This document shows, in pieces, positions 1-64,000 of a stretch of 64,000 nucleotides of DNA. The stretch is from an uncultured Draconibacterium sp. Lineage in GTDB: Bacteria; Bacteroidota; Bacteroidia; Bacteroidales; Prolixibacteraceae. Each line of letters begins with the position of its first letter. The first letter of the stretch is position 1. The notes beneath the pieces were generated by a model. That model saw nothing but the letters and a program-made list of their open reading frames with translations, searched no databases and was not told where the DNA came from. The position numbers were made by a program, and so were the translations under genes. The stretch spans positions 1-64,000 of the forward strand of contig NZ_CAJXTC010000017.1 of the NCBI RefSeq assembly GCF_913060805.1, written 5' to 3'.

Positions 1-381
1 GAAAAACATGTAAATGCCTATAAAAAAGTTTTCAGGTTAGCCGCATTCAATGTTTACTCTCACAATCGCGACGATCACAGCAAAAATTTCTCTTTCCTGA
101 TGAACGCAAAAGCAGAATGGCAATTTGCCCCGGCTTACGACCTGACATTTTCGAACTCCGCCTACGGATTTCACAGCACCATGATAGCTGGAGAAAGTCG
201 GAATCCAGGACGAAAGGATCTTTTGAAGCTGGCCGATCATTTTGGATTTAAAAAAGCCGATCTAATTATTGAAGAAGTTCAAGATGCGATAAACCAGTGG
301 CCGTCCATTGCCAAAGAAATTGGGATTTCAAAAAACAACATCCAAACTATTCAGAAAGTACTGAATAAAATCAGGGACTAA
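1..381 (+). CDS. HipA-like kinase, C-terminal fragment (5' end outside window)
   Basis: The reading frame is open from base 1, so the listed ATG at 100 is internal and the gene begins upstream of the window. The visible 126 residues contain FNVYSHNRDDHSKNFSFLM followed by APAYDLTFS. These match the catalytic loop (N-x-D-D-H-x-K-N) and the metal-binding segment of the HipA_C kinase domain. HipA proteins are Ser/Thr kinases; the E. coli one phosphorylates GltX and is the toxin of the HipBA module. Whether a HipB antitoxin is present cannot be seen. The gene lies next to an integrase and an HTH gene, consistent with mobile-element cargo. Family call is strong; toxin function is inference. Confidence 0.85.
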   Translation, partial: EKHVNAYKKVFRLAAFNVYSHNRDDHSKNFSFLMNAKAEWQFAPAYDLTFSNSAYGFHSTMIAGESRNPGRKDLLKLADHFGFKKADLIIEEVQDAINQWPSIAKEIGISKNNIQTIQKVLNKIRD

Positions 382-743
382 CTTATATATTCAGTAGTAA
401 AGCATCTACAATTGAGTCATCATAATTCTTCCGATATCAGTACCTGTACCACTAGCTGTACCAGATCTGATACAGGTAACTTTTCAGACCTTGTTGATAA
501 TGGAGCAGAAGTAACTTTAAGAAATTGAAAGAATGTATCAAACTCTTTAATTTTGGCATTTATTGAGTAGTCCTACTACTCGTTTTTGCATTTTAGTAAA
601 GTAATAATGTGATTATTCCGGTTTCGCTTTTTTTAGACTTTTCAGAACACAAACTCAAAAAGCATGAATTAAAAATTGATTATCTGAAAAGTATTCTAAA
701 ACTTTAATAAAATGAACCGTATGAGCTAAATGAAACATTGAAA
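382..743. other. Gene-free stretch with inverted repeats between hipA-like gene and integrase
   Basis: No coding region is convincing here. It holds TACCTGTA (441-448) facing TACAGGTA (471-478), with a nested direct repeat CTGTACCA. It also holds three copies of ACTTTTCAGA: 479-488 and 637-646 on the plus strand and 683-692 on the minus strand. A compact hairpin with a T run lies at 565-587. Such repeats near an integrase may be recombinase or excisionase binding sites, but that is inference. Confidence 0.5.
565..587 (+). terminator. Candidate intrinsic terminator downstream of hipA-like gene
   Basis: GAGTAGT-CCT-ACTACTC forms a perfect 7-bp stem with a 3-nt loop, followed by G and a run of five T. 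It lies 184 bases after the hipA-like stop, so it could end that transcript. The stem is AT-rich and short, hence moderate confidence. Confidence 0.45.
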
Positions 744-2003
744 CTATTTATCCAAGTTTTTGATGTCATCTAATTTTATGGCTTGTGCTGCTTTGTTTTT
801 CTTCTCGTCCACCACTTTTGCATAAATCTGAGTGGTTTTTACATTCGTATGTCCAAGCATTTTACTGACTGTATAGATATCTGTACCGCTTGATAATTGC
901 AGGGTTGCAAATGTATGCCTGAAATTGTGAAACGTGATCTTCTTTTTGATACCTGCAGCTTCAATCCAATTTTTTAATGGCCGCGAAATCCATGCCGGTC
1001 CCGGCAAATCTTCAAAGACCAATTGCTCTGGCGTTCCTACTTCCCCGCAAAGCTGCAAGGCTTGTTCTGAAATCGGAGTATACTCAAATCCTTTGGTTTT
1101 CTGTTGTGTAAATTGTAATCGCGCTTGATCTCCATCAACAATTATTTCATTCCATTTTAGTTGCTGAATATCAATAAGCCTCAATCCTGTTAGAGCAGAG
1201 AAAAGCGCAGCTCTTTTAAGAACATCCCGTTCACAGGGAGTAGCTACAAGTTTATTTAGTTCCTCTACGGTTAAGTATTCCCTACGAGATTCCTGCCACT
1301 GAATCCCTTTTATCTTAGCTGATAGATCACTTGCGAGATAACCATCAATAAAGGCCTGCTTAAGCGCTGCCTTAAAAACAGAAAAGTAGGTAGATGCGGA
1401 ATTATGAGATAGCTTACCACCTTTGTTGCCCCCTCGTGGTGCTGACAAGAGAAAAAGTCTGAAACCTTCGGCCAGGTTTAAATCTAATTCTGAAAATAAA
1501 AGTGTATCTCCTGCATAAAGTTTTAAGAACTCAATGGAACGCTCCCAATTTATCAAAATGGATTTCGAGCTATTTGAATGACGTTTATAAGTTACTTTGG
1601 TAAAGTAATCGATAAAATTCTGCTGCAATCGTTCCTTTTGTTCAACTTGAGCGCTTTCCGTATCATTGTATAGATCCGCATGATCATATTCGCGCTGTCG
1701 GAGTTTACGAACGCCATCTGCATATAACATGCTTTCATGGTCAACTTCACTCTTACAAATAATTATTCCATTATCATCGCGTCTAGGTTTGTAGGTCTTT
1801 ATTCCCTTGGTGTTAATCCGAACATTCCCCTTTTTATTCCATACCACTGTAGTTACACTCCTATTAAGGTATTCCCGAATACGTTGAGGCGTTTTCTTTC
1901 CTGGAACAAATACAGGATAACTCTCTAAATAAATGTACCACTCATTTCTATTTTCAGCCTTTCGAAGTCTAACGGTTACTTTAGTTTTTGATAATTGTTT
2001 CAT
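744..2003 (-). CDS. Site-specific tyrosine recombinase (integrase)
   Basis: A 419-residue protein of the Bacteroidetes phage/conjugative-element integrase type. The N-terminal ~100 residues resemble an arm-type DNA-binding domain, then a SAM-like core-binding domain (about 125-225), then the catalytic domain. Catalytic residues are visible in order: Arg in [16 protein letters not shown], His-x-x-Arg in [10 protein letters not shown], His in LGHTNVKTT and the nucleophile Tyr in QIYAKV. The domain therefore looks intact. It starts 11 bases after the stop of the HTH gene, so the two are probably co-transcribed from the dnaK side. It marks an integrated element whose other end lies outside the window. 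Confidence 0.93.
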
Positions 2004-2014
2004 GGGGTATTAGT

Positions 2015-2584
2015 TTATTTTTTTGAAAATAGCTCTTCAATTTGCTCTTTGGGTACATATACATATTTTCCAACCTGCCTTCGGGGAATGCTGTATTTAC
2101 GAATCGTTTTGTTTACGGTTGAAGGAGATATTCCAAACTTTTCTGATACTTCGGCAATATTATAACACTCACTTTTATCGTATTGCATTCGAACAGGCTT
2201 TTCATCAGGAGCTTCAGGTAAGTCTACGGCTGTAAACATTGCCTCAATATGTACTCGACTAACTCTGGTTAATCGTTGTCCTAAATTATAAGCTGGAATT
2301 TTCCCTGCTTTAATAAGTCGACGAATAGTATCTTTTGATATACCAAAAAGAACTGTAGCTTCCGAAACCGAAATAAATGGCCGAGTTTGGATCTCAGCTA
2401 TCTTATTAATCGATTCTTCCAACAATGTTTGCTTTTCTATTGCCTCCTTAGCTCGTCTTCTTTTTGCTCTTCCTGATTTATCTACACAGTAAGGGCTGCA
2501 AAATCGGGTTGCTACGGTTTTGGCTTCAAATGGCTTTCCACACTGCTCGCATATCTTGGGTATTTTAAGTTTACTTTTTGCCAT
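2015..2584 (-). CDS. Double helix-turn-helix DNA-binding protein (excisionase/regulator type)
   Basis: 189 residues from the second Met (MAKSKLK); the track start 12 bases upstream is less likely because the conserved Lys-rich start begins at MAKS. The N-terminus has a small zinc-finger-like pattern, CEQCGKPF with a later FCSPYC. Two MerR/excisionase-like helix-turn-helix units follow: ISVSEATVLFGISKDTIRRL (about 75-120) and YNIAEVSEKFGISPSTVNKT (about 140-185). Proteins of this kind are common directly upstream of integrases in Bacteroidota mobile elements and probably act as directionality factor or local regulator. It is followed by the integrase gene 11 bases later. Confidence 0.8.
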   Translation of the reverse strand: MAKSKLKIPKICEQCGKPFEAKTVATRFCSPYCVDKSGRAKRRRAKEAIEKQTLLEESINKIAEIQTRPFISVSEATVLFGISKDTIRRLIKAGKIPAYNLGQRLTRVSRVHIEAMFTAVDLPEAPDEKPVRMQYDKSECYNIAEVSEKFGISPSTVNKTIRKYSIPRRQVGKYVYVPKEQIEELFSKK

Positions 2585-2625
2585 ATATTTTATCAATTAG
2601 CACTACATCAAGCTAAAAAAGCATA

Positions 2626-2661
2626 AATAAGCCCCGTTAAGACCTAATAAGCCTGTTTAAG
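2626..2661. repeat. 20-bp-period direct repeat upstream of the HTH/integrase genes
   Basis: AATAAGCCCCGTTAAG at 2626-2641 is followed by AATAAGCCTGTTTAAG at 2646-2661, 14 of 16 bases identical with a 20-bp period. A further partial similarity is AAGCTAAAAAAGCAT near 2610 and AAGCTAAAAATACAT near 2709. Position just upstream of the HTH/integrase pair suggests integrase arm-type or HTH-protein binding sites. This is inference from position and periodicity. Confidence 0.45.
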
Positions 2662-2754
2662 GTGCACATTAACGTCAAATAGCGCGCGGTACAAATATGA
2701 TACGAATATAAGCTAAAAATACATGAAAAACAAGTTAACAATACCAAGTGACTA

Positions 2755-2794
2755 CAAACAAAAAACGCAGTAAGTCAGAAACTTACTGCGTTTT
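2755..2794 (-). terminator. Strong intrinsic terminator of dnaK
   Basis: AAAACGCAGTAAGT (2762-2775) and ACTTACTGCGTTTT (2781-2794) form a perfect 14-bp stem with the 5-nt loop CAGAA. On the minus strand the stem runs into a T-rich tract. It lies just after the dnaK stop and so ends that transcript; it also shields dnaK from the mobile element. Confidence 0.85.
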
Positions 2795-2826
2795 ACTAGT
2801 TATTGATTATCCTTAATAATCGTACC

Positions 2827-4755
2827 CTATTTGACTTCTTCAAAGTCAACGTCGGTTACTTCACCGTCGTCTCCTTTTGAGTCGCCACCTTGTGCTCCGG
2901 CATTCGGATCGGCTTGTGGACCTCCCTGAGGACCTTCAGCGCCACCCTGTGCTTGCGATGCGTTGTACATCTCTTGCGAAGCGGCCTGGAATACTGTGTT
3001 CAACTCGTTCATTGCAGCATCAATTGCAGCTAAATCTTTTGAAGCGTGTGCTTCTTTCAGCTTTTTCAATGCATCTTCGATCGGACCTTTTTTATCTGCA
3101 GGCAATTTGTCACCGTACTCTTTCAACTGCTTCTCAGTCTGGAAGATCAAACTGTCAGCCTGGTTGATTTTATCAGCAGTTTCTTTTGCTTGCTTATCGG
3201 CTTCAGCGTTTGCTTCAGCTTCCGATTTCATGCGGTTGATCTCATCATCCGAAAGACCTGAAGAAGCCTCGATACGAATTGATTGCGATTTACCTGTTGC
3301 TTTATCTTTAGCGTGTACGTGCAGAATACCGTTTGCGTCGATATCGAAAGTTACCTCAACTTGTGGTACACCACGTGGTGCCGGTGGAATTCCGTCTAAG
3401 TGGAAACGACCGATAGTTTTGTTACCCGATGCAATTGGACGCTCACCTTGCAGAACATGAATTTCTACTGAAGGCTGATTGTCGGCAGCGGTAGTAAATG
3501 TTTCCGATTTTTTAGTCGGGATTGTTGTATTCGACTCAATCAACTTGGTCATTACACCACCCATGGTTTCAATACCCAATGAAAGCGGAGTTACGTCAAG
3601 CAGAAGAACGTCTTTTACTTCACCGGTTAAAACACCACCCTGAATAGCTGCACCAATTGCAACCACCTCATCAGGGTTTACACCTTTTGAAGCTTCTTTA
3701 CCAAAGAAAGCTTTTACTTTTTCCTGGATAGCAGGAATACGTGTTGATCCACCTACAAGAATCACTTCGTCAACATCGCTTGCTGTCATACCTGCATTTT
3801 TCAATGCCTTACGACATGGCTCAATTGTAGCGTTGATCAGTGTATCGGCCAATTGCTCGAATTTTGCACGAGACAATGTTTTTACCAAGTGTTTTGGAAT
3901 ACCGTTAACCGGCATAATGTATGGCAGGTTGATCTCGGTTTGAGAAGAGCTCGACAATTCGATTTTTGCTTTCTCAGCAGCTTCTTTCAAACGTTGTAAT
4001 GCCATTGGATCTTTGCGCAGGTCGATGCCTTCTTCGCTGTTGAACTCGTCGGCCAACCAGTCGATAATTACCTGGTCGAAATCGTCACCACCAAGGTGCG
4101 TATCACCGTCGGTCGATTTTACTTCGAAAACACCGTCACCCAACTCCAAAATAGAAATATCGAAAGTACCACCACCAAGGTCGAATACCGCGATTTTCAT
4201 GTCTTTGTCCATCTTGTCCAAACCGTAAGCTAACGATGCAGCTGTAGGTTCGTTAATGATACGACGAACGGTTAATCCGGCAATCTCACCGGCTTCTTTT
4301 GTTGCCTGACGCTGTGAATCACTAAAGTATGCAGGCACAGTTACTACTGCTTCTGTTACTTCTTGTCCAAGATAATCTTCAGCTGTTTTCTTCATTTTCT
4401 GAAGTGTCATTGCCGAGATTTCCTGTGGCGAATATTTTCTGTCGTCGATTTCAACACGTGGAGTGTTGTTATCGCCTTTTACTACTTTATAAGGTACACG
4501 GTTTACTTCTTTTGATACCTGATCAAAAGTTTCTCCCATGAATCGTTTAATCGAGAAGATAGTTTTTGTAGGGTTAGTGATTGCCTGACGTTTTGCAGGA
4601 TCACCAACTTTGCGTTCTCCGTTTTCTACGAAAGCAACGATAGAAGGTGTTGTACGTTTTCCCTCGCTGTTAGGGATAACTACAGGTTCGTTACCTTCCA
4701 TTACAGAAACACAAGAGTTTGTGGTTCCTAAGTCAATTCCGATAATTTTTCCCAT
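2827..4755 (-). CDS. dnaK: Molecular chaperone DnaK (Hsp70)
   Basis: 642 residues, the usual DnaK length. The N-terminal ATPase domain opens with [19 protein letters not shown] and contains the phosphate loop [18 protein letters not shown]. The interdomain linker and start of the substrate-binding domain read [18 protein letters not shown]. The tail ends in a Gly/Ala/Gln-rich stretch and [14 protein letters not shown], typical of bacterial DnaK. It binds exposed hydrophobic segments of unfolded proteins in the cytoplasm in an ATP cycle with DnaJ and GrpE. No dnaJ or grpE is adjacent, so the gene is monocistronic, with its own terminator downstream. No CIRCE-like operator was seen upstream. 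Confidence 0.98.
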
Positions 4756-4952
4756 TGTTATATTTTTTAAGTTTTTATTGTTTCAAAAATTTACGTCAGG
4801 AAATAATCAATGATTGTGCCATGGAAAAATCAGCCGAATGAATGTAAAATCTGACATGGTATTGCCCCGCCACAGTAAAAATCCTGTCAGAAGTGGTGAC
4901 AAAACGACAGAAATAAACGATGAAGGATTAATGAATAAGGATAAATCATTCG

Positions 4953-4988
4953 GCAGGTGACTTTTTGGTTCGATTTAAAGTCACCTGC
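4953..4988. terminator. Stem-loop after the barrel-protein gene, possible terminator
   Basis: GCAGGTGACTTT (4953-4964) and AAAGTCACCTGC (4977-4988) form a perfect 12-bp stem with a 12-nt loop. It starts 11 bases beyond the stop of the minus-strand gene at 4999. There is no clear T run on the minus strand, so it may be an RNA 3' stabilising hairpin rather than a classical terminator. Confidence 0.5.
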
Positions 4989-4998
4989 TGAATTGGTT

Positions 4999-6390
4999 TT
5001 AGAAGATGGCGTAGTTAAGACTGGCACTACTAATGAAGCGAAACACCTTATTATAAGATGAACTTTCATTCTGATTCCAGGTATAATCAGAGTGCACTCG
5101 CAAACTAGCCTTTAGTCGGGGTGAAAAATAGTAATTCAAACTTCCGGAGACACTTGGATTAAAACTATTGGAATCATAGTGATTCGTCTCTTCTTCATCA
5201 TAGTCATACCTCGAATAATGTCCTTTCACCCCAAATGAGGCATATGTACGGGTATTAAAGAACCAGTCGTAACCATAACTAATACTTCCTGAAATGATTT
5301 TAAAATCTACAGCCCATTCATTAACATTGGTATCGTTAAAATATTTGTTAGCATATAAATGAACGAAAAAATAGCGTTGCCATTTCAATCCAATCGGTTT
5401 GTATGAATCAAGCGCCAAACTGAAATTAAAATTTTCGTTATAATCAATATTATCATCTTCGATGGTAATTGTCGAGTGGTCATAATCATCAGTTTCGGTC
5501 TTTTCTTTTACAAAACGATAATCCAATCGACCTCCAACTTCTGCTTGTATACGCGTTCCGGAATACCTTGATTCGTGACCATACGACCACATATCGTTTA
5601 ATGAAGTAGAATAGCCCATATCATTATCCGAAACCAAATTCATTGTATTCAACAACGAATCCAAACTTTCCATTTCGTAAATATGCCGTAATCGTGCATC
5701 GAAAAATCGTTGATTACGAAGTTCTGCCACTTTGTTGGCAATAACGATAAGTTCATCTTCATCCGGAAGTCGGTTCAACTTATCCTTTTTATACAAATCT
5801 TCAACGATATAGATGGCTCTCCTTGCATCACTAGTCTGTTCAATCCGTCCAAATCCACCACCAACACTTAATCCTGGCTGAAAAGTAAGATAACGAGACT
5901 TATACTTTTCAATTAGATTATAGTTGTAATCCAAATAATCCTGATCTCGATTCAAAGAGTTGCTTACATTAAGGTTTGGGGACCATAACAAAAACCATCT
6001 GTCATCATTATTGGTATAGATACGTTTTTGGAAACCAGCGTCAATTCTAAAATTGGAATAGTCATCTTTAACTTTTTCTTTGTCTTCATACTTTTCCCGA
6101 TCCAAATTCGTCGTAGTAGAAAAGCTTCCCCAACCATTCGATTGAACTCTTGGCGTATTCCTGTCGTAAGAGTAATCCAATCTTAAATTATTATCCAAGT
6201 CAAAATACGAATGATCAGGTGTTTCATCATAGTCATAATTATAGTTGCCGCTATTGTACCTAAAATTAAAATCCAACTGATGCCGCTTTATCTCCGGCAG
6301 CTTATACTTCGAAAGATCAAAGTTTTCGTACTGGGCGAAAGAAAAATAACTGATAAACAGAAATGCGATAACAGGGTAAATTCGTTTCAT
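4999..6390 (-). CDS. Predicted outer-membrane beta-barrel protein with helical insert (paralogue of 7664-9010 gene)
   Basis: 463 residues when started at MKRIYPVIAF, which gives a clean signal peptide ending at SYFSFAQ; the track start adds 20 residues with no signal character. The mature protein is rich in Tyr/Asp/Asn and alternating strands, for example HQLDFNFRYNSGNYNYDYD, and ends in aromatic ...LNYAIF, the C-terminal Phe expected of a barrel inserted by BAM. A helical insert in the middle begins at GGGFGRIEQTSDARRAIYI and runs to about MESLDSLLNTM. The same arrangement occurs in the gene at 7664-9010. Function is unknown; cellular location is inferred from the signal peptide and strand pattern. 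Confidence 0.75.
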   Translation of the reverse strand: MKRIYPVIAFLFISYFSFAQYENFDLSKYKLPEIKRHQLDFNFRYNSGNYNYDYDETPDHSYFDLDNNLRLDYSYDRNTPRVQSNGWGSFSTTTNLDREKYEDKEKVKDDYSNFRIDAGFQKRIYTNNDDRWFLLWSPNLNVSNSLNRDQDYLDYNYNLIEKYKSRYLTFQPGLSVGGGFGRIEQTSDARRAIYIVEDLYKKDKLNRLPDEDELIVIANKVAELRNQRFFDARLRHIYEMESLDSLLNTMNLVSDNDMGYSTSLNDMWSYGHESRYSGTRIQAEVGGRLDYRFVKEKTETDDYDHSTITIEDDNIDYNENFNFSLALDSYKPIGLKWQRYFFVHLYANKYFNDTNVNEWAVDFKIISGSISYGYDWFFNTRTYASFGVKGHYSRYDYDEEETNHYDSNSFNPSVSGSLNYYFSPRLKASLRVHSDYTWNQNESSSYNKVFRFISSASLNYAIF

Positions 6391-6550
6391 GGTTTTTTGA
6401 TTTTTTATGGTAATGATGTGTGGTTTTGCAACAACTGTGCCATTTAACAAAATACAAAATATTATATACCATGAAACACTGAAATAAATTCACCGTCTGT
6501 TTTATCAATCAGAATGTTTACTATTTTTAGAAGACTAAACAATATCCATC

Positions 6551-7660
6551 ATGGCAACTAAATCATTACGAACTGAACCACAAAAAAGACTTCAATCGTT
6601 AGACGTACTTCGCGGATTTGATATGTTTTGGATAACCGGCGGTGGCGTTTTGGCAACAGCCATTTCGCAACTAACTGGTGCCGACTGGCTGGGCCACCAA
6701 ATGCATCATGCCGAGTGGGCAGGCTTTCATTTCGAAGACCTGATCTTCCCGCTTTTTATGTTTATTGCCGGGGTTGCAATTCCATTTTCGATAAAAGCAA
6801 AAATTGAAAAAAACGTACCTAAAAAACGACTGGCATTAAAAGCCCTGAAACGGATGGTTATTCTAATCATCCTCGGAATTCTGTATAACGGTACTTTCCA
6901 AAATGGATTTGCCGATGGCCGCATTGCCAGTGTGCTGGGGCAAATTGGGATCGGTTACTTTTTTGCTTCGCTTATTGTTATTTATTTCCATTCGTTTAAA
7001 AGCCGGATTTACTGGCTGGCCGGTATTCTTGCAGGGTTCGGAATTATACAGTTGCTTATTCCTGTTCCGGGAGTTGGCGCCGGCGTACTTACGCCCGAAG
7101 GTTGTATAAACGGCTACATCGACCAGCTGTTTTTACCCGGTCGATTATACGGCGGCACGTTCGATCCTGAAGGAATCCTGTGTAGTCTTTCGGCAACCGG
7201 AATTACCTTGATGGGCACCATCGCCGGAAACATTCTGCGAAACCGTAAAACCACCGACTGGCAGAAAATTGGCTACATGGCAGCCACTGGTGTTGGTCTA
7301 ATTATTCTGGCACTTGCCTTCACAACCTTCTACCCCATTATTAAAAAATGCTGGACTTCAACCTTTAATATGCTTGCAGGTGGTATCAGTTTTCTGCTGA
7401 TGGCTTTGTTTTTCCTTATCATCGACCATTGGAAAATACGCGGATGGGCATTCTATTTCCGCGTAATCGGAATGAACTCCATTTTCGTTTACCTTTTTGT
7501 GCGCATTATTGATATGCAGTTCATTACCGAATTCTTCTTCGGATGGACTACCAAACCAATGGGCGACGCAGGTCAATTCCTTATGCTGCTGTTTGGACTT
7601 GCGCTGATTTGGGGATTACTTTATTACATGTACAAAAAGAAGATTTTCCTGCGCGTTTAG
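6551..7660 (+). CDS. DUF5009 / heparan-alpha-glucosaminide N-acetyltransferase-like membrane protein
   Basis: 369 residues, with about ten hydrophobic segments. The N-terminal signature RLQSLDVLRGFDMFWITGGG and DLIFPLFMFIAGVAIPFSI is typical of the DUF5009 / HGSNAT (YeiB-related acyltransferase 3-like) family of Bacteroidota. Animal HGSNAT transfers acetyl groups from cytosolic acetyl-CoA across the membrane onto terminal glucosamine. By analogy this protein may acetylate or export an acyl group onto an envelope or dietary glycan, but the substrate is not shown. It sits alone on the plus strand between two minus-strand barrel genes of related architecture. The family call is firm, the reaction is inference. 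Confidence 0.85.
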   Translation: MATKSLRTEPQKRLQSLDVLRGFDMFWITGGGVLATAISQLTGADWLGHQMHHAEWAGFHFEDLIFPLFMFIAGVAIPFSIKAKIEKNVPKKRLALKALKRMVILIILGILYNGTFQNGFADGRIASVLGQIGIGYFFASLIVIYFHSFKSRIYWLAGILAGFGIIQLLIPVPGVGAGVLTPEGCINGYIDQLFLPGRLYGGTFDPEGILCSLSATGITLMGTIAGNILRNRKTTDWQKIGYMAATGVGLIILALAFTTFYPIIKKCWTSTFNMLAGGISFLLMALFFLIIDHWKIRGWAFYFRVIGMNSIFVYLFVRIIDMQFITEFFFGWTTKPMGDAGQFLMLLFGLALIWGLLYYMYKKKIFLRV

Positions 7661-7663
7661 GTG

Positions 7664-9010
7664 TTAGTATTTACTACGGTAAATCGACAACGAAAACTCC
7701 GGCCCGGGAACAACAAACTGTTCGCCATCGGCAATGCGCCAGGCAGCATTCAGTTTTACCCTCGACTTGCTGTTCAGTTGCGTGAAATAAGCCACATAAG
7801 GAATAAAGTTATTGCTTAACGAACCAACTTCGTCGAAATTGTTTAGCTCAATACCCGGCACATACCGCATTCCAAAATCGAACTGCGTTTTCAGGTTGGG
7901 GTAATAACTCCAGCCGAGGTTAATTTCTGCAGTTGCCCAGTCGCGGCTAACGTTCGAGTTAGTCAGGTACTCATCAATATACTCCATATTCGTTTTGGAG
8001 TAACGGTTATAAACCAGTCCGGCCGAGAAATTACGGTTCCATTTTACATTTACATATTTGGCATTGTCGTGCTGAATATATCCTCCAAACAGAAAATCGG
8101 GTTCCTGGTTGTAATATTTAAAGTGCGGTCCAATCTCAAAACGATTTCCCTGATAACGCGGATCGAATTCGGCAAAATGCCATTCGGCAGCCATCGATTC
8201 AGGAGACGCCAATACAAAAGTACTGCGGATAAAATCTACCACTTGCTCCATTTCTTTTTCAGGAACGTGACCTTCTTTAAAATCGCGATTGTGTTTTATA
8301 TTGGCAATAACCTGCGCAAACTGTGCAATTTCGTAATCAGAAAACAAACGCCCAGGGTAATATTTTTCCAACAAGTAGTGCGCGGTCATTAAATAGTTCA
8401 TCGGGCTCAATCGTCCCGATCCCCAACCAACTTTTGCATCTAAACCATAACGCAGGCGGTCTTTCGTATCGCTTTCATCAACCGGCGTTACAACTCCCAG
8501 CGAGTCAGTGCTGGTTCCATCCAGGTTCTGCTTAAAAACTTCGTAACGCCCCCAGGCACTCACATCAATTACGGTGTAACTTTTTGTATCGTAATAAAAA
8601 CGGTAACTATAATCGATATTCGCCGAAGTTCGCACGCCGTAAAAATCCTGATCGGCAGTAATGTATTCCACTTTCGAGCTGTCGATCCAATCGCCATAAC
8701 CGCCATACGGACCAACTTCGAACCGCATATTCAGGCGTTCCTGTTTGTAATCCAGCAAATTCCAGTAAGTATTTTCAATCCTGAATTTTCCATTCAGTAA
8801 GGTACGATCTTCATCAAAACGACTTTCGTCGCCTAACAATTCTTCCGTTTCTTTACTCACACCCAAAATCAATCCCCAGTTCAGTTCGCGCTTTTTAAAC
8901 GAAACCACATCGTTATTGATCTCCTGCTGCTGCGCCCCGGCAACAAACACGGTAAAAACAAAAATAAGGAGCAAACAAATTTTGGGGAATACGCTATTTA
9001 GTTTTCTCAT
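7664..9010 (-). CDS. Predicted outer-membrane beta-barrel protein with helical insert (paralogue of 4999-6390 gene)
   Basis: 448 residues with a signal peptide ending at VFVAGAQQQ. Alternating amphipathic strands fill both halves, for example RFEVGPYGGYG and NRFEIGPHFKYYNQEPDFLFG, and the end is aromatic (SIYRSKY), so an outer-membrane barrel is likely. The middle carries a helical insert beginning VGWGSGRLSPMNYLMTAHYL and continuing through IANIKHNRDF to EMEQVVDFIRSTFVLAS. The insert has the same order and spacing as the insert of the 4999-6390 protein (GxGR..., then IA-x-K/I...R-x-F, then EME/MES and a Leu-rich helix). Its stop is 3 bases from that of the convergent DUF5009 gene. Function unknown. 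Confidence 0.75.
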   Translation of the reverse strand: MRKLNSVFPKICLLLIFVFTVFVAGAQQQEINNDVVSFKKRELNWGLILGVSKETEELLGDESRFDEDRTLLNGKFRIENTYWNLLDYKQERLNMRFEVGPYGGYGDWIDSSKVEYITADQDFYGVRTSANIDYSYRFYYDTKSYTVIDVSAWGRYEVFKQNLDGTSTDSLGVVTPVDESDTKDRLRYGLDAKVGWGSGRLSPMNYLMTAHYLLEKYYPGRLFSDYEIAQFAQVIANIKHNRDFKEGHVPEKEMEQVVDFIRSTFVLASPESMAAEWHFAEFDPRYQGNRFEIGPHFKYYNQEPDFLFGGYIQHDNAKYVNVKWNRNFSAGLVYNRYSKTNMEYIDEYLTNSNVSRDWATAEINLGWSYYPNLKTQFDFGMRYVPGIELNNFDEVGSLSNNFIPYVAYFTQLNSKSRVKLNAAWRIADGEQFVVPGPEFSLSIYRSKY

Positions 9011-9121
9011 TTTCCGACTTTGAAATTAGCCACAAAGAAAATAAACCTTCTGAAAACTACGTGCATAAACCGGTTAATAAAAGTTAAGCACCTGCCGTTG
9101 GCAAACGAAAAAACGGCTGCT

Positions 9122-9154
9122 TTTGGGTTAAAATGAAAGGATTGGTTAATTTTG
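9122..9154 (+). promoter_or_regulatory. Candidate Bacteroidota-type promoter of panB
   Basis: TAATTTTG at 9147-9154 fits the Bacteroidota -7 consensus TAnnTTTG. TTTG at 9122-9125, 21 bases upstream, fits the -33 element. Transcription would start about 20 bases before the panB ATG. The motif is short and AT-rich, so chance matches are possible. Confidence 0.4.
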
Positions 9155-9179
9155 CTGTCTAATTTGAATACAAACAGAC

Positions 9180-9995
9180 ATGTCAGTACATAGCGAAGTC
9201 AGAAAAGTTACCACGCACCGTTTATCGGAAATGAAATTGCGTGGAGAAAAAATATCGATGTTAACAGCCTACGATTACAGTATGGCACAGTTGGTTGATG
9301 AAGCCGGATTGGATGTTATTCTGGTTGGCGATTCGGCCTCGAACGTAATGGCGGGCCACGAAACCACGCTTCCTATCACCCTTAACGAGATGATCTTTAT
9401 GGGGGCGTCGGTGGTGCGTGCCGTAAACCGTGCGCTTGTTGTGGTCGACCTTCCTTTCGGAACCTACCAGGGCAACTCGCGCGAAGCATTGAGTTCGGCC
9501 ATTCGCATTATGAAAGAAACAGCCGCCGACGCGGTAAAACTTGAAGGTGGCGAAGAAGTAATCGAATCGGTAAAACGTATCCTTTCGGCCGGAATTCCGG
9601 TGATGGGGCACCTGGGATTAATGCCGCAGTCGATTCATAAATTTGGAACTTACACCGTACGCGCCAAACAAGAAGCCGAAGCCGAAAAACTAATCAGCGA
9701 CGCCAAACTACTGGAAGAAGCCGGTTGTTTTGCCATTGTACTCGAGAAAATTCCCGCTTCACTTGGCGAACAGGTTGCCAAAGAGCTGAAGATTCCGGTA
9801 ATCGGGATTGGTGCCGGTGGTGGTGTTGATGGGCAAGTGTTGGTAATCCACGATATGCTGGGAATTACACAACAATTCTCGCCACGTTTTTTGCGCCGAT
9901 ACCACAACCTTGCAGCCGAGATTAAAGGTGCTGTAGGAAATTATATTAACGATGTAAAATCGCAGGATTTCCCAAGCGATAAGGAACAGTATTAG
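9180..9995 (+). CDS. panB: 3-methyl-2-oxobutanoate hydroxymethyltransferase
   Basis: 271 residues, normal PanB length. The enzyme adds a hydroxymethyl group from 5,10-methylene-tetrahydrofolate to alpha-ketoisovalerate to give ketopantoate, the first committed step of pantothenate/CoA synthesis, in the cytoplasm. Diagnostic motifs are [38 protein letters not shown] (metal-binding Asp), [10 protein letters not shown] and [15 protein letters not shown], then [20 protein letters not shown] near the C-terminus. No other pan gene is adjacent. It is followed on the same strand by an RluA-type gene, with a palindromic repeat between them that probably separates the transcripts. Confidence 0.97.
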
Positions 9996-10007
9996 GATTC
10001 AACTTAC

Positions 10008-10095
10008 TGTCATTTCGAAGAAAGAATGACTGAGAAATCTTTATCTTAGAAACAGATTTCTCCTCTCCCGAAGTTTTGGGATCGTCGAAATGACA
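10008..10095. repeat. Dispersed palindromic repeat, family A copy 1
   Basis: Outer arms TGTCATTTCGA (10008-10018) and TCGAAATGACA (10085-10095) are perfect inverted repeats. Inner arms GAGAAATCT (10032-10040) and AGATTTCTC (10054-10062) are also perfect. The left 33 bases match those of the copy at 24140 at 32 positions. Degenerate relatives occur near 10964, 28671, 32771 and 32903. It fills the panB-rluA gap and could act as a terminator hairpin. Confidence 0.85.
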
Positions 10096-10108
10096 ACAAG
10101 CACTGAGA

Positions 10109-10816
10109 ATGGAAGTAATATACGAAGACAACCATATTATTGCAATAAACAAGGCGTGCGGCGACGTTGTGCAGGGCGATAAAACCGGCGACGAAACCGT
10201 TTTGGACAAGGTGAAACATTACCTGAAGGTGAAATACAACAAACCGGGGAATGTTTACCTTGGCCTTCCGCACCGCCTCGACCGCCCAACAAGCGGCATT
10301 CTTATTTTGGCCAAAACCAGTAAAGTGCTGCCACGGCTCAACAAACTTTTCCAAGCCAAAGACGGTATGCGAAAAGTGTATTGGGCAGTGGTGGATAAAC
10401 GTCCCCCAAAATACACCGATACGCTGGAGCATTACCTGCGCAAAGACCAGGAAAAGAACAGGAGTTACGCCTACACCGAGCCGCGTTCTGATTGTAAATT
10501 TGCCAGCCTCACCTACCGCCATGTGGCGAGCATCGATCGTTATCATTTGCTGGAGGTGGAAATCCATACCGGGCGCCATCACCAGATCAGGGTGCAGTTG
10601 CGCCAGTTAAACCTGCACATTAAAGGCGATTTAAAATACGGTGCTCCGCGGTCGAACAAAAACAAAGGTATCCACCTGCATGCACGCCAGACAGAGCTGA
10701 TCCACCCTGTGCGAAAAACTCCTTTAACCATCGTTGCCGATCCGCCAAAAGATCCGGTGTGGGACGAGTTTATGAAAATCTTTAAAGCCGGGAAATTTAG
10801 CCCTGTGGAGATTTAG
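10109..10816 (+). CDS. RluA-family pseudouridine synthase
   Basis: 235 residues with the RluA-type core but no S4 domain. The catalytic Asp lies in PHRLDRPTSGILILAKTS, followed by KVYWAVV, VEIHTGRHHQIRVQLRQL and a terminal HLHARQTELIHP block, which are the ordered motifs of the family. It isomerises a specific uridine in rRNA or tRNA to pseudouridine. The target position cannot be told from sequence alone; compact RluA-type proteins like this one are common in Bacteroidota as additional paralogues. The ATG at 10109 follows directly after the family A repeat. Confidence 0.92.
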   Translation: MEVIYEDNHIIAINKACGDVVQGDKTGDETVLDKVKHYLKVKYNKPGNVYLGLPHRLDRPTSGILILAKTSKVLPRLNKLFQAKDGMRKVYWAVVDKRPPKYTDTLEHYLRKDQEKNRSYAYTEPRSDCKFASLTYRHVASIDRYHLLEVEIHTGRHHQIRVQLRQLNLHIKGDLKYGAPRSNKNKGIHLHARQTELIHPVRKTPLTIVADPPKDPVWDEFMKIFKAGKFSPVEI

Positions 10817-10841
10817 AAAGGATTGATGGAGATTGAAAAAA

Positions 10842-11004
10842 GATTGAATTAGATTGATGGTTTAGTGAGCAAGTTTGTAAATGCTTTAATGCAGCAATGA
10901 TTCAATCTTGTTTTTCGGCTTTGTGTAACTCTGTGGTAAAAGATTCGGATTTTCTATAAAACTGAAACAGATCTCTCCTCGTTCCTCATCGAGATGACAG
11001 CTGT
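10842..11004. repeat. Composite of degenerate dispersed repeats between rluA-type gene and cdd
   Basis: GATTGAATTAGATTG at 10842-10856 recurs exactly at 12756-12770, and the following ~40 bases are also similar in both places (TTTAGTGAG / TTTGGTGAA, then TTAATGC). Its last 13 bases recur at 32767-32779. At 10964-11004, GAAACAGATCTCTCC...GATGACAG resembles the right half of family A (10050-10095). No gene is visible in this gap. Confidence 0.6.
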
Positions 11005-11091
11005 TCTCAACTTTTACTTCCGACGCTGCGACCGCAATTTCGTCCGGTAATACCATCCTCAACTTTTGCCTTTTTACTTTTGCCTTGGTTA

Positions 11092-11574
11092 CTACTCTAA
11101 ATCGCTCGGTTTAAAAGCAAACGGCAGCAAATTATCGGCGCCTTCAAGTACCTGGATGTGCTTTTTACCATCGAGAATTACACGAATGGGTTGATTGTAT
11201 CGTGTTTCGGTTTCTACTAACACCTGGCGGCACGAGCCACAGGGTTGCGCCGGAAATTCCAGAAATCCATGCGAATTTTTTGCCGTTACGGCAATTGCTT
11301 TTACGGCCTGATCGGGGTAAGTAGAGTTGGCATAAAACAAGGCTACCCGCTCGGCGCAAATACCATCTGTAAAGTCGGCATTCTCCTGGTTGCTACCGGT
11401 AATTACTTCGCCGTTTTCGAGCAATAGCGCGGCACCTACACAAAATTTTGAGTAAGGCGCGTAAGCATTTTTACTGGCCTCGCGTGCTGCCAGCAACAAT
11501 TTTTGGTCGCTTTCGGGTAATTCCTCCACCGCATCGTATTCGCAAACCTTTATCGTGACTTCGTTATTTCGCAT
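11092..11574 (-). CDS. cdd: Cytidine deaminase
   Basis: 160 residues. Converts (deoxy)cytidine to (deoxy)uridine in pyrimidine salvage. The zinc site and proton shuttle are visible as CAERVALFYA (Cys and the catalytic Glu in the C-A-E motif) and PCGSCRQVL (two Cys ligands), which is the tetrameric all-Cys Cdd arrangement. The substrate loop AYAPYSKFCVGAALLLENGE lies upstream, as in the family. It is a single gene facing the rluA-type gene across repeat-rich DNA. No fusion or truncation is evident. Confidence 0.95.
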   Translation of the reverse strand: MRNNEVTIKVCEYDAVEELPESDQKLLLAAREASKNAYAPYSKFCVGAALLLENGEVITGSNQENADFTDGICAERVALFYANSTYPDQAVKAIAVTAKNSHGFLEFPAQPCGSCRQVLVETETRYNQPIRVILDGKKHIQVLEGADNLLPFAFKPSDLE

Positions 11575-11790
11575 AAACGGGTATTTTTCTCAAATGTACA
11601 ATTTTATATTAAATGGCGGTTGACTGCATGTATTTTCAATAATGCAGAAACAGGAGATCAACTTTCTTTTCACCAAAATCCAATAAAGCCATCTTACTCA
11701 CGTTTCATTGTTTATAAAATGCTTTGGTTTTAATATGCAAATGCCCCGAGGTATTTTATTTTTGGCATCAGCAAACGTTGTAACAGAAAC

Positions 11791-12726
11791 ATGAGACACA
11801 TAATTTCCTTTACCTTTTTTATTTTACTGGCCACAAGCGCAATTTCTCAAAACATTACCCGCGATGAGTACATCAGGCAGTGGCAACTGGTGGCTATTGA
11901 AGAGATGAACCGCAGCGGAATACCGGCCAGTATTACCATGGCACAGGGTTGTCTGGAGTCGGGAAACGGCAACAGCGAATTGTCGCGAAAATCGAACAAC
12001 CACTTCGGTATAAAATGTAAAAGTAGCTGGAAAGGGAAAAAAGTATATTACGACGATGACCGCCGTAACGAGTGTTTCAGAAGTTACCGCTCGGTGAAGG
12101 ATTCGTACGAAGATCATACCGACTTTCTAATGACTAATCCGCGTTATGCTTCGCTGTTTATGCTCGATCATACCGATTACAAAAGCTGGGCAAAAGGATT
12201 AAAAAAAGCCGGTTATGCAACGGCTCATGATTACGACAAACGACTGATACGAATTATTGAGGAGAACAAACTGCACCGCCTCGACAAGAAAATGACTTTT
12301 AGTCCGATGAATGGACAGACAGCCCACAATGTGTTGAATACCGATAAAACGGGAGCACTTACCATTACACCATTCAATACGCACAAGGTTAGCAAAATTA
12401 ACCGCGTAAAAGCTGTGGTTGCCCAAAAGGGCGACACCTACGAAATGTTGGCACAAGAGCTTGGATTAAAAGACTGGGAGCTGTATAAATTTAACGATCA
12501 GCCACCCGGACACCGTCCGATTGCTAACGAGGTGGTTTATATTCAGCACAAAAAGAATAAAACCGGCAAAGACCAACTTACGCATCGCGTGCAGGAAGGC
12601 GAAACCATGCATTACATTTCGCAACTATATGGCATAAAATTAAATCCGCTTTACCGCCGCAATAGCATGAAAAAAGGTCAGCAGCCACGTCCGGGTCAGG
12701 TGATTTATCTGCGGAAGAAGAAGTAG
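11791..12726 (+). CDS. Secreted N-acetylglucosaminidase with LysM domains
   Basis: 311 residues with a signal peptide ending LLATSAISQ. Residues about 20-165 form a glucosaminidase (FlgJ/lysozyme-like) domain: ITMAQGCLESGNGNSELSRK carries the catalytic Glu, followed by NNHFGIKC and DHTDFLMTNPRY. Two LysM peptidoglycan-binding repeats follow, about 205-255 (VVAQKGDTYEMLAQELGL) and 262-310 (HRVQEGETMHYISQLYGI). The enzyme likely cleaves the peptidoglycan glycan strand in the periplasm during wall turnover or division. A TATTTTTG element at 11757-11764 may be its promoter -7 box. Confidence 0.92.
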   Translation: MRHIISFTFFILLATSAISQNITRDEYIRQWQLVAIEEMNRSGIPASITMAQGCLESGNGNSELSRKSNNHFGIKCKSSWKGKKVYYDDDRRNECFRSYRSVKDSYEDHTDFLMTNPRYASLFMLDHTDYKSWAKGLKKAGYATAHDYDKRLIRIIEENKLHRLDKKMTFSPMNGQTAHNVLNTDKTGALTITPFNTHKVSKINRVKAVVAQKGDTYEMLAQELGLKDWELYKFNDQPPGHRPIANEVVYIQHKKNKTGKDQLTHRVQEGETMHYISQLYGIKLNPLYRRNSMKKGQQPRPGQVIYLRKKK

Positions 12727-12755
12727 CCGCAGAGATTGGTGCCGATTGATTCTGA

Positions 12756-12815
12756 GATTGAATTAGATTGTTTGGTGAATGAGTAATTGAGTTAATGCGG
12801 AAATACCAGAATGCT
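12756..12815. repeat. Second copy of the GATTGAATTAGATTG repeat
   Basis: GATTGAATTAGATTG at 12756-12770 is identical to 10842-10856, and the next ~40 bases are recognisably related. Both copies lie just after the 3' end of a plus-strand gene. Confidence 0.6.
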
Positions 12816-12821
12816 TTACTG

Positions 12822-13181
12822 TTATTCTGTTGATGCCCGGTACATGAAATAGCGTAACAATACACGGTCGGCAAACAAAACAAACACCACTAAAAGGTTT
12901 ATGCCAACCACCAAGGCTGCATTGGAAGTAAAGAAAGACAACCAGTTCTCGATTTTTGCATCGTACCAAACAAAAGCCAGCACCGCAGTTACAAGCATAA
13001 TTCCGAGTATAACCGAAAGATAAATCAGAAATTCACGGATGTATTGAGCCCAGGCAAAGCGCCGCTCCACCTTTTCAACCAATAAGTCGGTAAAATTCTC
13101 CGACAGCTTGAATTCCGGCTCCGAAGTGAATGCCTCTTTCAGTATTTGGTCAGTATCAAAATTCCGATCTTCGTTATACAT
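12822..13181 (-). CDS. Small two-TM membrane protein, probable anti-sigma-type partner of the ECF factor
   Basis: 119 residues when started at MYNEDRNFDTDQIL; this ATG overlaps the sigma gene stop (ATGTATAA), so translational coupling is likely. The track start 45 bases upstream lies inside the sigma gene and is rejected. The first ~50 residues are soluble and charged (FTDLLVEKVERRFAWAQYIR). Two membrane helices follow (LIYLSVILGIMLVTAVLAFV and AALVVGINLLVVFVLFADRV). No zinc-binding ZAS motif (HxxxCxxC) is present, so an anti-sigma role rests on genetic position and topology only. Confidence 0.65.
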   Translation of the reverse strand: MYNEDRNFDTDQILKEAFTSEPEFKLSENFTDLLVEKVERRFAWAQYIREFLIYLSVILGIMLVTAVLAFVWYDAKIENWLSFFTSNAALVVGINLLVVFVLFADRVLLRYFMYRASTE

Positions 13182-13755
13182 AGTCAACAAATATATTAGT
13201 TTGTTCCAAACGGGCAACTTTTTCAATCTTGCCTTTTAATAATTTTCGTGCCCGGCTCAGGTAACTTTTTATGGTCCCTTCGGGCATTCCTGTAATTTCT
13301 TCTATCTCTTTGTACGAGAACTCCTCGAGGTGAAACAGGGTAATCACCGTTCGGTAGTTCACCGGCAACGACTCAATCAGTTGCATGAGATATTTTTTCG
13401 CTTCTTCCTTTTCAATGCTTTTCTGGTTCAACCCCGGGTCTTTTTCAGCAAGAATGAGATTAGGTTCTTCGCTGTACGACAATTCGCCTCTTCGTTTCAG
13501 TTTCCGGTAATGTGTTATGGCTGTGTTGTAAGCAATGGTCGCAATCCACGTCGACAATTTCGAATCGCCACGAAATCGTTTCAGTGTTTTAAACACTTTT
13601 ATAAACACCTCCTGGCAAATGTCTTCCAATTCATCTTCTTGCTGAATAATGCGACCAACCACATGCGTTACAAGCCGTTGGTACTTCGACACCAAAAACC
13701 TGAACGCATGGTTGTTTCCGTTTAAAACCTGTTGAACCAGTTGCGCATCATTCAT
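13174..13755 (-). CDS. ECF-type RNA polymerase sigma factor
   Basis: 193 residues. Sigma region 2 spans about 20-90 (ELEDICQEVFIKVFKTLKRF, then STWIATIAYNTAITHYRK). Region 4 spans about 130-180 with the HTH EFSYKEIEEITGMPEGTIKS and the end YLSRARKLL. It directs RNA polymerase to a dedicated promoter set, often envelope stress genes. The next gene on the strand overlaps its stop and encodes a two-TM protein, the usual place for an anti-sigma partner. Target promoters cannot be deduced. Confidence 0.94.
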   Translation of the reverse strand: MNDAQLVQQVLNGNNHAFRFLVSKYQRLVTHVVGRIIQQEDELEDICQEVFIKVFKTLKRFRGDSKLSTWIATIAYNTAITHYRKLKRRGELSYSEEPNLILAEKDPGLNQKSIEKEEAKKYLMQLIESLPVNYRTVITLFHLEEFSYKEIEEITGMPEGTIKSYLSRARKLLKGKIEKVARLEQTNIFVDYV

Positions 13756-13922
13756 AATTATCTCATCAGACTAAACAAGGTAGGCAAATGTTACAATTAA
13801 TTTTGAAAAGTTTGAAGACCGGAGACCGAAGCCGGAAGAAAGTGGCGGTTTGCAAATCGTTAAATTCCGCGGCAAGTTTTGATTTTGAATACAAAGCCAC
13901 TAAATAACCCTCAGCATTTTAT

Positions 13923-14086
13923 ACATACTCAAAACAAACAGCTTTTCGGGTTTTTCATTTGTTCTTTTTCCCTTTTTCTGCAGCAAAATTTTAAACCGTA
14001 GCTACGGCTATGCTTGAAAATTTTGACTTGAAAAAGAAAAAAATAACTTCGTCAAAATTCCCGAAAAGCTATCCGCATTGAGTATA
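13923..14086. repeat. Long imperfect palindrome (~165 bp) upstream of tyrS
   Basis: Several nested arms pair in order. ATACTCAA (13924-13931) pairs with TTGAGTAT (14079-14086), and AGCTTTTCGGG (13940-13950) pairs with CCCGAAAAGCT. GTTCTTTTTC pairs with GAAAAAGAA, and CAAAATTTT with AAAATTTTG. The centre is CCGTAGCTACGG at 13996-14007. Arms are offset by about 6 bases, so the structure is imperfect. The whole may be a mobile palindromic element or a bidirectional transcription block. Confidence 0.8.
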
Positions 14087-14090
14087 TTTG
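14083..14090 (+). promoter_or_regulatory. Candidate -7 promoter element of tyrS
   Basis: TATATTTG is a full match to the Bacteroidota TAnnTTTG -7 box, 55 bases before the tyrS ATG. No convincing -33 TTTG is seen at normal spacing. It sits at the outer edge of the long palindrome. Confidence 0.35.
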
Positions 14091-14145
14091 CGCAGATTTT
14101 TAAAAACGATTGATTCGATCACGATCATAAATAAATTTTACACAG

Positions 14146-15438
14146 ATGAGTTTTGTACAAGAGCTGAAATGGAGAGGCATGTTGCACGATATTATGCCGG
14201 GAACTGAGGAACAACTGGAAAAAGAATTAACCGCGGCTTATGTGGGTATCGATCCAACTGCCGACTCGTTGCACATTGGCCACCTGGTAAGTGTAATGAT
14301 GTTGAAACATCTTCAGATTGCTGGTCACCAGCCTATTGCTTTGGTTGGAGGTGCGACCGGAATGATCGGCGATCCATCAGGGAAATCGCAGGAGCGTAAT
14401 CTTTTGGATGAACCAACACTACGCCACAATCAGGAATGTATTAAAGCTCAGCTGGCAAAATTCCTCGATTTTGAAAGTAAAGAAGACAACGTTGCACTTT
14501 TGGTAAATAACTACGACTGGATGAAGGAATTTTCGTTCCTCGATTTTATTCGCGACGTGGGTAAACGTATTACCGTAAACTACATGATGGCGAAAGATTC
14601 GGTAAAAAAACGTTTGGGCGAAGAATCAAAATCGGGAATGTCGTTCACCGAATTTACCTACCAGTTGGTGCAGGGATACGACTTTTACCACTTATACAAA
14701 AACAACAACTGCCGCCTGCAAATGGGTGGTTCCGATCAGTGGGGAAACATTACCACAGGTACTGAGTTGATCCGTCGGATGGATGGTGGTGAAGCTTTTG
14801 CATTAACTTGTCCGCTGATCACCAAAGCCGACGGAACCAAGTTCGGAAAAACAGAATCGGGCAACGTTTGGCTCGATCCTGAACGTACTTCGCCTTATGC
14901 ATTCTTCCAGTTTTGGTTGAATACTTCGGATGAAGATGCCGAACGTTACATAAAAATATTTACGCTACTGTCGCAAGAAGAAATCGACACACTGGTTGCC
15001 GAGCACAAAGAAGCACCACATGCCCGTGCCTTGCAGAAAAAACTGGCTGAAGAAGTAACCACATTGGTTCACTCGCGCGAAGAGTACGACATGGCAGTTG
15101 AGGCGTCACAAATTTTGTTTGGTAAAGGTACTGCCGAGCAACTGCGCAAACTGAATGAAAGTACTTTCCTTGCGGTGTTTGAAGGAGTACCTCAATTCAA
15201 TATCTCAAAAGACGAGCTTTCAGCTGGTATCAATGTAATCGATTTGCTGGCAGAGAAGACAGAAGTATTTCCATCGAAAGGAGAATTGCGCCGTACGATT
15301 AAAGGTAACGGACTGAGCATTAACAAAGAGAAGATCAACAATCCTGATCTGGATGTAAACAACGACTTTTTAATTGGTGGCAAATACATTCTGGCACAAA
15401 AAGGAAAGAAAAATTACTTCCTCATTATTGCTGAATAA
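14146..15438 (+). CDS. tyrS: Tyrosyl-tRNA synthetase
   Basis: 430 residues, the size of bacterial TyrRS. Charges tRNA(Tyr) with tyrosine. Class I signatures are present: HIGH as [18 protein letters not shown], and the KMSKS loop as [17 protein letters not shown], the KFGKT form usual for bacterial TyrRS. The tyrosine pocket [13 protein letters not shown] and [12 protein letters not shown] precede the loop. The C-terminal ~80 residues ([20 protein letters not shown]) are the S4-like tRNA-binding domain. No T-box leader is seen; upstream is the long palindrome instead. Confidence 0.97.
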
Positions 15439-15508
15439 TCAAAAGTTTAAATACTAAAAACTTTTCGGATTCGTTGAAATAACACGATCGAATTGAAACC
15501 ACTATCTT

Positions 15509-16462
15509 ATGGATAATTTTTTTGACAACCAGCGTATTCTGAAAATGATTTGGAAACGCAAATTTCATTTTATAATTGTTGGTATAGCTGCGATTGCATT
15601 GTCGGCCATTTTTTCCGGCCCGGCATTTATTACTCCCAAGTTCAAGTCAACGGCACGAGTTTATCCTACTAGTAATATTGCAGTTTACAGTGATGAATCG
15701 AGAACAGAACAGTTACTTGAAATTATAAACTCCAGGGATATAAAATTTAGAATGTTTGATGCTTTCAATTTGGATGAGGTTTATAATGTTGACAAAAATT
15801 CTCCGCAATACACAACGTTCATGCTTGACAAATATAATACCAATGTAAGCGCAAGTAAAACTGAATATGAAACAGTAGAAATCAAAGTCATGGATGAAGA
15901 TCCGGCACGCGCAAGCAATATGTGTGATTCAATTATTTCTTTTGTTAACGAAAAAATCAGAGAACTACATTCACTCAAACACATTGAAGTAATACAGATC
16001 ACAAAAGAACATTTAGCAATTAACAGAAATATACTTGACTCAATTCGTCCAATATACCAAAGTCTAAGAGACGAAACAGGCATTCTTAGCTATCAAAAGC
16101 AATTGGGATATGTCACTGAAGGTTACATGCTTTCTCTATCAGAAAACAAAGGAAATACCAACGATGGTAAAAAAATTGAGAAACAGTTAAATCAATTCAG
16201 GCAAAAAGGACTTGATGCATATCGTTTGGAAAGACTATTTTCTAAATACAATAATGCAGTCGACTCACTAAAAAGTGTAATTGAAGTAGAACAAATAGAA
16301 GCGAAAAAAAGAATTACCTACAGCCACGTGGTGGAATACCCGTTCCCGGCTGATAAAAAAGCTTATCCTGTTCGCTGGCTGATCGTTGCATTCACAACGC
16401 TTTCGGCAGTATTTTTTGCACTACTTGTATTTTTGGTTCTCGACTACGGAAAAAAAGACTAA
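15509..16462 (+). CDS. Wzz/GumC-type polysaccharide chain-length or export protein
   Basis: 317 residues, with one membrane helix near the N-terminus (FHFIIVGIAAIALSAIFSGP) and one at the C-terminus (WLIVAFTTLSAVFFALLVFL), flanking a ~240-residue helical periplasmic region. This is the polysaccharide co-polymerase topology. The Wzz signature is recognisable in KFKSTARVYPTSN at the start and YPFPADKKAYPVRWLIV before the second helix. There is no C-terminal tyrosine-kinase domain. It is followed directly by an O-antigen ligase/polymerase gene, so the pair probably handles surface polysaccharide length and polymerisation. Confidence 0.85.
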   Translation: MDNFFDNQRILKMIWKRKFHFIIVGIAAIALSAIFSGPAFITPKFKSTARVYPTSNIAVYSDESRTEQLLEIINSRDIKFRMFDAFNLDEVYNVDKNSPQYTTFMLDKYNTNVSASKTEYETVEIKVMDEDPARASNMCDSIISFVNEKIRELHSLKHIEVIQITKEHLAINRNILDSIRPIYQSLRDETGILSYQKQLGYVTEGYMLSLSENKGNTNDGKKIEKQLNQFRQKGLDAYRLERLFSKYNNAVDSLKSVIEVEQIEAKKRITYSHVVEYPFPADKKAYPVRWLIVAFTTLSAVFFALLVFLVLDYGKKD

Positions 16463-16463
16463 A

Positions 16464-17930
16464 GTGCCACAAAAAGCGGTCATACGAATAGCACTTTTCT
16501 ATCTCATTTCCATCGGATTTATTGCATTAAACCTGTGGTTTGTGGTAGAAAAGCACATGCTGTATGCCAATGTGCTTCCGCTTTTTATTGTGGTAATTTT
16601 GCTGGCTCTTTTTTCGTTCGACAAGCTTGTATATCTTATCGCGTTTCTGGCACCTTTGTCCATTCCGCTAAGGGAATATTTGCCCGGAATTGGTTTTGAT
16701 ATGTACATCCCCACGGAACCGCTACTTTTTGGAGTGCTACTAATTTTTATTTTGAAAATTATACAGGAACGCCAATTTGATCGTAAAATATTACTTCACC
16801 CGGTATCGCTGGCTGTTTATCTCAACCTCTTTTGGATCCTGATTACCAGTGTAACCAGCACCATGCCGATGGTTTCGTTTAAATTTTTGCTGATGAGAAT
16901 TTGGTTTATAGTAGGTCTTTACCTGCTCACTGCCAAAATTTTCAAGGACGGCAAAAACATGGAAAAATACGTTTGGCTGTATGTTATTCCGCTGATACTG
17001 GTTATTTTCTATTCAACTTATCGCCACCTTGGTTACGGGCTTTGGGACAAACAAGCTGCGCACTTTGTGGTTTCGCCGTTTTACCGCGATCACACTTCTT
17101 ATGGGGCTGCCACTGCCATCTACCTCCCTTTTTTGGTGATGTTTATTTTGAGTAAAAACTATTCAAAAAATATACGTCTGTTGGCTACCGCTGCATTTGC
17201 AATTGTTACCATGGGGCTGCTATTGTCATACAGTCGGGCCGCATGGCTTAGCTTGGTAATTGCCTTTGGCGTTTGGGGAGTCGTAAAACTGCGCATCCGA
17301 TTTAAGACGCTTTTTATCACTTTGGGGTCATTGATTGTTTTGTTCCTGGTTTTCCAAACGCAAATTTTAATGAAACTGGAGCAAAACTCGGAAGAGTCGT
17401 CGGCGAATATGATGACACATATTTCATCGATGTCGAACATCAGCTCCGATGCATCGAACCTTGAGCGTATTAACCGCTGGAGCTGTGCCGTGCGTATGTT
17501 TGCCGATAAACCTGTGGTTGGTTACGGTCCGGGAACTTACATGTTTAAGTACGCCAAATACCAGTTGAGCAAAGACCGCACAATTATCAGTACCAACTCT
17601 GCCGACGGTGGAAATGCACACAGCGAGTACCTTGGGCCCATGGCCGAATCGGGTGTGCTTGGCCTGGCTACTTACCTGTTAATTATTATAGTAGTGATTT
17701 ATACCGCCGTAAACACCTACACGCGCTTAACTGATTACCGTTTGCGATCGATTGTTTTGGCCGCGCTGGTAGGTTTGGTTACGTACTACATCCACGGATT
17801 TTTGAATAACTTTTTGGATACCGACAAAATATCGGTGCCGTTTTGGGGATTCACGGCAATGATCGTTGCCATTGATATTCTTTCGAGAAAGCAGGAAAAA
17901 GATGCTGAACAGAAACAAGTATCTGAATAA
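16464..17930 (+). CDS. O-antigen ligase/polymerase family protein (Wzy_C)
   Basis: 488 residues from a GTG start (VPQKAVIRIALFYLI) one base after the upstream stop. The listed ATG at 16386 would overlap the Wzz-like gene by 77 bases and adds a non-membrane stretch, so GTG is preferred. About eleven hydrophobic segments are visible. The large loop near the C-terminus contains VVGYGPGTYM and GNAHSEYLGPMAESGVLGLA, the Wzy_C pattern of WaaL/Wzy enzymes that join polysaccharide to lipid carrier or polymerise repeat units. Glycosyltransferase genes are absent around it. Ligase versus polymerase cannot be decided. Confidence 0.85.
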   Translation: MPQKAVIRIALFYLISIGFIALNLWFVVEKHMLYANVLPLFIVVILLALFSFDKLVYLIAFLAPLSIPLREYLPGIGFDMYIPTEPLLFGVLLIFILKIIQERQFDRKILLHPVSLAVYLNLFWILITSVTSTMPMVSFKFLLMRIWFIVGLYLLTAKIFKDGKNMEKYVWLYVIPLILVIFYSTYRHLGYGLWDKQAAHFVVSPFYRDHTSYGAATAIYLPFLVMFILSKNYSKNIRLLATAAFAIVTMGLLLSYSRAAWLSLVIAFGVWGVVKLRIRFKTLFITLGSLIVLFLVFQTQILMKLEQNSEESSANMMTHISSMSNISSDASNLERINRWSCAVRMFADKPVVGYGPGTYMFKYAKYQLSKDRTIISTNSADGGNAHSEYLGPMAESGVLGLATYLLIIIVVIYTAVNTYTRLTDYRLRSIVLAALVGLVTYYIHGFLNNFLDTDKISVPFWGFTAMIVAIDILSRKQEKDAEQKQVSE

Positions 17931-17933
17931 ATA

Positions 17934-18329
17934 CTAATTCAGATAAGCACTCAATTCTGCTATTTTCATTTGGCGGTCCATTGAAAAGACCGTGCTTTCG
18001 CGCTCCACTTTATCGAGAATGAAATATGATTTTCTAAAAAAATCCAGTCTCTTATCATCCGAATCAGCTAATTCACCCTGTTCTTTTAATACAAAAGCCA
18101 CCATTTCCAACTGCTCGTTTGCCAGATTTTTGTCTTTCTCTAATAACTCGATTAAAGCTTCAACCGAAAGTTTCTCCACATCTTCATCAATTTTCAGGTA
18201 TTTGTAAAAAAAACGAATTTGCTTTTCAGCCTCTTCATCCTCACCTTTTCTACGGTGGCGTAAAATCTTTTGGATGACTTCAAACAACATCATCAACTGG
18301 CGCATTAAATAATCTTTCTCAACTCCCAT
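17934..18329 (-). CDS. Small helical protein of unknown function (DUF6483-like)
   Basis: 131 residues, largely helical and charged, with no signal peptide or membrane segment. The start MGVEKDYLMRQLMMLFEVIQ followed by KILRHRRKGEDEEAEKQI resembles small DUF6483-type proteins, which begin with a DY-x-MRQ motif; that assignment is tentative. It converges on the O-antigen ligase gene with a 3-base gap and diverges from the DUF5522 gene. No enzymatic motif is visible. Confidence 0.6.
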   Translation of the reverse strand: MGVEKDYLMRQLMMLFEVIQKILRHRRKGEDEEAEKQIRFFYKYLKIDEDVEKLSVEALIELLEKDKNLANEQLEMVAFVLKEQGELADSDDKRLDFFRKSYFILDKVERESTVFSMDRQMKIAELSAYLN

Positions 18330-18395
18330 GGCAAAAACTGTGTTTCGTGTTCTGAAAGATAAGTCAATTTGGCTACTTTTGAAAAAAATTTGAGA

Positions 18396-18596
18396 ATGGG
18401 ATATTTCGACGACCTTTTTCCTGACCGATACGAGGATGAACTAAAAGAGGGGAAAGATTTTTACATGGAAAATGGCTACCGGGTAATGACTGAATCTTAC
18501 CTGCGGAACCGTGGCTATTGTTGTGCCAACGGCTGCCGCCACTGCCCGTACTGGCCAAAAGCGCAAAAAGGAAATACCAACCTCAGAAAGAAATAG
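18396..18596 (+). CDS. DUF5522 small Cys-rich protein
   Basis: 66 residues from ATG at 18396; the track start uses a TTG nine codons upstream and is less likely. The core reads YMENGYRVMTESYLRNRGYC followed by CANGCRHCPYW. Three or four Cys in a C-C-x3-C-x2-C arrangement suggest metal binding, as in the DUF5522 family of Bacteroidota. It stops 2 bases before the fmt start, so the two are probably co-transcribed. Function unknown. Confidence 0.85.
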   Translation: MGYFDDLFPDRYEDELKEGKDFYMENGYRVMTESYLRNRGYCCANGCRHCPYWPKAQKGNTNLRKK

Positions 18597-18598
18597 TT

Positions 18599-19573
18599 AT
18601 GCAAGGAAAAGACCTGAAAATAGTTTTTATGGGAACGCCCGATTTTGCCGTAGCCAGTTTACAGGCTTTGGTTGAAGGCGGATACAATATTGTTGGTGTA
18701 ATTACAGCGCCCGACAAACCGGCAGGACGTGGAAAAAAGCTCCACCAATCGGCGGTGAAAGTTTATGCAAGCGAACAAGGACTAAATGTAATGCAACCCG
18801 AAAAGCTTAAAAATCCTGAGTTTCTGGATGAATTGAGAGCTTTGGAAGCCGACTTGCAAGTGGTTGTGGCTTTCAGGATGTTGCCCGAAGTAGTTTGGGA
18901 TATGCCGCGTTTGGGGACTTTTAATTTGCACGGATCGTTGTTGCCGCAATACCGTGGTGCTGCACCTTTAAACTGGGCGGTTATAAATGGTGAAACACAA
19001 ACCGGAGTAACTACATTTTTGCTCGATCATGAAATTGATACCGGCAAAATTCTTTTCCGGAAAGAGATTGATATTTGGGAAAACGACACAGTTGGAACCA
19101 TTCACGATGCACTGATGGGCATTGGCGCCAAACTGGTAGTTGAAACCGTTGATGCACTGGCGTCGGGAGATTACAAAGCCATTCCGCAGGAAGAGCTTGT
19201 TGCTGAAAGCGAAGAAATAAAACACGCTCCTAAAATTTTCAAGGAAGATTGTAAAATTGATTGGTCGGCTGATGCAGATGCAGTTTGTAACCTTATTCGC
19301 GGATTATCGCCCTCCCCCGCAGCCTGGAGCACCTTAAAACATAAACAATCGGGAAAAGAAATTGCCACCAAAATTTTTATGACCATGCGTGTTGAAGATA
19401 ACAAAAACACGCCTCCGGGAACATTGGAAAGCGACGGTAAAAACTTTATAAAAGTGGCTTGCACAAATGGCTGGCTGCAAATTACCGACTTGCAGATTGC
19501 CGGTAAAAAAAGAATGAAAGTTCAGGAATTCCTTCGGGGATTTCAACAGATTGGGGAATATACCTTTCTATAA
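18599..19573 (+). CDS. fmt: Methionyl-tRNA formyltransferase
   Basis: 324 residues from ATG at 18599, placed 2 bases after the DUF5522 stop; the track start upstream overlaps that gene. It formylates Met-tRNA(fMet) using 10-formyl-THF for translation initiation. The start IVFMGTPDFAVASLQAL and the catalytic block FNLHGSLLPQYRGAAPLNWA (Asn, His) with FLLDHEIDTGKIL are diagnostic. The C-terminal OB-like domain is present (residues about 210-320). No def gene is adjacent. A strong hairpin with a T run follows. Confidence 0.97.
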   Translation: MQGKDLKIVFMGTPDFAVASLQALVEGGYNIVGVITAPDKPAGRGKKLHQSAVKVYASEQGLNVMQPEKLKNPEFLDELRALEADLQVVVAFRMLPEVVWDMPRLGTFNLHGSLLPQYRGAAPLNWAVINGETQTGVTTFLLDHEIDTGKILFRKEIDIWENDTVGTIHDALMGIGAKLVVETVDALASGDYKAIPQEELVAESEEIKHAPKIFKEDCKIDWSADADAVCNLIRGLSPSPAAWSTLKHKQSGKEIATKIFMTMRVEDNKNTPPGTLESDGKNFIKVACTNGWLQITDLQIAGKKRMKVQEFLRGFQQIGEYTFL

Positions 19574-19596
19574 CCTGAATCGATTATAAAAAAGTT

Positions 19597-19643
19597 CACC
19601 CGGCAAGCTTTTGGGAAAACCAAAGTTGCCGGGTGTATTTTTT
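19597..19643. terminator. Bidirectional terminator between fmt and convergent membrane-protein gene
   Basis: CACCCGGCAA (19597-19606) pairs with TTGCCGGGTG (19626-19635) as a perfect 10-bp GC-rich stem. A T-rich tract follows on the plus strand, and an A-rich tract precedes it, so it can end transcripts in both directions (fmt and 19665-20027). Confidence 0.85.
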
Positions 19644-19664
19644 ACTGTTTTTTGTTTGTCGTTG

Positions 19665-20027
19665 TTATTTCTTAACGGCTTTTCCGTTCATGATAAAGAA
19701 ATAGATCAGGAAACCGAGCGAAATACAAACCATTAAAATTCCGAGTGGTAACACGGCATCACGACCTCTAACCAATTCGCGGTCAAATAATCCCATCACT
19801 TCAATAATGATAAAGCCCAAACCGGTCATTAACGCTACCAGTCCCCATTTTAACGAAGGATAACGGTTCGATTCATCATTTTCACTTTTCGGCTCTTCAA
19901 GAATACCAACTCTTTCGTACTGTTCCGCCTTTATTAATTTCCGTTTTAACAAATGAATTGAAATAAGTCTAAGGATGTGATAAATGGCAAAAAACACCAC
20001 TGCTGTTACAATAATTTCCGGCATCAT
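19665..20027 (-). CDS. Small membrane protein (DUF6249-like)
   Basis: 120 residues with three hydrophobic segments: IIVTAVVFFAIYHILRLISI, LKWGLVALMTGLGFIIIEVM and LPLGILMVCISLGFLIYFFI. Between the first two lies a charged linker (KRKLIKAEQYERVG then EEPKSENDES). The layout resembles DUF6249 inner-membrane proteins of Bacteroidota. Start may be the second Met (20024). It stands alone on the minus strand; function is unknown. Confidence 0.7.
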   Translation of the reverse strand: MMPEIIVTAVVFFAIYHILRLISIHLLKRKLIKAEQYERVGILEEPKSENDESNRYPSLKWGLVALMTGLGFIIIEVMGLFDRELVRGRDAVLPLGILMVCISLGFLIYFFIMNGKAVKK

Positions 20028-20104
20028 AATTTTTCTTTTTAATTAATTTCTGACCGTTTGACTACAGCCGTGAAAGAAATGTTGCAACTTTTTTTAAAAT
20101 ATTT

Positions 20105-21196
20105 TCAAAGAAGATTAATGGCATCCAATGCGGCAAGAAGAATAACCGTGAAAAACACAATGTTATATAAAAACGAAAGTGCGAAGAATTTAAGCACTAC
20201 TTTTCCAATCGACTGTCCATAGAACTTCTTTAATGCAATAACTATGTAAATTGGAATAGATAAGAACAAAATTCCTGACAATGTACTCATGCTCTCATCA
20301 AACAAAAGATACAAACCCATTATCGTTGTCATTACCAAAAAAATAAACGAATGGATGTGAATTGAAAATACCAGGTGACGCATATAGTTGCGTTTCCTCC
20401 GGATGTAAATCAGTTTTAAGATAAGAGCAAAAAGTGGCAACAACAGAAAAAATGCATACGAAATGTATTTAAGTATTTTTGCCATTGTAGCTTCGGGAGA
20501 GCGCAAGAGTTGAATATTTTTCTGTAATTCAGCCTGTTTTTCCGGGTCTGTTTCCTCTTCTAATTCAGTCTGCATCTTGTCGGCGTGCTCATTCAGTGCC
20601 AGCCTGATGTTACGCGCACCGTTCCATTCTCCCAAATTAATTTCATTGGCAGCTTTATCAATATCAATGCTGTCCATCCGAATATTTCCTTTAGCTAAAA
20701 CATTGTTCAAAGCTTCTTTTTCCTCCGGTGCAAACTCATCGTTTACCTGATTAATAATAGAATCGGCGGCAACAACCGAAGTAGAATCGAGCCCTAATTT
20801 TGCGTCTTTTAAATCAGAATCCAGAACCGTTGATAAACCACGATTGGTAACGATTTGCAACAAAAAAAACAGAATAAAACTTACAAAAACAAAAATGCGA
20901 AACGGAGGTGTATAACGTACACGTCGGCCGGCAAAGTACTCTTTGGTAAGAAAACCCGGGCGCGTAATCAGCGCGAATAATGTTTTAAAAAAGCGGGTGT
21001 CGAAAGCAAAAAAGTCGCCAAGGAAATTGTAAAAGATAAAGCCAAACGGTTTATCGTATTCTTTAACTGCCTGGCCACAATTCGGGCAATAATGCCCCGA
21101 AAACGTTGTTCCGCAGTTTAAACATTCAACATCGATGTGCCAGGTGGAATTGTCCTTTCCTTTAAAACGTTCTTGTAAATTAGACCACATTTTCAT
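20105..21196 (-). CDS. DUF3667 membrane protein with zinc ribbon
   Basis: 363 residues. An N-terminal zinc ribbon (CLNCGTTFSGHYCPNCGQ) is followed by the DUF3667 core FFAFDTRFFKTLFALITRPG, then membrane helices. About five segments are visible (for example FRIFVFVSFILFFLLQIV and ISYAFFLLLPLFALILKLIY), with a ~130-residue charged loop between the first and the rest. The start overlaps the end of the cvpA-like gene by 17 bases, implying co-expression. Start at 21190 is also possible. No biochemical role is established for the family as far as can be told from sequence. Confidence 0.85.
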   Translation of the reverse strand: MKMWSNLQERFKGKDNSTWHIDVECLNCGTTFSGHYCPNCGQAVKEYDKPFGFIFYNFLGDFFAFDTRFFKTLFALITRPGFLTKEYFAGRRVRYTPPFRIFVFVSFILFFLLQIVTNRGLSTVLDSDLKDAKLGLDSTSVVAADSIINQVNDEFAPEEKEALNNVLAKGNIRMDSIDIDKAANEINLGEWNGARNIRLALNEHADKMQTELEEETDPEKQAELQKNIQLLRSPEATMAKILKYISYAFFLLLPLFALILKLIYIRRKRNYMRHLVFSIHIHSFIFLVMTTIMGLYLLFDESMSTLSGILFLSIPIYIVIALKKFYGQSIGKVVLKFFALSFLYNIVFFTVILLAALDAINLL

Positions 21197-21704
21197 ATTT
21201 CCGATTCTCTTTCATATCAATTTCCCATCCTTCGATAAAGGGGAAAATCGATGGTGCAAACGATCGAATCGGTTCATACATCCGCGAATTTTCTTTGGCT
21301 TCTCGCGAAAGAATATGAACATCTTCGTCGATTTTGTCAAAAATAACCAATATTATGCTCAATATCAAGGCTGATTTTAAAACGCCGAAAACCAACCCGG
21401 CCAGTTTATTGGCAAATCCCAGCAAAACGGTTTCGGCCATTTTACTTACTGCGCTGCCAACAATGTGCACCAAAATTACGATAACCACAAAGGTGATTAC
21501 AAACGAAATGATATTCATGTGTTTCGAGTGCCAATCAAAATTTTCGATCAGAAATTCGGTGGTAACGTATGAAAATTTGATAGCTCCCCAAATTCCCAAA
21601 ATGAGCGCCGCAATAGATGCAACTTCCGAAATAAGGCCTTTACTAAAACCATTTATTGCTGACAGGATCAACAAAATGCCTAAAACAATATCGATGTAAT
21701 TCAT
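21180..21704 (-). CDS. CvpA family membrane protein
   Basis: 174 residues with four membrane helices, starting IDIVLGILLILSAINGFSKG and EVASIAALILGIWGAIKF, the characteristic CvpA/colicin-V-production pattern (x-G-x-x-x-G-x-x-x-x-x-x). E. coli CvpA is needed for colicin V export and bile resistance; the mechanism is not well defined. It overlaps the downstream DUF3667 gene by 17 bases, so both probably come from one transcript. Confidence 0.88.
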   Translation of the reverse strand: MNYIDIVLGILLILSAINGFSKGLISEVASIAALILGIWGAIKFSYVTTEFLIENFDWHSKHMNIISFVITFVVIVILVHIVGSAVSKMAETVLLGFANKLAGLVFGVLKSALILSIILVIFDKIDEDVHILSREAKENSRMYEPIRSFAPSIFPFIEGWEIDMKENRKYENVV

Positions 21705-21909
21705 AATTTGATTTCTACGGTGATAGGTTTACCCGAAACAATTTGCAGTGGTAAATATAAAAATTCGCGATCAGTTAAAAAACCGGCCAATCGGCCAGCG
21801 AACAGATTTTATGGTTAAACGAACTTTTTCCTCCATTTATTTTTTCGGTTGGCGCAATTATTGCCCTGTTCAAGATGATTTTTGATTGCATAATTGATAC
21901 ATTTATTCA

Positions 21910-21917
21910 TAAATTTG
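21910..21917 (+). promoter_or_regulatory. Candidate -7 promoter element of the GH3-auxin-type gene
   Basis: TAAATTTG matches TAnnTTTG, 26 bases before the ATG at 21943. A TTTG at 21881 is spaced too far (25 bases) for a normal -33 box, so support is weak. Confidence 0.3.
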
Positions 21918-21942
21918 GACTTCATAAAATTAAACGTAACAA

Positions 21943-23463
21943 ATGCCTCTTCTAAATTCAGTAATCAAGTGGGTAAACATAAAACGCAACTACCAAATTC
22001 AATATTACCGCGAATATCCACATGAAATTCAAAACGAAACCTTATTTGAACTTTTGCAAAGTGCAAAAGATACGCAATGGGGTAAAGCACACAATTTTGA
22101 TGATGTAACATCGTACCGCGAGTTTCAAAAAGCAATGCCTTTGCAAACTTACGAAGATGTAAAACCATACATCGACCGTTTGCGACAAGGTGAAAAAAAC
22201 CTGCTTTGGCCGGGCGAAGTAAAGTGGTTTGCCAAATCGAGCGGAACCACCAGCGACAAAAGCAAATTTATTCCGGTTACCAACGAAGCTTTGGAAGAAT
22301 GCCATTTGCGCGGCCCCAAAGATATTTTTGCCCAGTACATAACTTCCAATCCTGAATCGAAAGTTTTAAAAGGGAAAATTCTGACCTTGGGAGGCAGCCA
22401 CCGGGTAAGCAGTTTTAACAACAATTCGTTTCATGGCGATTTGTCGGCAATTATGATCGAGAACGAACCGTTTTGGTCGGATCTGTTCAGAACACCGGCA
22501 GCAGAAATTGCCCTTATCGAAGAATTTGAAGAAAAGGTAGAAAAGATAATCGATACCACCCTCGACCAGAATGTTACTGCTTTTGCAGGTGTTCCGTCGT
22601 GGTACCTCGTACTTTTTAAACGTGTGCTGGAAAAAACCGGCAAATCAAATCTGCTGGAAGTGTGGCCTAACCTGGAGGTGTTTGCTCATGGAGGCGTAAA
22701 CTTTGAACCTTACCGCGAGCAGTACCGCAAAATTATTCCTTCGTCGCAAATGCATTATGTGGAAACCTACAATGCGTCGGAAGGTTTTTTTGGAATCCAG
22801 GATAACGAGCACCAGGACGATATGCTTTTAATGCTGGATTACGGAATTTACTACGAGTTTATTCCGATGTCGGAATTTGGCAGCGAAAATCCTACGGTTG
22901 TCAATCTCGAGGATGTGGAACTGGAACAAAATTATGCCATGGTAATTTCTACCAACGCCGGCTTGTGGCGTTATGTAATTGGCGACACCATTAAGTTTAC
23001 CTGCAAATACCCTTTCAAGATAAAAGTTACGGGGCGCACCAAACATTTTATAAATGCATTTGGCGAGGAGCTGATTATCGATAATGCCGAGCAAGCGCTG
23101 AAAATTGCCTGCCACCACACCGGGGCAATTGTAAATGAATACACCGCCGGCCCGGTATTTATGAGCGACAATAGCAAAGGCGCCCACCAGTGGATTATTG
23201 AATTTGCCAAAGCTCCGAAAGATGTCGATCACTTTAAAACAATACTCGATAATTCGCTAAAAACGCTGAACTCGGATTACGAAGCCAAGCGCCATAAAAA
23301 CATGACCCTTGAAATGCTGCATCTTACGGTGGCGCCAAAAGGAACTTTCTACAACTGGATGAAACAACGCGGCAAGGTTGGCGGGCAAAATAAAATTCCG
23401 CGACTTGCCAATAACCGAAAATATCTCGACGAACTTATGAACATTCTGGGGGCCGACAGGTAA
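21943..23463 (+). CDS. GH3 auxin-responsive-promoter family acyl-adenylating enzyme
   Basis: 506 residues of the GH3 family (ANL adenylating superfamily; unrelated to glycoside hydrolase 3). In plants these enzymes conjugate jasmonate or auxin to amino acids through an acyl-adenylate. Visible motifs are the ATP/phosphate loop WFAKSSGTTSDKSKFIPVT, YNASEGFFGIQ, the ATP-binding VIGDTIKF and the hinge GRTKHFINAFGEELI. All core motifs are intact, so it is probably active. The bacterial substrate is unknown. It lies 38 bases upstream of the deoxynucleoside kinase gene and may share its transcript. Confidence 0.9.
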   Translation: MPLLNSVIKWVNIKRNYQIQYYREYPHEIQNETLFELLQSAKDTQWGKAHNFDDVTSYREFQKAMPLQTYEDVKPYIDRLRQGEKNLLWPGEVKWFAKSSGTTSDKSKFIPVTNEALEECHLRGPKDIFAQYITSNPESKVLKGKILTLGGSHRVSSFNNNSFHGDLSAIMIENEPFWSDLFRTPAAEIALIEEFEEKVEKIIDTTLDQNVTAFAGVPSWYLVLFKRVLEKTGKSNLLEVWPNLEVFAHGGVNFEPYREQYRKIIPSSQMHYVETYNASEGFFGIQDNEHQDDMLLMLDYGIYYEFIPMSEFGSENPTVVNLEDVELEQNYAMVISTNAGLWRYVIGDTIKFTCKYPFKIKVTGRTKHFINAFGEELIIDNAEQALKIACHHTGAIVNEYTAGPVFMSDNSKGAHQWIIEFAKAPKDVDHFKTILDNSLKTLNSDYEAKRHKNMTLEMLHLTVAPKGTFYNWMKQRGKVGGQNKIPRLANNRKYLDELMNILGADR

Positions 23464-23501
23464 TTTTTTTATACTTTAGAATTTCAAAAAAATAATTGAA
23501 T

Positions 23502-24116
23502 ATGCACATTGCAATAGCGGGTAACATTGGTGCCGGAAAGACAACATTGAGCGAACTTTTGGCCAAGCACTACAAATGGACCCCACATTACGAAGACGTA
23601 GACGAAAATCCTTATCTGAATGACTTTTACAACGACATGCAACGCTGGTCGTTTAACCTGCAGATTTACTTCCTGAATTCGCGTTTTAAACAGATCATCG
23701 ATATCCGCAAGTCGGGAAAAACGATTATACAAGACCGTACAATTTACGAGGATGCCGAAATTTTTGCTCCCAACCTGCACGCGATGGGTTTGATGAGCAC
23801 CCGCGATTTTGGCAACTATAAATCGTTGTTCGATCTGATGGCAAGCCTTATACAACCACCGGATTTGCTGATTTATTTGCGCGCATCGATTCCGACACTG
23901 GTAAACCAGATTCAGAAACGTGGACGTGAATATGAAAACTCGATCCGCCTCGATTATCTGAAACAATTGAACGAGCGTTACGAGACCTGGATTAACAGTT
24001 ATAAAATGGGGAAATTATTGGTGATCAATGTAGATGACCTTGATTTTACAGCCAATCCGGAAGACCTGAGTTTTGTAATCGATAAGATCGATGCTCAGAT
24101 CCACGGTTTATTCTAG
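23502..24116 (+). CDS. Deoxynucleoside kinase
   Basis: 204 residues from ATG at 23502; the track start is an upstream TTG. Contains the P-loop IAGNIGAGKTTLSELLAKHY, the DRS/ERS-type catalytic motif as IIQDRTIYEDAEIFA and the lid region RASIPTLVNQIQKRGREYEN. These define the dCK/dGK/TK2 family that phosphorylates deoxynucleosides for salvage. Base preference cannot be read from sequence. A family A palindromic repeat with a T run follows and probably ends the transcript. Confidence 0.92.
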   Translation: MHIAIAGNIGAGKTTLSELLAKHYKWTPHYEDVDENPYLNDFYNDMQRWSFNLQIYFLNSRFKQIIDIRKSGKTIIQDRTIYEDAEIFAPNLHAMGLMSTRDFGNYKSLFDLMASLIQPPDLLIYLRASIPTLVNQIQKRGREYENSIRLDYLKQLNERYETWINSYKMGKLLVINVDDLDFTANPEDLSFVIDKIDAQIHGLF

Positions 24117-24137
24117 AATATTAGCTATAAAATAAGA

Positions 24138-24213
24138 ACTGTCATTTCGAAGGAAGAATGACTGAGAAATCTGTTACAGATTTTTCTCTTCACTCGAAAT
24201 GACAGTTTTTTTA
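24138..24213 (+). repeat. Dispersed palindromic repeat, family A copy 2 (doubles as terminator)
   Basis: TGTCATTTCGA (24140-24150) and TCGAAATGACA (24194-24204) are perfect inverted arms, with inner GAGAAATCT and AGATTT arms. The left 33 bases match copy 1 at 10008 except for one base. On the plus strand AACTGTCATTTCGA...ACAG runs into seven T, so it can terminate the deoxynucleoside kinase transcript. Confidence 0.85.
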
Positions 24214-24226
24214 TGTGCCAAACTTT

Positions 24227-24354
24227 ACCCCTCACCCTTCGGGAGCTCCCCTTGAAAGGGGAGCAAGTTACCAGAAACTTTTCAGTTAAAATTGCGAAAT
24301 TACATCAGAACCGTTTTCCCCTTTTGAGGGGAAATGGCGACAGCCAAAGGGGTA
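24227..24354. repeat. Composite inverted repeat with two C/G-run hairpins (family B)
   Basis: The unit is bounded by TACCCC (24227-24232) and GGGGTA (24349-24354). Inside are two perfect hairpins, GCTCCCCTT-GA-AAGGGGAGC (24245-24264) and TTTCCCC...GGGGAAA (about 24316-24333). AAATGGCGACAGCCAAAGGGG at its right end matches the reverse complement of 32731-32751 at 20 of 21 positions, so it is dispersed. Confidence 0.75.
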
Positions 24355-24372
24355 GATAATCTTTTTCTGTGT

Positions 24373-25368
24373 TTACCCTACAATCTTTTCAATTTCAGCT
24401 TTCACCCCGGGCCATTGTTCGTCGGCAAGATTCGGCCCCATAACTTCTACAACTTTTCCTGATACAAGTGCAGCAATCTTGCCACATTTTTCCAGGTCGT
24501 AGCCATTCGTAAGGCCATAGAAGAAACCGGCGGCATATGCATCACCTGCTCCGGTGGTATCCAATGCTTTGGCAGGAATTACTCCAACTCGTGCAACAGC
24601 ATCACCTTGTTTAATCATCGAACCTTCTTTACCCACTTTTACAACAGCAATTTTATCGCCTTGTGCAATTTCATGAAGCGCCGCTTCCGGATCAAGTCCG
24701 GTGTATGATTTCGCTTCCTCTTCGTTGGCAAAAACAATATCCACATAATCTCGGATCAGTTCTTTCAGGAAATCGAGATTGGCCTCCACCACGTTAAAGC
24801 TCGACAGGTCGACAGCAATCTTAACACCGGCTTTTTTAGCAGCAACTGCACAAGCTTTAATCAGGTCGTGATTAAAAACCAGGTAGCCTTCAATGTAAAC
24901 GTATTCGTAGCCGGTAAACAGGTCTTCGGTTACTTCGTCGGGAAGCATTTCGGCGGCAGCTCCAAGGTAAGTTGCCATGGTTCGTTCCGAATCAGGACTT
25001 ACCAGTCCCATTACTCTTCCGGTAGCATTTTCGCTGTGGAACAAGTGTGTTTTTACGCCACGTTTTTCAAAGTCGTTACGGAAAAGATCGCCCAACTCAT
25101 CGCGACCGATTTTCCCCATATATCCGGCATTTCCACCAAGGTTGGCTAAAGCACGGATCGAATTAGCAACCGATCCGCCGGTGGCCAGCTCGCTTTTTTC
25201 AGAGTAAGTCGCATCGTAGATGGTTTTCGACTGGTCGGCGTCAACCAGCGTCATACTGCCACGTGGTAATCCAAACTGTTCAAGCAATGAATCGCTCTCC
25301 AAAACCGAGATCACATCAACTAAAGCGTTACCCATGCCCAACACAGCAGGAATATTTTGTTTTGTCAT
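24373..25368 (-). CDS. PfkB-family carbohydrate/nucleoside kinase (adenosine kinase-like)
   Basis: 331 residues. PfkB signatures are GGSVANSIRALANLGGNAGY near the N-terminus and the catalytic anion hole ALDTTGAGDAYAAGFFYGLT near the C-terminus, with catalytic Asp in GAGD. The N-terminal pattern MGNALVDVISVLESD and GRVMGLVSPDSERTM is that of the adenosine/ribokinase-like kinases of Bacteroidota often annotated as adenosine kinase. It would phosphorylate adenosine or a sugar with ATP in the cytoplasm; the substrate is not certain. It is transcribed alone, towards repeat-rich DNA. Confidence 0.88.
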   Translation of the reverse strand: MTKQNIPAVLGMGNALVDVISVLESDSLLEQFGLPRGSMTLVDADQSKTIYDATYSEKSELATGGSVANSIRALANLGGNAGYMGKIGRDELGDLFRNDFEKRGVKTHLFHSENATGRVMGLVSPDSERTMATYLGAAAEMLPDEVTEDLFTGYEYVYIEGYLVFNHDLIKACAVAAKKAGVKIAVDLSSFNVVEANLDFLKELIRDYVDIVFANEEEAKSYTGLDPEAALHEIAQGDKIAVVKVGKEGSMIKQGDAVARVGVIPAKALDTTGAGDAYAAGFFYGLTNGYDLEKCGKIAALVSGKVVEVMGPNLADEQWPGVKAEIEKIVG

Positions 25369-25674
25369 TTTTATAAAATTTTAAGTGCCGCAAATATCAG
25401 CATTTTTATCCAATCGGTAAAACCGGATTAATAAGGCAGCTAGCGTAATTCTACCTTCATTCTCAGTATAAAATGTAAAACAAGTTTGAACTTGTATTAT
25501 GTAGGTTATGAAAGATTTTCTCCCTTTTTACCTCGGTCCTATAGGAAGAAGGGAGAAAATCCGCAAACATCCTTTAGGACTGAGGTAGAATCAAGGATTT
25601 TCGTTCAATAATTTCAACCTTGATTGGCATATAAACCTATCTGGTAAAACTTTGTTTTCAAAAAAACAGCAAAC
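25369..25674. other. Gene-free divergent region packed with inverted repeats
   Basis: No gene is visible between the divergent kinase and DUF1801 genes. Nearly the whole segment from 25449 to 25624 is covered by inverted repeats, listed separately. Any promoters must lie close to each ATG. Confidence 0.6.
25449..25624. repeat. Nested cluster of inverted repeats
   Basis: Five arm pairs are visible. TTCTACCT (25449-25456) pairs with AGGTAGAA (25583-25590). ACAAGTT-TG-AACTTGT lies at 25480-25495. GATTTTCTCCCTT (25514-25526) pairs with AAGGGAGAAAATC (25549-25561). CCTCGGTCCTATAGGA (25531-25546) pairs with TCCTTTAGGACTGAGG (25570-25585) at 14 of 16. AATCAAGG (25589-25596) pairs with CCTTGATT (25617-25624). 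Some arms overlap, so alternative folds compete. Confidence 0.8.
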
Positions 25675-26130
25675 ATGAAAATCGAGGCAAACTCACCCGA
25701 TGAATATATCGCGCAACTCTCTGAAGAACGACAACAAGCCGTTTCAAAACTTCGGGAGATCTTTCGTAAGAATCTGTCTGAAGGCTTTCAGGAAACCATA
25801 AGTTATGGAATGATCGGTTATGTTGTTCCGCATTCTGTTTATCCTGCCGGCTATCATTGCGATACAAAACTGCCACTCCCCTTTATCAATATCGCCTCGC
25901 AGAAAAACTTTATTGCACTTTACCACATGGGAATTTATGCCAACAAAAACCTGCTTGACTGGTTTGTTGCCGAATACCCGAAACACTGCAAAACAAAACC
26001 CGACATGGGAAAAAGCTGCATCCGTTTTAAAAAGGTCGACCAGATTCCATACAACCTCCTTACAGAGCTGGCAACAAAAATGACTGTCTCCGATTGGATC
26101 GATCTTTACGAACAGCAGATTAAACGATAA
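25675..26130 (+). CDS. DUF1801 (YdhG-like) protein
   Basis: 151 residues, cytoplasmic. The core EYIAQLSEERQQAVSKLREI followed by EGFQETISYGMIGYVVPHSV and NIASQKNFIALYHMGIYANK is typical of DUF1801/YdhG family proteins. The C-terminus contains GKSCIRFKKVDQIPYNLLTE, also conserved. The family has a compact alpha/beta fold; no enzymatic activity is established. It is flanked by the repeat cluster upstream and AT-rich DNA downstream. Confidence 0.88.
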   Translation: MKIEANSPDEYIAQLSEERQQAVSKLREIFRKNLSEGFQETISYGMIGYVVPHSVYPAGYHCDTKLPLPFINIASQKNFIALYHMGIYANKNLLDWFVAEYPKHCKTKPDMGKSCIRFKKVDQIPYNLLTELATKMTVSDWIDLYEQQIKR

Positions 26131-26328
26131 TAAACAAGCTTTTAAAACACAATCCCCAACCCATTTTCATATATATATATCATCTCTAATTATGTTCATT
26201 TTCTGTCAATTCATATCTTTTTGTTATTTTTACAATATGAAATTTAAATCTTTATGATTTTAAAGAAACGGAGTGCTATTTTGCGCCCGCTACAGCAGCT
26301 GAAAGAATTAATAAAATCGAAATATATT

Positions 26329-28611
26329 ATGAACTACAAAATCACAATTATCATGCTACTGGCCACATTATTTGGGGCATGTACGCAACAATCTCCGGAA
26401 AAGAAAACTTTTACCTCATCGTTGTTGCAATACGACGAACAAATCGATGGTATCATTTCGCAAATGACACTGGACGAAAAAGTAAACATGCTTCATGGAA
26501 AGTACATGTTTGTATCGGCCGGGGTTGAGCGTCTTGGAATTGCCGATATGGTTTATGCTGACGGACCGTTTGGTATCCGTGAAGAAATGGAGCCAAAAGG
26601 GTGGAATCCACTTGGCTGGGAAACCGACAAAGCCACGTTTTTCCCTACCGGATCGGCGCTGGCTGCTACCTGGAGTCCGGAGCTGGCTTATGCCTACGGA
26701 ACTGGTATGGCAAAAGAAGCCCGTTTGCGCGGAAAAGATGTAATTCTTGGGCCGGCCATCAATATTCAGCGAATTCCTACCGGCGGACGTACGTACGAGT
26801 ATATGAGTGAGGATCCGTTTCTGAGTTCGCAACTGGCGGTGCAATACACCAAAGGTGCGCAGGACAATGGTGCGGCGGCGTGTTTAAAACACTATGCGCT
26901 GAACAACCAGGAAAACAACCGCGGAACAGTAAACGTGATTGTTGGCGAGCGTGCCATGCGCGAGATTTACCTGCCACCTTTTAAAGCCGCTGTTCAGGAA
27001 GCTGATGCTTACAGTGTGATGTCGGCTTACAATAAAGTAAATGGCTGGTGGTGCGCCGAGAATGATGTGCTGCTAAACCAGATCCTTCGTGATGAATGGG
27101 GATTTGGAGGTTTTGTGGTGTCTGACTGGAGCGGAACTCACTCGACTGTTGAGTCGGTAAAACACGGACTGAACGTTGAAATGCCGGACAGCAAATTTTT
27201 AGGCGAGGCGCTGCTCGACTCTGTAAAAGCCGGTGCAGTTTCAGAAGATGTGATCGACCAGCGTGTACGCGAGATTCTGCGTGTGCGTTTGGCTATTGAT
27301 CCGGTTCCTGCCGAAGAAGCCAATCAGGTTGTGACTTCGCAACCCGAAAGCCAGAAGATCGCTTATGATGTGGCATGTAAATCGATAGTGTTATTGAAAA
27401 ATGAAGGCATCCTTCCTCTCGACCTCAGCAAAAAACCACTAATCGCTGTAATTGGTGAAAACGCAGTTCGCGAAATGGGAAGCGGCGGTATTGGTGCAGG
27501 TGTAAAAACGCTGTACGAAGTTACACCGCTTGAAGGCCTGAAAAACAAAATTGGCGACAAAGCAGAAATTCAATATGCACAGGGTTATGTTCCTGTGGAA
27601 TTGGATTACGAAGCCATTTTTGGAAACAAACCACAGGAAAAGATCGATCGCGAGGAAAAAGCAAAAGCGATCCTGAACAAAAAACTGAATAAAGAAGCTG
27701 TTGCTCTGGCAGCTAAAGCCGATATCGTGCTGTTTATTGGTGGCGACAACCGTGCCGTGGAAACTGAAGCGAACGACCGCGAAAACATCTTCCTGCCATC
27801 CGGTCAGGATGATTTGATAAAACAAATTAGTGCTGTAAACGAGAATATCGTTACTGTGCTGGTTAGTGGTGCGCCCAACGATTTGAACACTGTAAAACCG
27901 CTGTCGAAAGCGTTGTTGCAATCGTGGTTTAACGGTACCGAAGGCGGAAATGCACTGGCCGACATTCTGGTTGGAAACATTTCGCCAAGCGGACGTTTGC
28001 CATTTACACTTCCTATTAAACTGGAAGATTCGCCGGCTTATGCGCTGGGCAACTATCCGCAGGGTGCCAAAAAAGGTGACATTTTTGTTGACCTTGTAGA
28101 CGAGAAAGAATCGGAAGCACACGCTGCCGACGACAACCAGGAAAACGATCCGAACATGGCGTATTACTCGGAAGAATCGCTGGTGGGTTACCGCTGGTTC
28201 GATACCAAAAACAAACCGGTAATGTATCCGTTTGGTTACGGTTTATCGTACACCGAATTTGCATATGCCGATCTGAATACAAGCAAAGAAAGTTACGGCG
28301 CTGACGAAACTATTTCGTTGTCGTTCAACCTGAGCAATACCGGAGAAATGGCTGCCGAAGAAGTGGTTCAGGTGTATGTGCACCGCATTAATCCTTCGGT
28401 TGAATGGCCGTTTAAAGAGCTAAAAGCCTTTACACGCGTGGCACTCGATCCGGGCAAAAGCCAGACTGTAACGTTGGAAATTCCGGTTGAGAAACTGCAA
28501 TACTGGAACGAAGAGTTGCATGCCTGGGACGACGACCTGTGCGATATTGAATTGCTGGTTGGTGCTTCATCAGCCGATATTCGTTTGAAAAAACAAGTTT
28601 CGTTGAAATAA
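26329..28611 (+). CDS. Glycoside hydrolase family 3 beta-glycosidase, lipoprotein
   Basis: 760 residues from MNYKITIIMLL, which gives a lipoprotein signal ending LFGAC; the track start adds 25 residues with no signal. The GH3 N-terminal (beta/alpha)8 domain contains DEKVNMLHG, CLKHYALNNQENNRG and the nucleophile Asp in GFVVSDWSGTHSTVESVKHG. The GH3 C-terminal domain (about 380-640) has IVLLKNEGILPLDL and PSGRLPFTL. A fibronectin III-like domain (about 680-750) carries VVQVYVHRINPSVEWPFKEL. It probably removes terminal beta-linked sugars at the outer membrane or in the periplasm. The 110-residue insert with KAKAILNKKLNKEAVALAAK lies in the C-terminal domain. Confidence 0.95.
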   Translation: MNYKITIIMLLATLFGACTQQSPEKKTFTSSLLQYDEQIDGIISQMTLDEKVNMLHGKYMFVSAGVERLGIADMVYADGPFGIREEMEPKGWNPLGWETDKATFFPTGSALAATWSPELAYAYGTGMAKEARLRGKDVILGPAINIQRIPTGGRTYEYMSEDPFLSSQLAVQYTKGAQDNGAAACLKHYALNNQENNRGTVNVIVGERAMREIYLPPFKAAVQEADAYSVMSAYNKVNGWWCAENDVLLNQILRDEWGFGGFVVSDWSGTHSTVESVKHGLNVEMPDSKFLGEALLDSVKAGAVSEDVIDQRVREILRVRLAIDPVPAEEANQVVTSQPESQKIAYDVACKSIVLLKNEGILPLDLSKKPLIAVIGENAVREMGSGGIGAGVKTLYEVTPLEGLKNKIGDKAEIQYAQGYVPVELDYEAIFGNKPQEKIDREEKAKAILNKKLNKEAVALAAKADIVLFIGGDNRAVETEANDRENIFLPSGQDDLIKQISAVNENIVTVLVSGAPNDLNTVKPLSKALLQSWFNGTEGGNALADILVGNISPSGRLPFTLPIKLEDSPAYALGNYPQGAKKGDIFVDLVDEKESEAHAADDNQENDPNMAYYSEESLVGYRWFDTKNKPVMYPFGYGLSYTEFAYADLNTSKESYGADETISLSFNLSNTGEMAAEEVVQVYVHRINPSVEWPFKELKAFTRVALDPGKSQTVTLEIPVEKLQYWNEELHAWDDDLCDIELLVGASSADIRLKKQVSLK

Positions 28612-28950
28612 GAGAGTTGGAAGACAGAAGCCCGAAGACGGAAGTCTGTCAGCCTAAGAGCTAACATCTCTGTCACACTTCGACTTCGCTCAGTATGACT
28701 GTAAATCTCGAAATGATTTTATCGTTAGGCCGAACTGTATAACCGACAATCTGAGGTTCTGCTGAAGTAAAATAGTTCTCAATAATAAGCCCGGTTTTTG
28801 CCGGGCTTTTGTTTTATACTCCAATTCATTTTTTCTATCTCATAAAAAAATAATTATATTTAATGCAGTAAAAATAAATACAGTTGAATACGCACCCGAA
28901 TATAAGATTTCCACGAAAAATTGGGTTATACATACTTAGTTGCAAACTAG
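28612..28950. other. Gene-free stretch with degenerate repeats and a terminator
   Basis: No gene is supported. GGAAGACAGAAGCCCGAAGAC at about 28619 resembles the 13806 region. TGTCACACTTCGACTTCGCTCAGTATGAC at 28671-28699 is a degenerate relative of the TGTCAT...TGACA family. A clean terminator lies at 28787-28816, followed by AT-rich DNA leading to the next gene. Confidence 0.6.
28787..28816 (+). terminator. Intrinsic terminator after the GH3 glycosidase gene
   Basis: AAGCCCGG-TTTTTG-CCGGGCTT is a perfect 8-bp GC-rich stem followed by TTGTTTT. It is 175 bases beyond the GH3 stop, after degenerate repeat DNA. Confidence 0.85.
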
Positions 28951-29490
28951 ATGAACAAACTACATAAAATAGCAACTTTAATATTTTTGATTTCTTCATT
29001 GGGATTATATGGTCAGAAATTAGAGACCTTTAACTTAAATGGATTAATAGAAATATCAGATAATTATGGGATTGACAGTGCAATAAATGCATGCAGAATT
29101 CCTGTACATTTATTATCCCCGGAACTCACACATCAACTTTATAAAAAAGCAATTCAATCCAATTCTTCAGAAAATGTAAAACACTTTTTGGCGGACTATT
29201 CTTCAGTTGAAAAAAATCATGTAAATGAAAGAATTATAAGAATCATTCAACTTGATGATTCATACAGGAATATTGAAAAAATCAATCTTGAAGATTATGA
29301 CTTTATAAGGAACATTCTTGCTGATTATCTTGGTTCTGAATGTTGGCAAGTTCTTCATTACTATAAAAATATTGGATTTTTAGACGTAGGCTGTTTTTAC
29401 GCACCAAAAAATGGAAATGGTGCTTTATATAAGTTAGAACTGAAACAGAATAAAATTATCGTTTCTACAATTAAAAAATGGATTTCATAA
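28951..29490 (+). CDS. Secreted protein of unknown function (AT-rich)
   Basis: 179 residues with a signal peptide ending SSLGLYGQ. The mature part is mainly helical and charged and contains HLLSPELTHQLYKKAIQSNS and NILADYLGSECWQVLHYYKN, with two Cys that could pair. I do not recognise a family. Codons are clearly more AT-rich than in neighbouring genes, as in the next gene, suggesting separate acquisition of the pair. The stop is 94 bases before the start of the next secreted protein. Confidence 0.65.
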   Translation: MNKLHKIATLIFLISSLGLYGQKLETFNLNGLIEISDNYGIDSAINACRIPVHLLSPELTHQLYKKAIQSNSSENVKHFLADYSSVEKNHVNERIIRIIQLDDSYRNIEKINLEDYDFIRNILADYLGSECWQVLHYYKNIGFLDVGCFYAPKNGNGALYKLELKQNKIIVSTIKKWIS

Positions 29491-29583
29491 AAAATGAAAA
29501 GCCAGTGGCTTAAAATTTTTCATATGGTAGGCTACCACCAAACACATGAAAGTTTCCGTTATTATGATCAAAAAAACAACTAT

Positions 29584-30141
29584 ATGAATAAGTTAGCTTT
29601 AATACTGTTTGCCACTATACTTTGGATGTATGCCAAATCACAAGATTTTGACAGGCAAGAATATTGGAATAGTTTACGCTATGATACTATTTCTCTGGAT
29701 GAAGTTTATTATGGAAGGGTTAATCTACACCCGAAAAAGCAAGAACTAACTTTTTGCCTTGGAGAACCTGATAGTATCGTTAATCCTCATTACGAGTGTG
29801 GAGGATTCTCAGAAGATTGGCAAGAACAGGAATTTCTGCAATATTATTATAAGTCATTGAATTTTATTGGCACTGATGATAACTATATCATCGAACATAT
29901 CGATTTCAAAGCTGATACAACGATTAACTTAAACTATAAGGGGAAAAATTTAAATCACAGAACTAGTCTCACGGATATTAGAACTTATTTTCCCAAATCT
30001 TTTGACAATAGATTTGTAGTTGATGAACCAAAGCAGAATTACATATTTTATCTGTTCCCCCAATTGATTTCGGATGATAAGATAATGCTAATGTTTGAGA
30101 ATGGGCTATTAGTAAAATTGGAATATTATTCTCCATGTTAA
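29584..30141 (+). CDS. Secreted protein of unknown function, second of AT-rich pair
   Basis: 185 residues when started at MNKLALILFATILWMYAKSQ, which is a good signal peptide; the listed start at 29494 adds 30 residues lacking signal character. The mature protein is rich in Tyr and acidic residues (LDEVYYGRVNLHPKKQELTF, then DIRTYFPKSFDNRFVVDEPK). I do not recognise a family, and no enzymatic motif is apparent. Its AT-rich codon use matches the preceding gene but not the MFS gene after it, so the pair looks like a small insertion between the GH3 and MFS genes. Confidence 0.65.
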   Translation: MNKLALILFATILWMYAKSQDFDRQEYWNSLRYDTISLDEVYYGRVNLHPKKQELTFCLGEPDSIVNPHYECGGFSEDWQEQEFLQYYYKSLNFIGTDDNYIIEHIDFKADTTINLNYKGKNLNHRTSLTDIRTYFPKSFDNRFVVDEPKQNYIFYLFPQLISDDKIMLMFENGLLVKLEYYSPC

Positions 30142-30226
30142 AAAATGAGCCATCCCAAAACCATATTTTTGTCTAACTGTTATACCTGTAAATTCCACAA
30201 ATTTAAGTTGAGCAGAGAAATAAAGC

Positions 30227-31525
30227 ATGTTTGAGAAACTTTACCATTACTTGAATAAAGGAGACCAAAAAGGTGTTTGTACCGACATTACCGAAGACGC
30301 CTGCAAATATGTTCCCCGCAATTTCTTTTTACAAATTTTCAGTAATGTATTTACCCAGCTTGGCGATACGCTGAGCAACCCAAAAACCGTTTTAACCTGG
30401 TTAATGAGCTATGTAAGCGCACCGGTGTACCTCATTAGTTTAATTGTGCCGCTGCGTGAATCGGGATCGATGGTGCCACAAGTTGTTTTTGCGCAGTTCA
30501 TTCGCAAACGCTCCATCCGAAAATGGCTGTGGGTAATTGGCGCTTTGCTGCAGTTTGTGGCCATCGGAGCCATTGGAATTATTGCCTTGAACTTTAACGG
30601 TTTTACTGCCGGATGGCTGATTGTAGCTGCCGTGGTGCTGTTTAGCTTGTCGCGAAGTATGAGCTCGTTGACCTCGAAAGACATTATCGGGAAAACCATC
30701 CCCAAAACCCGCCGCGGACGAATGAAAGGTTATTCCGTATCGTTGTCGGGCGTGTTGGTGCTGGCAGCAGGGTTGTTTATGTTGTATCAATCGAATGGTG
30801 CTACTATAAACTTTTACACCAATATTATCTTTTTTGCTTCGGCAACATGGCTGGTGGCAGCGTTTATTTATTCGCGCGTAAAGGAATTTCCAAGCGATAT
30901 ACAGGACGAAAAAGATGATAAAGAAGGTATACTCTCGAGTTTTAGCCTGCTGAAAACGGATAAACATTTCCGTGATTTTATCGTTGCCCGCACGCTGCTT
31001 TTATGTACTGCGCTGTCGGCCCCGTTCTATGTTATCCTTGCGCAGGAGTATGTGGGAAAAGAGGCCTATCTGCTAGGTTTGTTTATTATTGCCAAAGGGG
31101 TGGCATCGATTGTTAGTTCGCCGGTTTGGGGTAAATATGCCGATAAGTCGAGCAAAAATATTATGGCGGTGGCGGTGCTGATAGCTTCCATTCTGGGCAT
31201 CTTTATCTTTATCACTATTTCGTATTTCGATGCCTTGCGAAGTGCAAAATGGCTCTATCCGATTGTGCTGTTCATTTTAGGTATTGCCCACCAGGGCGTT
31301 CGTTTGGGCCGCAAAACCTATGTAATCGATATGGCCACCGGAAACGAGCGCACCAGTTACGTGTCGGTGAGTAACACGATTATCGGCATCATTCTTTTGC
31401 TCGTGGGTGGGTTAAGTGCTTTGGTTTCGCTGTTGTCGGTGGAAGGTGTTATTTTGTTGCTGTCGATATTGGGTTTAGCCGGAGCTTACAAAAGCTACAA
31501 ACTGCCTAATGTAGAACAAACATAA
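30227..31525 (+). CDS. MFS transporter
   Basis: 432 residues with about 11-12 membrane segments. The first ~45 residues are soluble (KGDQKGVCTDITEDACKYV), then helices such as VYLISLIVPLRESGS and WLIVAAVVLFSLSRSM follow. The MFS loop signature appears as TIPKTRRGRMKGYSVSLSG between helices 4 and 5, and PVWGKYADKSSKNIMAVAVL between helices 8 and 9. The substrate is unknown; position between a GH3 glycosidase and a GH53 galactanase suggests a sugar, but the AT-rich gene pair intervenes on one side. Confidence 0.85.
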   Translation: MFEKLYHYLNKGDQKGVCTDITEDACKYVPRNFFLQIFSNVFTQLGDTLSNPKTVLTWLMSYVSAPVYLISLIVPLRESGSMVPQVVFAQFIRKRSIRKWLWVIGALLQFVAIGAIGIIALNFNGFTAGWLIVAAVVLFSLSRSMSSLTSKDIIGKTIPKTRRGRMKGYSVSLSGVLVLAAGLFMLYQSNGATINFYTNIIFFASATWLVAAFIYSRVKEFPSDIQDEKDDKEGILSSFSLLKTDKHFRDFIVARTLLLCTALSAPFYVILAQEYVGKEAYLLGLFIIAKGVASIVSSPVWGKYADKSSKNIMAVAVLIASILGIFIFITISYFDALRSAKWLYPIVLFILGIAHQGVRLGRKTYVIDMATGNERTSYVSVSNTIIGIILLLVGGLSALVSLLSVEGVILLLSILGLAGAYKSYKLPNVEQT

Positions 31526-31582
31526 GGGCTGCAGAACTTGTATTTTATTCTCCTGAAAGGTACATTTGTCATCCTGAAAATA

Positions 31583-32695
31583 ATGAAAACAGAAAAGATG
31601 AAAAGAATTAGATTGATATACATGCTGCTGATGGTAGTACTATTTTTTGCCGCATGCTCCGACGATAACAACGATCCGGTTGATCCAACACCCGATCCGG
31701 AAACTAAAGAGCTGATTTCGGCCATGGACTTGTCGCAGTTACCCGAAATTGAATTAACGAATCCAACTTTTTACGATCTTGAAAACAATGCAAAAGATTT
31801 TCTCGACATTGTAAAAGAAAATGGTGTGAACACGGTTCGCCTGCGTTTGTGGGTCGATCCGGAGAACGAACATTCGGGTTTTAACGAGGTGAAAACATTT
31901 GCCAACCAACTAAAGGCAAAAGGCTTCGATATTTGGTTAACGGTTCATTATTCCGATACCTGGGCCGATCCGGGCCAACAAAGCAAGCCCGCACGTTGGA
32001 GCAGCGTTTCTTATGCAGCATTAAAAGACAGTGTTTACGCTTACACTCAAAAAATAGTGACCGAAATTTCGCCCGACTACATTCAAATCGGGAACGAGAT
32101 AAACAGTGGTTTTTTGCATCCCGAAGGAAACATTCAGGACCAGACTTTCCAGTTTCGGGAGTTGATGGAAAAAGGAATTCAGGCTGTGCGCGATAATTCG
32201 TCGACTACTAAAATTATGATCCATTATGCAGGTCTCAACAATGCAGACTGGTTTTTTAATGTGGTTCGCAGCCTCGATTACGACATGATTGGCTTATCGT
32301 ATTACCCCATTTGGCATGGCAAAAGTTTAACGAGCCTGAAAACCACCATGACTAACCTGAGCGAAACCTTTGATAAAGAGATTGTACTGGCCGAAACCGC
32401 CTACCCTTTTACGCTCGACTGGAACGACTGGACTAACAATATTGTGGGGCAAGACGACCAGTTGATTCTGCCCGATTACCCGGCAACAACAACAGGACAG
32501 CAACAGTTTATCGAACGTATCAAACAAATTTCGTTTGACGAAGTGGAAAAAGGCCGTGGCTTTTGTTACTGGGGAGCTGAACTCATTGCCTGGAAAGGCC
32601 CGGAAGCCACCGATGCCTCGCCATGGGAAAACCAGGCTGTATTCGATTTTGATAATAAAGCACTGCCGGTGTTGTCGGCGTTTGGGGCAGAATAG
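31583..32695 (+). CDS. GH53 endo-beta-1,4-galactanase, lipoprotein
   Basis: 370 residues from ATG at 31583 (31598 is also possible; the track start is a TTG). The lipoprotein signal ends VVLFFAACSDD. Hydrolyses beta-1,4-galactan side chains such as those of pectin. GH53 hallmarks are NGVNTVRLRLWVDPENEHSG, DIWLTVHYSDTWADPGQQ, acid/base Glu in YIQIGNEINSGFLHPEG and nucleophile Glu in EIVLAETAYPF, then KGRGFCYWGAELIAW. Both catalytic Glu are intact. It is probably exposed at the cell surface. There is no SusC/SusD pair nearby, unlike typical polysaccharide utilization loci; the MFS gene 57 bases upstream may be co-transcribed. Confidence 0.93.
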   Translation: MKTEKMKRIRLIYMLLMVVLFFAACSDDNNDPVDPTPDPETKELISAMDLSQLPEIELTNPTFYDLENNAKDFLDIVKENGVNTVRLRLWVDPENEHSGFNEVKTFANQLKAKGFDIWLTVHYSDTWADPGQQSKPARWSSVSYAALKDSVYAYTQKIVTEISPDYIQIGNEINSGFLHPEGNIQDQTFQFRELMEKGIQAVRDNSSTTKIMIHYAGLNNADWFFNVVRSLDYDMIGLSYYPIWHGKSLTSLKTTMTNLSETFDKEIVLAETAYPFTLDWNDWTNNIVGQDDQLILPDYPATTTGQQQFIERIKQISFDEVEKGRGFCYWGAELIAWKGPEATDASPWENQAVFDFDNKALPVLSAFGAE

Positions 32696-32730
32696 GTTGA
32701 TATAACTTAAGTCAACAAATTTAATCCTTC

Positions 32731-32930
32731 CCCCTTTGGCTGTAGCCATTTGGAGCTACCAAGCATTTGAATTAGATTGCTTCAGTCGTTTCACTCCTTC
32801 GCAATGACATAATTAGAGTACAAAGTTGGCAGCGGACAATGAACATGTTCATGTCGGCCTGATAGTCTACTGTCCGCTGCCTAATGCCCCCTAAACTGGA
32901 GTCATTACGAGCGTAGCGAAGTAATCTATT
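32731..32930. repeat. Cluster of dispersed repeat fragments after the GH53 gene
   Basis: CCCCTTTGGCTGTAGCCATTT (32731-32751) matches family B at 24333-24354. TTGAATTAGATTG (32767-32779) is shared with 10844 and 12758. TTAGATTGCTTCAGTCG...GCAATGACA (about 32772-32809) faces GTCATTACGAGCGTAGCGAAG (32904 onward), so these two arms flank the centre. The centre is a hairpin with perfect 11-bp arms GGCAGCGGACA (32828-32838) and TGTCCGCTGCC (32871-32881), with ATGAACATGTTCAT palindromic beside it. No gene is visible. Confidence 0.75.
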
Positions 32931-32967
32931 ATTTTTTACCGGTAACTAATTAGTCCTAATTACAAGA

Positions 32968-34632
32968 TTAATACACAAAACTACTACCGCCTAAAAACTC
33001 GCGCAGTAGCGATGTTGGTGGGATTTCCAGATCGCTGATGGGTTTAAAGTACGACAGGAACTCCAGTAAACGGGTAGATTCCATATACTCTGGCTGGTTT
33101 TCGAGCACTAATTTTAATATCGGCTCGGCATATTTTTTCAAAACTGCCAGCTCGTAAATGGTTGCCGAGTTAAACATTATATCAGCGTTTTCCTGGTAAG
33201 GGAATATATTTTTCTCCTCTCCTTTTCGCACCGAGGGCCAGCGTTTAATCGTTTCCGATGCACGATAACCACGGTATTTACAGTCGCGAATCATTCGTCG
33301 CAACAAGCGGTTATCAGCCGTTGAAACATGCGTATGCTCATCCACCGAAATCTGGGTAAGCGCCGAGATAAATATTTTAAACGTATTTTGTTCCTTTACA
33401 TCGGTCAGCAAACCGGGATTCATTCCGTGAATTCCTTCCACGATCAAAATATCATCTTTATCGAGTTTTAGCGTTCTTCCGTTTTCCATGCGTTTGCCGC
33501 TGTGAAAATCGAACTTTGGTAAACGCACTTCTTTGCCTTCAAAAAGTTCGATCAGCTGGTGATTAAAAAACTCAATATCGATGGCTTCCAATGCTTCAAA
33601 ATCGTACTCTCCGTGCTCATCTTTCGGCGTATGTTCTCGGTCAACAAAATAATCGTCGAGCGACACCTGGTACGGATGCATGCCGTTAACTGCCAGTTGC
33701 ACACCCAATCGTTTACTAAATGTGGTTTTTCCCGAAGCCGACGGTCCGGCAACCAGCACCACCTTTGTTCCGTTTCCGCGCGCCGATATTTGATTGGCAA
33801 TTTCAGCGATCTTTTTCTCGTGCAGTGCTTCCGATATTTTTATGATATCGCCGCTGCGGTTCTGCAATGCAAAATCGTTTAAACTACCTATGGTGGAAAC
33901 GTTCAGAATTTCCGCCCAGTCTTTTTGCTCCTGGAAGATCTCGAACAGTTTATCGTTGTAAACGATTTTATGCAATTTCTTGAAGTGTTTTCGCCGGGGT
34001 ATCTGCAACAACAAACCATCAAAATACGGGACCAAACCATAATTTGAAATATATCCGGTTGACGGCAATAGGTTGCCGTAAAAATAATCGCCAAGATCGT
34101 TCAGAAAATAAAGGTAGGAATACATTCTTCCCTGTTGTTCGAACAGCTGTGCTTTATCTTCCAGCCCCTGTTTTGCCAGCAGATCAACAGCGTGCGATGT
34201 GATAATGCCTTTCTTCACAAAAGGAATATCGGCCTCGATAAGCGCATTCATTTCCTGTTTTATGGAAAAGATATCAGAGTCAGAAATCTCGCGTTCCAGT
34301 CCCTGTAATTCGCAAAAATAACCATTGCTGATACCGTTTTGCACCTTGAATGCCACGTGCGGAAAAACTTCTTTTACGGCAGCATACAAAACAAAAATCA
34401 AACTGCGGATGTACATCCTCACTCCGTCGGGATGCGTAAAGTCGATAAACTCGATGTGTTTGGGTTTTACCACACAAAACGACAACTCCTTAACCTGATG
34501 ATTTACAATGGCACCGCAAACTTGGTTTTGGAGTTTTATATTCAGATCATTACTGATTTCGAGCAATGATGTACCCATAGGATAAGTATGGGATGTATGT
34601 GTATTTCGGCAATAAATTTCAACTTCTTTCAT
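32968..34632 (-). CDS. Nucleoside kinase (uridine kinase-like) fused to a ThrRS-type N-terminus
   Basis: 554 residues from MKEVEIYCRN (34644 is an alternative start). Residues about 1-60 are a TGS-like domain, and 60-230 resemble the second additional domain of threonyl-tRNA synthetase (IEFIDFTHPDGVRMYIRSL, then FVKKGIITSHAVDLLAKQG). The C-terminal half is a PRK/uridine-kinase domain with P-loop VVLVAGPSASGKTTFSKRLG, the catalytic QVSLDDYFVDREHTP, DILIVEGIHGMNPGL and RRMIRDCKYRGYRASETI. Such proteins are annotated as nucleoside kinases in Bacteroidota and Firmicutes. Catalytic residues are intact. The tRNA-synthetase-like half may sense a ligand, which is inference. Confidence 0.9.
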   Translation of the reverse strand: MKEVEIYCRNTHTSHTYPMGTSLLEISNDLNIKLQNQVCGAIVNHQVKELSFCVVKPKHIEFIDFTHPDGVRMYIRSLIFVLYAAVKEVFPHVAFKVQNGISNGYFCELQGLEREISDSDIFSIKQEMNALIEADIPFVKKGIITSHAVDLLAKQGLEDKAQLFEQQGRMYSYLYFLNDLGDYFYGNLLPSTGYISNYGLVPYFDGLLLQIPRRKHFKKLHKIVYNDKLFEIFQEQKDWAEILNVSTIGSLNDFALQNRSGDIIKISEALHEKKIAEIANQISARGNGTKVVLVAGPSASGKTTFSKRLGVQLAVNGMHPYQVSLDDYFVDREHTPKDEHGEYDFEALEAIDIEFFNHQLIELFEGKEVRLPKFDFHSGKRMENGRTLKLDKDDILIVEGIHGMNPGLLTDVKEQNTFKIFISALTQISVDEHTHVSTADNRLLRRMIRDCKYRGYRASETIKRWPSVRKGEEKNIFPYQENADIMFNSATIYELAVLKKYAEPILKLVLENQPEYMESTRLLEFLSYFKPISDLEIPPTSLLREFLGGSSFVY

Positions 34633-34644
34633 AGTAACTGTCAT

Positions 34645-35023
34645 CTGTTTCTACAGGTAAATGTATGAAAATGCGATGAGCAATTACAGTAGTGACACAA
34701 GTTTTTCAGGTATGGAGTACGTACAACGTTCAGTTTTATAAACAACTTTTCTCAATTGTCCTTCCGGACGGGAAATACTTTTTCCTATAGCTGAAAAAGT
34801 ATTCAAAAAAGCCACCACTGACGATAAAAAACTAAAAATAAATTCCTTTCACTAAAATCAAGAAACTCCTCCTTTTAGACCTTCATGCTTCAGGTCTAAC
34901 GATCGTCAAACAGACTTGATTTCTTTACGTTCTTTCCATTTATTTTCTTAACGCTTTTTCTCGAAGGCGGATCTAAGGGCACACCTTGCAAAAAGATTCG
35001 GAATTCGCCACTAGAATTTAATT
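34645..35023. other. Gene-free stretch between nucleoside kinase and uvrA, two stem-loops
   Basis: No supported gene; the 61-residue track ORF overlapping the uvrA end is not convincing. A perfect 11-bp stem AATACTTTTTC (34774-34784) / GAAAAAGTATT (34793-34803) has an 8-nt loop. A perfect 8-bp stem TTAGACCT (34876-34883) / AGGTCTAA (34893-34900) has a 9-nt loop. Neither is followed by a clear T run on the minus strand, so their role as uvrA terminators is uncertain. Confidence 0.55.
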
Positions 35024-37897
35024 CTACAATCCCAACTCTTGTTTCAGGTATTTGGCTGTATGCGATTTTTTGTTTTTGCACACCTCTTCAGGTGTTCCTG
35101 TGCAAAGAACTTTACCACCGTGTTTTCCGCCTTCCGGACCAATATCGATAATGTGATCGGCAACTTTTATTACATCCATGTTGTGCTCGATAACGATTAC
35201 CGTATTTCCTTTTTCCACCAACTTATTCAGCACCTCGAGCAGTACACGTACATCCTCGAAATGCAGACCAGTTGTAGGTTCATCCAGAATATAAATAGTT
35301 TTTCCCGTGTCGCGTTTGGCCAGCTCGGCAGCCAGTTTTACACGTTGCGATTCGCCGCCCGAAAGTGTTGTTGACGACTGCCCCAGCGTGATATAGCCCA
35401 AACCAACATCCTGCAAAGTACTCAGCTTATTGGCAATAGATGGGATATGTTCGAAAAACTCCACGCCCTGGTTGATTGTCATGTTCAACACATCGCTGAT
35501 CGATTTTCCTTTGTAGCGCACTTCCAGCGTTTCGCGGTTGTAGCGTTTGCCGTTACACTTATCGCAATGCACATACACATCGGGCAAAAAGTTCATTTCA
35601 ATGAGTTTCAATCCCCCGCCCTGGCATTCTTCGCAGCGTCCGCCTTTTACATTAAACGAAAAGCGACCGGGTTTATAACCACGGATTTTTGCTTCGGGCA
35701 ACTGGGCAAACAAACTTCTGATGTCGCCAAAAACATTGGTGTACGTAACCGGATTCGAACGCGGTGTGCGACCAATCGGCGACTGGTCGACGCGAATAAC
35801 TTTATCGATCAGATCCAATCCTTCCACCTTTTTGTAGGGCAGCGGATCTTTCAGCGATTTATAAAAATGCTGGCTTAAAATAGGCTGGAGCGTTTCGTTT
35901 ATCAGCGTCGATTTTCCCGAGCCGGAAACTCCGGTAACACAGATAAATTTTCCCAGCGGAATTTCAACCGTAACATTATTCAGGTTATTGCCCGAACAAC
36001 CTGTGATTTTAAAAATATCGGATTTCCCGTTTCTGCGCACGGCCGGCACTTCAATCTTTTTTCTTTCGTTGAGGTAGTCGGCCGTCAGCGATTTCGACTT
36101 CAGCACTTCCTGCGGTGTTCCGGCTGCCACTACCTCTCCTCCATGACGACCGGCATGCGGTCCCATATCAATCAGGTGATCGGCATGTAACATGGTGTCG
36201 CGATCGTGTTCCACCACAATTACCGAGTTCCCCGAATCGCGTAACTGCTCCAGCGCCTGAATCAGTTTCAGGTTATCGCGGTGGTGCAAACCAATACTTG
36301 GTTCATCAAGAATATAAAGCACGTTTACCAGCTGCGAACCAATTTGCGTTGCCAAACGAATTCGCTGCGATTCGCCCCCGGATAGGCTTTGTGCGGTTCG
36401 GTCGAGCGCAAGATAATTCAGGCCAACGCCCAACATAAAACCAAGGCGGTCGCGGATTTCTTTGATCACCTCGGCACCAATTTTTAACTGACGCTCCGTA
36501 ATACGATCTTCCAAACCATTGAGCCACTCGCCCAGTTCGTCGAGATCCAGCTTTGCCAGTTCCGAAATATTTTTTCCATCGATTTTAAAGTGCAGCGATT
36601 CATTTTTCAAACGCATGCCTTTACACTCGGGGCACTCGATAGTTTTTACAAACTGGTTGGCCCATTTCTGTGCCGTTTTCGACGTGCTTTCTTCGCGCTG
36701 ATTATCGATGTATTTTATCACCCCATCGTAACTCATCATGTAATTCATGCTGTTACCAAGCGGTGTATTTTTTAGCTGAATGCGATCGTTCGTTCCAAAC
36801 AAAACTTCGTTCAGTCCTTCCTCAGGAATATCTTTTACCGGCGTTTTTAGCGTGAAACCATGTTTCTCGCCAAGTGCCTCAATTTGCCAGAAAATAAGTG
36901 TGTTTTTGTATGGTCCAAGCGGTGCAATTCCACCTTTGTGAATGCTTTTATCTTTCTCGGGCATAATCTTGTCGAGATCGATCTCGGTAACGCGACCAAG
37001 TCCGTTACACTTCGGACAAGCTCCCTGTGGCGAGTTAAACGAAAAGTTATGCGGCGCCGGTTCGTTGTACGAAATTCCCGTTGTCGGACACATCAACAAA
37101 CGACTGTAATATTTGGCCTCGTTGGTATCGTGATCGAGGATCATCAAAATTCCGTGGCCATGTTTCATGGCCGTTTGCACACTGTCTTTCAATCGTTTTG
37201 TACTGGCTTCGTCAACTACCAACTTATCGATCAGAATTTCGATAAAGTGGTTTTTGTAACGATCAACTTTATGGTTGTGCATCAATTCGGTCAGCTCGCC
37301 ATCGATACGTGCAGTCAGAAATCCTTTGCGGCGAATCTGCTCAAACAACTCGCGATAATGACCTTTACGGCCTTTTACCACAGGCGCAAGAATATTAATA
37401 CGTTTACCCGCAAAATCACTCTTAATCAGATTAATGATCTTTTCTTCGGTGTACTTTACCATTTTTTCGCCGGTGTTGTACGAAAACGCTTCGCCGGCGC
37501 GGGCATACAACAAACGCAAAAAGTCGTAGATCTCGGTTACCGTACCAACTGTCGACCGCGGATTTCGGGTGGTTACTTTCTGCTCGATGGAAATTACCGG
37601 ACTCAAACCGGTGATCTTATCCACATCGGGACGTTCCATGTTTCCGAGAAACGAGCGTGCATAAGCCGAAAACGTTTCGATGTAACGACGCTGCCCCTCG
37701 GCATAAATAGTGTCAAATGCCAGCGACGATTTTCCACTTCCACTCAACCCGGTAATTACGGTGAGTTTATTTCGCGGAATATCAACATCAATATTTCGGA
37801 GGTTGTGCACACGAGCTCCCTGAACAATGATCTTCTCTTCCGATTCCAGCTCTGCCAGTTGCACTTCGGTATCTGTTTCTACTTTCTTTTTCGTCAT
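35024..37897 (-). CDS. uvrA: Excinuclease ABC subunit A
   Basis: 957 residues from ATG at 37897; the track start is a TTG three codons upstream. UvrA finds DNA damage and loads UvrB in nucleotide-excision repair. Both ABC modules are complete: Walker [21 protein letters not shown] and VSGSGKSTL, and two signature LSGGESQR motifs, each before an LDEP Walker B. Zinc sites are [19 protein letters not shown], and CEECQGGGL with [10 protein letters not shown]. Length and order are normal. No uvrB or uvrC is adjacent. Confidence 0.98.
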
Positions 37898-37978
37898 TTT
37901 AAGCAATTTCGTGCTGCTAACAATTTCAGCAGCACAATCAATACAAGTTTGGGGCGATGTAACTTTAGTAATCGGCTT

Positions 37979-38893
37979 TTACAATTCCGGAATTTCTACC
38001 CAATATCTTTTTCTGCCCGAATAAGTGAGTTCATTCTCGCGCAGCCACGGATTGAAATCTTTGAAGACTTTATAACTCAATCCCTGTTTTTGCGCATAGT
38101 CGGCAAAATTTGATACCGAACCTTTTATCTCCACTTTTTTAGTTGGAATGATCTGGTATTTATCCTCTTCGGGAATATAAAACTTGTACTTCTCCGGGTT
38201 TTCGAGAATTAATTTCAAAGCTACAATACGATACACGTAACGCGCTGTTTCGGTGGTGATCAGCAAATCGTAATAATCATCTTCCTTTTGTCTTACAATC
38301 TGGCGGTTTACTCCTGTCATTCCGCGGTTATAGGCAGCAGCCACCATTGTCCAGCTTCCGAATTTTTCATAAGCTTTTTTTATGTATTCGCAGGCTACAT
38401 GAGTTGCTTTTTCGATGTGGTAACGCTCGTCTACTTCGCTGTTAATCTCCAGCCCGTAATCTTTTCCTGTTCCTTCCATCAACTGCCAAAAACCAACGGC
38501 GCGAGCAGGTGAAACAGCCCGCGGATTTAATCCGCTTTCGGCCACTGCCAGGTATTTAAAATCATCAGGTATGCCGTGCTCTTTTAAGATGGGCTCGATA
38601 ATAGGAAAATAACGAGGAATCAGTTTTATGTAACGGATGGTTTGCGAATGAAAATAAGCGTTGGAAAGCAGTTCGCGGTCGAGTGCTTCTTTTACATAAA
38701 AGCGGTCGAGCGGCATTTTTTCGCCGGCAAAACTAACTTCGTCCGGCAACTCAACAGGCTCGTATTTCACCTCTTTATTCACTATTACTTCAGTACTCCC
38801 CGATTGCGCCGATACCAGAATAACGACTACCACCGCAATGTTCATCACCACTAAAAACGGTGCTACAAATCTTCTCCAAATTTTCTTCTTCAT
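37979..38893 (-). CDS. Lytic transglycosylase (MltD/SLT-like), secreted or membrane-anchored
   Basis: 304 residues. A hydrophobic segment near the N-terminus (VAPFLVVMNIAVVVVILVSA) acts as signal or anchor. The SLT domain at about 95-240 has the catalytic Glu in FKYLAVAESGLNPRAVSPAR, followed by GFWQLMEGTGKDYGLEI and WTMVAAAYNRGMTGV. It cleaves peptidoglycan glycan strands with formation of anhydro-muropeptides. The ~70 C-terminal residues (SVSNFADYAQKQGLSYKVFK) look like a LysM-type or related wall-binding segment. It precedes uvrA by 81 bases on the same strand, perhaps by chance. Confidence 0.9.
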   Translation of the reverse strand: MKKKIWRRFVAPFLVVMNIAVVVVILVSAQSGSTEVIVNKEVKYEPVELPDEVSFAGEKMPLDRFYVKEALDRELLSNAYFHSQTIRYIKLIPRYFPIIEPILKEHGIPDDFKYLAVAESGLNPRAVSPARAVGFWQLMEGTGKDYGLEINSEVDERYHIEKATHVACEYIKKAYEKFGSWTMVAAAYNRGMTGVNRQIVRQKEDDYYDLLITTETARYVYRIVALKLILENPEKYKFYIPEEDKYQIIPTKKVEIKGSVSNFADYAQKQGLSYKVFKDFNPWLRENELTYSGRKRYWVEIPEL

Positions 38894-39061
38894 CCGTCTA
38901 TTCTTCCTTTAGTTTTTTCAAACAGCAAAAATACAATTTTGCCTTAATTAGCGATTGAATCTTACCGATTTGTATTTGAAAAACCCAAATAAATTTACGT
39001 TGTTGTTTATTGTGTTTCAAATAGCTATCCACAGATTATCAATCTACTCAAACCGTATAAC

Positions 39062-39092
39062 AATAAAAAGGCCCGACAGTTTGCCGAGCCTT
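39062..39092 (-). terminator. Intrinsic terminator of the envelope operon
   Basis: On the minus strand AAGGCTCGG...CGGGCCTT pairs around a loop and runs into TTTTATTG. It lies 44 bases past the last gene of the minus-strand envelope operon (LVIVD lipoprotein) and so ends that transcript. Confidence 0.8.
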
Positions 39093-39135
39093 AAGATATC
39101 TTTCAGAGTTGGAGGACCCAAAGTGTCTTCGCCTG

Positions 39136-40419
39136 TTAATCTTCGCTGTAAACAGGAATGTGACTTACCTGGGTAATATTTTGCAAATCGGAATAATCGT
39201 ACTGATAAAAACCATCGTCGCCAATCATAAACAGGTAGCCGTTTAGCGGAATTACATCGTAGGTGTTGATGTTGGCAAAGTGCGAGATCATATGATCGTC
39301 AATGGCCGTTTTATCTTCGGCATTGTAAACTTTAAGCCCGGCATCGCCGTCGCAAACAAAAAGCACATCACCATCAATTCCCAGTCCGTAAGGACCTTCC
39401 AGCGGATACGACGCAATAAGATCGTTACCCACATAATCGTCGGCCAGCTGAAGAACATCGAGGCGGTTAACCGTGCTTCCGCAGGTAGTTCCGCCACGCA
39501 AAGTTACGTAGGCATAACCATCGGCAATTACCACCGGGTCGCAACTTGTAACGTGCCAAAAATCGCTGACATAAACCGGGTATGTTGGCACTTCGATGTT
39601 AAAAACGCGCATACCCGATTGTGTTCCCAAAAACATATGATCGTCGTAAATAAACATGGTTTCCACATTCCATCCTACGTTTTGTTCTCCGATTTCTGAC
39701 GGACTTTCCGGAGCCTTTACATCGAAAACATGAAGGTTGGCCTCATCAACGGCGTACAGATAATCGTCGTACAAACCAAAGCGGGCCATCGATCCGCCAA
39801 CACCAAAAGTGCTGGTTTGTCCACTTCCGTTACTCAACCCGGGAGCGGCATCCATCATGGCATCTTCGGCGTAACCCCAACGGTAAATCGGGTAATAGTG
39901 GTACTCCATTGTCTGGCGCACCTTTTTAATTTCCCATCCGGTAACCACACCTTTGTCTTCTTCCACCTCGGCAAAACGGTAATCTTCATCGGCTGGAGGC
40001 AAAGTATAAGGCAACACATTCTTAACACGGTTCACTTCTTCGGGATTATTAATATCGCTGATATCGATAGCAACCAAATCAATGTAACTGTCGGCATAAA
40101 GAATATCGTCTTTTATTGAAATATCAACATTTCCGGGGATTTCGATAAAGCCAACATTTTGCGGATCGGCAGGATTTTGGTTGTCGATAATGTGCACGCC
40201 TTCAAATTGCTCAACAATAAAAAGGTAGCCATCTTTAAAATAGATTTTTCCCGGATTTACAAGGTCGCGCGAGTCGGCAGATTGTACTCCGGCACGCAAA
40301 TCTTCATAACTCAGGTAAACCGGCGAATTGGCTGTAAACTCTTCGGTGTATTCGTCCATACACGCTGAAAAAGCCAGCGCTATAAACAGTAGCAGAAATA
40401 TATTTTTGATTGTCTTCAT
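39136..40419 (-). CDS. LVIVD-repeat beta-propeller lipoprotein
   Basis: 427 residues with a lipoprotein signal ending LFIALAFSAC. Repeats of about 40 residues recur: YLFIVEQFEGVHIIDNQNPA, ILYADSYIDLVAIDISDINN, YLYAVDEANLHVFDVKAPES, and VLFVCDGDAGLKVYNAEDK, the LVIVD pattern that folds as a beta-propeller. No catalytic motif is seen; it probably mediates binding at the outer membrane. It is the last gene of the operon that begins with the TonB-dependent receptor and lies 12 bases after the barrel gene. A terminator follows. Confidence 0.85.
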   Translation of the reverse strand: MKTIKNIFLLLFIALAFSACMDEYTEEFTANSPVYLSYEDLRAGVQSADSRDLVNPGKIYFKDGYLFIVEQFEGVHIIDNQNPADPQNVGFIEIPGNVDISIKDDILYADSYIDLVAIDISDINNPEEVNRVKNVLPYTLPPADEDYRFAEVEEDKGVVTGWEIKKVRQTMEYHYYPIYRWGYAEDAMMDAAPGLSNGSGQTSTFGVGGSMARFGLYDDYLYAVDEANLHVFDVKAPESPSEIGEQNVGWNVETMFIYDDHMFLGTQSGMRVFNIEVPTYPVYVSDFWHVTSCDPVVIADGYAYVTLRGGTTCGSTVNRLDVLQLADDYVGNDLIASYPLEGPYGLGIDGDVLFVCDGDAGLKVYNAEDKTAIDDHMISHFANINTYDVIPLNGYLFMIGDDGFYQYDYSDLQNITQVSHIPVYSED

Positions 40420-40431
40420 TTTCTGTGGTTT

Positions 40432-41202
40432 TTAGTTGAAAATAATACCGATTTTAACGGTTACGCGATTGTAGTCGATATCGAGCGAATAGTCGTTATT
40501 ACCGTCGTAGCTGAGGCGGTGAAACTGGTAACCAACGGCAAAGTTCATCCCAAAACTATTGGAAAACATTTGCTGATATCCAACACCGGGATTTACAAGC
40601 ACTCCTCCTTTGCAGTCGAAACCGTTTTGGCCCATATCACTCGGCCACGGCGCAAAACTGCTCCACATGGGGTACACATCGTAATAAATTTCGTTCGAGT
40701 CTTCGATAGGAACCTGGTAACCGGCTTTAAAAAATACATAGGGGCTGGATAGCTGTTTCTTAAAACGGTATTCGAAATTGGCGTACACGGGCATGTACGA
40801 TTCTTTCAGAAACTCAACACCAAATCCCAAACCCACCGACAAATTCGGATTTACCAGGTAGTTTGCCGAGCCGGTAAGAGAAAATGGCGCCGACTGACTG
40901 TTATCCGAATTTCCGGCTAAAACACCCATTTCGGTTCTGAAAAACCATTTTACGTCCGTTACGGCTTCTTCGTCGAACATTGTTCTTACTTCACGCTTTG
41001 AGGCAATGTGATCCACTTCATCGGCATCGAAAATCCATACATTTCCGGCCGATTCTATTTTCAATTGTTTTCCGTCGTTTGTATACGTGTATTTTCCTTT
41101 AATAATGGAACCGTTTTTCAGGTAGACATGACCTTTTTCGGATTGCGCAAAAACGGAAAGCGACAACACCGAAATGCACAGCAGCACAAGTAGTTTCTTC
41201 AT
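40432..41202 (-). CDS. Predicted outer-membrane beta-barrel protein
   Basis: 256 residues with a signal peptide ending LSLSVFAQ. Residues about 23-65 form a small soluble segment (VYLKNGSIIKGKYTYTNDGK, then ADEVDHI), resembling short 'KNG-x-x-x-KG' sensor-like domains common before barrels in Bacteroidota. The remaining ~170 residues alternate as strands (WFFRTEMGVLAGNSDNS, then NLSVGLGFGVEFL) and end in YNRVTVKIGIIFN, with a near-terminal Phe. This is the likely eight-strand barrel type. It is the fifth gene of the operon. Function unknown. Confidence 0.78.
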   Translation of the reverse strand: MKKLLVLLCISVLSLSVFAQSEKGHVYLKNGSIIKGKYTYTNDGKQLKIESAGNVWIFDADEVDHIASKREVRTMFDEEAVTDVKWFFRTEMGVLAGNSDNSQSAPFSLTGSANYLVNPNLSVGLGFGVEFLKESYMPVYANFEYRFKKQLSSPYVFFKAGYQVPIEDSNEIYYDVYPMWSSFAPWPSDMGQNGFDCKGGVLVNPGVGYQQMFSNSFGMNFAVGYQFHRLSYDGNNDYSLDIDYNRVTVKIGIIFN

Positions 41203-41265
41203 AATAGTTTTTTGTTTTTATGAAGATGCAAGAAGCTGCGCTTGGGTTGCGTTAAACAAAAATTT

Positions 41266-41991
41266 TTATTCTGTAAGATTATTTTCGGTTAATAGCCGAA
41301 GTGCTTTAACCATTGATTCTTCGTCGCTTACGTGCAGATTATTTTTGCGAAGAAGTTTTCGTATTTCTTTTTTATTTTCAGGAAAGCGCGTAAGTAAAGC
41401 ACGTTTTTTAAGGCGTGTTTTTGTTAAACCATCCCGATCAGTATACAAATAATAGTCTTTGTGCAACTGGTAATCTACAGCGCGCGTAATCCCGTTTCTA
41501 TCGCGATAAGGGCTAACCGATTGTTGGTAGATATACCAATTAACCATTAAACTAACAGGTCCTTTGTACAACTCTTCCAAATACATATTGGTTTGCTGAT
41601 TGTTGTTTTTTGTTAGGCGAACAAACTTGCGCGTTTGGTTACCATCCTGAAACGTAAAACTCTCCACCAGCTCTTTTTCAACCAGGAATAAAAAACGTCC
41701 GTTATCGTTGTACGAAATCAGCTCATCGTCGAATGCCTGGTAACGCAATCGCAGGTTTTCGAACACATTGCCGTTTACAAATTTTATCGAGCCCGCCACC
41801 CAGTCGTCGGGATACAAAAAGTAATAATTGGCTTCGGCGCTAAGCGTAAGAACTTCGCCAAGCATTTTACCATCGAGATTATTCGATTCGCTATTCAGAT
41901 TATATGTATCGATCCCCGTGTCCTGAGCCTGCACAACAAACGAAAACAGCATTCCCAAAACCACTCCTGTATATTTTATTAAGCTGCTCAT
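41266..41991 (-). CDS. Secreted protein of unknown function in TBDR operon
   Basis: 241 residues with a signal peptide ending FSFVVQAQ. The middle (PDDWVAGSIKFVNGNVFENL, then LRYQAFDDELISY) has a predicted all-beta pattern seen in many Bacteroidota periplasmic proteins of unassigned function. The C-terminus is basic and helical (LKKRALLTRFPENKKEIRKL). Its start overlaps the stop of the upstream MG-like gene by 4 bases (ATGA), so it is translationally coupled. I do not recognise a named family. Confidence 0.7.
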   Translation of the reverse strand: MSSLIKYTGVVLGMLFSFVVQAQDTGIDTYNLNSESNNLDGKMLGEVLTLSAEANYYFLYPDDWVAGSIKFVNGNVFENLRLRYQAFDDELISYNDNGRFLFLVEKELVESFTFQDGNQTRKFVRLTKNNNQQTNMYLEELYKGPVSLMVNWYIYQQSVSPYRDRNGITRAVDYQLHKDYYLYTDRDGLTKTRLKKRALLTRFPENKKEIRKLLRKNNLHVSDEESMVKALRLLTENNLTE

Positions 41992-43637
41992 TGTACCGAT
42001 ATTATTTTTGACGTTCTATACAGTTCTCCCGATTTCGTTATCGCCTCAACTTTAATTTCCAAATCTCCTTTTACATCTGAAAGCTGAAAACTAAATGGCC
42101 AGTTTCCATCGGTATCAACCACCTCGTTTAAAAACTGCCTACGGGTATCGGGTTGTGCCCTACCCTCTCCTTTTGGGGCATAATTGGCCTGTCTCGGAAA
42201 TTCGATACACGGCACTTTCATCTGAAATATATTTGGTTGTTGAGCCAACCAGCCATTCGATTTATCTTTTAAAGACACGATGAGCACGCCCTTAAAACGC
42301 AGGTCGCCGAAAATACGTTCGCTTTTTACCAAATCGATCGAGGCAATTTCCGTTGATTTCAAATTCTGAAAGAATGAATTTTTAAACACCGGAATTCCAT
42401 TGATCAGTCGCAACGGTTCATCTTCGAAAAACTGATCCTGTCCGTAATTTAACATCCTGAAAGTAACCTCATCGTTTCGGTCGCGGTATTGAAAGCCGAT
42501 AAGTAACTCGCGCGAAATCTCTTTAAAGTTGGGTAAATCGATAAACAGATCGGGAATAACATGATTATCGGGCCAGCCGTAAAATGGCATTCCGTAGGGA
42601 TTTGGCATCTCAAAAGCATCGTTACTACTGATGGAAACTCCCCGGAAAAGCTTATTAAAGAAGGTACCTTTTAGGCTGTTTTCAATAGATTCAGCCTGTT
42701 TTGGATTTATAAAAGTGGTGTCGAATTTTAATTGTTGCACGCCCGACATAAAATTCGGGATCAATTCTACATCGTACAATTTATCGCCAACTGCAAGAGG
42801 TTGGATAATGAGGTCAGCATTTCCCATTGCATCATCCAAAAAGAAGTAGAATAGCCCTGCTGAATCGGGATAATAATAATCAAGATAAGTTTCGTTTCCG
42901 GTAACCGATAACAGCACCAATTCGTTGCTTGCATTACCTGTTTCGTTGTCGCTAAGGCGGCCACTGATCAGTACTCCGTCTTTTTCCGAAAATTCAGGAA
43001 TACCTTCATTCAGGTCTTTCATCTCGAAGTTCAGGAATCCGGTATTTTCGTGCGAAAAAGGTTCAATTATCCTAGCACTTGCTACCATGTAGGCAAACTC
43101 GTTGCTTCCGGCATTAATGGTACCTTTTACTTCATCGCGGCGGCCATAATTTTGAGCTTCAAGATTTATTGTGATCTGGCTAGCCGAGTTTTCCGTTTCA
43201 ATAACTGCAGTTTTGTTTTCCACTACCGGCAAGCGGTCAATTGCTTCCTCAAAACGATTATAAACATACACCGACTTGCCAATACATTTCAGCACTCCGT
43301 TGTTACGTTGCGCATTAAAAAAGGCATGCACAAAATACAACCCGGTTTGTAACGAATCGGGCACAGCAATAAAACCTTCGGCATTTGTTTCGTTGCATTT
43401 TACGGCACGCGATGCAATTAAATTTCCGGATTGCGACTCGAGCTGCAAACGAACAATATTTCCGTATTTCTGCATCTCTTGCGGTACATACATTTTTATC
43501 CATAAAGTATCTCCCGAAATGCAAAAGTCGCGATCGGTAAACACTACAAGTTCCCGGTTGGAGGTGGTTTGCGCCATGGATTTTAACCCGGCCCACACAC
43601 ACACAACAAGAAGTAATATTTTTAAAGCTCTGCTCAT
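41988..43637 (-). CDS. Secreted MG2-like protein with degenerate TonB-plug-like segment
   Basis: 549 residues, signal peptide ending VWAGLKSMAQ. The first ~130 residues (RELVVFTDRDFCISGDTLWI, then IVRLQLESQSGNLIASRAV, GLYFVHAFFN) resemble an alpha-2-macroglobulin MG2-type domain. Near residues 390-450, DEPLRLINGIPVFKNSFFQN and STEIASIDLVKSERIFGDLR, then FKGVLIVSLKD, follow the pattern of a TonB-receptor plug (PL.V.DG.P...I.SI.V.K....G..GV..I). No barrel follows. It sits 10 bases after the DUF4249 gene. Probably a periplasmic or surface accessory to the receptor; this is inference. Confidence 0.78.
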   Translation of the reverse strand: MSRALKILLLVVCVWAGLKSMAQTTSNRELVVFTDRDFCISGDTLWIKMYVPQEMQKYGNIVRLQLESQSGNLIASRAVKCNETNAEGFIAVPDSLQTGLYFVHAFFNAQRNNGVLKCIGKSVYVYNRFEEAIDRLPVVENKTAVIETENSASQITINLEAQNYGRRDEVKGTINAGSNEFAYMVASARIIEPFSHENTGFLNFEMKDLNEGIPEFSEKDGVLISGRLSDNETGNASNELVLLSVTGNETYLDYYYPDSAGLFYFFLDDAMGNADLIIQPLAVGDKLYDVELIPNFMSGVQQLKFDTTFINPKQAESIENSLKGTFFNKLFRGVSISSNDAFEMPNPYGMPFYGWPDNHVIPDLFIDLPNFKEISRELLIGFQYRDRNDEVTFRMLNYGQDQFFEDEPLRLINGIPVFKNSFFQNLKSTEIASIDLVKSERIFGDLRFKGVLIVSLKDKSNGWLAQQPNIFQMKVPCIEFPRQANYAPKGEGRAQPDTRRQFLNEVVDTDGNWPFSFQLSDVKGDLEIKVEAITKSGELYRTSKIISVQ

Positions 43638-43647
43638 TCGTTCATTT

Positions 43648-44703
43648 TTATGGATACTGCCAGAATTCCGGTACCATATTCTTCAGCTCGCCCGATGGCG
43701 GGATGTCGTAAAACTCCTCGATCGGCCGAAAAATAAAACCACTCTCCTTTCCAACATATCTTACATAATAACGTGTCTCGTTAGAGGAGGAAATTTCGAA
43801 GTTACCTAAAATCACCTGGTCAGAATTAGTGGTGCATTCCATGTTACTGCGCGCCTGCACGTACAATGGATCGAATATTTTTCCTTCTGCATCAAGCTGT
43901 TTATTCAAATCATCGTAATAACCGTGTCCACTTTCAGTTAATCCATGCTGATAAAGCATAACAATCCAACCTTCGAAATGGTGCCCTATTGAATCTCTTC
44001 TGGTATTTAGAATAAAAAACAGCGGATGTTTCTTAATTTCTTTTGAAGCGGAGTACTCCGGAGGAGAAGCTATATTAAATAATCCTTCCTGTGGATATAC
44101 ATGCTTCCAACCAAAATAATAATCGGTCGGAGCCATTGGGCTCGTTACAACTGAATATGAATATTGCAAAACATAATGGGTTGTAAACCTAAAATAGGGC
44201 ATCTCTTCATTCGTTGAAATATCGGCATATAACCTTACGCCTTCTCTTCTTCGAACAGCATCAACATCGTTCTCGCCGCCTACAAGTTCAACTAAAGTTT
44301 CTTCAACTCCATAAATAGTATCCAACGACGGTTTTTGCGGGACTTTTTCAAAGTCCGACTCGTAAGTATCTCCGTTGTATTCAATTTTTAACTTATACTG
44401 CTTATTGCGATCAATGTGCATATTTAGTTCATATTGTCCCTGAGCATAATGCGGCAGCTGATGCTCCTGCCCGTCGTTATCAATTATGCTAACATTAGCA
44501 TTTGTAACAGCGGGCCCCGTACTGGCATTATCGTAATAACCTACCGATTCGTACAGATGAATATAGTTGATATCGTTATCGGCAGATATTCTTGCATCGG
44601 CAACCAAAACATTGTCCACCTTATCAATATCGGGGCGGTAAATGTCTTCACACCCTGTTAACAGGATGAGCAACAAAAAACCATATGTGAATATATGCTT
44701 CAT
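43648..44703 (-). CDS. DUF4249 lipoprotein
   Basis: 351 residues with lipoprotein signal MKHIFTYGFLLLILLTGC. The N-terminal part (VDNVLVADARISADNDINYI, then SVGYYDNASTGPAVTNANVS) and the rest match the DUF4249 family, beta-rich outer-membrane lipoproteins of Bacteroidota. Members are frequently encoded beside a TonB-dependent receptor, and here the start codon overlaps the receptor stop by one base. A surface partner that helps capture or lid the receptor, like SusD for SusC, is inference. The sequence has no SusD-type TPR pattern. Confidence 0.88.
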   Translation of the reverse strand: MKHIFTYGFLLLILLTGCEDIYRPDIDKVDNVLVADARISADNDINYIHLYESVGYYDNASTGPAVTNANVSIIDNDGQEHQLPHYAQGQYELNMHIDRNKQYKLKIEYNGDTYESDFEKVPQKPSLDTIYGVEETLVELVGGENDVDAVRRREGVRLYADISTNEEMPYFRFTTHYVLQYSYSVVTSPMAPTDYYFGWKHVYPQEGLFNIASPPEYSASKEIKKHPLFFILNTRRDSIGHHFEGWIVMLYQHGLTESGHGYYDDLNKQLDAEGKIFDPLYVQARSNMECTTNSDQVILGNFEISSSNETRYYVRYVGKESGFIFRPIEEFYDIPPSGELKNMVPEFWQYP

Positions 44704-47420
44704 TAAAACCTAAAATTATATGTTAATGAAGGTACCGGAATACCGATTACCGACAGTTTAAATAAAGAATAGCGGGTCCAGTGATTGCTCTCGCCCGGAA
44801 CTGTTTTTTTGTAATATACCGAATACGGGTTGTTTCGTCCGTACAAGTTGTAAACCGATAGGGTCCAGCTACCTTTCCACATGCGCTTTTTCCGAAGGTT
44901 TTCATCGAAAGTTATCGAAACATCTAAACGATGATACGATGGCATCCGGTACTTATTTCGGTCTGAATAATAGACCAGATCTTCTCCGGCAAATTCGTAT
45001 TTAATTTCGGGTAAGGTTGTAGGTCGCCCCGAAGCAAGCACAAAATTACTTGAGAAACGCCAACGGCGGCTGATATGATAAGTGGCTGTAAGCGAAAAAT
45101 CGTGAGGTTTATCGTAAATCGACGGGTAATAATCGCCGGTCCACAGGTTTTCCTCATCAAACTCGCTGGTATTTTTTCGCATTGTACGTGAATACACGTA
45201 GCTGGCATAACCGGTTAAACGTCCAAAGTTTTTCCGGGCGCTCAACTCAATTCCGTATGAATAACCTTTAGTCGGGACAAGTGCCGTTTCAACATGATCG
45301 TTCATAATCAGCCGGGCACCATTTTTATATTCTATTAAATTCTGAAGATTTTTATAATACACCTCTGCCGAAAGATCGACATCAGAGAACAACGAGTTGT
45401 TTTCAAGCCCCACTGCCACCTGATCGGAAATGAGTGGTTTTAAATGGTAATCGGCAGCTTTCCAGGTCTCGGCCGGCGAGATTACCGCATTATTACTTAG
45501 CTGAAAAATATTTTGTCGTGTTCGCTGGTAACTGAATTTCAGCGAAGTGTTCATGTCAAGATCGTAGTTCAACGCCAGCCTTGGCTCAATTCCACTATAA
45601 GTTGCCGAAGCCTCGTTTTTGCCAAACTGCAGCGAGTCGACAACCGTTCCCGGCGTCTTGGGCTGGTCCTCGTCGTACAGATAAACAACCGGCGTACCGA
45701 TATTGCTGTAATGGTTGTAACGCAAACCGGCCACAATCGAAAAGTTTGGCAAGATTTGGAATTCGTCGCTTATATACACCGACCAATCCAGCGTTTTCTC
45801 CTTCGCCAATTTTCGCCCGATAATTACGGTAGTATCATGTCGCGGAATAATTTCACCGGGACTGATTTCGTTGTAAACTGCTTTAAAACCGGCTTCTGCG
45901 TTATGCCTTTCGTTCGGATGCCATTTAAAATTATACCCCGTCGAACTGTACTGCAACTGGTTATCGAGATAATAAGCTTCGTAAGGTTTATCGTCGGCCA
46001 AATCGGTAAGTCGGTAATCATAACGACTATAGGCCGCATCCAACTCGCCGTAAAATTTCTCACCAAAACGGTTGTTGAGTTTTAGGTTACCCAGCAAGTT
46101 ACCATACTCCGTAATCGATTGTGAACTAGTACTAAACTCATCGAAACTGGTATAAGCCATTACACTTAATTTGTTGTGCTGATTGAACTTATACGTCAAT
46201 TTCCCCGAAACATCGTAAAAATGAGTAACGCCTTCGTTTAAGTCGAGATTCGGAATTTCTTTTAATAACCAGTCGGTATACGAACTACGTCCACCAATGG
46301 CAGCAGTAAGTTTTTTATTTTTTGTTAAGGGCCCGTCAAGTGCAAGGCGCGAATTTATAATTCCAATTCCACCATAAACTCGCATGGTTTCGTCGTTTCC
46401 TTCTTTAAAATCGACCTCCATTACCGAAGCCACCCGCTCACCATAACGTGCCGGCATTCCACCTTTAAAAAGTCGCACATTCTCCACAACATCGGGATTA
46501 ATGAGCGACATAAAACCAAAAAGGTGCGATGAATTAAATACCGGGCTACCATTTACCAGAATAAGGTTTTGGTCAGTGTTTCCACCACGCACATTAAAAC
46601 CCGACGACAACTCGCTAACGGTTTGTACACCCGCCAAAATTGTTAGTCCTTTTAACACATCAACCTCACCCATTAACGCAGGCAATTGTTGAATTTCTTT
46701 TCCGCTCATTTGCACCATACTCATCTGCGCACGCGGCACATCGGCGTCCGATCCCAAAATGGTAACCTCATCAATGTTGTGCGATTCTTCAAACAGACGA
46801 AAATCTGCAGCACCATCTTCAATCATTCGGATGTCAATTGTAGATCCTTCAAAACCTATATAGGTGATCGTTAATTTTAAATCGCCGGTAGGCAGATCCA
46901 TTTCGAAATTTCCGCTCGCATCGGATGTGGTACCCTTTTGAAGTTTATTTGAATAAACCACGGCACCAACCAGCGGTGATCCGTCTTTTCCATCGAGCAC
47001 CCGCCCCTTTAGTTTTGCTGTTTTGCATCGTCCTAAATTCATCGGGTCGCCAACCACCAATGTCTGACTGTAATCATCAAACTTCGATCGCGTATCTGCC
47101 GACCTTCTGAAAACCACAATTCCGTCATTCTGAAAGAAATCATAGGTCAGTTCCGAATCATAAAATACATTATTTAGCGCCTGTAATAAAGGAGTGTCTT
47201 CAAATTGATTGGAGATAGTATAATTTTCAATCCAGGAGTCTTTGTAATAAACCCGTAAGTTATAATTGGTCTCCAAGTCATTCAAAAATTGCTCAAGCAG
47301 CTGATTCTGGTATGAACCGCTTATTTTCACCTCTTCAATTTGCTGGGCATACAAAACAGTATTACTCCCCAACAAAAGAGATAAAAACAGGAGCATATAA
47401 TTAATAAAAGATTTTTTCAA
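44703..47420 (-). CDS. TonB-dependent receptor with STN-like and carboxypeptidase-regulatory N-terminal domains
   Basis: 905 residues, signal peptide ending LGSNTVLYAQQ. Residues about 30-105 resemble an STN domain (NQLLEQFLNDLETNYNLRVY). Residues about 135-215 are a CarboxypepD_reg-like domain (LKGRVLDGKDGSPLVGAVVY). The plug follows (GFNVRGGNTDQNLILVNGSP, then NPDVVENVRLFKGGMPARYG), then a ~600-residue 22-strand-type barrel ending SVIGIPVPSLTYNFRF. It imports a substrate through the outer membrane powered by TonB. Substrate unknown. First gene of the operon; its one-base stop/start overlap with DUF4249 shows tight coupling. STN domains often couple to FecI/FecR signalling, but no sigma/FecR pair is adjacent. 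Confidence 0.93.
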   Translation of the reverse strand: MKKSFINYMLLFLSLLLGSNTVLYAQQIEEVKISGSYQNQLLEQFLNDLETNYNLRVYYKDSWIENYTISNQFEDTPLLQALNNVFYDSELTYDFFQNDGIVVFRRSADTRSKFDDYSQTLVVGDPMNLGRCKTAKLKGRVLDGKDGSPLVGAVVYSNKLQKGTTSDASGNFEMDLPTGDLKLTITYIGFEGSTIDIRMIEDGAADFRLFEESHNIDEVTILGSDADVPRAQMSMVQMSGKEIQQLPALMGEVDVLKGLTILAGVQTVSELSSGFNVRGGNTDQNLILVNGSPVFNSSHLFGFMSLINPDVVENVRLFKGGMPARYGERVASVMEVDFKEGNDETMRVYGGIGIINSRLALDGPLTKNKKLTAAIGGRSSYTDWLLKEIPNLDLNEGVTHFYDVSGKLTYKFNQHNKLSVMAYTSFDEFSTSSQSITEYGNLLGNLKLNNRFGEKFYGELDAAYSRYDYRLTDLADDKPYEAYYLDNQLQYSSTGYNFKWHPNERHNAEAGFKAVYNEISPGEIIPRHDTTVIIGRKLAKEKTLDWSVYISDEFQILPNFSIVAGLRYNHYSNIGTPVVYLYDEDQPKTPGTVVDSLQFGKNEASATYSGIEPRLALNYDLDMNTSLKFSYQRTRQNIFQLSNNAVISPAETWKAADYHLKPLISDQVAVGLENNSLFSDVDLSAEVYYKNLQNLIEYKNGARLIMNDHVETALVPTKGYSYGIELSARKNFGRLTGYASYVYSRTMRKNTSEFDEENLWTGDYYPSIYDKPHDFSLTATYHISRRWRFSSNFVLASGRPTTLPEIKYEFAGEDLVYYSDRNKYRMPSYHRLDVSITFDENLRKKRMWKGSWTLSVYNLYGRNNPYSVYYKKTVPGESNHWTRYSLFKLSVIGIPVPSLTYNFRF

Positions 47421-47644
47421 TTTTTTGAACCTTGGTTTAGAAATTGTTTGACTTTGATTTTATTCGCAGGTTTAATTTCGACACAATTTAAAACAAATTG
47501 TTAAACAAACACAACAAACAATAACACTCTTTTAGCCAAGCATGACTTTTGTTAGCATTTTTGTTTGAAAATGTCTGATTTTTTTTCAATCTTTCGAAAC
47601 CAATAAACCAATTACCCTTCTTTATATTTAACAATAGTATTAAA

Positions 47645-50191
47645 ATGAAGCGATCTATTACAACTCTTTCAATTTTATTTTTTGTAATTTTTTCACAAGC
47701 ACAGGAAAAACTGTCGTACTTTTTACCTGACGACGTTAGTTATAATACCGAAATCCCAACACCTGAAGAGTTTTTCGGGCAAGAAGTTGGAGAATGGAAC
47801 CTTACACACGATCAGGTTTTGTATTACATGAAAGAAATTGCGCGAAGTTCCAATCGCGCTATTATGTATGAGTATGCCCGATCATGGGAGAACAGGCCGC
47901 TTGTTCATTTGGTATTTACTTCTGAACAAAACCACAGTAAGCTAGATGAATTAAAACGACTTCACAATGATTATTCCGATCCGGATAAAGAAATTTCAAT
48001 GGAAGGAGTGCCAGTTGTGGTAAATCTCGGTTATGGAGTTCACGGAAACGAATCGAGTGCCACAAACTCTTCAGTGCTCTCAGCTTATTATCTTGCTGCA
48101 GCAGAAGGTGCCAAAATCGACGAGCTGCTCGATAAAACAATTGTTATTGTTGATCCGTGTTTAAATCCGGATGGTTTTAACCGGCACAGCACATGGGCAA
48201 ACATGCATCAAAGCTATGCGGCTAACGGCGATAACAATTCGCGCCAGTTTAGCGAAGTTTGGCCCGGAGGAAGAACCAACCATTACTGGTTCGATATAAA
48301 CCGCGATTATTTACTGTTGGTACATCCTGAAAGTAAAGGGCGGGTGGAAAAGTTTCACGAGTGGAAACCGAATATTGTTACCGATCATCACGAAATGGGT
48401 CCTAACTCTACTTTCTTTTTTCAGCCGGGAGTTCCCAGTCGGAACAATCCTTTAACACCGGAAAGAAACTACGAGCTTACACATGAAATAGCACAATATC
48501 ATGCTAAATTTCTAGATGCCATCGGTTCTACCTATTTTTCTGAAGAACAGTATGACGACTACTATTATGGAAAAGGCTCATCGTACCCGGATGTTAATGC
48601 CAGCATTGGTATTTTGTTCGAACAAGCCCGGTTTCAAGGCCGCGTTCGCCAAACAGACAATGGATTGAGAAAACTGGCTTTTGGTATCAGAAACCAATTC
48701 ACCACAACTTTGTCTACTTTGGAAGCAGCTGTATCTATGCACGACAAACTGCTTCAGATGCAAAAAGAATTTTATCAGTCGGCCTTTGAAGTGGCCGATA
48801 ACTACCCGACAAAAGCTTATGTTTTTGGCAGCGAATACGACAAGGTTAAAACCCAGATGTTTATCGATTTCCTGAATCAACACCAAATTGAAGTGTATAA
48901 AAACACCAGTGATTTAACGGCTGACGAAATTACATTTAAGGCCGGCACCAGTTATATTGTGCCAACAAAACAAAAACAGGTAAGGCTTATTGAATCGATA
49001 TTTGAAGACATTCACAGTTTCACCGACACAACCTTTTATGATGTATCAACATGGACATTTACACATGCTTATGATATTCCGGTTGCCGGTCTGCAATCGC
49101 TAAAAAGTGTTTCAGCCAGTGAAGAGCCGGTTGAAGCCCAAAAACTTACCGGAAAAGTTATTGGAGCGAAAAGCGGAGTGGGATACATTTTCAGATGGAA
49201 TGAATACAATGTTCCGGAAGTACTTTACAAATTACAAACGGCAGGTCTAATTACCAAAGTAGCTACCGAAAAATTCTCGTTTGAACTTGATGGTTCCAAT
49301 GAAGATTTCAGTTATGGAACGATATTTATTCCTGCCAGCGGCCAGCGCTTATCACCGGATGCACTTTACCGCTTTATTCAGCAAATTGCCACGTCAACAG
49401 GAATTGATTTTTATGCACTTTCAACCGGGCTTTCACCCACTGGAATTGACATGGGTAGTGGTAGTTTTGCTCACCTTACAAAACCCAACATGCTGATGTT
49501 TGTAGGCGGCAGCGCCAGCTCCAGTGAGTCCGGCGAAATTTGGCACCTGTTCGATCAACGCTATCATATTCCAATCACATTAGCAGATATGGACAAAAGA
49601 AGCAGTATTAATCTGGCACCATACAACAACATTATATTGACAGGATCGCTAAGAGAATGGAACTCAAACGACATAAACAAACTGAAAACCTGGGTAAAAA
49701 ACGGTGGCAACCTGATTGTTTGTAAAGATGCAGCCGTTTGGGCCGCTAAAAATGAATTTGGCAACATCACTTTCAAAAAACCGGTAGCATCCGACACAAC
49801 ACGCTACCTCACCTATGCCGAGCGAAGTAAAGAACGTAGCCTGAACTACATCAGCGGTGCAATTTTCGAATCAGAAATAGACATCACACACCCACTTTGT
49901 TACGGCTATTCTGATGATAAACTGGCCATTTTCAAAAACGACATTACAGTTGCCAATTCGCTGGAAAAGAAATATGCTGAACCGGTAAAATTCAGCGAAC
50001 AACCGTACCTAAGCGGATGGGTTTCGGACGACAACATAAACCGCCTCAAAGGAGCCCCGATAGTTTCAGTTCAAAATATTGGAAGAGGTAAACTGATCAG
50101 TTATCTCGATGATATGAGTTTTAGAGGAACATGGCTGGGCACCAATAAACTATTCTCCAATTCAGTATTTTTCGGAGGCATCATCCGCTAA
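47645..50191 (+). CDS. Secreted M14-family zinc carboxypeptidase
   Basis: 848 residues, signal peptide ending FVIFSQAQ. The M14 domain (about 60-350) shows zinc ligands in NLGYGVHGNESSATNSSVLS (H-x-x-E), the conserved IVDPCLNPDGFNRHSTWAN, DINRDYLLLVHPE, a third zinc His in IVTDHHEMGPNST, and likely catalytic Glu in ASIGILFEQARFQG. The C-terminal ~300 residues contain a class I glutamine-amidotransferase-like or DUF4350-like segment (NNIILTGSLREWNSNDINKL, then WVKNGGNLIVCKDAAVWAA). This build is common in large Bacteroidota M14 enzymes. It removes C-terminal residues from peptides, probably in the periplasm. Divergent from the TonB operon. Confidence 0.92.
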   Translation: MKRSITTLSILFFVIFSQAQEKLSYFLPDDVSYNTEIPTPEEFFGQEVGEWNLTHDQVLYYMKEIARSSNRAIMYEYARSWENRPLVHLVFTSEQNHSKLDELKRLHNDYSDPDKEISMEGVPVVVNLGYGVHGNESSATNSSVLSAYYLAAAEGAKIDELLDKTIVIVDPCLNPDGFNRHSTWANMHQSYAANGDNNSRQFSEVWPGGRTNHYWFDINRDYLLLVHPESKGRVEKFHEWKPNIVTDHHEMGPNSTFFFQPGVPSRNNPLTPERNYELTHEIAQYHAKFLDAIGSTYFSEEQYDDYYYGKGSSYPDVNASIGILFEQARFQGRVRQTDNGLRKLAFGIRNQFTTTLSTLEAAVSMHDKLLQMQKEFYQSAFEVADNYPTKAYVFGSEYDKVKTQMFIDFLNQHQIEVYKNTSDLTADEITFKAGTSYIVPTKQKQVRLIESIFEDIHSFTDTTFYDVSTWTFTHAYDIPVAGLQSLKSVSASEEPVEAQKLTGKVIGAKSGVGYIFRWNEYNVPEVLYKLQTAGLITKVATEKFSFELDGSNEDFSYGTIFIPASGQRLSPDALYRFIQQIATSTGIDFYALSTGLSPTGIDMGSGSFAHLTKPNMLMFVGGSASSSESGEIWHLFDQRYHIPITLADMDKRSSINLAPYNNIILTGSLREWNSNDINKLKTWVKNGGNLIVCKDAAVWAAKNEFGNITFKKPVASDTTRYLTYAERSKERSLNYISGAIFESEIDITHPLCYGYSDDKLAIFKNDITVANSLEKKYAEPVKFSEQPYLSGWVSDDNINRLKGAPIVSVQNIGRGKLISYLDDMSFRGTWLGTNKLFSNSVFFGGIIR

Positions 50192-50214
50192 TTGCCCAAT
50201 TGAATCACCAAAAA

Positions 50215-50268
50215 CCTTAAATCGCATGAAAGGAAACCATTGAGGGATTACCTTTTAGCGATTTAAGG
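50215..50268. terminator. Stem-loop after the M14 peptidase gene
   Basis: CCTTAAATCGC (50215-50225) pairs perfectly with GCGATTTAAGG (50258-50268), with inner AAAGG/CCTTT pairing in the 32-nt loop. It is 24 bases after the M14 stop. No strong T run follows on the plus strand, so it may be an RNA 3'-end structure rather than a classical terminator. Confidence 0.55.
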
Positions 50269-50430
50269 AATATATATGTAGAAGGACGTATTAACATTTT
50301 TATATAGGCAAACTATCAGGCACCACCCAAAGTGGAGCTTTGATAATTTATTAGTGTTACGACACGCAGAAGTCGGTATCAATATCAGTTGGTTCTATCG
50401 CTTATTGATAACATTTTAAATTGAAACGAT

Positions 50431-50802
50431 ATGGAAGCACTGGCAAAAATCATTCACAAAACCCCTGCATCATACCTACCAACTGCTTTTCCTGCGCATT
50501 ACTACGGAATGCCCAACGGAAGAATTTACATTGTTTTTTCACGTTTTTACGATTTAGCTATCGGGCAATCGGGCATAGAGTTTGTCTTTGCCGAACATGG
50601 CGATTTTTCGTACAACTACGAAACCGGCGAAATAATTCCGGCGCAAAACGCACCAAGGAGATTACAGGTGTTTTCGGAAGAGGTTGATCATCCGAACCTG
50701 AAGATCAATATCTTCACCACAAATCGCAACCTGCAATCGTACGGTCAGGCACATGCCTTTTTAAACGCTGAAGCACTGCGAATGTGTGCCGTTCCTGCCT
50801 AA
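50431..50802 (+). CDS. Small protein of unknown function
   Basis: 123 residues, no signal or membrane segment. It reads as alternating beta strands (NGRIYIVFSRFYDLAIGQSG, then FVFAEHGDFSYNYETGEIIP) with a C-terminal helix (YGQAHAFLNAEALRMCAVPA). I do not recognise a family. Codon use is like that of neighbours, and the gene has its own AT-rich upstream region. It lies between a peptidase and PEP carboxylase with no obvious link to either. Confidence 0.6.
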   Translation: MEALAKIIHKTPASYLPTAFPAHYYGMPNGRIYIVFSRFYDLAIGQSGIEFVFAEHGDFSYNYETGEIIPAQNAPRRLQVFSEEVDHPNLKINIFTTNRNLQSYGQAHAFLNAEALRMCAVPA

Positions 50803-50860
50803 AAATTCGTTGAAGAAAGTACGGCAGCTGTTTGCTTTCCCTAAATTCCTTTTCATCTGT

Positions 50861-50878
50861 AGCAAAATCGATTTTGCT
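50861..50878. repeat. Perfect 18-bp palindrome upstream of ppc
   Basis: AGCAAAATCGATTTTGCT is a perfect palindrome with a ClaI-like centre. TCTGTAGCAAAAT resembles TCTGCAGCAAAAT at 13978, part of the long palindrome, so it may be a small relative of that repeat. It lies 210 bases before the ppc start. Function is unknown. Confidence 0.6.
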
Positions 50879-51087
50879 GCAAGTCATTATCTCGTTTTAG
50901 TCCAAAGTCTTTCAACTCCTTGTCTCTATCCCCCAAGTGCAATCTACCCAATCACATCACACTCAATTTCAAATAATTGACAGCTCTACAAATTAAATTA
51001 CACCAACTTTTTTGGTCGCAAAAAAATTATGATGAGAAACTTTTTTCGTTTAAATTGTTATGGTTTATAAATAAAAACTATAGCACG

Positions 51088-53850
51088 ATGTCGAATCTGC
51101 AGATTTTGATCCAGGAACTTGGAAAACCTTATTCTGATCTCAAATTTCTTTTAACCTGTTTCCGCGAAGTACTCATTGAAAATGGCGAGGAAGAAGTGGC
51201 TGCCGTCATGCCATGGATCGGTGACGAAAACACACAGAATGCCGGACATTTTTCGCAAAAGCATTTTAATATGTATTCGGTTTGTTTTCAGCTGTTAAAC
51301 CTGGCCGAAACAAACGGAGCGGTGCAACAACGCCGAAAAACGGAAGAAGGCAATTCGCTGCTTGCAACAAACGGATTGTGGGCTAACAGCATAAATCTGT
51401 TAAAAGAAAAAGGAATTGCAGAGGATAAAATTCTCGAATCGCTTGACAATATTTCCATACAGCCGGTTTTAACTGCGCACCCCACCGAGGCCAAACGTCC
51501 GGTAATTCTGAAAAAATACCGCGAGCTCTACCTGCTTTTGGTTAAGCGAGAAAACTCGATGTACAACTCGTACGAATTGCAGGAAAACCGCGAAGAAATG
51601 AAACGTGTCATTTCATCAATTTGGCACATCGACGAGTTTTACATGGAAAAACCAACAGTGGAAAACGAACTGGATAATGCCATTCACTATTTTGTAAATG
51701 TGTTCCCAGAAGTGGTTCCCCTGTTAAACCGCCGGCTTGTTCAGGCCTGGGAATTTTCAGGTTTCGATTCCACCGCACTAATCAATAACAACAATTTTCC
51801 GCGATTAAAATTTGGCACCTGGATTGGTGGCGACCGCGACGGACATCCGCTTGTTACTGCCGAAGTAACTAAAAAAGCATTGCATAAACTTCGCTTAAAC
51901 GCGTTTATCACAGTTAAAAATGAGCTGAACAGACTGGCAGACGACCTGAGTTTTTATTTCGAAATATCGGAACTTCCGGAGTTTATGGTTAACCGTTTTA
52001 AAGAACTGGTGGCCGAAACGGGTAACAAAACGAAATCGATTATTTCGGCATCGAAAAACGAAGCGTTTAAACTTATTGTGCAGCTTTTTATTAATAAACT
52101 GCCACTAAATATCGGGCAGAAACAGTCGTTTGAATTGGATGATGCTAAAGGCACCTACGACAACTCAAAACAATTGATCGAAGATCTGGAGCTGCTAAAA
52201 AGCGCCTTACTAGAGGCCAATTATAACGACATCGCCAACCAGTCGGTTAACCGGTCCATCTTTTTTATCAAAACCTTTGGGTTTCATCTTGCCGAACTCG
52301 ACATCAGGCAGAACAGTCGCTATTACCATTTGGCGCTGCAACAACTGGTTCAAAAATCTGATCCATTTAACGTAAAAGATACCGAATGGACAGAAGAATC
52401 TAAAAAGGCATTTCTGGAAAAGGAACTGCACTCGGCGCGGCCGTTTACCCACGATTACAGCCAGCTGGATACCGAATCGAAAAACACGATCGAATGTTTC
52501 CAGTTACTCAACAATCATATCTCGAAATATGCGCACTACTCCATCGGTTCGCTAATTATTAGCATGACCCAAAGTGCGAGTGATTTACTGACGGTTTACA
52601 TTCTTGCACGCGAAGCCGGTCTTACGCTTTTTCAGGAAACGATGATCATTAAACTGCATGTTGTTCCCCTTTTCGAAACCATTCAGGATTTGATCGACAG
52701 TCCGGCTATTTTAGAGGAATATTTTAGTTATCCGGAGGTACAGAACAGCTTGGAATACCAACGTAAGGCGCAAAACCTTCCTGTAAAAACACAGGAGATT
52801 ATGATCGGTTACAGCGACAGCAACAAAGACGGAGGAATTCTGGCCAGTGCGTGGTTTTTGTACAAGGCTCAAAAAGAGATTACTGAAGTGGGCAGAAAAT
52901 ACGGCATCGATATTAAGTTTTTCCACGGAAAAGGTGGTTCTATAAGTCGCGGTGCCGGTCCAATTCACTGGTTTTTGCGTTCGCTGCCACACGGCACACT
53001 TTCGGGCAACTTTAAAATTACCGAGCAAGGCGAGAGCATTGAAAAGAAATTTGCCAATAAAATTAATGCCGTTTACAACCTCGAGTTAATGATGTCGGGG
53101 AATGCGCTAAACACGCTGCTGCACAAAACGCCCGAAGAAGATGGCGACGATATCGCCGAAATTATGGAATTTATGGGGCAGGAAAGTTTCAATACTTACA
53201 CCGAACTGCTTCAAAATCCACATTTCCTTGATTTTTACCAGGAGGCCACACCAATCGATGTGATTGAGCACAGCAAAATTGGTTCGCGTCCGGCACGACG
53301 TACCGGCAAAAGAAGTTTCTCCGACCTCCGGGCAATTCCGTGGGTATTTAGTTGGGGACAATCGCGCTACCACATTACCAGCTGGTACGGCGTTGGATCG
53401 ACGCTCGAAAAAATGAAAAAAGAATGCCCCGACAAATACGATAAACTAAAAAAACTGATTCCTAAAAACCAGTTTATACGATATGTTTTAACTAATGTCG
53501 ACACCAGTTTGGCCAGTACCGACAAAGACATTATGCAGCTTTACGGTGGCCTGGTAAAAAATACTGAGACACGTTCCGAGGTTTTAAATCTCTTGCTGAA
53601 AGAGTTTGAAAAAACGCAGCAAATTATGAATGAATTGCTGGGACGCCCTATGAAAGAACGGCGTAAAAGTCATTATTTCTCCACGCAATTACGTGCCGAA
53701 GCGCTTATTACGCTGCACAATTACCAGGTGCATTACATTAACAAATGGCGTGAACTACAAGATGCCGATGCCGACGAGAACAAAGATATCCTCAACCAAT
53801 TGTTGCTTTCGGTAAATGCCATTGCCAACGCGATGGGAACCACCGGCTAA
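51088..53850 (+). CDS. ppc: Phosphoenolpyruvate carboxylase
   Basis: 920 residues from ATG at 51088 (MSNLQILIQEL); the track start uses an upstream TTG. Carboxylates PEP with bicarbonate to oxaloacetate, an anaplerotic step. The catalytic His is in LTAHPTEAKRP (about residue 131). Other landmarks are FGTWIGGDRDGHPLVT, MIGYSDSNKDGG, FHGKGGSISRGAGP and KIGSRPARRTG. The usual FHGRGG glycine loop has Lys for Arg, and the typical C-terminal QNTG reads GTTG here (see findings). Otherwise complete. The gene stands alone. Confidence 0.96.
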   Translation: MSNLQILIQELGKPYSDLKFLLTCFREVLIENGEEEVAAVMPWIGDENTQNAGHFSQKHFNMYSVCFQLLNLAETNGAVQQRRKTEEGNSLLATNGLWANSINLLKEKGIAEDKILESLDNISIQPVLTAHPTEAKRPVILKKYRELYLLLVKRENSMYNSYELQENREEMKRVISSIWHIDEFYMEKPTVENELDNAIHYFVNVFPEVVPLLNRRLVQAWEFSGFDSTALINNNNFPRLKFGTWIGGDRDGHPLVTAEVTKKALHKLRLNAFITVKNELNRLADDLSFYFEISELPEFMVNRFKELVAETGNKTKSIISASKNEAFKLIVQLFINKLPLNIGQKQSFELDDAKGTYDNSKQLIEDLELLKSALLEANYNDIANQSVNRSIFFIKTFGFHLAELDIRQNSRYYHLALQQLVQKSDPFNVKDTEWTEESKKAFLEKELHSARPFTHDYSQLDTESKNTIECFQLLNNHISKYAHYSIGSLIISMTQSASDLLTVYILAREAGLTLFQETMIIKLHVVPLFETIQDLIDSPAILEEYFSYPEVQNSLEYQRKAQNLPVKTQEIMIGYSDSNKDGGILASAWFLYKAQKEITEVGRKYGIDIKFFHGKGGSISRGAGPIHWFLRSLPHGTLSGNFKITEQGESIEKKFANKINAVYNLELMMSGNALNTLLHKTPEEDGDDIAEIMEFMGQESFNTYTELLQNPHFLDFYQEATPIDVIEHSKIGSRPARRTGKRSFSDLRAIPWVFSWGQSRYHITSWYGVGSTLEKMKKECPDKYDKLKKLIPKNQFIRYVLTNVDTSLASTDKDIMQLYGGLVKNTETRSEVLNLLLKEFEKTQQIMNELLGRPMKERRKSHYFSTQLRAEALITLHNYQVHYINKWRELQDADADENKDILNQLLLSVNAIANAMGTTG

Positions 53851-53919
53851 TTTTTCATTCACAAAAAAACTGTAATTAAAAACGAAAAACGTTACCTATT
53901 TCAGATATAAAATAAAACG

Positions 53920-55146
53920 ATGAAGACCCTTTTAAAAGCATTAAAAATTATCCTCCTTACGCCTGTTGTGCTAATTGTAGGTTTCCTGCTTGTTTTGTGC
54001 ATAAAATATTCGCCAACTTATGTTTATCGCTTAGCGACAATGAATGTGGCCGATGTTTACGACTACCAAAAATTCGAAAACAGGAAAATCGAAGGCTCAA
54101 CCGACACTTTTAAGTTTGCAAAAGCACCTGATGAAGATTTTGTGGAAAACTTATTTCAAGACAGAGTTGACCAATCGGGCTTTAGCTCGTTTGATGAGTG
54201 GGCAGAAAAATCACAAACCACAGCACTGATTTTCATTCGTAAAGACACCATTCTGTATGAAAAATATTTCAACGGCTTTTCGCGCGAATCTTATTTTCAT
54301 TCGCAATCGATGGCCAAGTCGTTTATCTCGTTTTTAATTGGTGCGGCAATTGACGATGGATTGATTGCCAGCATTGACGATCCGATGACCAAATACATTC
54401 CCGAGCTCAAAGAACGCGATTCTGATTTTGAAAAAATAACGATTAAAAATCTGCTTGAAATGCGATCGGGATTAAAGTATTTTACCGGTTATATTCCGGG
54501 CACATACATTCACCTTCCGTGGCACGCCGAAGCTGTCGGATATTATCATCCAAATGTTCGCAAGCTATTACTAAAAAAGGTAGAAATTGACAGAGAACCC
54601 GGGAAATCGTTTCAGTACAATAATTACAACACCAGCTATCTGGGATTGATTGTTGAACGGGCTACAAACAAAACCGTTTCGGAATACCTGGAAGAAAAAC
54701 TGTGGTCGGAGATTATGGCGTACGATGCGCTGTTTTCCATCGACAGTAAACGATCGGGCTTTGAATACATGCCCAGCCGATTGATTGCGCGGGCTATTGA
54801 TTATGCTCGCTTTGGCAGGCTTTTCTTAAATAACGGTAACTGGAACGGCAAACAGGTGATTTCTGAAGACTGGGTGCTGACGTCTACGCGAGAAAAGAAA
54901 GATATCCCTCGTGACATTTACCCCGATTGGTTTGGCGGCGATAATTGCAAACATGTGTATTACACTTACCAGTGGTGGGGACAAGCCAATTGCGATTCAA
55001 CTTTTCAGTTTATGGCTTCCGGCAATCTGGGACAAAATATTTATGTGATTCCCGATAAGGAGATTATTATCGTTCACTGTGGAAATTCGCTGGAACATTA
55101 CGGCGATTTTGACCTTTGGCATGTGGCCGATAAAATCAGGGAATAA
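53920..55146 (+). CDS. Serine hydrolase of the beta-lactamase/class C family
   Basis: 408 residues with an N-terminal hydrophobic helix (LLTPVVLIVGFLLVLCIKYS) as signal-anchor. The S-x-x-K motif is in FHSQSMAKSFISFLIGAAID, the Y-x-N motif in QYNNYNTSYLGLIVE, and a Gly-rich third motif region near the C-terminus (FMASGNLGQNIYVIPDKEII). Members hydrolyse peptides or esters in the periplasm, and only some act on beta-lactams; no antibiotic resistance role is implied here. It follows ppc by 69 bases on the same strand, but relation is uncertain. Confidence 0.88.
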   Translation: MKTLLKALKIILLTPVVLIVGFLLVLCIKYSPTYVYRLATMNVADVYDYQKFENRKIEGSTDTFKFAKAPDEDFVENLFQDRVDQSGFSSFDEWAEKSQTTALIFIRKDTILYEKYFNGFSRESYFHSQSMAKSFISFLIGAAIDDGLIASIDDPMTKYIPELKERDSDFEKITIKNLLEMRSGLKYFTGYIPGTYIHLPWHAEAVGYYHPNVRKLLLKKVEIDREPGKSFQYNNYNTSYLGLIVERATNKTVSEYLEEKLWSEIMAYDALFSIDSKRSGFEYMPSRLIARAIDYARFGRLFLNNGNWNGKQVISEDWVLTSTREKKDIPRDIYPDWFGGDNCKHVYYTYQWWGQANCDSTFQFMASGNLGQNIYVIPDKEIIIVHCGNSLEHYGDFDLWHVADKIRE

Positions 55147-55171
55147 CTCTGTTTCACATAGGTCCTGAAAT

Positions 55172-55206
55172 GAAAAAAGGTGATATGAAAAATTTCACAG
55201 CACCTT
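55172..55206 (-). terminator. Candidate terminator of ahpC
   Basis: On the minus strand AAGGTG...CACCTT closes a nested hairpin (inner TGAAA/TTTCA) and is followed by a T run (complement of A at 55173-55178). It lies 24 bases past the ahpC stop. Confidence 0.6.
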
Positions 55207-55230
55207 AATTCCATAAACTCCTTTTATTGT

Positions 55231-55932
55231 TTAACTCAGTATTTCCTCCAGCGTAATGTAGTCTCCTACTTTACCTGTCATTTTTTCTACATCGGTATTC
55301 ACCGGAAGTGTTTTCTTACCCGGTCTCCATCCTGCCGGACATACTTCGCCGGTTTTACTCGCATGCTGCCAGGCCTTAATTTGTCTGATAAACTCAATTA
55401 CATTTCTACCAACAGAATCAGCCTGAACTTCCTGTGCCACACAAACACCATCAGGATTGAACAGGAAACGTCCTCGAAGAGCAACTCCTTCTTCTTCAAT
55501 TAAAACACCAAATGCACGACTAACTTCCTGAGTAGTGTCGGCTCCAATTGTAAGTTTCAAACCTTTCAGAATCGGTTCTGTTTCTACAAATCTTTTGTGA
55601 GAGAATTTTGAGTCGACAGACACCGGCAAGAGCTCTACTCCCAGTTCCTGAAATTCATCGTAATGCGCATTCATTGCCGCAATTTCGGTTGGACACACAA
55701 AGGTAAAATCGGCAGGATAGAAACATACCACTGTCCATTTGTCCTTATAATCTTCACTTTTTACTGATTTGAAATGACCGGTTTTTGCATCGTACGCTTC
55801 CATTTCAAATTCCGGCATTAACTGCCTTACCATAGTTGCACTCATTGGTTTTTCCTCCGTTTTTAAATTTTCAACTAGATTTTCTGTTTTCTTCTTTTTT
55901 TTCAGTGGCTTCACGCCATTTACACATGCCAT
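55231..55932 (-). CDS. ahpC: Typical 2-Cys peroxiredoxin (AhpC/Prx family)
   Basis: 233 residues from MACVNGVKPLKKKKK; the track start adds 19 residues and is unlikely. Peroxidatic Cys in FYPADFTFVCPTEIAAMNAH, resolving Cys in KTGEVCPAGWRPGKKTL. Reduces hydrogen peroxide and organic hydroperoxides. The partner reductase (ahpF or thioredoxin system) is not adjacent. An unusual Lys-rich N-terminal stretch precedes the conserved domain; a start at MSATMVRQL (55845) would give a normal-length AhpC. The C-terminal YITLEEILS tail is intact. Confidence 0.93.
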   Translation of the reverse strand: MACVNGVKPLKKKKKTENLVENLKTEEKPMSATMVRQLMPEFEMEAYDAKTGHFKSVKSEDYKDKWTVVCFYPADFTFVCPTEIAAMNAHYDEFQELGVELLPVSVDSKFSHKRFVETEPILKGLKLTIGADTTQEVSRAFGVLIEEEGVALRGRFLFNPDGVCVAQEVQADSVGRNVIEFIRQIKAWQHASKTGEVCPAGWRPGKKTLPVNTDVEKMTGKVGDYITLEEILS

Positions 55933-56161
55933 AATCGTTAATTTATATGGTTTTATAATTCTAAATCGAATCAACAATTCATTTGACACACTAAATTCAT
56001 ATCAATCTTATGTGCATTTAAATATACTCTTTTTAAACGTTAGTTCATTTAAAAAGTTTAAAAACCATGTGAATAATTTTGAATAATGGCGCGAATAGGA
56101 GAATAAAATTGATAAAAACGGCTTACAACGAAATGAGAAAGATCCCACTACCTATTGATAC

Positions 56162-56632
56162 TTATTTTCTTTGGGATTGCTCCTCGTCTGGCATGTATCG
56201 TTTAAAACTTTCATAAAACATTTCCTGCTGCTCGCGCGACAAGTTTTGTTCAAAACGGTAACTCTTGCCTGTTTTATCGAACATTACTTTCAGGTAAGTT
56301 ACATTTCGATTGTAGGCGGTGTATTCGGGCGACGTTGTAAGATTCGAGTTGTCCCAGTTCGGCGAACGGAAATTAGATTGTGCACCGGGCGAATTAATAA
56401 CAACAGGAGATTTATTGGGCACCAAAGTTACATCCCTCCCGTAAAATTCGTAAATCAATTCTTTACCACCATCGGCAATGGGAACTACTCTTTCAGGCTT
56501 TCCCAACCGGGTATAAATTTCCATTTCACTTTTCCCGATTAAAGTGTAATTAAACACTTCATCGGTTAATTTTCCGGTAGAAGAACACGAAAACAAAACA
56601 GCTAGTAACAGGATAATAAATGTGTGTTTCAT
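56162..56632 (-). CDS. Small lipoprotein (SmpA/OmlA-like fold suspected)
   Basis: 156 residues, lipoprotein signal MKHTFIILLLAVLFSC. Following it, YTLIGKSEMEIYTRLGKPER and KELIYEFYG resemble the alpha/beta repeat of SmpA/OmlA (BamE-like) proteins, which also begin G-x-x-x-x-x-V-x-x-x-L-G-x-P. It ends in a charged helix (LSREQQEMFYESFKRYMPD). The similarity is by pattern only and a BamE role is not claimed. Alone on the minus strand. Confidence 0.65.
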   Translation of the reverse strand: MKHTFIILLLAVLFSCSSTGKLTDEVFNYTLIGKSEMEIYTRLGKPERVVPIADGGKELIYEFYGRDVTLVPNKSPVVINSPGAQSNFRSPNWDNSNLTTSPEYTAYNRNVTYLKVMFDKTGKSYRFEQNLSREQQEMFYESFKRYMPDEEQSQRK

Positions 56633-56849
56633 GACTGGTAGCGCTTTTGGTATAATTGCTTTTTATTACGAGTGAATTTAGAAAAAAGTTGGTAATAACA
56701 ATACTTACATTCACATAATACTAACACTGTCCAGATGATCCCCATAAACCAACACTGGAATCCAATTGTTGAATTTATACTAACAAACAGATGCTGTTAC
56801 AGCCTGCCGTTTTGGGAAAAACACCATCGGAACAAATAAAACAAAAGCT

Positions 56850-57158
56850 ATGAATGACAAAAAGAAAGGAACAGTAATGCAATTTGTTCGGTTAAAAACA
56901 ACTTTAACCGAAGAAGAATTGCTACAGGTAGCTCACGACAGAGCACCTCAATTTAAAGCCATCCCCGGCATCGTTCAAAAGTACTACGTAAAATTGGAGG
57001 CTCCCGGCGAATTTGGTGGGGTTTACATTTGGGATTCGCATGAATCATTGAACGAATTTCGGCAATCAGAATTAGCCCAAACCATCGGGAAAGCTTATAA
57101 AGTGATTGAACCGCCTTCGGTTGAAATTATTGATATCCTTTTTGAATTAAGAGATTAA
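56850..57158 (+). CDS. YdhR-like / antibiotic-biosynthesis-monooxygenase-fold protein
   Basis: 102 residues, cytoplasmic. The pattern MQFVRLKTTLTEEELLQVAH, then APQFKAIPGIVQKYYVKLEA and GGVYIWDSHESLNEFRQSEL, is that of dimeric alpha/beta ferredoxin-like (ABM/YdhR) proteins. Start may be the second Met at 56877. Family members include monooxygenases and ligand-binding proteins; activity here is unknown. It faces the giant subtilase gene across a terminator. Confidence 0.75.
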   Translation: MNDKKKGTVMQFVRLKTTLTEEELLQVAHDRAPQFKAIPGIVQKYYVKLEAPGEFGGVYIWDSHESLNEFRQSELAQTIGKAYKVIEPPSVEIIDILFELRD

Positions 57159-57231
57159 ATGATTTCCCAAACTCAAAAGGATTCTGGTCTGTTTTTCGAT
57201 ACCTCAAAGGAAAAAGACTCAGGAAATTAAA

Positions 57232-57264
57232 AACAAAAAAAGCCGCCGGATAACTCCGACGGCT
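57232..57264 (-). terminator. Intrinsic terminator of the giant subtilase gene
   Basis: On the minus strand AGCCGTCGGA-GTTA-TCCGGCGGCT forms a 10-bp stem (9 Watson-Crick pairs, one G-U) followed by a run of at least seven T. It lies 25 bases past the stop. Confidence 0.88.
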
Positions 57265-57288
57265 TTAACAAACTTAAAAACTAACCTG

Positions 57289-60200
57289 TTACAATTTAAC
57301 GAAGGTTTTACTCACAACATCAATGTCTGTAATAATTTGAATATGATAGGTTCCTGAGTTCAACTCAGAAACGTTGTATTCGAAAATGTCGTTATTCAAT
57401 GCGTTCAATTGTTCGCTGTAAACAACAGCTCCCTGACTATTGAAAATACGCACTGTTTGCTTGCTATTGCTATTCAATCCACTGATGCGGATAAATTCAG
57501 TTGCCGGATTCGGATAAACATTTATTTCAGGTTTATCATTCAAATCGTCGATATCAGTTACTGTATTACCCGATTTTAAGACATCAACTTTAACCTCGTG
57601 ATAAATCGTGTTGTTATCAGCATCTTTAGTTGCTAGGCTGATGTAATATTCGCCTTCAACATACTGATCAGGATCCATCTCGAGTACGATATCTTTGCCA
57701 TTTAATCTTGCCGATACAAAGTCTGGTCCTTCAGCAATGTAACTCTCCACAACTTCTGCCGATTTTGTAATAGTAACACCAAATACTTCTTCGTACAGAG
57801 TTCCGGCCTCGATCACCATTGCGTTCGGATTCCAAACATTTGGTACCCAGGTTTGCTTTCCGGGTTTGGTTGAAACCATGAAGTTTGTTTCGGCAGTTTC
57901 ACCATAAATATCTGTTGCTATAATGTGCAACATCGTCTCCATGTGTTTTCCTAACGGAACGATAATGGCTTCTGAATTCATGGTGAAAATTTCAACAACA
58001 CCATCAACTTCAGTGGTAATCGAATAGGTTAACAAATCACCATCAGGATCGGCAAACAACTCTCCAAAATTAAAACGGTAATCGTAATTAATGTGGAGCG
58101 TTTGGTCGCTCAAATCGGTTACGACCTCTGGCGCACGGTTAGTATTTTCAACCGTTACTTCGCAAGTATATTCTTTGGCCGCACCATACTCATCAGCAAC
58201 TTTGTATGCCAGTGTATATGTTCCTGAGGCAGAATAATCAGGCGATAAAGTTACTGTCAGGATTCCATTTGCAAAATTGCTTGCGGCAAATGCAACCGCC
58301 GCAGTTTCTTCTACCGAAACAACTGCATCTCCTTCAGGATCAGTAACTGGAATTTCCAACACTTTAACTTCACCTTCGGTAAGTGTTAGTGTATCCGGCA
58401 ACTCCATTACCGGCGCAGAGTTAATTCTCAACAATACTGGAACGTTTAGATTTTTCTGCGTTGGATCGTTGTGCGTAATACTCATTCGTGCTTGGTACGA
58501 ACGGGCTTCGAACAATGAAGCATCCACTGTGATGTCAACATTTTGAGTAGCGCCGGCTTCGATAGCTCCAGTTCGTGGGTCAATAGTAAGCCATTGTCCC
58601 GGATGCGAAGAAAGCGCGTGTGTTTTGTAGGTATAAGTAAAAGGCAGCTCTTCCCATGTTGTCGATCCGTCGTATGATATCCAGTATTTTCCTTCGGTAC
58701 TTGGTGAGTTGAAATCGAATCCAAACAGCGATTGCATTTCCATTGGGAAATCGATTACCACAAAAAACTGGCTTCCCTGCTCGAAGTAGAATGATTGAGA
58801 AAGCGGAATAGTATACAAGCCAAACTCAGTTTTGTCGGTAAAATACTCTTCCGAGTAGATTGTTTCTGCAGTACTCAGATCGTTTCCTTTCAGAATTCGG
58901 ATCACGTATGGAGCAGTTGTTTCGCCACGTTTGAAGTAATCACGGATATGTGTTAGCGTGAATCCTTCAGGTTGTGTTACTGTAAACAAAGTGGCTGTGC
59001 TAACTTTAGCTTCTCCTCCATTGCCGTACAATCCCATTGGCTCGCCCGGTATATCGTAGTTCAACGAATCAGCAAATACTTCGCAGGTTTCGCTTGCTTC
59101 GCTAATTCCGTTGGTTCCCCATCCCTGACGCAGAATTCCCATTGTAATAGAGTAATTCAATGCACTTTCAGTTCCCTGGTTAGCCAACTGAATACGGAAA
59201 TTGTTCTGCTCGTTCTCGTTAACAACCAGTTTCATGGTATCGTTATCGAGTGTCTCCAACAGATCGTACGCGAATACCGGAGGAAGAACTGCGTCTCCTG
59301 ATAGGGTAACGTTTAGCTCAGTGCCATCATCAAAAGTCAGGATCAGATCAGCCGTGTTGGCTGCTGCATTTTCAGCAGTGAAAACGACCTCGAAAGCAAC
59401 AGTATCGAAAGCAGGAACTTCAGAATTCACTGTCAAGTCAGTAGAGAAAACCTCAGGATTTGCACCTGTAATTTCTACTGAAGTCAGTTTTGCAGGTTTG
59501 CTTCCGTTGTTGACCAACAAGAGTGTTTCTGTTCCGGTTAGCGGATTTGCAGGTAAATATGTTACGTCATCAAAAACAAGTTCTTCGCGGTTGATCGAAA
59601 CATTTGATTCGCCGGTGACTGAAAGTGCCACATCAATAACTTTAGTTGAATTATTAACGTCGTTCGTCAACACATTTACTTTTCCGGTGTAATCGCCAAC
59701 CTCTAAACCTTCAGATGTGTATTGCAATTGAATATTTTTCGATTCGCCAGCGGCAAGAGTACCAGAAAGTGGCGGCTGAATCATTATTGCTTTTCCCTCG
59801 TAGGCCGCATGCCCGTATCTGTAATCTTCGTTCTCTGTTAAACCGTAAATTCCAAGCGGACCTTCAAATCCTACACGGTAATACGGCAGGTAGTTTTCTC
59901 CGGTAGTTTCCATCGCTTTGTACTGGAATTTGAAATCGCCATTAGGATACAGAACAGCCTGGAAAGTGAAATCGCCACCATAACCGCGATAGTAGTAACC
60001 AGTGTGGTTCCACTGAAGCACAACATATTCTTCGGTTTCATAGATCAACAGATCAGAATCGTCGCCTAAAAGGGCCCCGCTGCTCACCCAAAACGGAGCA
60101 ACTACAGCATTTGCATAGCTTGTGCCAGTTGAGCTGTTTGGAAGATCGTGCGAAGAGCTTCCAAAATACGATCCCGGTGCAGGATCGAAACTAAACCATC

Positions 60201-63200
60201 CGTTACGAGCAATAGTAAGCGATGTGTATTCATCACCGAAATAAGGGAATTCGAATCCATCGAAACTGAAGGTAACCGAACGCTGACTTGAATTTGCAAA
60301 ATAATCGGCCAAAGAAGTTCCGGTCTCCGAAATTTCGATCCATTCGTAATCGGCGTAATTGTACGAGTAGCCATATCCATTATCAAAACCATCGGCTTCT
60401 GCTTTTTTACCGTCGATGGTAATAAATCCCGGAGCTGAAACTGACCAGTTCAGGTCTTTCTCCGATCCGTTATTACTAATGGTGATATTGGCCGATTTAC
60501 CCAAATTATCGCCATAAGCCAGTGTGTCTTTGCTAAAATCACCTGCGAAATTGTAACTGGCTTCAGGAGAAGTATCTCCTGTTCCGTTTAGGCTAACAAC
60601 ATACGATTCAACTACCGCACCACTGCGCTCTGTTAGCAGATTGAAAACAATTTGATCGGTGAATGTTCCAACAGTCTGCGGAGCAAAGTCAACCGTAAAT
60701 GTTTTGCTGCTTCCGGCAGATATTGATGAATATGCACTAACATAATCGCTGTTTGAAAATGGTGCAGACGGTTTGTCGAGTGTGTAATAAGCGCTTGCTG
60801 TTCCGGTGTTGGTCACTGTAAATGTTCTTGCCGCAGTAATTCCACTGCCCGCTACAAAACTTCCAAACTCAAGCGAATTGGTGTCGACTGTGATCTCCGG
60901 ATCGCCCAGAATTTCAACTTTGAAAGGAATACTCAAACGTTGATTTCCATCGTAATTAACAGTCATTGTTGTATTCGATGAGTTCGACGCCGAACGGTCG
61001 GTTAAATCAACAGTAAGATGAATGATCACACTATCGTTGGCAAGGATAACTCCGTTTTCGGGAGAAATATTCTGAATGTAACTGTAAGCTGAAATACTGA
61101 AATTTGCAGGATATGTTCCAACGTTGCGAATAACAATGGTGGTATCGATAATATCGCCTGACAGTCGGGCGTTTTCGCCTAACCATTCCATCGATGCAGG
61201 AGCTTCGAAAACCGGGCCTTCAATAAAGTTTGCCAGTACCGGAATCTGTAACTGACCATCGTCGCTGGTAATGGATAATGCGCCCTGATAATTAGCCGCG
61301 GCAGTTTGTTTTTTGGTTGTTAAAGTAACAACAGTTTTGTGCCCGGCTTTCAATTCAGGAATTGACGTTGGATAAACAGTAACGTAGTCGCTGTTCAGCC
61401 CGCTAAGGTTAATGTTTTTCAGATTTCCTTTACCTTTATTCATCAGCTCCAGCTCAATACTTTCGGTAGTTCCGAAAAACTGAGTACCAAAATCAACCGA
61501 ACTCAGGTTGGTCTCCAACTTAGGCTGCTGCCCACTAATATTTACTTTTACAAATTTCGATAGTGCTCCTTTTTTAGGATCGTCGTGTTTCATTACCAGT
61601 TCAACAAGGTGAGTACCGTTATCGAAATAATTTCCGTTTACTTCAATGTCAACCTTCTGAACTGAATCGGGTTGAATATCGCCGTTTTTAGGAGTAAATC
61701 GTACCAAACTGCTGTTGCGCACCGACTCGTATGCACGAATCATCAGGTACTTGCCAAAAACCGAACCTATATCGGTCATGTAGTTTTGTTCAGGAGCTAC
61801 ACGGGCAAAACTTTTGTCTTTACGCAGATAGCTCGATTCTGTTGCATTTTTAGCCCCGATTGGCAAGTAAATTCCTCGCGGTGCTGTTACGGTTACCCAG
61901 AAAATATCTCCTGCATTCACCGAAACATTTCGCGAAAGTGTAGTGTAATACCAGCCACCGTCGCGGTAACCACTTATGTAGCTTCCGGTTGAAGCCACCG
62001 GTTCGCCTGCAGGGTAATCTTCACCTCCAACATGAATAGAAAAACCGAATTCTGATCCATCATACATTTCTGTTGCAATGTATGCTCCCATATGAGACAA
62101 AGTCATATCATGATCGGCCACAAATTTGTTGGCATACATCCAGCTTTCAAATGTAGTTTCCTGCGCATAACTCAATGTTCCGGGGCCAACCATTACATCT
62201 GGCGTGCTTAGATCTTCGTGATTTACCGAGTCGGTGAAACTATAGCTTGGCGTTTCTTCGTTCCAGCTAGGGCTGGCATACATTCCAATACTAATTTCGC
62301 CACCATCGCTTAATTCTTGCATGGCCAAACGGAATCCGTATGTCGAAGGCAAAGTCTCGGCCGATTTTAGCTCCAATGTTTCGTAACCTTTTACTAACCA
62401 ATCGTAACGCGAGTAAGCCTCACCTTTATTCTGAAACGAATAACTGTCGTAGCCCAATGTACTTTCCTGAACGTCGATATTTACTTCCAACGTATCGTTT
62501 GAAAGCAGTTCCACATCGGCAGCTTTCCAGGTTGTCGCCGTAAACAGTTCAGAAAGACCTGAAACATTACCAAAACGGTCTTTGGCGCGAACAGCTATTG
62601 TATAAGTAGTTCCCGGCTCCAGATTCTCGATATAAAACTGGTCGAATGAATATCTGGCTGCCGAATGAAAAGGAGTAACAGTTGCAGTTGATTTGAAGAA
62701 AGTAGTATCGGTAATTTCGCCGGCTGCTACCATAATTTCGTAATCAGTGATGGTGATATCCTGAATGTTTTTTACCAGCATCCAACCAATGTGAAAGGTG
62801 TTTTCATCGATACTGTAAAAACCCCAATCTTCAATTGCCGGAACCGTACCGGGATCATCAACCAATGCGGCGTAGGCATCCAAACGACCTTTACCCAAAT
62901 AGCCGGCAAACGATGGATTAAGAGCCTCAATGTCTTTAGCCGTGCTTAACAAACGTTCTGTGATTTCATCAGTTGTAATGTGATATGCATATTTTGATGC
63001 AATAAGTGCAGCTACACCTGTAACATGCGGCGATGCCATTGAAGTTCCTCCCCAGTGCGGACCTCCGTAGCGGTTGCCCGGCAAAGTTGAATAAATCTGG
63101 TCGCCGGGGGCAGAAATATCTACTACCTCGCTAAAATACGACGAGGTTGATTTCATATCGTAGTGATTGGTGTTGGCCACCGAAATTCCAAGATCGTACT

Positions 63201-64000
63201 GAGACGGATAAGCAGCACGTGGCAAACCAATATAGTCGCTGTAGCTTGCGAAGTTACCTGCAGCAAAAATTGGCAGTCCACCACCTTGTACCGGACCTGT
63301 TGAATTTCCGTTTTCGTCGATACCAGCATTATCAATGTAATAGTTGATGGCATCCAGCATTACCTGGCTTGGAGCACCTCCACCCCATGAGTTATTCGAG
63401 ATAGTGGCACCATTATCAGCGGCGTAAATAAAAGCCTCTTCAAAACCACCGGCGTACTCATCCGTTTCTCCGGGAAGTGAACTAAACACCTGGCACGACA
63501 TAATGCGAACACCATCGCCGTTGCCACTTCCGCCAGCTACACCAGCCACACCTTTACCATTGTTGTTTACAGCAGCAATAGTTCCGGCAACGTGCGTGCC
63601 GTGTTCATGTGGCACAATGGTTGGAACACCCATTACAAAGTTCCATCCATAAAAATCATCGATGTAACCATTGTTATCGTCATCAATTCCGTTACCAGGA
63701 ATTTCGTCTTCGTTAGTCCACATATTAGCAGCCAGATCTTCGTGCTGGTAATCTACACCACCATCGATAACTGCAACCACCACATCCGGATTTCCGGCTT
63801 CAAGTTTCCATGCTTTTATCAGGTTAATATCGGCACCCGGAGTACCACCGGTTTGACCTGTATTTTCGTAATGCCACTGTGCATAAAGCAGCGGGTCGTT
63901 GGGTTTTTCATCTAAAGTTCTTTCTGATGTTGCAGAAGCTTCAACCATTTCGCCATCAGAGAAACTGAAATAGTGGTTCTTTGATTCGGCTGATTCAATC
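57289..64000 (-). CDS. Giant subtilisin-like protease with T9SS sorting tail (5' end outside window)
   Basis: The frame is open to base 64000, so at least 2236 residues are visible and the signal peptide is missing. The S8 catalytic triad is intact, numbered from the track Met: Asp62 in VAVIDGGVDYQHED, His116 in HEHGTHVAGTIA, Ser303 in GGTSMASPHVTGVAALI, with oxyanion Asn in IFAAGNF. Beyond ~residue 370 come a fibronectin III-like unit and repeated ASPM/SPD2/Hydin-like Ig modules (LSSVDFGTQFFGTTESIELE; LEFGSFVAGSGITAARTFTV; LVFDDVTYLPANPLTGTETL). Cadherin-like units follow (ITVEDPEGDAVVSV-type; NRAPEVVTDLSDQTLHINYD). The C-terminal ~75 residues INVYPNPATEFIRISGLNSN...GTYHIQIITD are a type A T9SS sorting domain. 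It is exported through T9SS and probably anchored or released at the cell surface to degrade protein. Confidence 0.95.
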   Translation of the reverse strand, partial: IESAESKNHYFSFSDGEMVEASATSERTLDEKPNDPLLYAQWHYENTGQTGGTPGADINLIKAWKLEAGNPDVVVAVIDGGVDYQHEDLAANMWTNEDEIPGNGIDDDNNGYIDDFYGWNFVMGVPTIVPHEHGTHVAGTIAAVNNNGKGVAGVAGGSGNGDGVRIMSCQVFSSLPGETDEYAGGFEEAFIYAADNGATISNNSWGGGAPSQVMLDAINYYIDNAGIDENGNSTGPVQGGGLPIFAAGNFASYSDYIGLPRAAYPSQYDLGISVANTNHYDMKSTSSYFSEVVDISAPGDQIYSTLPGNRYGGPHWGGTSMASPHVTGVAALIASKYAYHITTDEITERLLSTAKDIEALNPSFAGYLGKGRLDAYAALVDDPGTVPAIEDWGFYSIDENTFHIGWMLVKNIQDITITDYEIMVAAGEITDTTFFKSTATVTPFHSAARYSFDQFYIENLEPGTTYTIAVRAKDRFGNVSGLSELFTATTWKAADVELLSNDTLEVNIDVQESTLGYDSYSFQNKGEAYSRYDWLVKGYETLELKSAETLPSTYGFRLAMQELSDGGEISIGMYASPSWNEETPSYSFTDSVNHEDLSTPDVMVGPGTLSYAQETTFESWMYANKFVADHDMTLSHMGAYIATEMYDGSEFGFSIHVGGEDYPAGEPVASTGSYISGYRDGGWYYTTLSRNVSVNAGDIFWVTVTAPRGIYLPIGAKNATESSYLRKDKSFARVAPEQNYMTDIGSVFGKYLMIRAYESVRNSSLVRFTPKNGDIQPDSVQKVDIEVNGNYFDNGTHLVELVMKHDDPKKGALSKFVKVNISGQQPKLETNLSSVDFGTQFFGTTESIELELMNKGKGNLKNINLSGLNSDYVTVYPTSIPELKAGHKTVVTLTTKKQTAAANYQGALSITSDDGQLQIPVLANFIEGPVFEAPASMEWLGENARLSGDIIDTTIVIRNVGTYPANFSISAYSYIQNISPENGVILANDSVIIHLTVDLTDRSASNSSNTTMTVNYDGNQRLSIPFKVEILGDPEITVDTNSLEFGSFVAGSGITAARTFTVTNTGTASAYYTLDKPSAPFSNSDYVSAYSSISAGSSKTFTVDFAPQTVGTFTDQIVFNLLTERSGAVVESYVVSLNGTGDTSPEASYNFAGDFSKDTLAYGDNLGKSANITISNNGSEKDLNWSVSAPGFITIDGKKAEADGFDNGYGYSYNYADYEWIEISETGTSLADYFANSSQRSVTFSFDGFEFPYFGDEYTSLTIARNGWFSFDPAPGSYFGSSSHDLPNSSTGTSYANAVVAPFWVSSGALLGDDSDLLIYETEEYVVLQWNHTGYYYRGYGGDFTFQAVLYPNGDFKFQYKAMETTGENYLPYYRVGFEGPLGIYGLTENEDYRYGHAAYEGKAIMIQPPLSGTLAAGESKNIQLQYTSEGLEVGDYTGKVNVLTNDVNNSTKVIDVALSVTGESNVSINREELVFDDVTYLPANPLTGTETLLLVNNGSKPAKLTSVEITGANPEVFSTDLTVNSEVPAFDTVAFEVVFTAENAAANTADLILTFDDGTELNVTLSGDAVLPPVFAYDLLETLDNDTMKLVVNENEQNNFRIQLANQGTESALNYSITMGILRQGWGTNGISEASETCEVFADSLNYDIPGEPMGLYGNGGEAKVSTATLFTVTQPEGFTLTHIRDYFKRGETTAPYVIRILKGNDLSTAETIYSEEYFTDKTEFGLYTIPLSQSFYFEQGSQFFVVIDFPMEMQSLFGFDFNSPSTEGKYWISYDGSTTWEELPFTYTYKTHALSSHPGQWLTIDPRTGAIEAGATQNVDITVDASLFEARSYQARMSITHNDPTQKNLNVPVLLRINSAPVMELPDTLTLTEGEVKVLEIPVTDPEGDAVVSVEETAAVAFAASNFANGILTVTLSPDYSASGTYTLAYKVADEYGAAKEYTCEVTVENTNRAPEVVTDLSDQTLHINYDYRFNFGELFADPDGDLLTYSITTEVDGVVEIFTMNSEAIIVPLGKHMETMLHIIATDIYGETAETNFMVSTKPGKQTWVPNVWNPNAMVIEAGTLYEEVFGVTITKSAEVVESYIAEGPDFVSARLNGKDIVLEMDPDQYVEGEYYISLATKDADNNTIYHEVKVDVLKSGNTVTDIDDLNDKPEINVYPNPATEFIRISGLNSNSKQTVRIFNSQGAVVYSEQLNALNNDIFEYNVSELNSGTYHIQIITDIDVVSKTFVKL

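Follow-up and report, generated by a model that had tools for sequence, protein, structure and literature searches.

The window analyzed here, a stretch of 64,000 nucleotides from an uncultured Draconibacterium sp., holds six minus-strand genes, named P6 to P1 in 5' to 3' order on that strand and divided below into module A (P6, P5, P4, and P3; 47420-41266) and module B (P2 and P1; 41202-39136). P6 (47420-44703) encodes a TonB-dependent receptor of 905 aa with a TTG start, in which Pfam finds a STN-like/FecR_C domain, CarbopepD_reg, Plug, and a TonB barrel. P5 (44703-43648) encodes a DUF4249 lipoprotein (351 aa; PF14054, E = 1.7e-26). The next gene, P4 (43637-41988), specifies an exported protein of 549 aa in which profile comparison and AlphaFold2 (AF2) modeling indicate an MG2 domain, an NTE-like segment, a plug-like part without a barrel, and a C-terminal Ig-like part. 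P3 (41991-41266) encodes a secreted protein of 241 aa, described below by its AF2 model, from a family without a Pfam entry. The last two genes encode an outer-membrane barrel with a small N-terminal domain (P2, 41202-40432; 256 aa; PF13505, OMP_b-brl) and an LVIVD β-propeller lipoprotein (P1, 40419-39136; 427 aa; PF08309).

A preliminary description of this DNA had reported overlaps and short gaps between the genes, one terminator, and export signals on the products. The open reading frame coordinates bear out the first point, with junctions from P6 to P1 of -1, +10, -4, +63, and +12 bases, and a single strong terminator hairpin lies 3' of P1 (39092-39068, minus strand; an 11-bp stem followed by a T-run). 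P5 and P1 carry lipoprotein signals in which acidic residues follow the Cys, while P4, P3, and P2 have ordinary signal peptides, and a lipobox is generally absent from the members of these three families. A canonical Bacteroidota promoter was sought in the region upstream of P6 and was not found there. Divergent from the operon lies a gene for an M14 zinc carboxypeptidase (window 47645-50191, plus strand), which persists in locus L233, where module A is missing. Draconibacterium orientale (L051) is the closest named genome; its receptor is 92% identical to P6, all six genes are present in unchanged order, and the lytic transglycosylase and uvrA genes that come after them are also shared. Conservation of gene order and content in other genomes, D. 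orientale included, rules out the chance grouping that had been considered for this operon. Judged from sequence, however, the six genes are two conserved modules and not one machine.

The four-gene cassette and its detached plug protein

The STN-like signaling domain of P6 covers approximately residues 27-110 (47091..47342, minus strand), where the FecR_C match in Pfam is accompanied by an hhalign probability of 96 against the FecR C-terminal domain. In receptors of P4-containing cassettes this domain precedes the NTE and is homologous to the STN-like C-terminal domain of FecR. The receptor has a plug of its own at residues 254-329 (46434..46661, minus strand; PF07715, E = 1.2e-9), and it scores 74.5 bits against the SusC/RagA model TIGR04056, far under the cut-off of 368. 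P5 is probably surface-exposed; acidic residues follow the lipobox Cys in 105 of the 118 P5 relatives that have a lipobox. The preliminary description held that no function was established for DUF4249 proteins, which overlooked an existing proposal: in the part of PMC11003636 that cites a preprint by Price et al. (2023), DUF4249 is put forward as the lid of TonB-dependent transporters of the BT2172-BT2173 class. In SusCD, lid and barrel work as a pedal bin (PMC7782687).

Profile-profile alignment (hhalign) places P4 residues 219-469 (42231..42983, minus strand) on receptor residues 132-351, that is, on the NTE (CarbopepD_reg) and the plug (probability 97, E = 5e-11), with all controls (receptor barrel, P5, P1, P2, and P3) at a probability below 1. 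A search of PDB sequences with the P4 profile returned, at weak E-values, the plugs of SusC, Cir, and FepA and the MG2 domain of complement C3; the Pfam match of P4 to MG2 is likewise weak. In its AF2 model (pLDDT 82), P4 is mostly β, contains MG-type domains, and is similar to arrays of macroglobulin domains. Only about 80 residues, modeled as Ig-like strands, follow the plug-like part. A 22-strand barrel is absent from P4, given its length of 549 aa and the lack of a match to the receptor barrel profile, and P4 matched no domain model for a thioester domain, only those for MG2-like and related domains. Taken together, the signal peptide, the missing barrel, and the scarcity of lipobox-like matches (4 of 111 relatives) make P4 most likely a soluble, periplasmic protein. 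At E ≤ 1e-10, the P4 family is found in 77 of 396 genomes of the phylum, a count that includes longer MG2-plug proteins, some of them solo. This distribution rules out P4 as an accessory of the Bacteroidota BAM complex, whose core subunits (BamA/BamD/BamG/BamH) are, unlike the P4 family, universally present (PMC12611786). Three of the long solo MG2-plug proteins (L298, L299, and L300; 835-944 aa) are P4 relatives without an adjoining receptor gene.

Among 58 members of the P3 family, none has a Pfam match above noise. The AF2 model of P3 is confident (pLDDT 87) and β-rich with C-terminal helices, and Foldseek found no fold match for it in the PDB at E < 0.05. Profile comparison rejected P3 as a FecR_C- or STN-like domain, and homology between P3 and P2 was also rejected, since only their signal peptides matched. 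Solo P3-like secreted proteins are also encoded apart from receptors, and the window genome has three of them at other sites (L281, 5634-6329; L282, 6813-7514; L283, 5794-6459), with no P6-P5-P4 cassette around them. By similarity, these solo relatives are a wider, undescribed secreted family. Because P3-like and P4-like proteins both occur away from receptors, neither family is strictly receptor-bound.

A search for P4 over 149 genomes of the same order yielded 20 loci that were examined with their flanks; almost every full-length P4 sat behind receptor and DUF4249 genes, with P3 first or last in the set. A receptor-alignment scan of the genome collection then returned 80 loci, which came from Bacteroidales, Cytophagales, Sphingobacteriales, Chitinophagales, Saprospiraceae, and Flavobacteriales. 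Among the gene orders seen, P3-P6-P5-P4 and P6-P5-P4-P3 were the most frequent, with DUF4249 sometimes present in two or three copies. Across 79 complete cassettes, pairwise distances of the four proteins correlated at 0.69 to 0.85 (P6-P4, r = 0.85; P6-P5, 0.84; P6-P3, 0.77), compared to permutation maxima of about 0.14, and the position of P3 was always common to nearest neighbors on receptor distances. The whole four-gene unit is duplicated in tandem in five genomes. These comparisons show module A to be a conserved, co-varying four-gene unit.

Partners of the STN domain

To our knowledge, the only understood role of the STN domain in TonB receptors is that of a lever on anti-sigma factors of the FecR type. 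STN binds these factors (PMC11637429, PMC7782687). We compared 164 receptor-DUF4249 pairs with enough flank. Both STN and P4 were present in 113 of these, the window included, a number that is not an unbiased frequency because the pairs were partly selected by P4 and receptor queries. None of the 113 had an adjacent FecR gene, the feature that was scored; a FecR may be encoded elsewhere. A further 44 pairs lacked STN, P4, and FecR alike, and four had STN and FecR without P4. One pair had STN with neither P4 nor an adjacent FecR, and this is the second receptor of a tandem (L259/L178) whose first receptor has FecR. In the remaining two, P4 occurred without a detected STN; one receptor gene is broken, its STN lying in the next open reading frame, and the other has a weak STN. 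A sixth STN-bearing receptor without P4 (L179), missed by the flank cut, also has FecR. Sixty of the loci were added by hand-picking, nearly all from an order-wide DUF4249 search in which loci with known P4 were skipped, and they inform on the P4-minus class, not on how frequent P4 is.

The simple rule that STN implies P4 is rejected by the FecR-linked STN receptors. Mutual exclusion of STN plus P4 and FecR, by comparison, has zero exceptions in these data (Fisher p = 6.5e-7 among STN-bearing pairs, uncorrected for relatedness). Only six STN-bearing loci without P4 were seen. DUF4249 receptors thus divide naturally into plain, FecR-linked, and P4-linked groups; the other two receptor-DUF4249 pairs of the window genome (L134 and L135) are without STN, P4, and P3. 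We found no description of the P4/P3 cassette and its exclusivity with FecR in the open-access literature; the lid preprint may already mention P4-like neighbors. We infer that P4 and P3 replace FecI/FecR as the periplasmic partners of STN. Many Bacteroidota receptors keep STN, yet in the place of FecI/FecR they come with a detached plug protein plus a new secreted one, which implies another use of STN.

We therefore favor, at a probability of roughly 0.45, the reading that module A is a lidded uptake receptor that would report through STN to periplasmic P4 and P3, and not to FecR, with module B as a separate pair. The ligand would be taken up by P6 and its lid P5 in pedal-bin fashion. Ligand binding or transport would then be signaled through STN to P4 and P3, in replacement of a FecR anti-sigma factor. 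These two proteins could in turn act on the receptor or its cargo, through gating, plug exchange, TonB access, or ligand receipt, and not on transcription. Profile comparison found no FecR_C-like domain in P3 or P4, so these proteins could bind STN only through a new interface.

An alternative hypothesis, rather unlikely in our estimate, is that the cassette encodes an ordinary DUF4249-lidded TonB transporter, in which P4 and P3 bind, chaperone, or process the imported ligand in the periplasm and STN is a partnerless relic. The operon context, the exported and soluble nature of P4 and P3, and the solo relatives of both proteins would suit such ligand handling. A relic, however, would not be expected to be kept in essentially all P4 cassettes and to be absent from the 44 pairs that have neither P4 nor FecR. 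Within the favored reading of STN signaling to P4 and P3, a more specific version seems improbable: P4 may be a trans-acting spare plug, whose NTE-plug segment docks on, exchanges with, or competes with the receptor's own plug under STN control. If true, this TonB receptor would have two plugs and be controlled post-translationally, in place of FecIR transcriptional signaling.

The barrel and propeller pair

Homologues of P1 occur away from module A in about one third of the order's genomes, most full-length ones at 40 to 63% identity, and they usually adjoin a P2 homologue, which may be encoded on either strand. P2-P1 is therefore a separate, putative surface pair that is found on its own elsewhere. 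An ECF sigma gene is present in 8 of 26 module B loci (L157, L160, L161, L164, L167, L169, L234, and L237), and two of the three neighboring anti-sigma-like proteins tested, those encoded by the next gene in L160 and L167, have an outer-membrane barrel domain. In L170-L172 and L175, with L173, L174, and L176 related, P1 homologues take the form of two adjacent half-propeller genes, most of which encode a signal peptide of their own. Many P1 homologues appear as two frames that share one break point, which raised the possibility of a programmed frameshift or an intein. Both were rejected for L170-L172 and L175, where the halves are separate open reading frames, each with a signal-peptide-like start, and a short secreted gene comes next, which points to gene fission or fusion. 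Either the long P1 is a fusion or the short form is a fission, as far as can be read from these genes.

Within Prolixibacteraceae the two modules repeatedly meet. Searches with both P1 and P4, compared by coordinates, found them near each other in about 23 genomes, which represent five genera of the family. We read 14 joined loci as DNA (the window, L051, L218-L224, and L228-L232), of which L222 ends at a contig edge that leaves only P4-P3-P2-P1 in view. The home site of module B consists of the M14 peptidase, P2-P1, the transglycosylase, and uvrA; it is seen without module A in L233, and its right-hand part is also present in L227 and L234. Most joined loci have module A between M14 and P2, but L218 has it between P1 and the transglycosylase. 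In L225, a 102-aa remnant of P3 (6156-6464) adjoins P2-P1 and P6, P5, and P4 are gone, so that module A appears to have been lost. At least six changes are required to explain the joined state on the receptor tree, and gains among them are indistinguishable from losses.

That the modules adjoin repeatedly, and on either side, points to a functional or regulatory link between them within the family, and they are probably adjacent because both act on the same surface process. A stronger possibility, that the six proteins are physically assembled into a single outer-membrane machine in this family, could draw on the 14 joined loci, which include both orders and five genera. In further genomes from this family and genus, however, the modules lie apart or module B occurs without module A (L227, L233, and L225), and in the loci read outside the family P1 and P2 never accompany the cassette, which makes such a machine quite improbable. 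The one-machine proposal of the preliminary description survives in its receptor, surface lipoprotein, and plug-like accessory, which are a conserved and little-described set, and fails for P2 and P1, an independent module that many genomes carry without the receptor. The linkage of all six families divides likewise: P4 and P3 are tied to the receptor-DUF4249 pair phylum-wide, P2 and P1, in the loci read, only within Prolixibacteraceae, so that a six-protein machine could apply to this family at most.

Comparison with known systems

By analogy with Oar-dependent PopC secretion, P4 (with P3) might be exported through, or assembled on, the receptor in an outward system with its MG2 domains outside the cell, and secretion in Myxococcus does require a TonB-dependent transporter (PMC6434023), but for all its MG2/complement-like domains P4 showed no identified secretion signal beyond the signal peptide, a plug homologue would be odd cargo, and lid-type receptors are importers, so we consider this very unlikely. 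P4 shares its MG2-like N-terminal domain with the MG-domain proteins of the alpha-2-macroglobulin/complement group; it is much shorter, adds the NTE-plug segment, and yielded no thioester domain. Some module B loci elsewhere adjoin an ECF sigma gene and a barrel-bearing anti-sigma-like protein, as in Dma/Das dual-membrane anti-sigma systems (PMC13088901), whereas module B of the window has no such pair nearby.

Module A resembles the DUF4249-lidded TonB transporters of the BT2172-BT2173 class in having a receptor and an adjacent DUF4249 lipoprotein in one operon, as these are introduced in PMC11003636, but most such pairs that we read are without STN, P4, and P3. With SusCD, it has in common an NTE-bearing TonB barrel and a surface lipoprotein, the pair that in SusCD uses the pedal-bin mechanism (PMC7782687). 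In module A, DUF4249 stands where SusCD has a SusD-family lipoprotein, and P4 and P3 are without Sus counterparts. Moreover, the NTE is said to precede STN in ECF-controlled SusCs (PMC7782687), whereas STN precedes the NTE in the module A receptor. Finally, module A shares with FecIRA-type cell-surface signaling a periplasmic STN on the receptor, and sister DUF4249 receptors sit behind FecI/FecR; module A itself has no adjacent FecR or ECF sigma gene, and P4 and P3 stand there instead.
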